Origin: Cloeon dipterum
Lineage: Eukaryota; Arthropoda; Insecta; Ephemeroptera; Baetidae
Direction of reading: 5' to 3'
Assembly: GCF_949628265.1 (NCBI RefSeq)
Contig: NC_088790.1
Coordinates: forward strand, 5,646,545 to 5,710,544
DNA: 64,000 nt
The translations under genes and the position numbers were made by a program. The notes under the pieces were generated by a model, which was given only the letters and a program-made list of their open reading frames with translations, searched no databases and was not told where the DNA came from. Shown here piece by piece: positions 1 through 64,000 of the stretch (positions are counted from its first letter, which is position 1; each line of letters begins with the position of its first letter).

Positions 1-488
1 ATAAAAGATGAAAGCTACACGATTTAAATAAATTAAGTTAGTTCACTTTTCTTCTTAAAATTAAAATTTTTATTTCGCACTGCACTCTCTCCACACTTTA
101 TTTTTATTTTTTTGAAACGACCTCTGTGCTCTAAAATTTACGCCAGTCGAGTACTTAAGTTTCGCTCTCGCTGGTGCAAACAACGGGAGCTGTTTTCATT
201 TTATATGCATGTACTCGCGACTCACTGCACACATACTACTCTCGCTCCACGCCACGCGCACTCGAAGTGACGTTAAAAGACACGCTCTCCGAATTTTAAA
301 TAAGTGTGTGTGTGTATACCCTGCTTCGTGACTGCATTCAATTTTCTTTGTCACCACCACGTTTGAATACATTATTCATTTTGCTGCACTCGCACGAGTG
401 GTGGCATCTTTTAATTTAAAAACCTCTTCCGTCTCAGACAAACGACGAATAATTAATTAGACTGAAGAGTTTGCGGGTTTTATTTTAG
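1..488. other. Upstream flank, no gene recognised
   Basis: AT-rich sequence with a short GT run near 303-316. It may be intron or 5' flank of the dipeptidase gene, whose first exon is not identified. Nothing coding is supported. Confidence 0.4.
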
Positions 489-554
489 CAGCGAAGATTG
501 TCTTCGTTCAAGGAATTCATGACTGCAGCTTCCATGACGACCCTAGTCAATGAA
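489..554 (+). CDS. Candidate upstream exon of the dipeptidase gene
   Basis: A 66-nt open segment follows a pyrimidine-rich acceptor (TTTTATTTTAG, ending at 488) and precedes a GTAAAT donor at 555. It starts and ends in phase 0, which fits the phase-0 start of the exon at 1234. It would encode 22 residues (QRRLSSFKEF...LVNE). It also contains ATG at 519, so it could instead be the start exon. No family motif supports it; only splice signals and phase do. Confidence 0.35.
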
Positions 555-1233
555 GTAAATTTAAATTTCTTCCCCTTCAGCCCATTAATTTATAGGGCCG
601 TGAATTTTATAGAAGTTTGGTTTTGGATTCCAATCATCTTAGGACCGTTTTTATAGACCTATTAAAAATAGGTACAACTTGTCCTCGTTTATACGGCTTA
701 AATAAATTTAGTTTTCATTTCCATTCAAATTCGATTATTTGGGCTTTCAGGAATGTAAAGGAAAAATTTCAACATCAATTGATAGTTAATTAAGAGGGCA
801 AGAAATCGCCATTAAGAATTAAGAAGGGTAGTAATACACATTACTCCAAAATCTTAAAATAGTGGTCAATTATCAAGGAGCAAAATGTTTTTACGTAATG
901 CACATATCATAATGTTGTAAATTTATCACGGAAAATTATGGTGATTATATTTCTTTCGTTTTTAAGATATTCGCCACGAAAGCTAGAAAAAAAACACGTT
1001 TTTAGACAGCTAAACCATGGGTAATATTCGAATCTTGGATTTTCGACTTGATTTCGAGCAGATTTGACTATCTATGACGATTTTAATTGACTGTTAAAGA
1101 CTGTTTTGGGGACTGGAATTAATTATCGACCCCTTAGGAGGTCTCCGGGGGTGGTTTTTGCGCTTCAGTTACCAAAATGAAAACCAATAAAAAATCTTTC
1201 AATAAATTTGACCGTTTTCTGTGTTTGTTTCAG

Positions 1234-4200
1234 CCGGTCGGCTGCCTGCCGGACGTGGCGCCGCTGGAGGAGCACCACCCGCACCACCACAACTGTCCGG
1301 TCAATGAGCTACTGCCTCCACTGCCGCCGCCGTCGCGATGCAACGGCCGGGCAGTGCCTGTCCGAGAAATGCTGCTTCCTTCGAGTGCTCAAGCCAGTTT
1401 CGGCACCATTGCCAGTTTGGGCCCTCTCAACGTTAGGGAATCTTTTAGTTCAACCAGTAGCAAATCAGACTCAAAAACTTTGTGTGAGTATCATGACTTG
1501 TTTTTTTATTTTCAATCGGGATCGATAAAATTATCGACCGAAATCAAATAATTGCTTGTCATGGGTGTATCATTACCCTTTACACCACCATCAGTTTTTT
1601 CCTACTTTAGCATGCAATTTAGACCTCAGAATTAATTCATTACTACCAATTATTGAATCAGGAAATTAAAAAATGATTGTAAACTATTTTAAATTAAATT
1701 GTTTAGTCATTACCACTTTATAGAACTGTGAATTTTAGAGGAATTCAATGAATTCAAAATAAAGTTTAATTTTTGTTACTGATCAAACGCATTATTTTGG
1801 GTTGGAAAATCCTATGTTTTCGTCTCAATACGTGCATTAAATGCCTTATTTCCGTACAAAGGTACATCAACTCCGTTAATGCACACTCCGCCACAGCCCT
1901 CTCGAAAAACCACTAGCCCTCGGGGGTGTCGAACAACAAACAGAATGGGGGATGAAGAGGAATGGTCGGCATTTGAAAAAGGCAATTAGTTGCCGCGGCG
2001 GCCGAGGCAAAACAAGCGAGTGCACACAAAGCACGCTACTCATATTTGTCCTTTTGAGAGTCATTTGACCATCGTAGACGAACATTTGCTAGAGAAGAGA
2101 GCGAGAACACAAAGAATGGCCGCCTCCGCAGCATTGTTTGCTTTCTAATTGCATTCTTCTGCTGGCGAGAGAGGAGACTTTAATCTTTGCATTTCATCCT
2201 CGACATCACAGTGGCATTACTCTTCTGGCAAGCCAGGCAATTTCTCATTAGGAATTAGAAACGGAAGGCAAGAAGAAAAATAATATAATAAACAAGCAGT
2301 CCGCACAAAACAGAGCATCTTCACTCCGCGCACGACAAAACGACTCGAGCCCTAACAGACTTCGTTATAATGAGATACATTTTTCACCAGGCCGCAAAAG
2401 ATAACTTAATTCATTCACGCAAGGATAATTTTGTAAAAATCATCACAATTACTTTTTCGGTTTCCGAAAATTGTAATTATAACTGAAATTATATTTGGTG
2501 GGAAATATTTGTTTCGGAACCTTTATATTAGCATAACTCAAGCGTTTTTGAGATATTTAAACAGTGTTTAAAACCGCCTAAACGGACAAAACAGTAATCG
2601 GCTTAAAATCCGCTTGAAAATAAACAAATATTTTTTCTTCGGATTTGGGAGTAGCTCATTTTTATTTTTGTTGGGTGTTTCTGCCCAAAATTGATCAGTT
2701 TTATTTTCAAAATTAAAAATCCCGAATTTACCAAGATTTTAGCTGTATAGCATTCATAGCTGCTGAATTATAAAGCCAAACTCAAACATAAATTGTTTAT
2801 TTATATTTGAATTTTTTCAAATTATAGAAACATTTAGCCGATCCAGATTAAATTTTAATTTAATCTTTAATTTTTCACTTAAATTTGTTGCTCTATTTCG
2901 AGAATTGATTGCTTCTAACTCGAAACCCACGAATAACAAACATTTTAATCTAATTTCCAACTCTGTAGGAAGTAAGAAAAATCATTATTTATTTTCTGAT
3001 TAACAAGAGTGCTTTCCTTGTGAGCATAACGTAATTTTCATATTTATCTCTGCATTCTTGTGCAGGTGGCTTTCGTCATTGGTGCTTACTGCTGACCGCG
3101 GTGCTGATCGCGTGCGCGCTGGGCGCGGGCCTCGGGGTGCCGCTGGTGATGCGCTCGGTGAAGGGTGCGTCGAGCGGCGAGCAACGCATGGACATAGTGC
3201 GGCGCATCCTCAAGGAGACGCCGCTCATCGACGGCCACAACGACTTTCCGTGGAACCTGCGCAGCTTCCTGCACAACAGTTTCAAGGAGCTTGACTTTGC
3301 CTCCGACCTGCGCAACATCGCACCCTGGTCCAACACCAATTGGTCGCACACTGACCTGCCGCGCATGAGAAGTGGCCTTATGGGAGCTCAGGTGATCAAT
3401 TTAAATAATAAAATTCAATTCATGCAAGAAATTGGATGTATTTTGATTCGACTAAATATTTAAAAATCGATTAAGAAAACCGGATAAAATTTGGTTAATC
3501 TTATGCCAACTTAGTCCTCCGGCCCGTGAAATTTCACGCATCAAAACTTCAAGATGTCGTGTTTCTTCTCTGCTATTTCCGTTATTCAATCCAAATTTCT
3601 AACTCGAGTTGTTTTATGTGTCAGTCGAGAGCCATTTCAGAAGGACAAGTTGGACGCTATTTTGTTGTGCCAGCGGTGACCACTGGGGTTTTTTCCTTTC
3701 AAAACATAACAAATAATTTAATAAGGCTGTGTATGCCACAACAGGGGACACGTGTTCTGTATATTTTACTGCGTTGATCGCGAGTTATGACCGGTTGTTA
3801 AATTCAACACCTCTCGCAATTTTATTACCGTGGCCTTTGATATGATTATATGTGTGTGTGTAATCTTTGTCGAAACAGCCATAAAATAGCGGCCACTCGC
3901 GGGTATTGACGGAAGAAAAATTTATGCCAGTCGTAAAAGGGGCGAATTGAAATTGGATGAGGAACCAGCAACCTTTTCCCTGTATTGGAGCCACGTACAT
4001 ATATATAGTTTTTGGAAATTGGATATAAAGTATTAAATTATGTCAAAAAATTAATAACTGATAACGATACAAAATTTGATTCTACTGCTCGAGAATTTTA
4101 GTTTACTTTTAAAGTATGGAATATTTCATTAGCTTTTTAAACATATTTTTATTAATTTTACAGCATTTAAAATTAACAAAGCCCAAGGGCAAAAGTTTGC

Positions 4201-7200
4201 GGGAAAATTTAACCCATTTGTCTTTCAACCAAACTTCATCTATATATAGCCAAATCAGTATTTTAGATCGAATTTGAAAGTTGTGGTCATTTATTTAGTT
4301 GCATAAATCGCAAAAATCATCGGTTTGAAAATTTCCACCCAATTCACATCAAGGAAGCCTATAGGAATTGAATAACTTTACTTAAATCCAAAGCATTAAA
4401 CCTCTAGAGCTTCATTATTGCTGGAAATAAATTTTTAACTTCATTAAGTGGGCGAATTTCATAGCAAAATTTATGATAGAAGCTTCAAATTCCGGAAACA
4501 CTTTTAGGCCCATCCCTTGCGCACACTAGGCCTTAGCCCGTGGAATATAATCAAAGTGCAACCTGCCGCCTGTTTGCCTATTCGATACGAGAGAGCATCT
4601 CTGGAGAGGCGGAGCGGAATTTGTGCATAATTCAAACGACAGGCTCTGGATTTAATTCTCTCCGGTCGTGCATTAATACGCGCGCGGATTTGCAAATCCG
4701 GGGGCCGTAAATATCAGGGCGAGTGCAGCTGCGGTCGGGACAACCGACAGCACACGCAGGAGATTAATTCTGCGCCGGGCCGAGTACAACAACACGTGTC
4801 TAGCTGTTTGCGTTGCTAACCAGGGCAATTACTTTCAGTTTTGGTCTGCGTACGTCCCCTGCGGTGCCCGGCATTTGAACGCAGTGCAGATCGCCTTGGA
4901 GCAGATCGACGTGATCAAAAGGCTGGCCGACCTCTACCCCTCCTACCTCCAACTGGTCACCACTGCCAAAGGTCAGCCGGCGCAAGGAAGCACGTCCGCC
5001 CACTCAATTATTCACCCGCTAATTTTTCCCTGCCAACCCCAGGCCCGACGTGTGTGTCTGTGTGTGTTTATTAGGCAAAAGTTGCTTTATATCGCGCTCG
5101 TCCGCCGTAAATTTCGCCAAACTCGTGCGTGGCATGCGGAAAAAATATTTATTTATTCATTTTGGACCGATCCCTTGCTTATGTTTGCCGCTCATGCCGC
5201 TTTCCTGGTACGCAATTTGCTTGGCAGCCTTGTCCTGCAGGTTGCATACTTCAAATCTGGCAGGAGCCGTGGTAAAAAATTTGAAAAACAGTCAATTTTT
5301 TCTTTTATTATTAAAAAAATGTAAACGAAAACGATATTACTGGGGCTCTGTCAGATTTTCTACCCATTTTTATTCAAATTAGTTGTAAATCACGCTTACA
5401 AATATTCTTGGTATGGTCTAATTAATTTCTTTCAAGGGGTGAAAAAGAGAGATGCGATTGTTTTAATTGAATTTGAGCGATTCTATTCGTCCGTCAAATG
5501 CAAATAATGAATTTTTCTATATTTTTAAGGGGTTGAAAATGGAATGAAGCGCCTTTTTACCACTTCAGCTATCAAGGAGAGGTCATGTCGAGTCAAAAAA
5601 TGTGCAGTTTTTGATCTGACACTTAGAAGCCGAGATTAAGTGAAAATCGTGTTTATTTTTCTTTCAGGGGCCTTCGTAATAATAATAAAAAGTTTTCCAA
5701 CTAAATCTAAGGTTCTAGGAGTCGAATTTACAAAATTTGGAAACCGTGTTCGACTTGTATTCACACCCTGTAATGAACTGAAGTTGTGAAAAACACCCAA
5801 CCCTGTTCCGCAATGAGATGCGAACAATAAACAATTGCAGAATTTAACGTTTTTTAGTATGCAAAAAGGGTGTTGAAGGGGTGACACCCTAAGACTGCCT
5901 TGGCTTTCTAGGGGAGGTCAAGACTAGTCTAGCGGTGTGCGCTCTTTGAAAATCCAATAAAAGTCGAGAAAAGAATCGTCTAAATTCACAGCCCTTTTTT
6001 CCTATTTTTTGAATTCAAACTTCGTTTCTATAGAGCTTGGACCAATTTTCAAAGTAAGTCCTAATTTCCAAAATCAAGTCTATTCAAACCATTTTTACTG
6101 CAATATCGAAAACTTATTGGAAAATTAACATGTTGCAGAAATCGAAGAGGTGCACCGCGGCGGGAGGATTGCCAGCCTGATCGGGGTGGAGGGTGGCCAC
6201 GCAATGGGCAACAGCCTGGCCGTGCTGCGCATGTTCTACGACCTGGGCGCGCGCTACCTGACGCTGACGCACGCGTGCAATACGCCGTGGGCCGGCTGCT
6301 CGCAGAGCAAGACAGGCGACGACGGCAGCAACATGGGAGCGCCGGGCGAGGAATTCGGACTGACCGAATTCGGCAAGGCGGTGGTCCGCGAGATGAACCG
6401 GCTCGGCATGATCGTCGACCTGAGCCACGCCTCGGTCAAGACGATGCGCGACGCCCTCAACGCCACGCAGGCGCCTCTCATTTTCTCGCACTCCTCGGCC
6501 AGGGCGCTGTGCAACTCCACCAGGAATGTGCCTGACGACGTGCTCAAACTCGTGGTCAGTCTTTACAGCCGCATTTTGACAGAATTTGAAAATAGTGTGA
6601 AAGCACAGGTCTTTACAGTAGAGCCGGTCACAGAAAAAAGGAACACACTGTATATCTGGCGAGACAAGAAAAGGTTTATCAGGAACAGGAAGAAAATAGG
6701 ATTTTTTCAATGCCTATATTTCTGAAATATCTTACTTTATGTGAGAACCCAAAATCGAACTCGTCAAAGGGTATCGATTGAGACCTGTTGAAACCAGGCT
6801 TCCAAAAACATTGTTCGGAAATGTCTTTTCAACTTATAAAATTAATAAATCGGCTCCGACTGCGCTCCACCAAAGTTCAAAATGCGCCCCGTAAAATTCT
6901 GCGTCGGATAGGCTAGTTCTACGCCCCCGTACATCATTGAATGCAGGAGGTTGAAAATCCCTTTACTGTTTAGCTAATATTGTCAAGGTACTACCCTGAA
7001 AATTTCATTTCGGGAGCGGACAATGTCTGGGGTCTTTGAAGGAACCAACGCTAAGCCTCGCGCAAAATGTCACCATTTTACTGCGAGTCAAAACAATTTC
7101 TGGTATTAGTATAAGTTAGAAGAACTCAAAAGAGGCCAATAGAATTTATTTCAGATTTTTCAAGTTCATTTTAGTTAGAGAGCTGCTAAATCAACTTTTG

Positions 7201-8388
7201 GGTCCCCCGGCAACCTGAAGGGTTTAATATATTTCCCAGTCTCAATATAGGCTATGTTTTATCCGTTTTATCAAACTAGGGGACTAATCTATAAATTTCT
7301 TTTCTATTTTAACGCAGACCTCGAACGGCGGAATCGTCATGGTCAGCTTCTACCCGCTTTTCGTGTCTTGCAACGACACCGCCACTATCACCAACGTCGC
7401 TGGTAAGTAGCCAAGCATGATGCAAAGTCGAGCAAAAGGCAAATGGTTTACTTTGCGCAGAGCACATCAACCACATCAGAGCGGTGGCCGGAGTCGACCA
7501 CATTGGCCTCGGAGCCGGATTCGACGGAATCAACTAGTAAACATTCCCCTAACCGAAAACGCGGCCTTTCGTGGCTAAGGGTTTTGTCTTTTCGCAGCAC
7601 TCCCCGCGGCTTGGAGGATGTCGGCTCTTTCCCAAGGTTGTTTTCCTTGCTGCTGGAACAAGGTGACTGGAGCGAAGAGCAGTTGGCAAAGTTGGCTGGA
7701 AAGAACTTGTTGCGGGTGCTCAGGGACGTTGAAAAGGTCTGTTCTCAGCGTATTCAACACAATGTATGTTCTTAAAATTTAAAATTTATCCCTTCTGAAG
7801 GTTTAGTTTTGTCGCTTAACAAGGTGATTTTTTTAATTTTTGTCGAAATCATTCTATTCAACTAGTCAATAAATATAGTTGGTGGGAAAGTTGCAATTTG
7901 ACGGTGTTATTGATTTATTGGCAGATTTTTTATTTGAGATAATATTCTTAAACTTTCTGATCTAACCAATACAGTTTGATTACCACAATTTTGAATTTTT
8001 TTATAGTAAAATGTGTTCTTTAATGTACAGATAAAAATAATAAGTAGTCAAATCGAAAAAAATCTACGAAATTCTAATCTTGAAAGCCTACTTGGATTAA
8101 ATAATATCAATAAATCTTCCAACACTATTCCCTTGAAATAGGACGTTTAATGCCACTAAAATATAAATTTTCTATCTAACAATATTAAGAATGCACTGAA
8201 AAAATTTCTTTAAATCCTACCGAAATATAAACAGCTCAACAATTATGGACAAGTCTAACGGACGATATTTTCAGGTTCAGAGGCAGCAAAAGCTGTTAGG
8301 CATCCGACCTGGTGAAGAGTTTGTGCCCCCCGAGGAGCTTCAGGGTCACACGGATTGCATGTACCTGAGTGCACCTACTAGCAGCTGA
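1234..8388 (+). CDS. Membrane dipeptidase (renal dipeptidase / DPEP family, M19)
   Basis: Zinc dipeptidase that hydrolyses dipeptides at the cell surface. Coding exons: 1234-1483, 3066-3391, 4839-4971, 6139-6554, 7318-7402, 7461-7536, 7598-7736, 8275-8388; all borders are AG/GT, phases are continuous, total 1539 nt with stop TGA at 8386-8388 (512 residues as modelled; human DPEP1 is about 411). Family landmarks in order: HxD metal pair in [10 protein letters not shown] (exon 2), FWSAYVPC (exon 3), metal Glu in [11 protein letters not shown], His in VDLSHAS and His in IFSHSSA (exon 4), then GFDGI and GLEDV. A Pro/His-rich N-terminal tail precedes a hydrophobic stretch ([15 protein letters not shown], exon 2), so it reads as a type II membrane protein. 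The C-terminus ends TSS with no hydrophobic GPI tail. The position equal to human Asp288 appears to be Gly. The first exon follows a good acceptor, so the start lies upstream. Introns hold nothing else recognised apart from a short GT-rich run near 5050. Confidence 0.94.
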
Positions 8389-11300
8389 TACAACGGATTT
8401 GCTATTGTTCACTTCCTAGGCGTCGTATCGCACATATCTCCATTACGAAGACGGTTTAGCCTGCGGTGGAATTAAGAAAAAGATTTTATTAGGTGCAGCC
8501 CTTTTTAGAGGTAGCCGAATCACGTAAAAAAATCAACTCTTTTGAATATGAGGTGTGGGAATCGCCGAAAAAATGATAGCTAAGAACAATCTCTCGGTCC
8601 TCTGAAAATTAGTCAGAATATTATTCGGGACTGGATAGGCATCAATTTCGAAACACGACTTCCACGATCAGGCAGTTTTGTGTACATAAAACAAATTACC
8701 CAGCTACTTGTTTTCAGATTTCCACGCGAATCTGTTGTTGCTATATCGGCCCAAAAATGTGGCACTCTGGTTCATGGAAGCGATCAGGATTTTATTTCAG
8801 AAAACCTATTTATTGGGTGTTTCCACCAGAGATTTTTGTTTCATCTCTTGGAGGCTACCCTGACGCCAGGGTTTGATTTTTTGTGCTCTGGTGGTCTTCT
8901 CTGACCTCAGGGGCGACCCCCAAGCATGTTCCGCAGGTCAAAATCAACCGAGAGTGCAGTTATTATTTTATCAACAGATATACCGTGTCTTTAAAATGCC
9001 CATTTTCAACCTGAGAAAGGCACCATCTCGAACATTTCCACACATGTTACACACACTTGTAGCAACATTTCATACCATACTTGAAAAAATGTTGCTTTTT
9101 CAGATATTTACAAAATAATGAATTCGAAAATTACTGAAATCAGAAATTAAAATAAAATTGTAGGCTGTCTAAACGGGAATCTTTTGGCGCTTGTATGTTC
9201 TGTCTCGATTGGGATTTGAGATATTCTCATTTTTGAGAACGCCAAGAGGCCCGTTCCTCCAGATTTAAAATTTTCGGGATACTGCGTTAATTTTTTTAGC
9301 AAACCTGGCTAATTAGAAACATACAAAGATAAACAGGATGGTATTTGAAAACTGCGCAAATCTCTCGTGGAATCGCCTGATTGCATTTTAAACAAATGGC
9401 ATTATTACTCTTGCTCTGTGCACCAACGAGCCAAATTTCGGGGAAATGATCGTTGCGACAATCGAACAGGGAAAACTTCTGTAAAATAATTATTAAAGCT
9501 TTGAGCGCTGCTGGCGAGCGGAGAGCGCGGCTTTTGGTGCGTCAAATTGGTCTGTTCGCCACGGCGGCAAAGTTTTCTTAAAAATTGACAAACACACTTT
9601 TTAAACAACCTTAAATCCATCTCTAATTAAATAAGGAAACATTTGTGCATTAAACTGGAATGGGGGGTATTTTTAAAAATCTATCATAACCAAGAAGAAA
9701 TAGCTGTGAACTTAAAATATAGCTTTAAACCAAAAGAACATAGAGGGTGGTTACTCGCGTAAATAAAAGAAAATTCCATTGGGGAAGAAAACACAAATCA
9801 CACCGACCGCACACCCAACTTAAACTGACGATATATAACGAGATCAAAGATTTTGATTTTCTAGCGTGACCACGTCTTAATCGCTCAAACGATATTTGAT
9901 AATGTTATAATGAAAATGTTAACCTCCTTCGACTCGCGCGAGGGTGCGATATTGTATATTCAACAGCCAATTATGATGATAAAAGCGAGAATAGTTTTAC
10001 ACGTGTAGCTGTTAACGACGACTAAACCAAAAAACAAAACCTAAAATGCAGATGAGTGTGTAGATAATTAACAAGGGGAGCGCACCTATTAATCCGAAAA
10101 AATTGCTTTTTTCTGCCATGCTAGAGTTTGAAATTAGATAAAAATTTGCCTACCGAAAAAGTGTGCCGTTATTTTCTAATCTCGAATCTCTGTAAAAGCT
10201 AGTTAAATAATTTTGAAATTGTCAACGGGATTACCCAATTTTTCTGATTTGGAAATATTAAAGAAAATGATGTCGAATTTCAATGAGGGTAATTGGCTTT
10301 ATAATTCAGCAACCATGAGTGCTGGAGCCAAAATCTTGGCAAATACGGAAGGGTAAATAAATTTGTAATTCTTTACACATTTTTGTTAAATATTTTAGGA
10401 AAAATCCCAAATCTTTGCAACAGTAAGAAAATTGTACATTTTGATTAATTCGTTTTATAGAGTAGATTCCAAAATATTAATTTTATTGAAATTCAACCAC
10501 ATTTCAAGAAACTGGCAGTTAATAAATAACGGGAACTTTTGTCTCGGCAACTTGTCGTCTCTTAATTATCAAATACTATCGAATGGAAGCGAAAAACACC
10601 ATGATTTTTGAATTAAAAGGTGCGGTCCCCTTGTAAATGAGAGGCGCTCGTGTCTCATAAATAAAACTTGCCGTAGGAATGGATGCGACAGATTTTAACT
10701 AAAAGACTAATTGTTATAGTGAATAGAATTTATACTTTGTAATACAAGAGTTGCCGCAATAAACTGAAAGAAAGTATAATTACTCAGATCTTAACACATG
10801 ATTAACTCTCTATCTCACTCTCTCACACGAACTTCCTCCTATTTTTGGCTGAAGCGCCGCTTCCGCGCGGCTCACGCGACGCAAAAACTCGGCTTTTTGT
10901 ACGGGCTGCGGGAAACTCGTGGCTCGGCGAGTCAGTGCACTTACTTAATTGATACGAAATAAAAAAGAAAAACCTGCTAACGCGTGTGCTTTGTGTCCGT
11001 CAGTGAATATTTTGAATTCACCATTGGTTGGGTCAAATCGTGACGAAATTGGAAGAAAATGTAAAATGATTGCGGAATGCCAAACGAGCGTAGTCCCTAA
11101 AATCCTTAGTCAAGCTTTAGGGAGCTGCAAATTCCAGATATATATATAAAAATTATTGATGCGTAAAAAAAGGAAAACTATATTATATATATAAAGCATT
11201 CCTATACTGTTGAAATTTGTTAGTTGATTAGCGTCTAAGCGTAAGTTAGGAGCTCAATAATTGATCGATCAAAGAATACTATACAAAATCGAGAAGGTCT

Positions 11301-12416
11301 TGGGTGCTTCTATTCTAGCGACTAAAAATGTTTTTGTAGATCCGCTAGCAGGGCAAAGCAAAAAGGAGCATTTTATTTTGCAGAGAAACCAATTACAGTG
11401 TGTACTCACGATGAAGTGTGTTGCATGTTAGCGGAGTGATTTTTGTAAAGGACCTAGACTAAAAATCAACAGTGTTTGTAATCAACATGTACATCTCCTT
11501 TTTTAATAAAACCATGAGAAAAGAACAAGGCGGCAGTTTCACTGTCAAGGCAACCTTGGCTTTGTTCCACTCTTAACATGCTACTGTTTTGCATTATATT
11601 TAAAATAAAAATAATGGCAAATAAGAATTTTTAATCTAGATCAATTCCAAGCTACAAAGCCAGGCTTTAGTAAAGCGTCTTACGGGGACTTCCATTTTTG
11701 AAATTATTAAAAACAAGAATATTTATCTAATCATATTGAAATTTTGCAATCAGACTTCTTTACTATCTAAATAAAACGATGTGTAATTTTATTAATTCCA
11801 GCAAAACCTAATTTAGATCAAACAAGTTTACGACTTTCAGCTTGTCAACAAATTGAAATTTTTTGAATAAAAATATTTGTAGTGAATTGTAAACTATTTA
11901 GGTAAAATATATAGCATTTTATTGAAAGATTTAATTCTTAATTATAGATTATTTTTTTAATTTGATGAGATTTAAATATAATTTATAATATCAGAAAAGA
12001 TTTATATACGAAAAACACAGCAAAATTTATTAGCTCATGTGAATTAAAGTTAATTTTTTGTATTTATAAAGTTAAACCCGACTTAAGTTTTTCACAATAA
12101 TTTTAAAGCGTAAAATGTAAAAAATAACCCATCAATCAATTTTTCTCGCCAAGGAGATTTTAAGTACCAAAAGTCATCTTGATGGAACAGATTTTGAATT
12201 AAATAAATTTTGGACTGGTGCTTCACGTAAACATTGCTTAAGTGAACATGTTAGAAGCTAGAAAATTGCATGTTAGAGTGGAACGAACCCATAATTAGGT
12301 TGTGAATCTCTAAATCAAATAGCCTACCTCCTGCTCACTTCCAGTTAAATTTAAGGGAAATTTCATCTAACTGTCTCTTCTGCATAGTACAAGGGCAGCT
12401 GTATCTAGGAACATGT
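8389..12416. other. Convergent intergenic region between dipeptidase and UNG
   Basis: No coding exon recognised. It holds the 3' end of the dipeptidase transcript; AATAAA motifs occur, for example at 11505-11510 after a T-rich run, but which one is used cannot be told. A diverged repeat lies at about 8840-9345. A GC-richer patch lies at about 10840-10935. A TTTATT near 12026 (AATAAA on the minus strand) is a candidate poly(A) signal for UNG. Confidence 0.5.
8840..9345 (+). repeat. Diverged copy of a dispersed repeat shared with 19.88-20.18 kb
   Basis: Three blocks match the element in the ITIH-like gene intron, in the same order: TTGGAGGCTACCCTGACGCC-like at about 8850 versus 19887, a GAGGC-CGTT-CTCCA-ATTT block at about 9248 versus 20059, and CAGGATGGT at about 9337 versus 20167. 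The spacing differs by about 230 bp between the first two blocks, where this copy carries an imperfect inverted repeat (9169-9258). Confidence 0.55.
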
Positions 12417-14304
12417 TCAGGGTAGATTTTTCCAGTCAATAGGATTCTTGCCTTGCTTTTTCAGGAGCTCATTGCACTTGGAAAAGTGGTGACAGCCCAA
12501 GAATCCTCTGTGAGCTGAGAGAGGAGAGGGATGCGGAGCAGTCAAAATGTGATGTTTGTTCTGTGAATGAATTTTGTTAACCAACATTAAAATAGCCATT
12601 GGTAAACAAACCTTGTCGATGAAGGCAGACTTCTTGATGGCTGGCGCTCCCCAAAGGAGGAACACAACGCCCCTTAACTTTTCACTGATCTGTAAGGAGT
12701 GGTAATTAATTTTAGTCACTGCCACTGAAACACTGAAACGCTTTTTCAAATAGTTGACCATTTATTGACTTTATTTGGAGCGAAATATTAAATATTCTGT
12801 TCGGATAGATTTTAAGGCATGAAAAATCTACATTTAAGTTAATACTTTATTATCTTGAAGATTTTTAGAATTAAAAACTTAAAACAATTCTAATGCAAAT
12901 CTTTAATTAAAATATAAGGTAAGTGTTTATCCTACAAAATTTCTAAAAATGTGAAAGACCTCCCCATTTAATTAGTTAATTTTCTGAAACCATTCATATA
13001 AATTTACATTAAAAAAAAGAGAAAAATATCCTCTTTACTATTGATGTCATTTGTAATATGATTTGTTGCGCTTGCTATTAAAAAAAGGAGTTTTAACTAG
13101 TAAGAACAGCGTTTAGCTGGAAAAATACGACGCAGTTGTAGCATTATTATTGCATTCTCTTCCAAAAAGAATAGCAGTTACCAAATGCATCTTAAAATTC
13201 ACCATTAAAATAGCATAAACCAGTTTAAAATTATTTCCCACACTAAATAATAGATAATAAAGTAATCGTGATCCAGAAATTCCCAACTTGATTTTTTGAA
13301 TTTGGCAAAATTCTCTCATGAGCTCTTCTGCTTGCTTTTTAACCCTTTAAGACAGTTTAAACATCGCTTTATTCTCACCTTTTTGATCACAGCGTCGGTT
13401 AGAGTTTCCCAGCCTTGGTCAGCATGCGACTTGGCATTGTGGGCTTTGACAGTGAGCACAGTATTGAGGAGCAAAACTCCTTATAAATTTCAACAAATGA
13501 AGCTTCCATACAGATAGAAATCCAAGTTAAGAATACCTTGCTTGGCCCAGCCACTCAAGTTTCCATGGCCTGGTCTCGTGAAACCATCAATGTCACTCTC
13601 CAGCTCTTTGTAAATGTTGAGCAGGCTGAGGAACCACTCACAATTAATGATCAACAGATTAACTATTGAGTTTCTTTTTACGTTACCTTGGTGGTGGAGC
13701 AATTCCCTTCTGAACGCTGAAGCAGAGGCCTGCAAAAGATGTTCAATTTTTTTTTTAATCTGGCTATAATTGGAAATATTTCTCTAACCATGGGCCTGTC
13801 TTTCTCCATGATAGGGGTCCTGGCCAAGGATGACAACCTTTGTATCCTCAAATGGAACGCATGTCCAGGACCAAACTTCATTTGCTGGTGGAAAGATTTT
13901 GTTTGTCTTCCTCTCATTTTCAACAAAGTTGCTCAGCTACAAATAAACATTTTATAAGTGGAAGTGCTAGATGAAATCATATTTCTCTTAATTATAAACC
14001 TTGGCAAAGTAAGGCTTATTGAATTCAGGTTGCAGAGTTGAGAACCAGCTGGGACAGATGCTCTTTTGCAACACTTTGTGCTCCTTGCACATGTCCTCGA
14101 TAACTTTGGACAAATCTTCATCGACCTTGACTTTTTTCGTTGATGGCAAAATATTCTGGGAATTATCGGAATTATAAATAATTGCTTTAGTTTTGCTGTC
14201 AGTGCGAACACAATAATAATTATCACCTCAGTGACTTCTGAAGAGAGTCTCTTATTGGTAGCGGCCTTAAAAAAGTCGCTGATAGACCTCTGCTTGGCTG
14301 ACAT
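12417..14304 (-). CDS. UNG: Uracil-DNA glycosylase, family 1 (UNG)
   Basis: Removes uracil from DNA to start base-excision repair. Minus-strand exons: 14304-14227, 14155-14000, 13936-13789, 13729-13687, 13625-13537, 13479-13379, 12689-12612, 12560-12417; phases are continuous and sum to 837 nt, giving 278 residues from ATG at 14304 to TGA at 12417. All family motifs are intact: the catalytic water-activating loop GQDPYH (Asp118), GLCFSV (uracil-stacking Phe), LLLN (uracil-contact Asn), and the HPSPLS minor-groove loop (His241), followed by [15 protein letters not shown]. The N-terminus carries a perfect PCNA-interaction box, QRSISDFF (residues 5-12), as in nuclear UNG2, so the protein is predicted to act at replication forks. 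No mitochondrial leader is evident. It is divergent from and head-to-head with SNAPC3. Presence of ung is notable for an arthropod, since Holometabola are reported to lack it. Confidence 0.97.
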
Positions 14305-15465
14305 GGCGAATTTATGCAAAATTTCTGCTCTCGGTAGATAGAGCAAAAAGTTAAATGCTGACAACACTTATCTTTAAAATTGTCGGAGTTATTCACAGGC
14401 ACAGATTACTGTTTGCGACTGCGAGATTCGAGATTGAGGGGCTCGTTTCCCGCGTAGATCGCAGCGCAGCACCTGATTCCTTTAAAGTTCCCGGCGTGGC
14501 GCACGCCCGACGCGCCCCTAACGGTAGACAAGCAAACAAGCATGAGCACGGAGAATAAGAGGTGTGGCTGCACCACAACAGGATAAAGCGTAAAGCGGTG
14601 CTTGCAGCAGTAAAAAACAGCTGAAAACGGTGAAATGAATGTCAGTTTATGCGCAGGCAGCACGCAGGGAAGAAGGGGGTGGCGCCAGTTGAAACTTGAA
14701 ACCTCTTTTGTTTTGTCACGTCGTCACGTGGTAGACAACACAACAAAAACCCAGGGTGAGAGGTGAGAGTGGGAAGAGCAAGAGTACAACCAGACTAGCA
14801 GATCAAGGGTGATCATTAAAACATTAAAAGCATTACATACTTAAACAAGACCGGACGCGTACGGACTGTCACACACGGGACAGTGGGACACTCGTCACTC
14901 GTTTTGTCTTCAGTCTGTAAAGAATCAACAGTATCTAAAATGTATGTATGTATGCACATATATCTACCGTATCTGCATAACTTAACAACTTCTGATTCCT
15001 CATTCTTCTCAATGACATTAACGGCAACCCTTTATAAAGGCATTAATTTTTCGACTTTTTTATGCTTACATGCTCTCCATTGTATCACATCCACGTTGTT
15101 ATATGTGTATTGTATTATGATAGTTCACAAATGCATGCAATGCGTTTTTATTAATTTTTAAATCATATTTTTGTTCATTACTCATACTCGCTCCTACTTC
15201 TCTTGATAAATGTGAGGAAAGGTATGTAGTATGTATATAAACCACATTTATAACAAAAATATATAATTCAGGATTTCAAGTATTCATAAATTAATTAATT
15301 TGCATGTTGGAAAATAATGACACTGAATGTTTGCTGAGTTACATATATTATATATGTATCTACATAGTTTTTATATCCATTTTGCAAACTTTGCCACTTA
15401 CAATAAATTTACATACTCTCAAAATAAATTTATGTATGATAAATTAATTTTTTCTAGTTTTCAAG
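14305..15465. promoter_or_regulatory. Head-to-head promoter interval between UNG and SNAPC3
   Basis: About 1.16 kb separates the two start codons. The UNG-proximal part (about 14430-14760) is GC-richer and has an E-box CACGTG at 14725-14730. The SNAPC3-proximal part is AT-rich with ATGTATGT-type runs. A TTTTTTCTAG just before the SNAPC3 ATG could be the acceptor of a 5'UTR intron. Promoter function is inferred from gene layout only. Confidence 0.45.
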
Positions 15466-18400
15466 ATGAGCGAAGAAACAGCAGCACCTGAAGAGAAAAA
15501 AGGAGGAGCATCGATCAAGCATATTGATTTCAGTAACAAAACAGTTGACCTCTACCAATATTTCATTGAATATTCAAGTTCCATCTTAAATACGTTTGGC
15601 TTCAAATTGCCATTTGATAGCAAGCCAAAGAAACTTTCTGAGATCATTGGCATTACTGGTCCAGGCCTGGAGTACAACTTCCAAGCATATGATAAACTCA
15701 TGGAGTAAAGTTTTAAATTTCTTGTAATTATTTTGCTTATTGACTAAATTTTGTCCAGTGCTGCCTTGCTTGATGTTGATGGAGAAATTCCAACCCTGAA
15801 GATCAACATGAAAGGAACTCAACAACAACCAAGTAATGCTTACTAATCATCTTGTAAAGATCCTGTTACTTCATTGATTTGCTTAAAGGAACATTCCAAA
15901 AGCCTCAGCAAGAAGATATTGAAAACCTCAAGTCTTTGAAGTGGGCTGAAACTCATGTGAAAGAAAAATACTACACCACTCAATACCACGAAAAGCTTTG
16001 GGTAAATCGCAAACTTAAACCATTTAATGCAAAGAAATTTTGTCTCAATTACCTAAGATCAAAAGCAACCCCACAACAAGGATGGAACTCAATGTGCATC
16101 CGTTCGGAGACTACCTCATTCACGTCAAGGTGCACAAGCCTTGCAAACACCATCCACAGGTTAAAAAGAAGTAAGGAATTCCTTGATAACCCTATTCTAG
16201 CTGATGTATCTATTTGCAGTTTGAAGTTGTCTGTGCAAGAAGACATCCTGGTCCTCTCCAGCCAGGCCCTGACTGTTTTGAAAGACACTATTTGCTGTCC
16301 TAATGACTACTCAACGTGTGGAGACAATACTGACACACCAAGCAGAAACGTGCCAAAATTTGCAAAGGTTTGACATGATATTATCTTTCATTTGTTTTTG
16401 TGCTAAACAATTTTGCAGGATCTCTTTCCTGGTGGCTTCTTCTTCATCGAAGACACCTTCTACAATGACCTCAGAAAGCCTTGTACTCCTGACTACAGCC
16501 GAGTGATCAGAGAGTGGGCTGCGAGGAACCCCAAATATCCAAAGACTAATTTCTCCGTTTCCAACATGGCTGCAGTCGCCTTCAGAGATCTCAAGCTGAA
16601 AATTGGATATCCTTATCTGTTCAAACACTTGGGATCCTGTGAGCACATCATCACCTTCGTCAATGCAAAGTGAGCTGCTTGTGATTTTACTAATTTTAGA
16701 GAACTTTCAAGGAAACTCTTTGGATTTGATTTAGTTTTTAGCGAAACCATTGTATTCTTGTAGCCTTTCCTAATTTGAACCATAATATTAATGGGGGCAT
16801 ATTTATACAGCAGATGATGGTTTAAAGGAAAGGCCCAATTATTTATCAAACAAAACATCATATTATAAAATTTAGGTTTGTAGATAGCATGTAATGTTAC
16901 AAATTGATTGGCGAGTCATTTTTGATCATTTTTAAATCTATATAAAGAGTTAGTTGATAGTATTTTAGTATTTTGTTTTCTCTGCAACAAAATTTTAGCA
17001 ACAACATCTGGTGGTTGGTTAAAAAAAGTTTGAAAATTTTCTCTTTGACTGTTAAAGAGCTATTTGCTAATTTCTTGGCATGGTTAATAATCTCAGGATC
17101 TCTTAGTAAAAATCAATCAATTTGTCTTGTCAATTTGAGTCTACAACATCACCACGATTGAATGAAATTTTGAAGCATAAGTATTTCTACCATCAAAGCT
17201 TTATGCCTCGCAAAATCCATCAAATCAGAATTTTTCCCTGGTGGCATCTCTTAAGGTTTATCGACGATCCCTGATTAAGAAGTCTCTATGAATTGTGTTT
17301 TGAAGATTATTAAGCACTGCTGATCCTGCTGAGGACTGTGGGGCCAAAAAAGCTGCTGCACAGAACGAGAACGTGTCATTTAATTTTTCCTCATATTAAT
17401 TTCACAGAGGTCTCAGATTGAGATAAAAGGCTTAGCCGAATTTTTTGCCTAGTGGCGCGGCTGACAATGTTTTAAATGTGAAGTTTGGTAGTGCTTAACG
17501 CCTCAAAGAGCCGGAAGACATTTTTTCTCTTCTGCACTAATTTTTGACACTTTTCACCGGCAGCTGGCGCTTAGATTCACGGCGGCTGGCGTGTGTATTT
17601 CTTTCATTGTCTTGAAAGTATTTGAAAGTTCACAAGATGAAAGGGAAATTTTTCATAATATGCTTAATCATTTTAGTTTTAGGCGAAATTATTCATTTAA
17701 TGTAGTCTATCCAATGAGTTAACAACTTTTTCCCATTTTTTGTCTTATCAGGATGTCATTCTTAGACTAAACCATTTTTTATTTGATAGTAAAGTGTGAA
17801 AAGTACTATTAAATGAGGAGTCCAACCAAGGAAGTCAAATAGCAAATATATGAATCTTCCTAATAAATAATGGTCTTATTCTGCTCTGCATTTTTTGTCA
17901 ACATAATTTGAATAGGAAATTTCGTCGGCTTTCAGAATATGTGTAGTTTCTGCTCTGCCTAGCAAAACTAGAGACTACTTGACTATTTTTTAAATTGTCA
18001 AATCTAAAAGAAATCCACTACAGTATGTGGTAAATTTCAGGCTTCAGGAATATAATAGTTTCGCCAATATCAGTTGCTATTATGAAGATCAAGTAAATTA
18101 CAATCAAAAACTCCCAAGAAAAAAAAAATAAAATAGCGTGTTCCTGTTTGTACTTGTATATCCCAATTAGAAAAATCAATATCGATAATCTTGATATTTT
18201 CTTAATTTTCAGATTAGTTAATAGAGGTGACGACTTGAACTCCAAGCACTATCCAATGAGGAGAATCCCTATGGGATACCGGGCAAATAGGTTGTGCATC
18301 ATGTGCGGATTCTTCAATGCTGTGTAAAAACAAATTTTTTGAAGTTAAAATGAATTAATTAACAAAATTGTAACCTCCTAGTTGGGTGACTGTCGGCAAC

Positions 18401-18661
18401 GAGTTTGTCCCTCACGACCCTGCTTTCTTCTGCAACCACTGCTTCCACTCCTACAACTTTGTAGATGGCAAGAGGATCACCAAATTCACCACCTATCCCC
18501 TGATTGACAGCACCAAGCACCCAATGAAGCCTGAAGAAAAAATTATTTTTAAGCCTGTAGCACCTGCTGGACAAGCTCACCCACTGCTCTACACCCCCAA
18601 AAATGTGCACAGAGAGCTGGTTGTCAGCAACGATTCCTGTTACCCATCTACCAGCCAATGA
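15466..18661 (+). CDS. SNAPC3: snRNA-activating protein complex subunit 3 (SNAP50)
   Basis: Subunit of SNAPc, which binds the proximal sequence element of snRNA promoters and drives Pol II and Pol III snRNA transcription in the nucleus. Exons: 15466-15704, 15759-15832, 15889-16001, 16058-16170, 16220-16367, 16419-16669, 18213-18323, 18382-18661; phases are continuous, 1329 nt, 442 residues (human about 411). The conserved C-terminal half is clear: VLSSQALTVLKDTICC, FFFIEDTFYND, KLKIGYPYLFKHLGSCEHII, then a zinc-binding pair CIMC (Cys341/344) and CNHC (Cys367/370) around WVTVGNEFVPHDPAFF, ending YPLID as in the family. About 48 extra residues follow that usual end. The N-terminal half is not conserved by eye. 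Intron 6 is 1.5 kb; the other introns are about 50-60 nt. The start ATG follows TTTTCAAG and precedes an acidic Lys/Glu-rich leader. Confidence 0.93.
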
Positions 18662-18746
18662 AAAGCTCCTACCACCAATTCGCCTTGCTGCGAATATTCA
18701 CCTGTATATTTTGTCATAATGTCGGTTCTATATATAAAAAAAAACA

Positions 18747-18752
18747 AATAAA
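18747..18752 (+). promoter_or_regulatory. Poly(A) signal of SNAPC3
   Basis: AATAAA lies 86 nt after the SNAPC3 stop; a second near-match follows within 10 nt. It leaves only about 215 nt before the ATG of the next gene on the same strand. Confidence 0.6.
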
Positions 18753-18966
18753 GAAATAAAATTTCTTTACTCAAATAATTCATCTGTTTATTGCCATGGT
18801 GCCAAGCCATATTTTTTATCAACGGGTTGTAGTTAAAGCTTGTGGCAGCATGCCAATTCTTGGTCTGCTCTGTTTATTTGTAACTCAGAATAGGAATTCG
18901 TTGATAGTCCAGGGACACTCCCACTTGCTAGGCGTCAAGGGTCGGAAGTAGGAAGCGTCCCAAGCC

Positions 18967-21900
18967 ATGGCCGAACCTGTGCTGCAGCAGGTTCGCAATC
19001 AAGCGGCCCTGTTGGTGCTTCTCGTCTCCTCGCTTTTCTGGTCGACCACCTCGGCAATCCGCGCTAATCCGGTTCACCGGCCCCTCGAGCAGGACCAGGG
19101 GTCAAAGTGCGAGGTGCAGAGCTACACCCTGCGGAGCGACGTCCACCTCAGGTACTCGACTTCGATGCTGCGTATTCAGGTGGCTAACCCTGAACGGAGC
19201 TGGCGCACTTTGGAGTGCACCCTGAACGTCGTGATTCCAGAAACGGCGTTTCTATCCGGCGTCCTAGCGTAATTTCGTTAATTTGACTGTTGGGTTTATT
19301 TTTAATCAAATAAATTTAACAGAGAAATCGGAGATAAAGTGATACAAACTAAGGTTATCGAAAGAAACGATGCGAATTCAAGCCACGAAGACGAGGATGA
19401 TGGCACTAACGATCCATTTGAGTAAGGGTTGTATTTTAACGAAACGTCCCATGTTTCAACTAATTCTTCAGGGTGCCAAGAGATTCAAAGCTAATTAGAA
19501 TCGGAGTATCCTTGAAGGCTGAAGAGGAAGCGATTTTATTCATTTCCTACGAGCAGTTAATCACAAGAAAATTGGGCATTTATGAAATTGTCCTTAATCT
19601 ACATCCAGGCCAGGTAAATCTATGAGAGGCTCACCTTTTATAATTAAGCGAAAATAAAATTGTTAGACGCAAGTGTTTCTACGAGAGAATTTTGATATTT
19701 TCTTCAATACTATAATTTTTGTTTAAATACCATCCTGATTTTTTGGTATATTTGGTTTACTGTTGCTATATAAAGATGTCGAAATAAACAAGTTCCGCCG
19801 GAAAAAAATACATTTTGAAATTAAATCAAACCAATAAACAGAGAGTAGAGTGGTTATACAAACAAATTTAACAATATCAATCGCTCTTGGAGGTACCCTA
19901 ACGCCAGGATTTGATTTTAAGTAGATGTTTCTTACATATCGTTGAATAATGGAATTCTTATATATATATGCACGTTAAATAGGCGTCCTCCTTGAATTGG
20001 AGCCCAGTGTGCTACCTAAACGTGTATGGAGAAAATTTTGACCCCAATCCAGCACTGCGAGAGGCTCGTTTCTCCACATTTTCCATCGATTATTGTACGG
20101 GAAAGATGCATTAAGTTTTCCCCTTAGTTAGTTAGACTTGGTTATTTCATCGACATACCAAAAAATCAGGATGGTGCTGGAACAAAAATAAAAAATATAT
20201 ACCGCTTAACATATCAAATATCCCTCGCTATTTGTTTCAATAGATTGTGCAAGAGCTAAGGGTAGACGCATATATTCACGAATCGAGGGAATTGTCTGTT
20301 TTGCGTGTTCTTGGAATTAGATCTGGACAAGAAATTGATCCTCTGGAGGGTCAAAGTGGTAAATCGATATTTTTACCATTTTCTTTTTCATAATATCTCT
20401 GACCGCTTATTTTTTTAGAATTTCCCTTATCAAAAGTAATCAGACGATCTGAAAATGAGGCTCACATAATCTTCTCGCCGAGTAGAAAGCAACAAATGCA
20501 ACTTGCCAATTCCAAAGCGTGGCTGTCCAACAGTGACAATGGTCTTTCAGGACAATTGGTTGTCCAATTTGAGCTAAGCAGACCGAAAGATGGAGAAATC
20601 ATGGTAATTTGTTCACTGTAAATTGAAAAATAAAAATAATCTTTTTCTAGTTGAAAGACGGCTTTTTCGCGCACCACTACGCACCGACCGCGCTGAGCGT
20701 TCTTCCGAAACACGTGGTTTTCGTCCTAGACCTGAGCAGCTCGATGGCTGGAAGAAGAATCTCGCAGCTCAAGTTAGCAATGGCCGCAATTTTGGACGAG
20801 CTGAAAACCGACGACTACTTCTCAATTGTCCAGTTCAACAGTTTCAAATCAGTTATAATATTAACTGGAGCTCAGCTCGGCGAATTAATGAATGATTATT
20901 CCCATTTAAGGTGTGGAGACCGTTCAGCAGGGAAAAGAGAAGGCCAAAAAGCAATCGGCGGCCGCGGCAATTTGGACAGAGCAATTACTCTAATCAGCAG
21001 GATCGCATATCCAGCAGCAGCGACGGCGGCAGGCGCGTTCAAAAGCAGCCGGCGGACCTGGAAGGCGGCGGCCGCGTTATTCCAGCAAAACCTCATTACA
21101 TCGCCAAGGCGAAAAGATATATCAAACGCATGAAAGCCTCCGGAGGTTTGTATAATGCGCGCGTTTTAAACTAATTCTAATGGACTTCTCGTTAGGCACC
21201 AATATTCAAAAGGCACTGACAAAGGCCATCGAAATAGCGCATTCCTCCGACGTGCCCCTTGCTTTGGTCGTCTTTTTGACCGACGGCGACTCCACGGTTG
21301 GCGAAACAAAGGCCAGTTATATTCTGAAAATCGCACGGGAAGCAAATCGGAAGGAAAAGTGCGGGAGCTACCAAGAAACCATAGACGAGCCGTGCGATAG
21401 TAAGATTTTACCAAAAAGATGACATTTTTTCGTAAAGTAAAAAAGTTTTTGTTAGTTTTTTTGTTCTTTTATACAGTTTCAATTCTTATTTCTTGACAAG
21501 TCAGAAAATTTTCAGAATAAAATACTCTTTCTTAATTGAAATTTTCACAAAATAAAATACAAATTAAATAGTCCTCAGTTTTTTTATTACAAAAAATAGC
21601 AACAAAATTGTCATATTCACTTGTTAATATTGGGTAAATTTGGCTATTTTCTTTGAATTTCCAATTGGTGTCATATTTATTCGTAGGAAGGTTATTTCCG
21701 GAAATTTGATATTACAAAATGCCAATTTCTGCTCAAATGACAAATTGCAAGTCATATATATGAGTCTTTGATCCTCAAGTAGTTGAATAATATTTGACCT
21801 ATTTGAAGTGAATTTTTTCGTTTATATGTAAGGCATGCACTGTCGCTATACACTCCTGAAAGAACCTTCCACTTTCCGATTTATTATTTTTTTAAACTAT

Positions 21901-24893
21901 ATAAATAAAGTTGATATGGCATTTAAATTCATCACGAAGAAAGGAACCCGTTAACACTTTTCAAGAAGATATGAAATTGTAATCTCAACTTCCAGATATC
22001 ACCACTAAACACGTCCCAATCTACAGTCTTGCATTTGGAGAGGAAGCAAATATTTACTTTTTGCGCAGACTTTCTGCAGAAAATTTTGGTACAGCTCGCA
22101 GAATTTACGACGCAGAGGATGCGGCAATTCAGTTGCAAGAAGTATACGCAGAGCTCGCCGCACCAGTCCAAGCCAACTGCCTTTTCCAATATCCAGAGAA
22201 TATGGTGGGTCAAAAATAATTCGACGCTTTTAATTTAATCAAATTAATTTTCGGCAGGTTGATCCCGAATGGGTAACACAACACAAATTTGCTGCTGCTT
22301 TCTTGGGCTCCGAGATCGTGGTTGCTGGACGACTGCTTCCAGAAGATGAAAAAAGCGATGGCGCTGACGAGGGTAACGGTGACTTTTGGGGCGAAGTGAA
22401 AGGAGAACAGGCCACCGGGGAAGTGTCTACCGTGCACCTGCCTGACTCAGAGATCGAGTTTTACCCCAACACCAAATTTAATCCCAACCTGTCGCATCTG
22501 TGGGCTTACTTGACCATTTACCAGCTTCTCGTGGGGTCTGCTGCGCGTGATTCGCGCGAAGAAGCAACACAAATTGCACTTGAAGTGAGGAGATAAATTT
22601 ATTTTGCTATACCTACATGACGGCAAGCAAACTTTAACAAATTTACACAAGAAATCACTCTTTACTAGAAGATATCGTAACGACATTTTTCCAACTATAA
22701 AACTATAAATTTTTACGGTTTTAACGGGACACTTTGAGACTTCATTATCTCATGTCCCCGTGGAGCAATATTAAAAAAGGATGTGCTTTGGATTCCTCTT
22801 GACAGGTCCAATCGAACTAATACCGAACTTGATGACCTCGGTCAAGATCAAAAGTCAATAATGTTAATTTAAGTTTCTAATTAAAATTCTGAACGTGTGT
22901 TTTAGATTTTGAAATATTGAAAATGTGCTTAGAAGTTTCCCCATAATATGTGTAAACTTGTGCGAAATTTTCAGAAGGGCTTTCTCTTTAAAATTTGAGT
23001 AATTGCTTTTCGAAGCCCGAAAACACGTGTTTCGTTTCTTGCAAATATCGTTAACACTAAATTTTGGGTTCCAATCATCAGAATTGCAAAAATTGCACAC
23101 TGCCAGACTTTTCTTGACCTCCTCTAGCCAGCTGAAGGGTTGCTTGACCTCCTATAAATTTTTTTCTTCCAATCTGTGACATTTTCGTAAAAAAAAGGAA
23201 ATTGTGAGTTTTTTTTTTAAATCTCCATGAAATTTTCAGTATTCTTTCGTAACTGCAACCACTACACTAGAACCACACTTCGAGGGTGACCGAAATGACG
23301 GTATCAGATTTTATATTATTGTATATATGAAATAATTAATAAAAAAACCGTTATTTCTCACAGTGGCCACATCAGTTTTGCGAGTACACCTTCCCGCTGA
23401 GCAAGAAATCGGCCACATCATGGATGACGACAACGCAAGCAGCACGGACGTGTGTTCCGAGGGTGGCGAGGGCGAGTACTGGTTCCCTCTGCAGCAGGCG
23501 TTCATCCCCTGTGGCGAGCGGAAAGTTACACATCACGTGCCCAACTCGTCGCAGCAGCGTAGCTCGGAAAACTTCGGCCGCAACCAAATTCACGAGCCCA
23601 CCAACGCGATGGAAGACGAGGACGAACAGGATTTTGAAGAGGACAAAAGTGAAGTTGGTATGAAGACATGGTACGTACACGTGCGAGTGGTTTGATAATT
23701 TAGGCAATGGTTTGCGCAGTACAAAAGTACCAGCTGGTTGATTTGGAGTCTCTTACCTGGTTGAAAGATGTGCGATACGGCCCCCGATACTTGGTTCTAC
23801 CCAAAGGAAGGGGAGGCGAAAATCAGCTCTTTTCACTTGGACTGAATGAGGTTATTTAATTTAACTATATTGTTTTTAATTATTTAAATAATAATTATAA
23901 TTTTATTGCAGTCTAACGAGGCTTATTCCCCTTGTTTGTCACCTCTGAAAGAACCCAGCCACTGCCGGCATTTGCATTTTTGTTCCATTACCGAGTTGAA
24001 AGAAGACTTCTACGAATTCCTCCGCTTCTTCTGCTCCATTAACCAGTGAGTATCACACGATTTATATGTATAAATGGCAGTGGGTATGCAATTTGTACTG
24101 CGCTTGAGCACAGACGGTTGCCTACCTTGGTAAGCGGGCATGATTTTGGAAGATTTTGGAAGATTTATTTATTTAGTGACGCTGAAACAAATTAAGAAAA
24201 ATTCCTCGCAAGAAAAGTCTTGATTTTTTTGTAGCCTTTACAGATGTGAACTAAATACAGCGTTTTAACGATTCCAGCAACCTTTTCGATTTAAAGAAAT
24301 GGGCCTAAATTTCCTATTATAAGTTTTCGCTCAATTCAGCTGAAATTCGGTATTTTGACACTGTTTAACAAGACAAATCGATTGCTGGCTCGTTGTTGAC
24401 GTTCTGGAAAAAATTAGAAATTTCCCATGACTCCCATGACAGTTAGTTCCAGGCATTGTAAGTTTTGTATGGTTAATCGTAGAGAAAAAACTAACCATAA
24501 TTTAAAAACCAACCACAATTTGAAAGTTGATGAAATTTGCTAGTATTTTCCCATTTAATTTTTTTGATTCATTTCCAATTTCAAAAATTGTATGTTAATT
24601 GAAAACGTAACAGTTTAAGATATTAAAAGCTTAAAATTTTTTCTGAGCGACAAAAGGAGCTTCATATAAACAGGTGTTCAGCTCAGAAATTTTTAACCAT
24701 TAGTGAGCTATTTGCAAATTCCCGGCAAGGAAAATTCCTAAAATTAAAATCAAGGGTTGAAGAGGGGATGAGTGGGGGTTACTGCGTAGTGGAGTAATGA
24801 GCTAAAATTTGTATTTACAGTTTTGCAGGAGTCTGCTGCCCGGACAGCCTGTTTCCTATTGACGAGAGCAACGTGCAGCCTTTCGATAAGTAG
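18967..24893 (+). CDS. Secreted VIT-vWA protein (inter-alpha-trypsin inhibitor heavy chain-like) with C-terminal CLIP domain
   Basis: Exons: 18967-19268, 19323-19421, 19472-19613, 20244-20358, 20419-20603, 20651-20851, 20911-21145, 21196-21399, 21996-22204, 22258-22584, 23240-23285, 23364-23657, 23720-23850, 23912-24045, 24821-24893; 2697 nt, 898 residues, phases continuous. Residues 1 to about 31 form a signal peptide (ALLVLLVSSLFW core). A VIT domain follows (about 45-200). A vWA domain begins near 302 with MIDAS DLSSS (Asp308, Ser310, Ser312) and includes GGTNI and FLTDGDST. The ITIH tail motif YSFVTATTTL is at exon 11. The last two exons give a CLIP pattern: Cys838, 848, 854, 871, 880, 881, ending GVCCPD. 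ITIH proteins bind matrix; CLIP domains are known from arthropod immune proteases. No protease domain is present. The vWA carries an unusual basic Arg/Ser-rich insert in exon 7. The role of the whole protein is unknown; extracellular matrix or haemolymph immunity is inference. Confidence 0.92.
19729..20175. mobile_element. Non-autonomous TIR element (MITE-like) in intron 3 of the ITIH-like gene
   Basis: A perfect 21-bp inverted repeat bounds it: 19729-19749 starts ACCATCCTGATTTTTTGG and 20155-20175 is its exact reverse complement. Similarity continues outside (ATTTTTGTT) and inside (GTCGA-GAAATAA-CAAGT), so the real TIRs may be longer. No coding capacity. A diverged relative lies at 8840-9345. 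The family and target-site duplication are not identified. Confidence 0.7.
22705..23130. repeat. Dispersed repeat, copy 1 (intron 10 of the ITIH-like gene)
   Basis: Shares long blocks with 30735-31150 in the same orientation: GTGCTTTGGATT then TCTTG, AATCGAAC, GGTCAAG with a following AAAAGT or AAAAGG, AATATTGAAAATGTGCTTA, and a downstream CTTTAAAATTT block, in conserved order and spacing. No coding potential seen in either copy. Confidence 0.7.
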
Positions 24894-25199
24894 GCGACGG
24901 AAACAATATCCCTTTGGAACAACTCTAATCAACCTCTAATAGCCATGCACACTACAATGTAAGCGCGCGTGTTTTATGGTATTTGGAGAAAAACGCGGAA
25001 AGCGAGGCGTACGCGTTCCTTCACGTCGAGCTCTGTGAAAGATTATGATGAAAAAAGGCAGCTCCTTTTATCTTTTCCCCGACACATCAACATTTATAAT
25101 CGTTTATCCTCGGGTCAATCTGAGCAGCTTTTGCTTTATTGTGCAGCCGCCGACGGTGTGAATTAAGGAGGAATTTTGTGGTGGCCTATCTGCACTCTG

Positions 25200-25205
25200 A
25201 ATAAA
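25200..25205 (+). promoter_or_regulatory. Candidate poly(A) signal of the ITIH-CLIP gene
   Basis: AATAAA about 307 nt after the stop codon, the first clear one downstream. Confidence 0.45.
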
Positions 25206-25611
25206 CTATAATTCTCGGCGAGCGCGTTTTTCAGGTTGCGCGGCGCGCTAAATGACAAGCCTCGGGAATTTCAATTACACCTCCCGCGCGCGCGATATCA
25301 TTATTATTTTTGTTCGCGGCGTCCGCGGCTGCGGCCGACCGATGGTGCGAGGAATTTTTTTGTTTTGTTGTCTAATAGTGTCACACACAACACACAGAAT
25401 CGTAAAGTAAATTAAAGTAATGGAAGGAGGCGGGCGGCTCTTTTGTCTGATGTGGTTTTCAGCAATGATAGAGATTATCTCGCGCCTCACAAAAGGGACG
25501 TTTTCCCTGTTGGCTTCTCCTATATATGTATAGGGCTTTTAGCAACAGCTGGTCGACGCGAGTAGCGTAGTTGATCTATGGACCACATTTTTGCAACAGC
25601 AGTATTGGTAC

Positions 25612-26068
25612 GGATGTGCAAAACCGATTATCGATTCTTTTTTCTATCGAATCATGAGTTCTTTGGCATCTTGACGCATTTTGAAAATCAATTTTTTTCT
25701 AGTGATAATTTAATCAGGGAATTAGCAGAAAATCTCAGTAAAAGGGTCAAATTTTATGGCATGCCCTCTTTTTTAATTTTCCAGTGAACAACGCCCCAAT
25801 TTAAAAAATCCTGCGATTTTCGCTCTCTATTACAGTGGTCGCTTTTCACAGAGAATCCAGTGAAAAAAAATTGTAAAATATTCTACTTTTCCTGGAAATC
25901 AATTTGCTCGTTTTAAGTGATAAAGAATCAAAGCGACGTATCACTGATGGCACTTGGCAAAATAAAATGTTAAACACTATAGAAATCGATATTATTCTCC
26001 TTAAACTCGATTATTAAATAGATTATTTTGAGCTGAAGACAGCGATTTTGATTATTTTTGCACATCCC
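25612..26068 (-). mobile_element. TIR element family A, copy 1 (inverted orientation)
   Basis: Begins GGATGTGCAAAACC and ends TTTTTGCACATCCC, so the ends are inverted repeats. Internally, the block at 25829-25860 (CAGTGGTCGCTTTTCACAGA, then GAATCCAGTG) matches the reverse complement of 38592-38624. No coding capacity. Ends resemble hAT-type termini (inference); no clear 8-bp target duplication seen. Confidence 0.65.
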
Positions 26069-29000
26069 AAAGAATTAGAACTGCATTTTTTTTACTTTTA
26101 ATTTTAATGAAGTTTATATCGTGCCAGTTTGATTATCTGAGGTTTACTATGTACTTGGTTTGTCATTCCACAGAAAACACAAAATTTGAAGAGCCCTCGA
26201 TTTTGCTTAATGATAGTGTTTGATTGCTGGAGCACGCTTTCGGTGGATACCTGTGATGTGTTGACCGTGAACAATTTCAAATTGTCATTGTTATTCACAA
26301 TTAAGTACAATAGAGAGCCAATGACACGGCTAAAATAGTCCAAATGCCTGTGTCTACATTGTATCACGAGATTTTTGCTGAGCATTATTGTTATATTATT
26401 ATTACATATACCTTGTTCATGCTTGTTACGTCCGACGATGAAGCTTTTGTGTTCGGAACCGCTTTATAGTGAGAAATCCGAACAAAATACTTTCTTGGTG
26501 TTTGGCTAAAAATGGCATTATTCCAGTACAACTATTTTTACACTTGATTAATATTAAAATATTTGTTACAATTATTCACTGCAAACGTAAACTGCTAATT
26601 AAACTTGAGCAGCAGAACTTTGTTGGTTGTTTGTTTCTTGTCTGATTATCTTTGGTCTTTGATGTTGTCAATTGTTTGATTTCGCTACTACTTGAGTTTT
26701 GCGAGATAACGAGTTTCACGTGAAACGAATTGAATTGTTTGTTCAGCAGCAGTGAAATCAAACTCTCTATATTTATCTTTCTAAGCTTTGTATATTGTTC
26801 ATTGTGTCGATGAACTTTTTCTTGTCTCTGCTTGGTAATCATAAACTTAATTTGATTAATATTTTAACACAACTTCAGCTCAGTTTACAGGCCAAAATTA
26901 AAACAAAATACACGGTTGGCTATATCTCTGCAATAAATATAACTAAATCAGGACCGATGAGTAACAGTTATTTTCCAAATTTATCTGTTTATCCCTGATT
27001 TTTCGTTTGATTTTGATTCTTCTATAGTTGCGATAGATCCGATGATGTGCGAATTATTTCGTAAATTTCTCATCTGGCGAAATAAATCCCGAATGATTAG
27101 CGTGCAAACCTTTGGTTCCGATTTTTCAGAAATTTAAACGACACATCCTAGGAAAATTGTAGCTTTAGTTTTAGTGAGTATTTCAAGCACAATTTCTCTG
27201 TACACTATCTGCTATTGAAAATATCCACCATACAGAAATTAAAAGCTAGTTTTGCAAATTACGCTTGCTTGTGCAATATGTATCAAGAAAGCTATGTATC
27301 GCATTGAGAATCTTTCTAACCTACCTACGTACATGTGTGGGTCTTTCACCTTATATTATAATGGCAAATTGTGTTAAGTAACAATAAATGGTTTTATTTC
27401 ACTGAGAGGAACAATATGTGAATATTATTATTGTCTCTGTCGTACATACGAAGTCTTTGAAATAGCCGCAGAGCTCACCACTTTGTTGCGCAACGTGCAA
27501 AGCCAATTATTGTTATTATTATCAGAGTACAATGGTGGCTGCGAGCGCATTGTAATGAAATTCACGTGTATTTGTACATGGCCGATTTGTGTTTGGAGCT
27601 GCGAGCCAGCTGTTCGCATTGTGTGTCTAATAAACTTGTGCTGCAATTAAGACGCAAGTGTAATTATTTGATTTCAGTAGTCGCCATGTTCGTAATTAGC
27701 CTCGCCTGGAACGCAAAGAAAGGAGACGCCCTCGAACCAAATTATATGCGAATCCACGCGCACCAGTGGCGTGACTTGATGCACGAAACGAGATCTCGAA
27801 AATCTAATTATATTCGGTAGTGGGACAGAGACGAATATTTTAAAAAGTTCGCCAGACTACTTTAATTTCTTCCTCGTTGTTTAGGGGTAATTAAGCCAGG
27901 ATTTAAATTCCACGACATACTTATTGGTTAAAATATATCAGAAACTGCGGCCTAACACGCAATTGTTTTAAATAAATTTACTTTCCATTTTTATTAGGAT
28001 AGCGTGTGCGGTATTGCTGAAGTGAGCACCCTTTTGTTTGTAGGTATGATAAGAGAATAAGCCCGATTACTGTATGTATGAGCATAATATGAACACCAGA
28101 CGAGTTTTTGGTGACATGGATTCCCATTAATATTGGAAAAAGGTATCTGTGGTCTCAGCAAATTTTAAATAAATCGATCTACATTTTTCCTGTCTTAATT
28201 TGGTGATATTAACCCAATTAAAATTCATTAAAATATTCGAGCTAAATATTTTAGTAATTTTGGGTTTTTGAACACAAAATCAACCGCGTGAATGTATTAA
28301 AAGATAATTTCTATTTTCAAAAATCAATTTTCGATTTTGAGTTGCAAATCGAATTTTGATGAAGAAGCACTTTTGAATGAATGCAAAAAGAGTTGAAAAT
28401 TGTAAGATGCATCTATCCTAAAATGTTGGCAATGGATATATTTTTAGTTTTTAGATTCTTCAGTTCAAAGGTAAAAAAAAATATCATAAGTGACCGCGAG
28501 ATCTCGGCTTCTGCTGGTCAGAAAAGCAAAAACTACTTACCGTTTCACTCATCTTGATGCCTCCTGACGAACCAAAAAGGGTTCAGGGTGGTGGCCTCAC
28601 CCCTTTAAACCCTCCGCCACCCTCTCATCTTCAAAGAATTAACTCATTTTTCAGCGCTTTTTGCACCATAGCGGTCCATGAACGTGTAACATCAACCTAT
28701 AAAATGGTGGCTCATAAACCCCTAACTCAACCTTTAAAATTTACCTAGTATACTATATAGATCACTGCAATTTCAGATTAATTTGGCTGCCAGCATTTAA
28801 TATTTTCAAAGGAATATGTATGACAAATGAAAATTAAATCAATTCATGTTTTATCTATGTTTCAAAGCTTATTTCTCAAATGCGAGAATAAAATTCACAT
28901 AACTTATTTGCAATTAAATCCTTTTGATTGAGCGGTAGTTAGTAGCATTCAAGAAGGTACACGAGATTTATGTTTTCCCTTCTAGTTTTTTTCGTGATAT

Positions 29001-30734
29001 TAGGAGCAGTAGTTATCCACGCTTTGAAAATATCTTAAATGGATAGAGTGTGTAATACATGAAATTTTCACCTTGTTTGATTTGTTGTAAAAGGAAGGTT
29101 TTTTTCCCAGGGAGATTTGAATTGCAGGTTTATTAAGGCTTCCTTGCTCGCTTCTCTAGATGAGTGCTTAGTCAGACATTTTTAACTATCGATTATTTAG
29201 AAGTATCTGCAGCTAATACTGTTTTAAATAAAATGTGCATCCCTACTGAAAAGCACTATTTATTTCGCCAGAAAGGAATTTAACACTACAAAGATCGCGA
29301 CGGGAGGAATTGCATGTATCCTTTCTACGGATCACGTCATGCGTCTTTGCTTAACCTTATTCTAAATTTACAAATCAATTTTTAGATTTAAATTAATAGT
29401 CATGTTTCAATCCATCCACTGGCTTTGTTGTGGAGGCATAAAATGAAAAGAAAAACAACGAGCGCGTTTGTAACATTTGTTATGTATATGAATGTCGACA
29501 TTGTGCCACTGTTGATGGGCAGAGAAAGAAAATTCGCACCAACGGGCATTATTAGGATTGGCATTGTTGTGCGTAATGAAGTTGCTCCATGGCGAACGCA
29601 GCTCCAAGCGCACTAATATGAAAAATGTCTCGAGCATACTCTCTCGGCGCACATATACATATATGTGCAGTAATAATTGGAGTTCAGAGAGACGCTCACC
29701 AAGGAAATGAGCAATTTGACCGCATTAATAATCGGCAAGAGAAAACACGAAGCGGTGCTCACACCAAAAACACCGCCCGGCAAGAAAGATCTCTATCTCG
29801 GACATGGATTAATTTGTCAACGTCTTCATCACTTTTTTTGCTCGTTTTTTGATAAGCACGTCCGGATTTTTGGCATCCGTGTTATTTTTTTGGATTTCTC
29901 CGAGCGTATTCAAATGAGCGTGGTGGCCTTTCGGCTGTTGTTTAATATTAATTTTGTGTATGTGTGTGCGCGCCACTTATTAATTCATGTAAATTGATAA
30001 ATTATGCTAATCGCGCGGCGGAGGAGAGTTTTTTCAGCGTGGTCGCGGAAAACGGCGGCATTTCTCATGCATAAAGCATTGTGTTGAAAATTGTTATAAA
30101 ATTTGTTAAATATTATGTTATATGAGAAGATGGATTAGCCAGATAAAGAGCCGGAGAGCTCGTGCATTTGGGACCTCCATCAAAGCGCGGCTGCTTCTTA
30201 TTAGCATTTGAATTTTCGTCCATACATTAACGCGCGCGCAAGACTGTTTTTCGCCGCTAAAATATGTACGGCTGCTGAGTAACTTTTCCATGCTAATTTA
30301 CCAAATTATTACTTTTAGCCTATCAGCTATCATTATCAATTCTTGAAGGTACTAATTTCTCCGTTTAATGAGTTGCTGCCGAACCGACGATAATTCCTGC
30401 ACCTTTTTTGAGTAATTTATGAGCGCGTCGAACTACATTTTTCGCAAAATTCCGCACCGATGCTTTACAACCGCGACACATTTTGCGTTAAATTATTAGC
30501 CTCATGTTCTTATTCTCAACTGATGCAAGTACAGGATATTAGATGCCTATCATTGCGATTCATTGAGCATAACAGCAAATATGTAAATCATTGATATGAA
30601 GGGTGTACAGGAAAAATATTAGATATGTTTTCAAACTGACGAAATGTCACGGATCGGTGCATATAATTGGCATGAGATTAGGTAAATTTGAACGATATTT
30701 ACACCTGATATTGATCTTTTTACTAGTATAGATA

Positions 30735-31150
30735 AAATGTTCGTTTCTATACGGGTTTTACGGGATAATTTTGGAAATCTCTGACACTTCATCTCATCTT
30801 CCCGCGTTGCAACTTCAAAAATAAGGTGTGCTTTGGATTTTTCTTGCTGATCCCAATCGAACAAACACCAAATGTTATGTCTTAGGTCAAGGTAAAAGGT
30901 TGGTTTCCTAATTTAAAATTAGGAAATGAGCTCAGAATATTGGAATATTGAAAATGTGCTTAAAATTTGTCCCATATATGGCATATGTGTGAACTAAAAC
31001 TAAATTTCAGATTGGCGTTTCTTTTGGTTTCGGAGAAATTCCACTTTAAAATTTTGGAAATAAACGATTTTTTTAGCCTTTTCGTACTTTTTACAAATAT
31101 TGTCAGTTCAAAAGCTCGGGTTAAATTGCTAAAACTGCTCACTGTTATAC
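30735..31150. repeat. Dispersed repeat, copy 2
   Basis: Homologous by eye to 22705-23130 (see that entry). Lies in intergenic DNA. Confidence 0.68.
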
Positions 31151-34100
31151 TCTTCTTAACTCCGCCTGATCAATTAAATTGGCAGCCCTATACTATGACA
31201 ATTTGTTCAGTTTTAATAATCGTTTGTAGATTTGAAGGATTGAATTAATTGGTAAATTTCGAAGGAAGTTTTCAGAAGGTATATTTGAATTTTTTGCACG
31301 CTTTAAATAATAAAAAATTATCAAATTATCATAAATAGTATATGTCTTAAGTTATTTGCTCTTTGATTAGGAAATATTGATTGATTCAATTTTCATCGAT
31401 CATTATTTTTTACCTTTTAAAATAAGAAAAATCCCAATTATTTGCAGGATAAATAATGCGTCATGCAAACTAAAATTAGATATTTAAATGTGAATGACGA
31501 TTAAATAATCGTCACTGCCTAAAAGAATCCAACGGAATAAAAATGACTGAGTACTATTTTTACACAGCGAACCGACACCCGACCACACACCTAGAAAATA
31601 ATATAAATCATTATTTTAATCATGCAGGGGCGTGATTGTGCTAATACAGTGTTATTAATCACTCTGCTGTCACCGTAGTCAACGACAGAAAAATCGATCA
31701 AAGTTTGTTCACAGTCCGTTTCTACAATTGCACTCAATTGGAAAATAATAACAATGTTTTGGTCTACGCCAGTATATGCCTCGCAATTAAAAGAAAATCA
31801 GAGCGAGCCAACAAGAGCAGTGGAGTGTGAATTTCTGATTTTCTATCGTTGCCAATGCTGTCAAACCGTCAGGAAATAAATCACTGTCGTAGTGCTTTAC
31901 AAAAATTATACACGGAGTGGATCCATCGGACTATAGGCAACTAATAAACAAGCCTGCATCACCACTGTTACGCAATGACAAATTAAAATATTAAATCATA
32001 TGTGATTGCAGTTTACAAGAAATTATGTCGTTAAATACTTTGAAAATTGTAAAAAATGTAAATCAAACCATATGAGTTGGTTTTAATGAAAATTCACATT
32101 GATTATTGGGACCCAGTGAGCTTACAGCCCACGGAAAGTGCTCAGTAGAGGTTCCAGAATGCGAAATTAAAATATTGTGGACTTTGGAGGCCCCTATAAA
32201 CGTTCAATAAAACATTACAACATTACAGAAGTGCAGAATTTCACTAATTAAAAGTTACTAAATTAAGACTAATTTAATTTACTATAGTTACAATTTTAAT
32301 ATATTTGTCAGCTCCAACGGAAATTTGATTTTGTTGAAAGCCGCACTGTTTCGACATTTGTTGGAAACTCGACGCTGTTGGCTACAGCACGTGATCCTCT
32401 CGTGCACAGTCCAATTTCCTTTTTGCAAACAAAATCTATGCTCGCGCGACGCTTGTCAAAACACAGCACAAATTATATTTCATCAGAAGCGTTGGGGGAA
32501 AACACACGGAACTTTTGGATGACAATCACCTCCATAATTTTTACTAAAAATCTCGTGGCTGTGCTCATTTACGACTGAATCCAGCTTTGCTTTGACGTCA
32601 AGCTTTTTGAGTGAGTTTTTCAAAGCATTTTTTGCGCAGAGTATTTATTTTCATTATATTGCATTTTGAAACTATTTCATATATAAATCTCGTCACAATA
32701 CCGATTAGTTTATTACATTTTTAAAAATTTCCAAACAACTGTTCCGTCCTTTTTTCGACATATATTATCCTTTTCACGCCTTCAATGCATGATGTTGTAT
32801 ATTTATTTTAAAATTTAGTTTGATTATTTTAAAACAAACAAAAAGCCAAAAGAAAATAAGTATTAGTTTCAGACTTGTAGAAAAAAGAATCAACAGGAAA
32901 TGTCATTGCTTTCAAAATTGTTTATTTGACTATTTTTTGTCTTTTCATTTTGTTTATGCATATATTATCTTTTGCTTTATTTTGAGTAATGAACTTTATC
33001 AGGCATACACATGTACATTTCTAAATAAATAATGGAAAACAATGAATAGCCCATTTGTATCTATGATTTAATTAATATTTTAAAAATGAATTTTGATATT
33101 ATGTCCATTTGTATAGCCATTAGTTTGTATAAAAATTGTTGATTATGAGTCGAAGGAAGAGGATTTTGGCGTTTCTTCAAGAGTAAAGCGACGGTGGCTT
33201 TTTACAAATGAACAAAAAGTGGTTCGGTATTCATTCCATTATTGACTCTTGAGGGTAAAAAAACTACTTGCTCATGAAATAGATAGACATAAGTTTTTGT
33301 GCATCTTTTGATTTTTGAATTAATATTGTTGACAGTATTTGTTCTAAAATTGATTAAATGACGGTTTTTATAAATATGAGAGATTTTTAATGTCCTTTTA
33401 AGTTTACTTTCTTTGAAATACGGCTTCAGGTAAAAGCTGAAACTTTAATTTAAATCAGCGAAATAGAGAAAATTAGTTTCGAGAAAATGTCCAGATTTCC
33501 ATTACCACAAGGAGTACAATCTATAGTTTCTGCTCGAAAAAACTAAATATCAATTAATGGGCCCGTAAAACTATTTTAGAACTACATAAAGTAATTACAA
33601 TTTGCATGGGAGCAAAACGAGAAGTCCTCTGGTAAAAGCAGCAGATAATTTTATTAAAAAAAACTAATTAGAAAATATAAGACGAACTTGAATCACATCT
33701 AGAGGTTGGATGCCCGCAATACAAAATTCTTCAAATATAAACCAATATACATATTTTATATCACTTATAAAAGAGCTATCTCCAATATAGCAATGAGGTA
33801 TCAGGATTAAATTACCTCATGTTTATTGCGTAAATACACACTAAATAAATAATCCAAATTAAGTAATTTGTATTGGATTAATAACAATAACTGACCTTGA
33901 TTTTAGGTTATTTGTTATCAAGATCTCTATACCCCAGTAAATAGTTTGTCATGATGTATTAATGATGTGTCGCAGATGTTTACAAAGAATAAATCCATAT
34001 CGTATTACTATATTTATTTCCGGATATTTCGCAGCCCTATTAATTGCCTTATTTTTACAAACAGCTTTGAATGTGGGTATTTCAATTGTTATGATTAAAT

Positions 34101-34189
34101 TTCATATTTGTTTTTTGATTAGTTTCATGTGCCAATAAGAGCTTAAATTTCACTGTGGACACAATTTTTTTTAGTATCCAACTGACGTG

Positions 34190-34525
34190 GGCACGGTGAA
34201 GACTACTCGGCGGAGCTGAAAAATGGCGATGGCACCCTGAGCGCGAGCAAACTAATTGGAGGCGGTGGCCGGTGCGAGCGAGCACAGCACACGCGGCGAG
34301 AGAAGCGGCGGCGGCGGCGGCGGCGGCGAGATTCAAGGTGGTGGGGTCCAGCCGGCTAGGCTCAGCCCCTGAGGAACGCGTGGCTCTCGAGGGTGGGAGA
34401 AGATCTAAGCGAGCCGCCGCTTGAGTGTGTCGCGGCCGCGGTGTGTGTGCGCGCGCGAGTGTGTGACAGACAGACGGCTGCGGACAGGTGAGAACGCCAG
34501 GCGGCCGCCTCATGATTGATCGGCG
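34190..34525 (+). promoter_or_regulatory. FoxB 5' leader / proximal promoter
   Basis: Composition changes sharply from AT-rich to GC-rich about 340 bp before the FoxB ATG. The stretch includes a pure (GGC)8-type run (34305-34328) and a GTGTGTGCGCGCGCG run near 34441. No TATA box is obvious. The CpG-rich character fits a developmental-gene leader. Confidence 0.5.
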
Positions 34526-35353
34526 ATGCCGCGTCCGAGCCGAGAGTCGTACGGCGACCAGAAGCCGCCCTACTCGTACATCTCGCTGACGGCCATGGCC
34601 ATATGGAGCTCGCCGGAGAAGATGCTGCCGCTGTCCGACATCTACCGCTTCATCATGGACCGCTTCCCGTACTACCGCAAGAACACGCAGCGCTGGCAGA
34701 ATTCGCTGCGGCACAACCTGTCCTTCAACGACTGCTTCATCAAGATCCCACGGCGGCCGGACAGGCCCGGCAAGGGCGCCTACTGGGCGCTGCACCCCTC
34801 CGCGCTCGACATGTTCGAGAACGGCAGCTTCCTCCGACGCCGCAAGCGTTTCAAGCTCAAGCCCAAGGACATGGCGTCGACCGCGGTGTCACAGGTGGTG
34901 CCGCCCCCGCCGCCTCCGCCGCCCAAGACCACCCCCGGCAGCAGCTGGAAGAACAACTTCAGCATCGAGAACATTATTTCGGCATCGCCATCGCCTCCGG
35001 AGGCATCAGCGCTGCAGCCCCCGGTGGCCATGCCGCAGCCCATGCTGCCCCCGAGCTTCTTCTGCCACCAGCAGTTCCTACAGCCGCTGCTCGCCTTCCA
35101 CCCGGCCCTGATGGCCTTCTCCGCGGCCGCTGCGGCCGCCTTCTCCGCGCCGGGCATGCACATGCCGCTAAGGCCGCAGCCGCTGGCCCTGCCGCCCCCG
35201 CTCTTCGGGCACGGCATGCTGCCGTACACGCCGCCCCAGCTGCTGCCGCCCCCGCGCAGGCCGGCCGCCGCCGCCGACGAGGAGGACGCGGTCTCGTCCG
35301 CCTCGTCCGACGCCTCCCTCGGCAGCAAGTCTTTGGAGCCCGACGAGACGTGA
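34526..35353 (+). CDS. FoxB: Forkhead transcription factor, FoxB class (Drosophila fd96Ca/fd96Cb relative)
   Basis: Single-exon gene, 275 residues, ATG at 34526 in CGGCGATGCCG context, TGA at 35351-35353. The protein starts [20 protein letters not shown], the FoxB signature start, so the forkhead domain sits almost at the N-terminus (about residues 12-108). Motifs: [40 protein letters not shown] (recognition helix), [18 protein letters not shown], and [10 protein letters not shown] as in FoxB. After it come an eight-Pro run and an EH1-like Groucho-binding motif FSIENII (residues 145-151, nt 34958-34978), which FoxB proteins share. The tail is Pro/Ala/His/Met-rich with an acidic Ser-rich end. 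It is a DNA-binding developmental regulator, in insects linked to nervous system patterning. Coding GC content is far above its surroundings. Drosophila has two FoxB genes; only one is seen here. Confidence 0.96.
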
Positions 35354-38347
35354 CCAACCGGACACAGTTTCTGTAGGTGAAGTGACGATATATACCAGAC
35401 AATTTTAACTCTCGCTTGTGATCTCTTGTTGCCTGCTGTGAAATTTTGAATAATCGACTCCTGAATTCGCGCGGAAAACCTTTATAGAAATGAATATTCA
35501 ACATAATCGATCGTATATGAGATCAACCAAAGAACCCCAGATTAATCGTTTTTAAATGTTCGCCAAAGATTTGTTAATTCCCGCACGAACAAGTTGGTGC
35601 TTACAGTTTCTTCAGCTCGTGCAAAACAAAAAATTAATTTGTTATCAGTAAATCACATTTGATAATAACCGTCATTGTTACATAATTTTCTGATCAAATG
35701 TAAATAGTTTAATATTTATTCAAGATAGTATCGTGAAAAGGATTTTTGTAAAATTATAATAGCACTGCTAACTTATCAAAAAAATCGCCCAATGACACTT
35801 TTTATACTTTTTGAAGCTGTGCATGCAAGTTCTATTGAAGCAAAGTGATAAAACTGACACGGTTGATAAAAAGCAATATGTGACTTTTGAGCAGTGGAAA
35901 TTAAAAACAAATAAGCTGTTATTACTTCGCTGACAATCTGCGCGTATTTGATAAGAATGGCATCCACTGATTCGGTTCTTTTTTCGATCAGCTGTAATGA
36001 GAACTGTTAGATTACACTCCTTATTTATTAGTGTACATAATACTGCCGAAAATTGCGTGCGTTGTTATAACTGCTGGGCGCCTGTGCAAAACAATAAAAA
36101 TATGATTGAAAAGATACTCTTACGTATTTAATTAATAATAATTTAAACCATCAATATATACAAACAAATTGGATTATATTTTCCAGATAAAAAACGATCA
36201 AAAATACTCAAAAGAATATAAATACATGATGCTATGATAATTATTGAACTCGTCCGCACTACATTGCGCAGACCTTGCTTAGTTGAGGCCTTTATTAACA
36301 GATGGAGCATTCGAGGCCGTGCCGCGCTCGACAAGTCGGCAAACGCATCTCACACAGCTCCAATTTATTTTATTACCCGGCGAACAGAAATTAAAAAGAA
36401 GTCATGATGTTGGAATATAAACTTTAATAGCTGCCACTTCTTTAATTGTACACACGCGGATAATACGCAATTTCTCACAGGATTTTGGTTCACATTTGCG
36501 CGAGATTATCGCGGCGAAATCTGCACCGCTCTCGTCGAGAGCAGTGTATTATCTCGCACGGCGCTGCGTCCCATAACCATTACGCCAGCAAACGCCGATT
36601 ATTAGCCGCTCTAAAATAGCAAATTAAAAACTGTTCCTCCGCGCTGATTGCACTCTATACCCACTAATTACGAAATAATTAATTGGCGCTTTTGGATATT
36701 TTAATTAATCGCTGCCGCCGCACGGAGGCATTTGGAAATATTAAAACAATGCACGCCTGCCTCTCTAATTTGCATTCGGGAACGAAACTGCTCATCGAGG
36801 CTCGGAATTTTGAAATGTTACACGCCAATTAAGCCAGCACTAAAAATATTTAACGAGAGAGCCCGCTCTATTGAATTAAAATTCAGCGTGCGCAATTAGA
36901 AATAATAACCGCCTCTCACTAGTGAAAAAAAAATTATGCACCTGACCGTCGCATGAAATTAGATGCAAAACGTCTCGATTTTGAGGAAATCATAACCGAA
37001 AAGTCGTGCTGACGGTGGCAGGTGCCTACTTTTTCGTTAATTTCCGATTAATTTCATGCGTAAAAGAGCACGCATAGGAAAATACGACCTAAACATGGCA
37101 GATGCTTCGCTGTCGATAATTATTGACCGCTGCTATTTTTAATTGTCGCGTCACTCACTCGCCAGCCTGTGAATAATATAAGATGGTAACCTGGTATTAT
37201 TAATTGCCCGGTCTAGAAAACAGAAATTTGATCCGCGCACCGATGATTTTGCAAAACTGGTATTAGCATTGGCATTTAAGAAAACTAACACTGCTCTGCG
37301 TGGAGATTTCCGTTCTGATATAGCCGAACTAGAGCATCTGTTTGTTCAAAATTCGATGAAAATGATAAATTAGTCAGAGAAGATTGATGTTACGAATTTA
37401 ATTTGCTGAGGCTAATAGAGTATCGAATAAACTATTGATTATCGGCAATCTCATTTGAATCTCAAATTTCGTCAAAGTCTCGATCGAGTTTACTTGCACA
37501 CTCATGAATTCTGGATGTTTTAAAATTATTAATCTCTATATACAAGCTTCCGTGCAAACCGATTCATCATCGTATACTCATATAAAGTATGCATAAAAAA
37601 TACGCCAGTCTTTAAGACGGAGTAATTAGAAAAATGAATCTTCTCGGCTAAACGCCCGGCCTGCTAATCACGTAAATTGGCCTCGCAGACTACACACTTT
37701 CCACTTTAAAAAAATAAATTAACCTTTTAACATCTTGCCGGTATTTAAAGCATTCAATTTATTAAAAGAGGGCGCATATTTTTATTCCACGCGGCTGATC
37801 TATCATGTTTCCACTCCTCAAGTTTAATCACGCATTTAATTCGAAAACAAGGCAGCTTAATTTGCGCTCTCGCCTTCTTCGCAGCGTGAAATGCAATTTG
37901 AAAAGCGCTCTCTCAGCAAATAGTCTTTTTGTTTATTGAGCGGCTCCGCTTTGCCTTTTCCTTACTAAACGTTTGGCCATTCGCTTTTGGCTCGGCCGCG
38001 CGCGATTTGATGAATGGTCATTTCTTACTCCATGCTGAGAAGCACTCACCAGAAACGATAATTCACGCAATTCAAACATCTAACCATTCGCCTTCACACC
38101 TGCAAGCCGAGCTAAACTTGTTTCAGTTAGATACTGTGCATCATGCTTTTCTATTTGAATAATGCGTGTGTGTGATCTGGAAAGTTTTGCTTTGGGCTCT
38201 AGATAGAAAACTAATTTATATGTGTTCATTATGCAGCGCACCTGTTCCACTCCTGAATCACTTAAGACATATTTTTCAGATAGGTTTAAGTATTATTTCA
38301 TCACAATCCATATCAAACTTGCATCATGAACATAAACTATACAGTTA
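35354..38347. other. FoxB 3' region and downstream gene-free DNA
   Basis: FoxB 3'UTR followed by AT-rich DNA. AATAAA at 36093-36098 is a candidate poly(A) site but is 740 nt from the stop. From about 36360 to 37260 and 37600 to 38000, stretches with TAATTA and moderate GC look unlike the plain AT-rich filler and are candidate regulatory blocks. No exon or RNA gene supported. Confidence 0.4.
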
Positions 38348-38955
38348 GGAATGTGTAAAAATTATTTATTTAAGTCTGTTTCTTAGCATAAAATTACCAA
38401 ATAAATTTGTTGAACTATCCATTTTGACGAGAGTTCGGTAAATAATCGGTTTCTAATATTTTTTCTAAGCACTATCAGTAAAACAAGCCACGTGTTTTTT
38501 ATTTATAATGATAAATTATTTATTTCAACGAATAAACTGATGAAATTTATCGGATTATTTGAAAAATTTCAAGTTTTTCGTGTAGGAAAACACGACCACT
38601 GGATTCTCTGTGAGAAGCTACCGCTGTAAAAGGGTTTAACTCGCAGTAATTTTGAAATGGATGCATAGTTCCCTGAAATATTTAAAAAGAAATTGGGGAA
38701 CGTGTCTCAAAGCGCGGGAAAATCATGAATTTGGTCGTTTTTAATGAAAATGCAAGGACATTTTTAAATAAAAGGTTAGGATTATTTAAAAAGGCACGGA
38801 AAGTGCCGTAATGCGCGGTAAATGGTAATACAATTTTCTCTCTCTATCCCGAAATTTTCCTGAAATTCGATTTTCAAGATGCTTCAATCCTCATTTGATG
38901 GCCCGAACATCACAGTGGCCACAGAAAAAAATGGACTGCTGGTTTTGCACATCCC
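38348..38955 (+). mobile_element. TIR element family A, copy 2
   Basis: Begins GGAATGTGTAAAAATTATTT and ends GGTTTTGCACATCCC. Internal block GGATTCTCTGTGAGAAGC (about 38599) matches copy 1 in reverse complement and copy 3 directly; CTCATTTGATGGCCCGAACA (about 38891) matches copy 3 at about 48244. No coding capacity. Confidence 0.68.
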
Positions 38956-41560
38956 TGACCCACTTTTTATATTCTGGCTTCATTTAGTTTTAATCGTCTT
39001 TAAATTTTTGAATGTCTAAAGCGCACACTTTACAAGGAAAACAGAGAAATTTATTCGTCTGTGTACACGATTCTAAAAATAGTAATCAGAGCAATGCCGG
39101 CAGCATAATGAAACGCGCTGGTATACTCGCAATTATTTAATAAAATGTTCACTGACAAAAGTGTGCTCGAGGACGTTTGCTTTTCACGTCAATTTCAGTC
39201 AGTTTTCTTGACAGACTAGAAAATCTCTGATCACACTCGTTGCCCTGTGGCTTCCTACTTGAGTGTTGCATGTCACTTCACAATCCTTTTCTGACGAGGA
39301 AAAACGCCGAGCGTGCTATTAACTGCTGGCCAAATAACAGAGAAACTATACCGAGCTATCATTACACTGTACACATAACTTTAACATTTACATAATTCCG
39401 TAGCAGGACAAAAGTCTCACACTCCTACCGAAAAAAACGAATCAAAATGACGGCCCTGAAATTTATTCCATGAATTTTTGATCCGCGCGGTCCAATCATT
39501 ACCCATATTTGGTGTCAAAGCTGTTTATTGATTCTTCTGGCGACGTTGGTGCTTTCCAGCCAAACAGATTTTGATTAGAAGTCCGGACGCCGCACGCTGG
39601 CGTATATTTGAGGAAGAATTATGATAATTTGGGAATGGCATTCCGGGCGCCGGGCGAGCTTGCATGAATTTTTTCCGTGGATCTGAAAAGGCAGGCGGCT
39701 CGAGAGCCGGCGGCTTGTTTTTCAAGCAAGAACCAACAGTCGAAACGCCGGTGTGTCCAAATAGTGCCTAATGATAGTGTACGCGCCGCCGAAGCCCCCA
39801 AGGCTCCTCCACAGATTGTCGGAGTGCTAGTCTAGTAATCTTAGCGTTGGCTATCGGCACATCAACTCGGTAATTACAATGAGCCCTTTTCTCCTCCCAA
39901 TCCTCGCACCTGCGGACCAACTCCCTGTCTTAACATCAAAAACCTGCACCGCGCCGCTTCGCCATGCTAAAAGAGCAAACCCGTTCGAGTCCGTCTCTTT
40001 GAAATATATAAACCAACCTTTCGTACCTAAGTTTCGTAACCTCAATAACCATCCAGTGTGGGTTCTTTGCAGATATCAAATAGCACCAGAACATTTTTGA
40101 TTGTATATAGAGCAACAAATTGGAAATATTCATCATAATAATTAATAGATATCATATTTTATTAAAGGTCCGCTGAGGTGAACTTTTTTCACCATTTTGT
40201 GATTAAAACGGAAGATTGTTAAGTGGACACTTCTTGTTGATATCCAGTTATTGGTGGTTATTAATACTAATGACAAATTGGTCCCAACAAAAAGGTTTTT
40301 CTAACTTTATAAAGTGCCGACAAAGTTTACCTCATAAAGTGGGCCTTAATGAAAAACAAATGGCCTTCTCTTACTTAGTAGTTCTTTGAAAACAAAAATG
40401 AATGAATATTTGAAAAGTGTATTTACATTTTAATGGTATACTTTTATATATAAATAAAACAATGATCCCATGCGTTTTCGTCCTCTATGACCAGAATTGA
40501 TCATGAGTGAAATATTTATTTTTTTATACCTGGTTTAATAATTTCCAGCATTGATTACGCTAACTTTTGAACGACCAACTAATGACAAATTTAGGGAATA
40601 TAATCATAAAGGAGGATTTTATTTTCCCCCCTCTGTCAAACCAAAATGAAATTCGCATTTCAATGTCCCATAAAATCTGAGAGAATAAATTTTAATTAGT
40701 GAAATCGTGCTTCCAACATCAAAAACTTCCAGAGAAATTATTTATTTTATGTATTTTACAACTATCAAGAAGTCTTTGATGCGTAATATAGTGCCGAAAT
40801 TAAATTGTAGTGGAAGTAAGGAGAGTAAGTGGATTGATGCAAAAGAGAGTACATATTTTTTGTTAATTATTGGCTTCAATAAATTAATTTAATTTCTAGT
40901 TTTAACAATTATATTATTTAATACATTTTTAATTATCAAAACAAGACCTTGCTACATTTAAAATGAAAATTTGGCTAATTTTCTCCAATATTTACAGCGC
41001 TTGACCGTATTTTCATTGCTTAATTATGAGATCTATTCAACGGTTTTTTGAGGAGAATTCCTTTTTTATAAATTAATGAAGATTTCAAGTAGATAAACAG
41101 CGTTTTGCACTCTGAAAAACATGCAAACTTTGCGGCCTCTTTTCTAAAAAAAATTCAATGCTACCTAGGTCAACTGAATCCCCACGCCATCATCGTTGTA
41201 ATTTTTTTCCTTTTTACCCGACCAATTAGCAACGTCAAATCTTCGGGGAAAGTTGCAAGGCTTGAGGTATATAGAAGCGCGATATCTTTTCGATCCATAA
41301 CTTGGAGATGAGGAGCTATATAATAATAGGCGTCAATCAAAAATACACTGGATAAGATCGACCTTTTTATTTCTGACTTTCCTCTGGGGTCGCTGGCGGC
41401 CAAACATGATTCAGTTCGGCAGGGAAAATATATTCTTTTGATGATTCAAATGAAATTTGACAGCAAATAAGAATAGACAGTCTTTCATTGTCACCTCAAG
41501 AACTGGCATTCACCTCCATTTTGCTCGTGCATGCCACACGAGTCTTTCGATGATAAAAGT

Positions 41561-41585
41561 ACACACAAACACACACACACACACA
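41561..41585. repeat. (AC)n microsatellite
   Basis: Imperfect AC run. Confidence 0.9.
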
Positions 41586-42156
41586 GTGTGAGTTCCTAGT
41601 TCCAGTTTGTATGCAAATGAGAACAAAATGGCAAACGCCTTGTGTGTATATAATGTGCGGCGGCGAACTCGATAAATTAATGCGGTGGTTTGTTTTAACA
41701 CGCGAAAAACAAATGCTGTGATGAATAATTTAGCGGCCTCTTCTCTCTTCCTTTGTGTGTGTAAGCGATTGTTAACTTTACGGCCGCGCTCCTCCTCTCG
41801 CGCGCCCTTATCTAGACGCACACGCGGCATTTACATACGCGAAGGAATCGAAAATCAGAGATGCCGAATGCGAGAAAGGAAAAAACGGCCCGCGCATATA
41901 TTTATCCAGAGCGGCGGCGGCGTCTTATTGTAATGTGAAAATGTAATTTCGGTTATCAAATATTTCAATCTTATTCCGCTCTCATTTACACCTAGCGCTC
42001 TCGTGGACTGCCTGGTGCGATATTTCATTGTTCCTCCTCCTTTTATGTTTGTTGTCCAGCCCCTTATTCAATTCGGAAAATACTGATTACTATCGTTTTA
42101 TTTCGGACGAGTCATCAGAAGTGAAGGGCACTCCTTAATTAATGCACACACAACGT

Positions 42157-42180
42157 ACACACACACACACACACACACAC
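42157..42180. repeat. (AC)12 microsatellite
   Basis: Pure AC run of 24 nt. Confidence 0.95.
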
Positions 42181-44849
42181 ATTCGCGCTGCGTGCGTGTA
42201 CTTTCGGCGGCGCAGATGAGTTCTTGACGAGCACCAACATAAGTTATTCGCCGACCCCTTAAGTCAATAATCACCGCGCCGAATTTATTTTTTTTCTCTC
42301 TCAATCGCCGTCGTGACGAACACTTGCGCTCAGCAATCATACAGGATGTTGCCGCGTGCATTCGGTTTTAGATTAGCAATTTATTTGGCACCACACTGCT
42401 CGCCAACCATTGTTCTGCAACATGAATATTTGCGAACAGCTTGAAATTTGCATAAGGCGAGACATTGTTGACAGTTGTGCTTATCGCGTGAAATATATTC
42501 CTTTACAAGCACTCGATCTGTTATTGAATATACTCATACTAAAACAAAACTAAAATTTGTAATAACATAAAATTGAGCAGTAAAATTAAATGGAAAAAAT
42601 ATTTCTAAACTAGGTCACTTTGTAATATCGTCTTTGAGTTTCTTAATTAAAAATTATCTAACAACAATATGTGTTGTGCAATTTTGTCAATTTGTAAAAA
42701 TAAAATAAAAATCCTTGTTACAGACGCATAAATGAATCCTATAAAGGTTTTATTGATAAAAGCATTTTAAAATTAATTTGCCTTTCCCACTGGAGATTGA
42801 AAACTGAAAATATACGACCAAAACCATTTCATCGAAGGGAAAGAATAATTTTAAATAATTTAAAAACAAGTTTTTACCTTCATAATAACAGAAAAAAATT
42901 ATTTTGGGTTGAACATTTTGTACATATTGACAAAAAAACTAATTATTAGTCTTACTTAGTCTGACCAAAAATCAAAATCAAATTCTTTCCTTCATTGTTT
43001 TAGGAACAAATTAATATATTTTAATTGTTAGGGACAGCTTAATTTAATTAATTAGTTAGTGGCTGTCATCTAATTCAGTTTTAAAATTTTTTACATGGTG
43101 TGTGACTTTTTGCGATGGAAATTGGTATATGTTGCGGCATTTCCAACCAACGTCTCTCCAATAAATCTTGTGTCAGTTCTTTGGTCTTGCTTTTTATGCA
43201 GATTCGTGAAAATTAGTGCACATATCTTGCGTCTCGGTATCCATATTCAGTTTGCAAATGAGATAAATGAGGAGCAGGCGGGCATTTGAAAGGACCCGCG
43301 GCGGATTTGAATTTATATTGGATTATGATGGAGGTAATTTCATCAACATCAAGAGCGGCGCAGAAAAAGTGTTTTCCCGTGCGAGACGTGCGTTATTACC
43401 GCGGGCGTATTTCGGCTTCCCTTAGCCCAACACCTCGGCTGATTTATGGAGCCCGCTGGATAAACATTCAATAATAAATTCCGACCTCAACTTGCGCGTT
43501 AGAGACATCGGCCCCGCAGTGTGAGTGTGTGTGTGTGTGTCTTCAAAGGTGTAAATCGTCAGTTTAATTATTGTATGCTAAAGAAGCTCTCGCCTCTCGG
43601 CCGCGCCGCCGACCAGCCGACCAGAATGCGTCTTCTCTGAAATTGAATAAAAAGGCAGGCAGGCACAAAAAATAAAAACACGAGCGGCCTCTTTGCTGCG
43701 CCGACTGACCGGCCTCAAAATTAATGAATAAATCGTTCAAGAGGCATTACCGATAATTACCGGGCTTTAGTTTTTGTCTCACGCTCAAATTAAACGACCT
43801 GTCGGTGCTTAATCCACACACAGCAGGACCGAATTAATTAAGGATTGCCCGGCGAGCGAGCGAGCGAAATTTGCATCCATCCACAAATAAAAATTCGAAC
43901 TCTGTCAAGAGTTATGGGCCCCTTTTCAAGTTTGCCGCCGTCACAGGCAGACAATGAGGAATCTTATTTATTCAGCGCGTGTCTGAAAAAAGAACAAATT
44001 CCCTTTGTGCTGCTCACATCGCATTTACAATTTGTCGAACAGCTAGAAAAGTGATTGACTGGGCGTGATTAAGATCTGATCGAGTTATATACATTTTCCG
44101 TGGCGCACTCAAACACCTTTCCAACAACTCCGCGTTATGTGTTTCCTAGCAGGCGAACATAAATATTAAATTCATGCACTGTCATACACTTAATGACCCT
44201 GTCTCAATATCGCAGCCATCGCACATAACATGTAGCTGCAGCCTCTCTTCAATGCTCGGCGCGTATAATATAATATTATGGGCCAGCTCTAATGATCCGT
44301 TGATTTGATTGTTTAGCGTTTATAAAATAATGGAGCAATTATCAGCGCGCCGAGCGTTGCTCATAATTCCAGCCTGCCTTGTGCCTTTACCCAATAATAG
44401 GCAGCTTATTATTATTAAAAGCCCTCTCGCTGGCTTCACTTCAATTCTTTAAGTACCAAATACATGCACCTGATGTTTTTTATTGAGCACAAGACACGTC
44501 GGAGCCTCCTTCACGAACGGGTCTGTTTAAAAGAATTATAAATAATAAACTGGAGCTGAGCTGAAGGTAGCTAGTTTAAAATTATAATAAAAAAATCTCC
44601 TGCTAATGCTGGACATGAAGGATTTTTTTTAATTTGCTATTAACCATTTTTATAAATAATGTTGTGTTTTATACTGGTTAATCAATGTCATGGTACGAGC
44701 AAGAAAAGGAGATGATTGTTCATAATCAAGGGTCATAATATCCAATCGCTGCTCTGGATGACAAAAATCAAACGCCCTAATATCAGACAGATTCATTTTA
44801 AATATAAATATAAAAATTGGAGAAATTCAAAAGTTAGAAATTTAACAAG

Positions 44850-45473
44850 TCAATTGATTCCAGAGGGTCGAATTATGTCAGGCAGCTGAACTACACATAG
44901 TTGACAATACGACACGGAATGACAAAAATCAGCAGACGCGCCAAAATCGTTACTTTGGCGGTTTTGGTCTGAAACTATCCATGTAAGAAAGCCAGAGAGA
45001 AGGAAGTGACACATTCTCTGATTGTGTTCTTGACTGTCCTGAGATTGAGACGGGCCACTGGCTGTCACTTTGGCGCTGCCGTCTCGATCTTACGACATCA
45101 CTATGCCAGAAAGCCAATCAAAAAGATCTGATTGGTTGCGGGCGAACTCGTGGCACATATCTCTGCTAAATTCAGACAAAAATCCACCAAAGAAGTGGTT
45201 TATACGTTTCCGCTAACTTTCAGCACGCCGAGTTAAATTGTCAACCGAATGAGTTAGCTTTTTCAACAAATTTGACCCTCAGGAATCGATTGGTACAATC
45301 CAGTGCAACGTTAAAGATCTATTTTTCACGAAAACAAAATGCTGATATTGAAGGACACAAAGGGATTATGGTGGCTGCCGAAAGACCAAAACGGTCCGGG
45401 GGTAGTATGGTGGCTGCCGAAAGGTGGCGCTCTCTCCTTCCCTGGCTGCCTGAGTATAATATGGTGCCACCGT
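44850..45473. other. Probable transposon-derived flank
   Basis: Adjoins the gypsy fragment. It contains a near-direct repeat of TATGGTGGCTGCCGAAAG (45367 and 45409) and AGTGCAAC (45302) that recurs near 45822 on the far side of the pol remnant. No intact frame is recognised; origin from the same or a nested element is inference. Confidence 0.35.
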
Positions 45474-45835
45474 TACTTGTTGGAGGGACACGAGTTTGTG
45501 ATTTATACAGATCAAAAAGCCCTTGAATACGCATTCACGAAAAATAGAACAGACTGTTCTAATGGCACATCAGGGCGGCCTTCAGGGTGCGATGAAATCG
45601 CTCAATGAGGCTGTTGGCGTCAACTCTGGAGAGTGCGTCGTCGACAATGTTCGCTTTCCCAGGCACATATACCTGATGTCCGTGCAAAACTCACCAATCA
45701 ACTGTAAGTGGCGAATCTGGCGAGGAGAACAGTCCGTTCTATTTTTCGTGAATGCATATTCAAGGGCTTTTTGATCTGTATAAATCACAAACTCGTGTCC
45801 CGCCAATGGATATTTTAACCAGTGCAACAATTATT
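45474..45835 (-). mobile_element. Degenerate Ty3/gypsy-type pol fragment (RNase H joined to integrase), with inverted duplication
   Basis: On the minus strand from about 45830, a retroelement RNase H segment is readable (GHEFVIYTDQKALEYAF, then RQIRHLQLIGEF and DIRY). After a frame slip, a PGK...DALSR-like RNase H end follows, and then an ERFHRTLKAA-like integrase segment directly, so the DNA between RNase H and the integrase core is missing. On the plus strand at 45474-45557 the same RNase H block occurs again (LLEGHEFVIYTDQKALEYAF), giving an inverted pair about 180 bp apart. Frames are broken and no LTR or PBS was found. It is a dead remnant. Confidence 0.8.
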
Positions 45836-47822
45836 TAGCAAAAGTTGGAATCAATAGAAAATAAAAAGTCCGTTTTAAAATTAGTGCAATAAAGCTCATC
45901 GCCAGATGATGTCCCGGGAAATTACTCGAGACGCGCTTGGGCCCGTTTGACTGAGAAGGTTCTATTCTAACGTGAGGCTTCAAATAATTACAGCAGCAGC
46001 AGTGGATGGCGTGCGTTAGAAGTGCAGATGCTGCTGCTGTTTTGTGTGTTTGTCAGTGCTGCTGCTGGGATCACGGTTTGATTTGAGCCGGAATGATCAT
46101 CATTAGCCGAATAATAGCCGCTTCTCACTTTGCGGACCTCGGATTATCGAAGGAAATTAAATGCAGCCGTCTGTCCATTCGGCTTCCGCTTTCGAAAAAG
46201 TCTCGAATAATTTTTACTTCGGCAATTACCGTGTAATTGATTGCAATGGCGCACATCGGCGAATGTACATCAGTTAAAAAGTGGCTGGAAAAAAGCCGCT
46301 CGCGCATAGCTGCGGGTCAAATCACGCCGAAAAGTGGCCGGCACTCTTATCTGCCGGCTAATTAGCAATCAAACGGTGTAATTTGGCCGCGCGTCGGCGA
46401 AAATTGCGATCGCCGCAGCAGAGTGTAATCGAATTACCAGCGGGACAAGCCGGTTGCATACTGGTCAAGGGGTGTTCGTCCATCGGCGCGATAAAATCTC
46501 GGCGCTCTCGGCTCAGGCAGACAGACCCGGCCCTTTATTGGAATATCGCGTTTGTGTCGGCTTTCATTGAACTTGAAAGCAGAAAGATTTAGTGATGTAT
46601 TTATACGTGAACGGCTTAGATGATGATTACGGGCGAGCAGCCCAGGCAACGACTGAGGAGGAGGAGGAGGCGACTCTGCGCTGGGAATAATCTACATGCT
46701 GAGAGATGCCGCCAACATGGAGTAGTAGATTTTAATCAAGGATAAAAGTGGACCGGCTGATTGGATTGCTCCTCAAAATGTCGGATTTCGACACTCGCGT
46801 AGACAAAATCTGTTTGCTCAGCACCTCAAATGAGATTCGATTTAAAAATAAAAAAAGAGCGGTTCATCAAAGAAAATGAAATAAAAACGTTTAGATTTAA
46901 TGAGATTATAGTTTCCCAAGAAAGTTTTATACGTTGATGTTTTTAAAGAGGATTGATACAGGGCAACAATAATTATTGATCTTAAATGAAATTTTGACAA
47001 AAATTAGCTATTGATCAATTTGTTAGTTGAAATACAATTGTGCGATATTCAAATCAGGACCGAATAAGAGTAGTTAAATTTAAGATTTTTTTTCTTAATT
47101 TCTCAAACAAAACGGTTTGTCAATAATCTTTGCTTGATTTCAATTCCTCTTGTCTATGCATGCAACGGCCGGTGTGCAAATTTCCCTTCTGACGAAATAA
47201 ATAAGAAAACAGTGTCCGCCGCATGCCAAATTTTGGGTCAATTTTCTCACAAATTTAACCAGCAATCAAATAGGATATTTCAGCTTTTCCCCAATTTTCA
47301 CAGTTTAGCAGTGTACATATCCACTTTAAAGATTTGAGGCTTAGCTTGCAGGCCACGGCCTAAAATCGCGGACCCGCCGTTCGAGATGGCCACTTTGTGT
47401 ATGGATAGTGGCGGCGAGAAAAAGAGGTGAGAGCTGCAGTGTAATTTACTCGGAGCAATGATGAGTTGTAAGAGAGCCAGCAATTAGAGTGCCAAGCCGC
47501 GCGTCAAAACACACTGCCTAATGGCGCATTAACCACTCCGTGTGCTTACTTAAGTATAGAGCGCTACATTCAACAACGTATTATTTCTCTCTTTATTATT
47601 TTCCTTCCAATTGCGAATTTATCGTCGCGGTCCGCGTTCACGCCGCTCGAGAACAAACAACAGAAAAGAGTGCTTTTTGCGCTCACGTGCGTCCTTTTCG
47701 CCGCATTTCTGCTGCGTGCCGGCGCGCTAAACACTGGATGTAATCAACTTCAACTTCAGCTCTTCTCAAGAACTTAAACTGTTGTAGGATTCCTATTTAA
47801 TCATTTCAAGAATGGCTACGAA
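45836..47822. other. Gene-free DNA between transposon remnants
   Basis: No supported exon. CAG/CTG triplet clusters at 45991-46002, 46031-46039 and 46056-46066 could pair with each other. GC-richer blocks lie at about 46080-46680 and 47340-47740. Confidence 0.4.
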
Positions 47823-48305
47823 GGGATGTGCAAAAATAATTTGGTTTTCATCATTTTTGCTGAGAATGGGTGGTTTCTATTTTATTCTAACTGCTATCAG
47901 TGAAATATCAGCTGGATGTTCAACTTAATATACGATTAATAATCGATTTCCTCGAGTTAACCGTTGGAATATGACTGATTTTTTATATTTTGCATTTTTT
48001 ATTTTGAAAAACTGGTTTAAACAGATTCTCCGTGAACAGCAAGCATTGGAACAGGGCGTAATACTCGCCTGGATTTTGTAGTATAGGAGTGTGTTTCCCC
48101 GGAAAATTATAAAATAATGCTTTTATAATAAGGGAATTTAACGTTTTTACAGAGTTTTTAAGCTCATGTCATAATTGAATTGTCAAATTAATTGTTTTGC
48201 AGGACACAAACCGAAAATAATTATTGTTCAAAATTTTTCGTGCTCATTTGATGGTCCGGACATTAGCGGTCACAGTAAAATTAATCAATAATCGGTTCAC
48301 ACATA
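47823..48305 (+). mobile_element. TIR element family A, copy 3
   Basis: Begins GGGATGTGCAAAAATAATTT, matching the left end of copy 2 and the reverse complement of the right end of copy 1. It contains GATTCTCCGTGAACAGCAAG (about 48024) and CTCATTTGATGGTCCGGACA (about 48244), both matching copy 2. The right end (GGTTCACACAT) is degenerate. No coding capacity. Confidence 0.62.
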
Positions 48306-51300
48306 ATTTTAAAAAATCTTAAATTTACGGCATTTATCTCAAAGACCGTAATGTATCACTTGTTTAATCTTCACTGTTGAAAGAAACGTACTCAGGAGAA
48401 TATAACACGATTGATGACAAAATTATCCAAAACGTTTATCAGCAGGCGCAGCTCGCGGAAGCACTAATTAGAAACACGACCTGCTCGGCTGCATTTAATT
48501 TTTATTACACACAACATCATTATACACATACACACAACTCGTTATCTTTTCGATCCACGTTTAATCTTTAATAAAACACTTCACGTACAATTTGTGTGCC
48601 GTTGTAGCAGCAGTAGCAGCAGCAGAAGGGCAAAAAGAATGGGAAAATGGAAAGGTTTATAACGCGCGCGTTTTGAGCGGCGGCCTGTATTGAAGCCGAT
48701 GATGTGCGCTGCGTGATCTTTTATCCTTGGTAATATCCCCCAATTACATCACGCGCACTCGGCATAATCAGTGACAAACAAGCACCAATAAATTCTACAT
48801 CGGCACTTTTTTGCTGCACGTTCATTATTGGCATATGTTTATGTTAAACCCTGAGAATTAAATAATTTCTAGATTATACTGTATCAACGTGTTTTAGCTT
48901 TTAATTACTATCATAAAGATTTCTTTCAGAGATTTAATATCACATTTAAATAAAATTCTTATGGCAGTTGACATGCAAGTGCATGATTTATAGACCGTCA
49001 ATTTTCTTGTAGTACATAACTCACATGCATACTGAAATCTTTTGCCGATCAGCAGCGTGGAATGGATGGATGTAGGTTGCTGACGTGCTCGGTTGCGGCT
49101 GCAGATTAGAAAAACACGCGTCCCGAAGGTGTTTAGCTCATCAAACAGACACACGAGTCCAAAAAAGGCGACCGCCTAGAGGAGCGAACGAACAAAATTA
49201 ATTGTCGATTTAAGCCGCGTCCGTGCAACAAAGCCATGAAAAGAGGCGAGCCGAAAGTGTCATGCTGCGTGCCAAGTTGAGACTCTTCTCATTTGCCGCA
49301 ATAACAATAAAAGAAGCAACGCGGAGAATGCCCGCTCGGCTAATCACACTTGGCGCAGCAACTGCCTACACGCGCAATAATTCTTAAACTCATTAATAGC
49401 TCTTCAAATATTTTGCTTGGCCCGTCTCACACCTCTGCGCCGAGCGGCTCATTTTTTTCTAATTTAATCAAGCGGCTCTGCAAACACAAAGGCGTAAAAT
49501 ATATGCGGTCCAATAAATACCGTCTGATAGCAGTTTAATTTCCTTTCAGATGAACGATTTATTTGCCCGCTTAAGTGCCGGCTGCTTTTAAAAATGGTAT
49601 AACTCATTCCTGATTAAATTTATATCACTCTTTCGCGCTGACCGGATTTATTTTGTCTGCGAGCTGCTGCGGTCAATAAATATCGGGGAGCCGCACAATT
49701 TATGGCCAGTCAACAGTGAGTTTTTTCCTATCCCCGGCGCAGTTTGGAAACAGCAGCAGCAGCCGGAGACATCTGTCTATATTAGGTTTTTTGTGTGTGC
49801 AGCGCGTTTCCTCCTAGGCCACAGCCAGATAGATATATTAATAGGATATTATAGATTATGGTCTGTTTATTGCCTCCTGCGTGTTTGTTGCGAGATGCAA
49901 TTGGCAGCAGCGGAAGTAAAGAACTTACTCCTCTTTATTTACTCCGGTCGCACTGATAGAGAAAATAATAATTGAGAACGATTTTATCTCTCTCCGAGTA
50001 GACTAATGTTTCGGCTGGATACCGTAAGTGGTTCCTTTGGAAAATTCATGGTGTCAGTTTTCCTAAATGAAGTGTTTGCACGGTCGATTGAACGTGTGTT
50101 TCGGAATGCGGACAAAAAGCTCCTGATGAATTTTTGCCTCGTAATAATAATCTTCTACGCATTGTTAACCTCAACAAACACGAGCAAAAAGCAGCACTCG
50201 ATCAAAGAGTTTTTCTCTCGATTTTGAATAATAGAGTTGCGCGCAGTCGACTTTTTGCTCCGTTAAGTAACAGCAGCTTATGTATGCGAGCTCTCGCTAC
50301 TCTGTTGTACAAGAAGTTAATAGAGGCCAAAGAGACTAAACAAACTCGAAACAGACATCCTTTTAAATTGCAAATCAGAATCCCTTAAACATTTTTTAAA
50401 TATCCGTGAAATATCCCCGTAGTTTAAAACTTATAAAAAAAAAACAAGTTTACTCTCCATTAGCTTTAAAATTGGGTAATATTACGTATTTAAATCGGTT
50501 AAAAGTTAGAAAGCGGCAAACTTAAAATTTTAATTTCTCGTTGAAACACACAATAAAGCTATTTATTGGTTTGCAATTTCTAGTTAAGTAAAAAAATATG
50601 TTATTTGACAGTTTGTACATCACTGCAATCACTTTTATTTAAAGTATAAGTAAACTAAATTGAAAGAAATATATTTGATTGACACATTCAAAAATGAAAT
50701 TTTAGTGCTACTTTACACGGTAAAATATGTTTCGTATATTTACCTTTTATGTCCACTTTTATGTTCATTCATTTACTCCAGAAAAGAATTAAAATTTTAA
50801 ATCTTTCAAGTACATTCTTTTTTTAATTGAAAATTCATGCCACTGAACAAATAAAATTCTTAGATTTACTTTACACTATTTGAAAACAAGCTCTGGCTGC
50901 ACTGACTCAGTCCGGTCAATCTCTATACACATATTTTGGCTTCGTCAGAAGAAAGATTAAAAATCTGTGCGCGAGAGACGGAGCGAAAATGAATGTGGCC
51001 CCATTGTCTTTTCCCAAAAACACACATTAATCACGAACAAAGAGCATCAAAGAGCAATTTTTAATCAGCAATCGATTACAAAAGGAGCAAGGGGTAAGAT
51101 AGGTATACATTATTAAACAGCTCGTTATTACTTTTGAGCGGCGCGCGGAAGAAAGAGCAGCCGCGGCACAAAGGAGGCGGGAGATCGGCCGTCATTATCT
51201 TGTTTAATAATATCCATATGTGGTGGCCGAGGCAATTAATCGCCATCAAAGAAAGAATAAAAAGAGCGTGACACGTCTCCTGACTGCGCGGGCCTCTCGT

Positions 51301-52187
51301 TTAACGACCCGAAGCGCAGGAGAAAACAAAATTCGCAGGCCACTCGCTTCTCCTTTGGGAGCCGAGAATAAACAAACTGCATTTTCTAATGTGTTGCGTT
51401 CCGATTCTGTCGGCTCGTTCCGAAGGAAGGAAAGGGTTAAGAAAGGGCTTAGCACGATGGCAGCCACGATATTGGCTCTTTTGCCAATCAACCGCTTGAC
51501 ACGCCGTCAAATTGCGTTCTATTAGTTTTATATCCGCGTCCATCAAGAGCTCTGCGAGCTATTATCGTCGGTGCCCGTGTCGTCATTTTCGGCCTCGCTT
51601 CTCAAATAATCGTGTTATTAATTTGAGCTCTTGATACGAAATATACGAGGGGCCGGCAGCACGCCGCGAACTTCTGAAAATCGATAATTATTATACGTTG
51701 CGTTCCGTCTAAAAATTAGGACCGAGAAATGCGTGACTCGGAGTATTTTGGATCAAGAGTTGTTCGTGTTTTCAGGCAAAGTTTGTGTTTAGCAATTTGT
51801 CAACAACTACTCCAAATTGAGCTCCAGAACAACAAACAATTTACATTCGATTAGTTGGTTAATGGCTTCATACTCTGCTTAACACAAGAATCCGCGAGGA
51901 TTGATGAGACATTCGCATGCTGTTTATAAACTTTTCCGGGTTGTCATGTCTTCCGAAAAGCAGTGGAGTTTATGCAACCGGCGCAACTTTCCAGACGGCA
52001 CGGTTGCATGGCGATGAAAGTTTCGACGAAAGGGGAGAGTTGCTTGCACAGTGAGTAATACACGCGTAATTGTTCTCCGCGTTTGCAGTCAAGACAAATT
52101 TACTTTTGTTCTCTTTCATTGCCCGGGGAGCGAGCATTCAAGTTTTCGGTGCCATCCCGCTGCGAGCGCCGCGCCAAGGGGCGGCTT

Positions 52188-52202
52188 GCGCTATAAAAGC
52201 GC
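52188..52202 (+). promoter_or_regulatory. TATA-like element in a GC-rich island
   Basis: TATAAAA is flanked symmetrically by GCGC (GCGCTATAAAAGCGC), inside a GC-rich patch. It could be a core promoter for an unannotated or noncoding transcript; no gene was recognised downstream. Confidence 0.25.
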
Positions 52203-53374
52203 CGAGAGTGGGCTGGACAAACAAAATTATGCACCTGCCAGGAGACACGCCTTATCTGGCTGCCGCCTCCACAGCGCCGGCGCTTCCCCGGTCGCCTTTC
52301 GCCTCGCAAGGATGAAAATTTTAAAGTCTGTTCATTCAAAACGCTAACAATAATGCGGGATATGAGATGAAAAATGTTAACATGCGGCTATTCAACGGAT
52401 TTTCAGACGGAGGAGCTTTCCAGGAGGTCAAGACTGTCGTGTGAATTCAGCAAAGAACATACTTTCAGCACTATTTTTTGGGGGGAGTAACTAGTTCCCA
52501 AAATTTGAAGAATAGAGTCTGATTGATGGAGATCTTTTGCAAATCACATCTGTAATTAATCCAGAATTTGGTCGACACTTCTGATTTGTTCAGCCAAGAG
52601 TGAACAGACGAGTGTAACTCGTATTTCTTGGTCAATTGAATTATATTCTTCTTGATTCTGCATGAAATTAAATGCGAAATGGAGTTTCTTGTCAAAAATA
52701 GCTTAAGGGCACTCGTGGATTATATAAAGGAAAAGAAAAATGATGCTGACACCTCTAACGAGGAAAATGAGATGGGTTTTTATCAACAAGGAAAATACCT
52801 AAAATTCTACAGTTTACCTTAAAAATGGATCCCAGGTATAGCATCATTAAAAAACACAAAAATACGCAGAAAGAATTATTGTAATCGTTGATTTGTCCTT
52901 TATTAAATTATATAGAACTGACGTCGTGGTATTTTTAATACTACGCATTTTTTAGAAGAAAGAAATATAAAATAAGACTCCATTTGAACCATATAAAACA
53001 CAGTAAATTCAAATTAATTATTTTTCCTTTTGGGTTTTCAAACGCAGATTCCTCCAAAACCAGACCAGTATTTAAAAAAATATGATTTTTAAATTTTTTG
53101 AGGATTGATAATTATAATTGTTGGTTGCAAGCAGTTTATCAACTTGTTTCTTTCATTAATAAGCTGTATAACGTGCAATAATCAAATTAGGAATGGTTAA
53201 ATTTCATAATTTGCTATTTTTAGACATTTGCAGCACATACCCACTTTCAAATATATCATCGCTGTCATAAAATCTAATCTCGTTTATTGAGGCGTACTTC
53301 TCCCTCAGTCAAATTACAATTACACAAACATTAATTTCATTCAAATATCGTGCGGAACAACCCCCTCAGGAGAG

Positions 53375-53399
53375 CACACACACACACACACACACACAC
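53375..53399. repeat. (CA)12 microsatellite
   Basis: Pure CA run of about 25 nt. Confidence 0.95.
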
Positions 53400-56300
53400 G
53401 GCCGGTCTCAATCCCTGTCTATGTGCAGTACAGAGGCGATCGCATGTGCGTTTGGAAGCTGAACTTTCGTCATGCGACACCGCACCGCCTGCCAAATTCA
53501 ATGCCCCCCTTGCCCTGAGCATCGGCACACACATATACGTTTGTGAAAAGATGCGGCGGCGGCGGTAAAAAGCAGAGGACGCGTTTTGTAATAAATTGGC
53601 GGTCGACAAAAGAGTGGCAAGCCCGAATAACAGACGCGCGGATGATTCTCGTTCAATGTGTATCTGCACGGCTAATTATGAAATGTGTAAACGCCATGCC
53701 ACACACAGAAAACGGAATCGGAGAGATGGGTGCACGCCGCTATCTCCCCTTTGTGCGCGACGCGAGCGTGACGACGAATTTTCCACCCGACAAAGGGCCG
53801 AGAAAATGTGTTTTACATCTGGTAAGAAAGAACATCAGTTGTAAATATTTATGGATGCGCCCGATAATTCATCTTGCTCGCCTCGCCGCGAATGCAAAAT
53901 GCGTTTTGTGCGCCGCGCATGCAGACTTGCTTTTAAATTGCTGTCACGCCGCGCTAGAATGGGAGCGCCAACCCCAGCCGCAGATTTATGGCGTAAATAT
54001 TTAGTAAGCTCAAATAAATTGTTTGACTAATTCCTCGGCGCCCGGAACTGAGCGTGCGGTGGAACCAATTCTCTGCCTTTGCAATGGCGACAACCCCATT
54101 TTGGATTTGGGGAAGCTGCTTTGCTTACGTTTTGCATTGCCTCATTCTGCTTTGTTTGCTGTAGGCCTTTTTTGCTCCAATGCACCTCGACAAGGCATTA
54201 GTAATCACTTTTTTGGCCTAAATAATCATCAAACCTGTGTAAATAAAGAGTGGCATAATGCAAATGACCTTTTCCAAGCAAGCTATCAGAATTTGAATAG
54301 AGATGTCAACGAGATAACTGAGTTTTAATTGCTACGATTGCTAAACATCCAAGATGAGATCTTTTGCTTTTATGTAAAACTTTAAACATTGTTCCAAGAT
54401 TAATATGGTTCGAAATAATTAAATGGAGGAGTTTGGCCGACAGTTTATTAGCGAAATGAAATATTTTAGTTTACAATAAACGTCACTAATTTTTACGAGA
54501 ACGTCATCAAAAGATCAAAACAAAAATATAATACATTGAAAATAATTTTTTATAATTTAAAAACTACCTAGGTCTCAGTCTTGGACTTAAACCATCTCAA
54601 GGGAATTTACTGTTTTGAATGCAATCTTTAAAGTGCGTGTAGATAAAATGTACTTTGAACAGGCCCCTAGGTATTTCCAGAACTTAATATGAATATTAAC
54701 AGCGTACCACTGAGGTATAATTAGAATAAAGAACTTATAAGGGCTTTTGAAAAGAAGTATTTTGTATTTTTATCGGATCGGTTAGCATAATAATTCTAAT
54801 TTTGGTTCAATTTATGTAACTTCTATGATCTTTTTCCAGAAACTACAACAATAAAGATAGAATAATACACAAAATATCAACGGTGTGCAACACACTAACA
54901 AAAACTATTAGATCCGAGATGCAGTTTAAACTCCCTTAATTTATTCTGAGTGTAGACTTTCTTGAAAAATCCTAATGAGATCCTTTTTCGTGATGAAATT
55001 AAATCCGGACATTTCCCTCGAAACGAAATGTTGTCTTATTTGCTTTACAACAAGTTTTGGCTTCTGCCTGAAGCCCGCATATTTCATAAACTGTTAAGAA
55101 AATGAATGAATGTTTTGTCCTTCGTGATGTCTTTTTCAACGATTTTTTTAATTCCCTGCAGCTCATATTGTTGGAATTAATTGCTTAACGGGCTGGGAGG
55201 CGCACCGGCGCCGACTCGCTACTTGCTGCTTTGCACCTTTCCAGCATGCGTGATTTGGCTTCACGGGACAAATGTCTAGCGTTTCAATGCAGTCCTCGGT
55301 GCGGAGGCAAGTGGCCCTTCGGTGGGCTGGGTCCCTGTTCGGCCTGGTGCGCCAATGTTATCCATTCGCGGTGTTATTGGGACCCGGGTTTCAGCATTCG
55401 TGCTAGTGCAGTGCGCGCCCTTCCCGGTCCTCGGACAGGGATAAAAAGAGCAAAAAATAGCTCAATGAACATTCTATAATAATTTCAAGGCCTATAAGAT
55501 AATACATAATGTCATTTTGCGCCATTTTATATCGTATAAATAATATAAATTACAATTCACTTGGATTCAGCAGGCACGCATACTCTGAATTTAATAGGAT
55601 AAGCCGATTGGTTCTCCAACAGTTATTATTAATTAGGAGATATTTCTTAGTTGCTAATTATAAGAAGCAATTTTATATCATCTCTTTAGCACAGAGAGGA
55701 ACACGCAATTCGGCAAGGTTGTCTTGTGAATTCGGTGTAAAATATTCAGCTGGATATTGCAGTCCAGCGTTAATCCGATCCCTTCTGGCTGATTGCTGAT
55801 AAATACGCGAGAGAAAGAGAGCTGGGCGCTGCCGAATGCGAGAGCGGCGTTTCAAAGTGCGAAAGTAGGCGTTGAAAAAGTGCGCGGCTGGCGTTCTCAT
55901 ATAATAATTTTCAATTAAAGCAATATTTAGGCTGGCTACACACGCGCGCGGCAGGGCAGAGGCTGTATTTTGATTGCGATGACAGGCGTAAAAAGCCGCA
56001 CGCATGTATACGGAATGAATAATAATATATATCTGGTCGTCGGCGGCGGAACACAATGCGCGCGGCCGCATTTCCAAAACTTTTCGGCCTTTCACGTCCG
56101 CGCGCTGCCTGAATTAAACGCATATTTCGGCAGTGCGGCGGCGGTGGCGGCGGCTTTTTTAATGGCTTTTCATTATAGTATTGAAATGAGCGTGCGGGTA
56201 CAAAGGCCCGGCTTTTCGAGGGCATGTGCGAGAAAAATAATTTACATGGCCTCTGATAGTATTAATCACTGATGGCGTGGCTGCGGCGGGCGCGAGCACG

Positions 56301-57279
56301 GTAGCCAAAGAGCATCGCGCTTTTCAACAATGGCGCGCTGGTTATTTGAGGAAAAGCTTTTACGAGGGGCGGCTCGCTCCTCTGAAAACGCGCAAAAATT
56401 GCAACGCCCTGGCTTTTGTACTCTCTCGGTTTTGTTTGGATGGATATGTGGTGAAACCCGCGAAAGCTGCATTCCAACAGCTTATGCCGCAAATGATAAT
56501 ATGCCATAAAAAGAGCTAATTTGCATTGGAGAATACACAAACGTGTTTTAATGACCAGTCCGTTGCTGGTTTTAAAAGGGTCAGCGATATTGAAACTATA
56601 ATAGCTTTCTGGTACATTTTATTAAATGTTTTTTTTGCGGGCAAACAAAGCTGTCACAAAATTTGGGTTAAAGTATTTGATTTAATTCTGTCCCAATCGA
56701 TTAAAATTAATTATAATATGTTCCATTTTTACACTGAAAAAAATTTTATGTTCTATTACAAAACGCGGTTGTGTTTTTTGGGCGCCTGACGAGCTTAAAC
56801 ACAATCTTGTTGTGTTTTTTATTTGTGATAAATTTTACACAACGAATAGGAGCGGTTTTTGAATTCTCCCGCCCTGCTCGACTACTTTTTCTTCACCACC
56901 GCATCAAAGCGTCCAGCGTTTCCGCCCCCACAGTCCACATCATGGCATCATCCCCATGTGCTTCGTAATATTTACGTCCTTAAATGCTCGTTTATCAATC
57001 GCATCATTGTCTCATAAGGCGAAATAATGTTTCATTGACTGTTAATAGTGCAGTGGTTAGTGAAAATTCCGAATGATCTATTTAGTTTTCTTCTTTAAGG
57101 TCACTTAATGCGCGGTATGCTTGCTGTTAGATGGAAACCCTCTTCTCGGCGCGAAGAAAGGATATTGTTTTGGGAATTGAGGTAGTAATATATAAATAGA
57201 GTGGACAATTTGAAATTTTATTTTATTTCACAAAGGAAATATGGTTGATGAGCTATGAGTGATTTTTTCAGTACCACTA

Positions 57280-57285
57280 TTTATT
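57280..57285 (-). promoter_or_regulatory. Poly(A) signal of the coiled-coil gene
   Basis: TTTATT on the plus strand (AATAAA on minus), about 48 nt beyond the stop codon at 57333, in an A/T-rich context. Confidence 0.65.
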
Positions 57286-57332
57286 AAAAAGCTTCCTTCT
57301 TCTTCTTTACCTGATGTGATGCTGAAGCTTGC

Positions 57333-60150
57333 TCAGGCTGGTTGTCCGAGCCCTTTTACAGAAAAAATCCGTTATATAAACTGTTTGATTGATATATATT
57401 TATTCCTATTTACCTTGCAACTCTGAAAACTCTTCAAAATCTTTATTGGTCAGTCTGTTCTTCAGTTTAGGTTCCAACTCACGGAATAACGAGCAAATTC
57501 TATTGAGAGCTGCGGCAAGTTTCTAAAATAAAAAATCATTAAATTTGTACTTGCGTCTGTTTAATTGTAACTCACCATAGCAAACAAGTTAATGTTCTCA
57601 TCAACTTCTTCAAATCCTTTACGAGGCTAGAACGTTAAATGCTTTATTATTTGGATTAGAGAGTGTAAAACTAACGCTTACTTTTATTTCTAGGTTCTCT
57701 AGAAATTTATGGGCAGCCGATTCGAGATATTTTCTTTTATTCCTGTCTTGCTTTTGAAGGGCAGTCATGGTTGTTTTCAAGACAGCAGCTTGCGCCTATA
57801 AATATTTATAAGAACCAAAGCGATTTTAGATGGAATTATTTACCCTTCTGACTGCCGTAATGGTTTTCACGTTTGCTTCAAACCGCCTGTATTTTTCATC
57901 TTTAAAGTTGAGGCCCTAAAATAAACATAAGTTAGGAATAATACTTTTAAATGTATTTTATTTTTCTCACGGCATGCTTCCTGATGGCAGAGTTGATTGC
58001 TGTTAAAATTCCGAAGTGTCCTATCTGCTCCTTATATGTTTGAGCCTCGATTCTCTTTTTTAATTTTTTCGGGATGTTTTCCTTAGTGTTTTCGTCTGCG
58101 GCTTTACTATTCGCCTCTGGCACATCTTTTTGTGTCGGCTATAAAGAGAGATGACATCAATGAAATATAAAGCGCAAATAAGTGGTATACTCACATTTTT
58201 GTCTGTCACACTAGGCTGAATCAGAAGAGATCCCATATCAACGTTGTCGTGAGCCTGTTAAAAATATTTTTAGCCAGTGAATAATTTTATATAAACTGAA
58301 CTTACCCGTGACGTTGATGGCACCGCAAGGTTTCCAGTAGAATCCTCAGTTAGCTTTGCCCTCTAAACATTTTTTATTAAATCATATTCAGAATTTACTG
58401 TTAAATATACTATCTTATTATGTATCGGATGGCTCAATGATAAAATCGACACCGGCCTCTGCAATTTTAAAATTAGTATATGTTTAAAGTGTATGCAAAA
58501 GGCATTATCTACCTTTTTTGGTTTAGTCGCCGTGTTGAGCTCTTTTGTCAGGGCTTCCAGCTGATTTTTCATACGTTTTTTAACTTCTTTTTGCTCGGCG
58601 ATTGCAAGATCCTTTAACTTCTTATATTGATCATCATTTTCATTTAACGATTGGTTCAGATCATCAACATACTGCAATAGAATACAATTAGTTTCACATG
58701 GATTTTTTTGAAAAATACTTACAGATTTATTTTCTTTCATTTCTGTGAGTTTTTCTTTTTTACTCTTGATTTCATCTTGATACTGCTTTACCCTCTGTTG
58801 ACAACCCGGGTCGTTGAATTTTTTGTAGCTTGATATTATATTCCTATTGTCTTCTATATTCTTATCAATATTTTTCTCCTCCGCCAGTAATTGTTTAAGC
58901 ACATCTTCAGCGTCGTCACTCTGTTTTTTTCTCTCCTCTTGCTCCTTCAACTGCTCTTGCTCCTTCAACTGCTCTTGCTCCTTCTTCAATTTTTCTGCAA
59001 CAGTCGAACATGCAGCCTTTATCTTCACGATTTGATGATGGCGGGTGATAGTCGCATCTTGGTCTTTTCGTTTTTTATCGATTTCGTTAAGATGATATTT
59101 GGCCTCAACATCATGTGTATGCATTTGGGCGTGCAGGTCTCGTATACGGTCTTTTATACTGCGTGGTATTTCAGCTTGGAGTTTTGGATCTTGGTTGGCT
59201 TCGTTTTGAATTATTTCTTGTAAAGGTACTCGCATTGTACCAACGGATTCTTCTTCATTTAAACTCCTGCCTGCATATTCGTCTTGCATATTGACGGAAG
59301 AATTGTGTTGTGGCGTTTCTTGAAGGAGTGGCACCCCGTCTAGATCCATCGGCTGCACGTTCTCCGTAGGTAGTGCCTCTTCAGTGTAGGGAACTGAGAC
59401 ACTGCCACAATTTACACCCACCTCAGCTAACACCGATGACCCGATGACGGAAGAATTGTGTTGTGGCGATTCTTGAAGGAGTGGCACCCCGCCTAGATCC
59501 ATCGGCTGCACGTTCTCCGTAGGTAGTGCCTCTTCAGGGTAGGGAACTGAGGCACTGCCACAATTTACACCCACATCAGCAAACAACTCTGACGTGATCC
59601 GAGCTAACTCAGAAACCTCATCGACTGAATAAACGTTGTGGGCATCATAATCCAAATTATTTGACTCCTGCAACAAAGTTTTTTAGTTATTCAAGACGTT
59701 TTTTGTTACTCAGAAATAAAGTTTACATGACAGGTGTTAAGAATAAAGTTTAATCTTAAATTTTTTTATATTAAATGAAAGGTTGCAATACCAAACAGAA
59801 AAATAGTTTAGGTGTGTAGATTTTTATCTTGATCATTAAATATTTTAACTACTCTTGAGTTTGTAACATAGATTCACAGTTATATAATATAATAGGTCTT
59901 ATATAGTACTCACAATTTACTGCACATCATCAAAGTTGGAGTTTTCGGCTTGTGACAAACCTTGGAGAGCTTCTTCTGGGATGTTTTCAAGGGTTGCATA
60001 TCCAACGCAATAAAAATCAATTACTGGTGGAAGACTCTCAGTAGGGATTGACTTAACAGCAAGCTGAGTCTCTGTTAAGGGCTGCACACCGCCACGATCA
60101 GACATCGTATCGGGACGAAGTAAAGGCTTGCCGTTGTGAAACGTCTTCAT
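57333..60150 (-). CDS. Unrecognised coiled-coil protein with tandem 51-residue repeats
   Basis: Minus-strand exons: 60150-59926 (or 59914), 59667-58723, 58671-58513, 58458-58411, 58362-58306, 58254-58195, 58138-57971, 57915-57844, 57795-57682, 57626-57576, 57522-57414, 57352-57333. Exons 2-11 join in phase 0 at every border through exon 11's start, and the stop lies 48 nt before AATAAA; about 675 residues. The product is acidic and Ser/Glu/Pro-rich at first, with two near-identical 51-residue units (NCGSxSVPYxEEALPTEN, then QPMDLxGVPLLQExPQHNSS). A long Glu/Lys/Gln coiled coil follows (KEQEQLKEQEQLKEQEERKK) and more short charged helical exons. No enzyme motif, signal peptide or membrane segment. 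The first exon is uncertain: with the best donor (GTGAGT at 59913) an in-frame TAA at 59919-59917 blocks the joined frame, while a weaker donor (GTGCAG at 59925) removes it. I do not recognise the family. Confidence 0.72.
59293..59598 (-). repeat. Two-copy 153-bp in-frame tandem repeat inside the coiled-coil gene
   Basis: GACGGAAGAATTGTGTTGTG occurs at 59293 and again at 59446, a period of 153 bp (51 codons). The two units differ at only a handful of bases, so the duplication is recent and preserves the frame. Confidence 0.9.
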
Positions 60151-60207
60151 CTTTCTCTGACTATCCAGCAGATATTTGAGCCGAGGTAATATATGTTTTA
60201 TTTCACC

Positions 60208-60400
60208 TTTGAAAGACTGCCTACTGTTTCTTTCATTCTAATATTCTTGTGAAATTTGTTCAGCATACAATGTGATATATCGATTCACCCTGACCTGCCC
60301 TTTGAAAGACCACCTACTGTTTCTTTCATTTTAAGCTTCTTGTGAAATTCGTTCAACATACAATAGTAATTGTGATATGTCAATACACCCTGATCTTCCC
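60208..60400. repeat. Two-copy 93-bp tandem duplication upstream of the coiled-coil gene
   Basis: TTTGAAAGAC at 60208 and 60301 start two similar units sharing CTACTGTTTCTTTCATT, CTTGTGAAATT and CAACATACAAT-like blocks. They lie just upstream of the first exon candidate. Confidence 0.8.
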
Positions 60401-60599
60401 AATATTTCATGAAATTCCCTCAACACATAAGTCAGACACGTATGGTATTCTTCACTGTAAGCTATAAAAATAACGCGACTTAAAATTACAACAGATAGAT
60501 TGTGTTAGAGAATACAATAGCTCTTCGATTTCTCCTGATCAACATTTTTCGACCTAAAAGTTACACAGTAGTTTCTCACCCTGCAACACAGCCACATTC

Positions 60600-61380
60600 A
60601 GTTTTCTTATACATAAAAGTGGTGACCACGCACTTTTTCTGGATTCCTTTTGTGAGCATGCGCGTCATATATTTCTTGCATGGGAGACTCAATGTTCATA
60701 TGCTATTCCTTTGCAAGCGCTCAGCCACCGATCGTGCTTTACCTATTCCAGCTCGCTACCACTACCTTTGCGAGCATGCGCATCATATTTTTTCTGTCAA
60801 GATCCAAGAACTAGCGTTCACATGCATTCTCCCTTTGCAAGCGATCGCGCTTTCCTATTCCAGTTCGCTACCACTACCTTTGCGAGCATGCGCGTCATAT
60901 TGCCGAGATCCATGAACTAGCGTTCACATGCATTCTTCCTGTGCAAGCGCTCAGTCACCGATCGTGCTTTGCCTATTCCAGCTCGCTACCACTCCCTTTG
61001 CGAGCATGCTCGTCATATTGACGAGATCCATGAACTAGCGTCCACATGCATTCTCCCTTTGCACGCGCACAGCCAGCGATCGCACTTATTCTCCCCTGGC
61101 TTATTCCAGCATGCTTCGCCACACCTGTGATTCCTTTGTAAGCATGCGCGTCATATTTTTCTGACAAGATCCATGAACTAGCGTTCACATGCATTCTCCC
61201 TTTGCAAGTTCTCAGTCACCGATCGTGTAGCTCGCTACCACCACCTTTGCGAGCATGCGCGTCATATTGCCGAGATCCATGAACATGCATTCTCCCTTTG
61301 CACAAGCGATCGCACTATTTCAACATACAACTCGCTACACTCATATTGCCGATATCCACGTTTTTCATTCTCCCTTTGTT
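60600..61380. repeat. Tandem repeat array, about 110-145 bp units
   Basis: At least five imperfect units share, in order: CACCGATCGTGC or GCGATCGC, AGCTCGCTACCACTACC, TTTGCGAGCATGCGCGTCAT, GATCCATGAACTAGCGTTCA, CATGCATTCTCCCTTTGCA. The later units are truncated or rearranged (for example the one ending near 61380). The array is GC-richer than its flanks, rich in GCATGC and CGATCG palindromes, and has no long conserved frame. Confidence 0.88.
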
Positions 61381-61448
61381 CACCCTACATTCTCTCCCTA
61401 ACATTGAGAAAGACCTGAGATTTCCCCATAGACACCCACCCCTCCACC

Positions 61449-61494
61449 AAGGTGGATAGGAAATCGGGTTTTTTACCCGTTTCCTATCCACCTT
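61449..61494. other. Strong inverted repeat (hairpin), about 20-bp stem
   Basis: Left arm 61449-61469 (AAGGTGGATAGGAAATCGGG, then T) pairs with right arm 61475-61494 along 20 bp with a single-base bulge, leaving a five-T loop. On the minus strand it begins at the stop codon of the PHD-like frame (TAA at 61493-61495). It could be an RNA stem-loop or a remnant of paired transposon ends. Confidence 0.75.
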
Positions 61495-61816
61495 ACATTC
61501 TTCTCCGGGCGTTAAAGCACAAAATCGCTGCTGATTTTTTATTATTTTGCTGGTGCTGTGAACAACGTGCTCGGTTTGGATGCAGCGGTTCGGGAACGCT
61601 CCAGAAGGAATCGTTTAGCATTGGCACGGAGCATGACCAGCAGCTGAAATTATTTTTCTTCTTGTATTCATTAACCTCTTTCTCGCTAATTTTTGTGAAT
61701 TTGCGAAGGCATGTTCTGTGAAATTCTAGCGGGCAGTCGGAGCATTTGATGCAAACAGCATTCTTTCGGCCGGCCTTGTCACAATAAAAACACTTCGAGG
61801 GTGGCATCTCTGGCAT
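61493..61816 (-). CDS. PHD-like zinc-finger reading frame (partial or pseudogenic)
   Basis: 107 codons from ATG at 61816. Cys/His spacing looks like a PHD-type cross-brace finger: CFYC, then CIKCSDC, FHRTC and CWSC. Such fingers read histone tails or mediate protein contacts. The same frame runs upstream without break through EFDRPPGPLQ to a TGA at 61855-61853. Beyond that it continues into the duplicated exon-10-like segment (cct-cgt-caa start at about 61898), so it is joined in frame, apart from one stop, to the broken copy of the neighbouring coiled-coil gene. Whether it is expressed, or is an exon of that duplicate, is unclear. Confidence 0.45.
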   Translation of the reverse strand: MPEMPPSKCFYCDKAGRKNAVCIKCSDCPLEFHRTCLRKFTKISEKEVNEYKKKNNFSCWSCSVPMLNDSFWSVPEPLHPNRARCSQHQQNNKKSAAILCFNARRRM

Positions 61817-61875
61817 TTGCAGTGGTCCAGGTGGTCGATCGAATTCCAGAGATCAGGGTCCCGGGGTTTTACCTC

Positions 61876-62535
61876 CTTCTTCAAATCCTTGACGAGGCTA
61901 GAACGTGAAATTTATTATTATTCGGATTAGCGAATGTGGGACTAACGCTTACTTTTATTTCTAGGTTTTCTAGAAATTTCTGGACAGCTGCTCATATGAT
62001 CTTTTTTTAATCTTGTCTTGCGATTGAAGGAAATTTATCGTTTTTTTTCAAGGCAGCATCTTTCGTTATAAATATTTATTTATAAGAACCAAAGCGATTT
62101 TAGATGGAATTATTTACCCTTCTGACTGCCGTAATGGTTTTCACGTTTGCTTCCGCCTGTATTTTTCATCTTTAAAGTTGAGGCCCTAAAATAAATATAA
62201 GTTAGGAATAATACTTTTATTATATATGTTTTTTATTTTTCTCACGGCATGAATCCTGAATTCTGATAGCCGAGTTGATTGCTGTTAACATTCTGAGGTG
62301 TCCTAACTGCTCCTTATACGTTTGTATACGTTTGAGCCTCGATGTTCTTTTTTAATTTCTTTGGGACGTTTTTCTCAGTGTTTTCGTCTGCAGATGTGCT
62401 ATTAACCTTTGTCTCATCTTTTTGCGTTGGCTATAAAGAGAGATGACATCAATGCAATATAAAGCACTAATATTTGGTATACTCACATCTTTGGTTATCA
62501 CATTAGACTGTATCAGAAAAGATCTCATATGCCCC
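61876..62535 (-). pseudogene. Broken partial duplicate of the coiled-coil gene (exons 6-10 region)
   Basis: Matches 57605-58245 with introns included, mostly better than 80 percent by eye; the intron stretch around ACCAAAGCGATTTTAGATGG is essentially identical. The copy is disabled: a 4-bp deletion in the exon-8 equivalent (GCTTCAAACCG becomes GCTTCCG, near 62152) and a 10-bp duplication in the exon-7 equivalent (TATACGTTTG twice, near 62316-62335) both shift the frame. Introns are retained, so it is a DNA-level duplication, not retrocopied. One end of the homology is at about 61876, directly before the PHD-like frame. Confidence 0.82.
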
Positions 62536-62545
62536 ACCTTTTTTT

Positions 62546-64000
62546 AATTCATTCCTGAACGCAAGCATATCTATAATACTATTTTTTAATAATACGCATT
62601 CTTATAAATATAATAGCTAAATTTAAAATTTGCATGGTTCAAATGGCATTTGAATCAAGTTAAAATTCTTGGAGTAACATATATACCCAGCAAAAAATCT
62701 TTTAGTTTAAAGATCAATGAAGCGGACCTATAGCTAAGGAAAAATCAAGTAAAATGAATGGACCATAAAACGTTCAGCAATAATACATCGTTTAACTTCT
62801 TACACGGGAAAATACCGAAAATTCCCGCGTCCTTCCTCGTCTTCCCCTAATGTTGTTTGTTAAGAGACTAATTCAGAGACATTTCAGGTTGTAAAAGCGA
62901 CCACAGCCTTGTCAGCGCAGGTGTCTAACAAATAAAGAATACGAAAGATCTGAGGAAGCCGCGCGCAGTCAAGTTCTCTTGTCACTGTGAATTTGGGGGA
63001 GATCTTGTTCTTTGACAATACAGGGATGGTGTTTGCTGGCAACCCTGAAAAAAAATGCAAGCAGCTGGCATTGAGTAAATCATGTGACACTTCATTTAAA
63101 AAGGCAATATTTTGTTAACTCCCAGTCAGTCACGCATAGTGTGATTATCCAAGACGGACATAAATCAACACGCTCTGCTGCTCTATTGATTGTTTATAGC
63201 GCAGCCTTGCATTCCGTGCGCCCAAAAGCAATGACACCCCGATTTTATTTTTTGTATCTCGCACAGCGCGCGAGTCAAAGAATCCTGTCTTTTCTCTCTG
63301 CGTTTTTATCCTGTGGTTTGAGTTTTTGATGCTTTAGCACCACTGTATATTTGTGTGTTTCCCCCGAGTTATTTGTAATTTTACTCTCTGTCAATGAACC
63401 CCCGCCGCTCGTGTGTATTGCATCACAAGTGTCGGCGGTGCTTTTGATAATATTTGTGGTGACCCTCACTTCTCCTCCACGTGCACATTCATTTGAGCTT
63501 GATTTTTGCCTCACGTTTAAGCCTCTGGGACGAGGTTTAAAAAAAATCACTAATTAGAAACATCGTTTGTGATTTCATGAATTTTGTAAACAGTTTTATA
63601 CTTTTCATTTATTCCATTACAATTTATAAATGAGCTTACTCGTAAAAATTGCATAAGTAAAAATTCTTTTGATGTAAGGAATGACAAGGTCAAATAAAAC
63701 CCAGTGTCCTTACAACTATAATAACTAATCCAGATAAGACAAAAACTCCATATACTTATTTCCAAAATAAATTAGGCATATAAATTTAAAAAATATGTAC
63801 TTCTCTCAGTCAAATAACTTTCCGACCTTTGAAGGCGTGTAAAAGCCGCGATCAACCTGTGATCACTTCTCTCCTTGGGTGCAAGAATAAATTATGTCTA
63901 ATAAAGGATGCCAGAAGAGAGTGTGCGGGGGTTTGAATTACACACAAATAAGACGATCCACCTTCTGTAAAAATTGCCTTTGGTTCGCCGCTGATTGCCC
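62546..64000. other. Right flank, no gene recognised
   Basis: AT-rich sequence with a few moderately GC-rich patches (about 62880-63020 and 63330-63500). No exon with splice signals and family motifs was recognised. It may belong to a gene beyond the window edge. Confidence 0.4.

Follow-up and report, generated by a model that had tools for sequence, protein, structure and literature searches.

An ITIH-like gene whose predicted product ends in a diverged CLIP-like domain

The gene described here lies in a 64-kb window (the whole stretch of DNA that was analysed) and runs from 18967 to 24893 on the forward strand. Rebuilt from splice signals, it consists of 15 exons that join into a single 903-residue open frame; 14 of the 14 introns are GT-AG, and the stop codon ends at 24893. 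Based on this model and on homology to ITIH4 and ITIH1, the whole coding region is predicted to specify a secreted ITIH-like protein with a CLIP-like tail. The first-pass annotation had placed the same gene here with 898 residues; the gene was recovered, that length was not. Exon 1 (18967–19268) holds the start codon, a putative signal peptide and the start of the VIT domain. The signal peptide was recognised by inspection, as a hydrophobic N-terminus at about residues 1–30 (MAEPVLQQVRNQAALLVLLVSSLFWSTTSA). The VIT domain covers residues 51–160 (19117–19550, introns included) and the VWA domain residues 303–545, matched in two pieces over a genomic span of 20714–22147, with a basic low-complexity insertion at residues 351–405 (20917–21081). 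According to the gene model, the limits of homology and the composition, exons 10–13 (22258–23850) encode the end of the ITIH core and then an acidic linker. Exon 14 (23912–24045), preceded by a phase-0 intron, encodes the first four cysteines of the CLIP-like domain. After intron 14, of 775 bases and in phase 2, exon 15 (24821–24893) adds AGVCCPD with the final two cysteines, a short tail and the stop. From Cys1 to Cys6 the CLIP-like domain, recognised with hhalign and a CLIP HMM, comprises residues 843–886 (genomic span 23933–24839). An AATAAA at 25200–25205 on the same strand, 307 bases past the stop, is a candidate polyadenylation signal.

Other features of the window were noted in passing. 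Open frames that by eye resemble SNAPC3 (snRNA-activating complex subunit 3) are present at 15448–18661, on the same strand as the ITIH-like gene and ending about 300 bases upstream of it. Frames at 3035–6722 resemble membrane dipeptidase, and a single open frame at 34520–35350 has a forkhead domain, both again judged by eye. On the reverse strand, 58366–59682 contains an open frame of 439 residues; it has coiled-coil-like sequence, and the motif VNCGSxSVPYxEEALPTENVQPMDL is repeated within it.

Pfam assigned the VIT domain of the window protein with PF08487 (E 1.5e-8; 35.2 bits, against a cut-off of 26.5 bits) and the VWA domain with PF13519 at residues 303–357 and PF00092 at 414–545 (E 5.1e-11). 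The MIDAS motifs of the VWA domain (DxSxS, T and D) are complete, as DLSSS at 308, GGTN at 426 (T428) and LTDG at 454 (D456). In a search of the PDB, human ITIH4 (9c4f) matched at E 3.6e-66 over residues 47–352 and 404–684, and ITIH1 (6fpy) at E 1.7e-46. Both alignments are split in two around the VWA insertion, a Ser/Arg-rich segment with 14 K/R and 5 D/E in 55 residues and several dibasic sites. The homology stops at residue 684 (ITIH4) or 692 (ITIH1), and judged from the sequence the first ~690 residues are an ITIH heavy chain. The acidic linker that follows (residues 691–836) has 28 D/E and 13 K/R in 146 residues.

Pfam listed no protease family for the window protein and the CLIP-like tail is its last domain, so that the description of an ITIH-like protein with no protease given by the first-pass annotation holds. 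The HMM searches which that annotation had suggested, with VIT, VWA, ITIH_C and CLIP profiles, came out in two ways: VIT and VWA were found, ITI_HC_C and CLIP were not listed. The ITI_HC_C domain and the DPHF processing and attachment motif are typical of vertebrate H1–H3. ITI_HC_C (PF06668) was not listed by Pfam for the window protein or for the two paralogues described below (L028 and L030), and when the genome was searched exon by exon no match to it at E 10 or better appeared; DPHF is present in none of these three protein models. An EPHF at residue 684 was weighed as a possible equivalent of DPHF and dismissed: it is not DPHF itself, and it lies just past the stretch aligned with TSLVVV of a paralogue. 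NCBIfam returned four models for the window protein, all far under their cut-offs, the best being a bacterial sortase-target model (E 4.2e-26).

CLIP domains are familiar as N-terminal modules of cascade proteases and of their inactive homologues. The window tail reads C843-x9-C853-x5-C859-x16-C876-x8-C885-C886 followed by PD, and the spacing C-x9-C-x5-C-x16-C-x8-CC that had been noticed in the last two exons is thus exact in the rebuilt model. When the tail was fully shuffled, this six-cysteine spacing arose in 4 of 3000 sequences. The pattern C-x4-16-C-xx[LIVF]xx-C-x12-24-C had one match in the six frames of the window, at the tail exon, and one in each paralogue locus, at the homologous exon. 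It had none in four other 9.9-kb loci, two of which hold CLIP domains whose Cys3–Cys4 gaps exceed the range of the pattern.

The genome, a 190-Mb assembly in ten contigs in which CLIP domains of arthropod type occur, was searched for relatives of the window gene. Two further ITIH-like genes, L028 and L030, were found, both on contig C2, which gives at least three such genes in this genome. The L028 model is on the reverse strand and has 14 exons and 838 residues without the signal exon; that of L030 has 16 exons and 787 residues, with its first exon unbounded. In both, VIT exceeds the Pfam cut-off (E 7.5e-31 and 5.2e-17), as does VWA. In place of the VWA insertion L028 has a Pro-rich loop; in L030 the insertion is almost absent. 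Both proteins end in a tail with six cysteines and a final CC, spaced C-x5-C-x5-C-x19-C-x12-CC in L028 and C-x13-C-x5-C-x15-C-x9-CC in L030. These tails are 27% and 30% identical to the window tail, and in an alignment of the three the six cysteines and a V before the CC are invariant, with the C-xx[LIVF]xx-C element in all three. Six cysteines in order with the last two adjacent, as in CLIP domains, are thus found in the window, L028 and L030 tails alike.

The introns of the three genes were compared on the protein alignment. All three have a phase-0 intron before the tail exon (columns 915, 922 and 915) and, separating Cys4 from the CC, another in phase 2 (columns 970, 970 and 969). Further upstream, six introns are at identical columns and phases in the three genes and two more have the same phase within seven columns; the remaining ones differ in at least one gene. 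The junctions of exons 13–15 are based on splice signals together with these matching phases in two paralogues. Since the tail is homologous and carries the same introns in three genes, it most likely predates the duplications of the ITIH-like genes, by the evidence of alignment and intron position, and is no local mis-join. By the same evidence the three genes of this genome inherited the architecture VIT-VWA-linker-CLIP-like, which is not an accident of gene prediction. The first-pass annotation could not say whether the architecture had been described; that it is common to three genes of one genome is beyond what was known to it.

Retention of the last intron was examined by eye. In the window gene the unspliced frame stops at once (24046–24049, SINQ-stop), and in L028, on the reverse strand after exon 13, it reads DK-stop; in either gene, retention would give a four-cysteine tail without the CC. 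L030 has no immediate stop in this intron.

Weak VWA matches on contig C1 (E 0.78 and E 0.097) were considered as further ITIH genes and set aside; the C1 locus with the E 0.78 match (L042) matched none of the three ITIH-like proteins at E 1 or better. A genome search with the tail by itself matched the window's own two exons alone. Viral and prokaryote contigs contained no relatives, which is what one would expect of an animal gene.

Whether the tail belongs with CLIP domains was examined with Pfam and with a profile made for this purpose. The Pfam CLIP family (PF12032) was not listed for the window tail, submitted within pieces of 903, 112 and 68 residues at a limit of E 10, although the HMMER filters drop most matches above about E 0.1 despite that limit. 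It was also not listed for the L028 tail. For the isolated L030 tail CLIP was the sole family listed (E 0.12–0.17, 13.1 bits, against a gathering score of 20 bits), and for the full-length L030 protein it was absent at E 1. Six known CLIP domains scored 21.8–52.6 bits in the same kind of test. Non-CLIP families were not listed by Pfam for any of the three tails.

The comparison profile contained eight CLIP sequences, five from this genome and three from PDB entries. Of ten genome CLIP matches listed, five were used; L036 and L040, in which the Pfam match begins only at position 10, were dropped and added back in a ten-sequence check, and L037, L038 and L041 were excluded as partial or below cut-off. 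Aligned by hhalign with this profile, the three tails reached a probability of 92.2 (E 5.8e-7, score 33.46, 49 columns). This score was reached in 0 of 200 shuffles in which the cysteines and gapped columns were kept and the 36 other columns shuffled (maximum 29.14); when all columns were shuffled the maximum in 200 was 14.92. Scored one by one against the eight-sequence CLIP HMM, the tails of L030, the window and L028 obtained 19.9, 14.4 and 5.6 bits. Out of 3000 full shuffles made for each, those reaching the observed score numbered 0 of 2975 scored for L030, 0 of 2902 for the window and 184 of 2987 for L028; with the cysteines fixed the counts were 2 of 3000, 7 of 2998 and 791 of 2999 scored, respectively. 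By these controls, a CLIP signal beyond the cysteines is present in the window and L030 tails and is not present in L028 alone. With ten CLIP sequences the three tails scored 20.0, 15.2 and 8.8 bits, in the same order.

Known CLIP domains left out of the profile in turn gave a measure of these values. The complete ones (n = 8) scored 36.5–75.1 bits, well above the tails, and the incomplete ones 18.8 and 30.2 bits, with the tails near or below these. When the PDB was searched with the tail profile, the CLIP domain of prophenoloxidase activating proteinase-2 (PAP-2, 2ikd) came second, at E 0.44; the first match, TRIM41 at E 0.21, was taken as chance. A phmmer search of the PDB with the window tail gave no match. 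CLIP disulfides are formed by C1–C5, C2–C4 and C3–C6. A Gly two residues before Cys2 is invariant in the eight CLIP sequences; it is present in one of the three tails, that of L030, and is missing in the window tail. Finally, CLIP domains stand N-terminal to a serine protease or protease homologue domain, and the window tail is C-terminal.

Since the window tail stays under the Pfam cut-off, lacks the Gly before Cys2 and does not precede a protease, it is called CLIP-like here and not a formal member of the Pfam family. Our reading is that it represents a diverged CLIP-like domain, and on the combined comparisons we are fairly confident that the window gene encodes an ITIH-like protein with a CLIP-type tail. 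The first-pass annotation had held that the six-cysteine pattern fits arthropod CLIP domains. This is supported by the profile-profile comparison with its cysteine-preserving controls and by two paralogues, and it is not supported by Pfam, which does not list CLIP for the window tail. The same annotation had named as evidence against itself a CLIP profile that fails together with a strong match to another cysteine family; the first was found, and of the second none was listed.

A CLIP domain elsewhere in the genome (L003, G000:C3:7602180-7602329; L032 near 6002) has, by eye, an apparent phase-0 intron right before its V-CC. This differs from the phase-2 intron of the ITIH tails and might bear on the origin of the fused CLIP.

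In overall plan the window protein is close to human ITIH4 and ITIH1, sharing VIT, VWA with MIDAS, the core that follows and, by eye, a putative signal peptide; it differs from them in having neither ITI_HC_C nor DPHF, in place of which it has the acidic linker and the CLIP-like tail. The CLIP domains of insect proteases, PAP-2 (2ikd, 2ike) and a Gram-positive-specific serine protease (2xxl, which we take to be Drosophila Grass), are like the window tail in having six cysteines ending in CC and Cys2-x5-Cys3 with a hydrophobic middle residue. Unlike these, the window tail is below the Pfam cut-off, is C-terminal and is followed by no protease. Among insect ITIH4-like proteins, NlITIH4 of Nilaparvata lugens is of similar length (907 residues, against 903 in the window protein), and its domains are similarly placed, with VIT at 64–175 and VWA at 304–517 against 51–160 and 303–545; the features reported for it are a signal peptide, VIT and VWA only (PMC8951764). 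Because the two proteins are of near-equal length, we predict a CLIP-like tail for NlITIH4.

A possible function is suggested by the two parts of the protein. In the sections of a review that deal with ITIH4, the protein, once cut by MASP-1/2, inhibits these proteases by keeping them in non-covalent complexes that shut out their natural substrates; the same sections call its inhibitor role in vivo uncertain (PMC10855846). The clip domain of PPAF-II is described as binding proPO via a central cleft (excerpts of PMC4553444). Insect ITIH4-like proteins occur in haemolymph (PMC8367846, PMC2944163), and in one of these ITIH is the main protein of a silkworm serum band (PMC8367846). The tagged proteins of silkworm immune-complex work include a trypsin inhibitor that is homologous to VWA and is probably an ITIH (PMC5310873), and two ITIH4-like beetle genes are tabulated among those responsive to septic injury, with values of 10.18 and 5.61 (table of PMC3541394).

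The most economical reading, we infer by analogy, is that the protein controls proteases or serves as an adaptor in haemolymph and that its CLIP-like tail directs it to its partners. The ITIH core would work like human ITIH4: a cascade protease would cut the exposed linker, and the cleaved core would then keep the protease, or a matrix partner, non-covalently. The CLIP-like tail would be the address that docks the protein on CLIP-proteases, protease homologues or prophenoloxidase complexes, and the inhibitor or adaptor would thus act at the sites at which clotting or melanisation is triggered. We give a probability of roughly 0.42 to an ITIH-like protein with a CLIP-type tail and a docked role of this kind. 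The specific version, an inhibitor with a docking tail, is more tentative. A point against it is that in the venom protein Vn50 neither domain was inhibitory when isolated (PMC4553444). The first-pass annotation proposed a link of a matrix/MIDAS module with clotting or melanisation; by analogy such a link would be reasonable.

Other functions for the tail are less probable. It may be a disulfide cap, CLIP-derived or merely CLIP-like, that only stabilises or oligomerises ITIH in a matrix or egg assembly role, unconnected with CLIP-protease cascades. This is rather unlikely, although silencing of planthopper ITIH4 reportedly delayed the ovaries and lowered egg production, survival and egg production being what was studied there and immunity being a topic of the discussion only (PMC8951764). 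The divergence of the tails and an L028 score no better than shuffles would also suit a cap; the invariant six cysteines and V before the CC, with C-xx[LIVF]xx-C in all three tails, argue against it. Alternatively, a real CLIP-type tail could make the protein a positive cofactor that acts like the non-catalytic homologues of CLIP proteases: through its VWA core it would assemble prophenoloxidase, or the protease that activates it, on matrix or clot and would promote melanisation instead of restraining it. Inactive CLIP serine protease homologues are needed for prophenoloxidase activation (passages of PMC6901238, PMC4553444), TEP1 accumulation on microbes requires SPCLIP1 (abstract-level statements of PMC3764210), and the VWA MIDAS motifs are present. 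However, in the dissection of the venom protein Vn50 a protease-like domain was needed besides the clip domain (PMC4553444); the window protein has no such domain, and the functional precedent for its core, ITIH4, is inhibitory (cited part of PMC10855846). We regard the cofactor as less probable than the cap.

Two objections concern the tail itself. It could be an unrelated small six-cysteine domain that has come to resemble CLIP, in favour of which none of the three tails reaches the Pfam CLIP cut-off, two of them lack the Gly before Cys2, and all score well under complete CLIP domains. The non-cysteine signal that survived the cysteine-fixed shuffles (0 of 200 by hhalign, 7 of 2998 for the window tail by HMM) and the fact that CLIP is the sole Pfam family listed for any tail speak against such convergence, which we judge slightly less probable again than the cofactor. 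That exons 14–15 are mis-joined or part of another transcript is very improbable: intron 14 is long at 775 bases and the exon model comes from the DNA by itself, but two paralogous genes on another contig likewise finish with the homologous pair of exons, their order and phases being the same, and exon 15 ends in a stop with AATAAA downstream.

Returning to the docked protease-control or adaptor protein, we found no description of the ITIH and CLIP domain order in the open-access papers searched, and it may be recorded elsewhere. Open-access papers that mention both inter-alpha-trypsin and the clip domain name them, in the passages retrieved, as separate proteins, and the CLIP passages retrieved for a CLIP plus von Willebrand factor architecture in arthropods concern lacewing venom proteases. 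It is somewhat unlikely, though plausible, that a whole class of ITIH proteins with a diverged C-terminal CLIP has been overlooked in arthropods, a cascade-addressed protease trap or adaptor that would be the counterpart of the vertebrate ITIH4-MASP system. If it exists, this class would be physically tied to CLIP-protease and prophenoloxidase complexes. Many insect ITIH4 records, among them those of proteins that have been knocked down or detected in haemolymph clots, would then carry the tail without annotation, since it lies below the CLIP profile cut-offs. In this genome the gap is one of annotation, with a domain retained in three paralogues and missed by a standard profile search. A CLIP domain that closes a protease-free ITIH protein would unite both systems in one chain.
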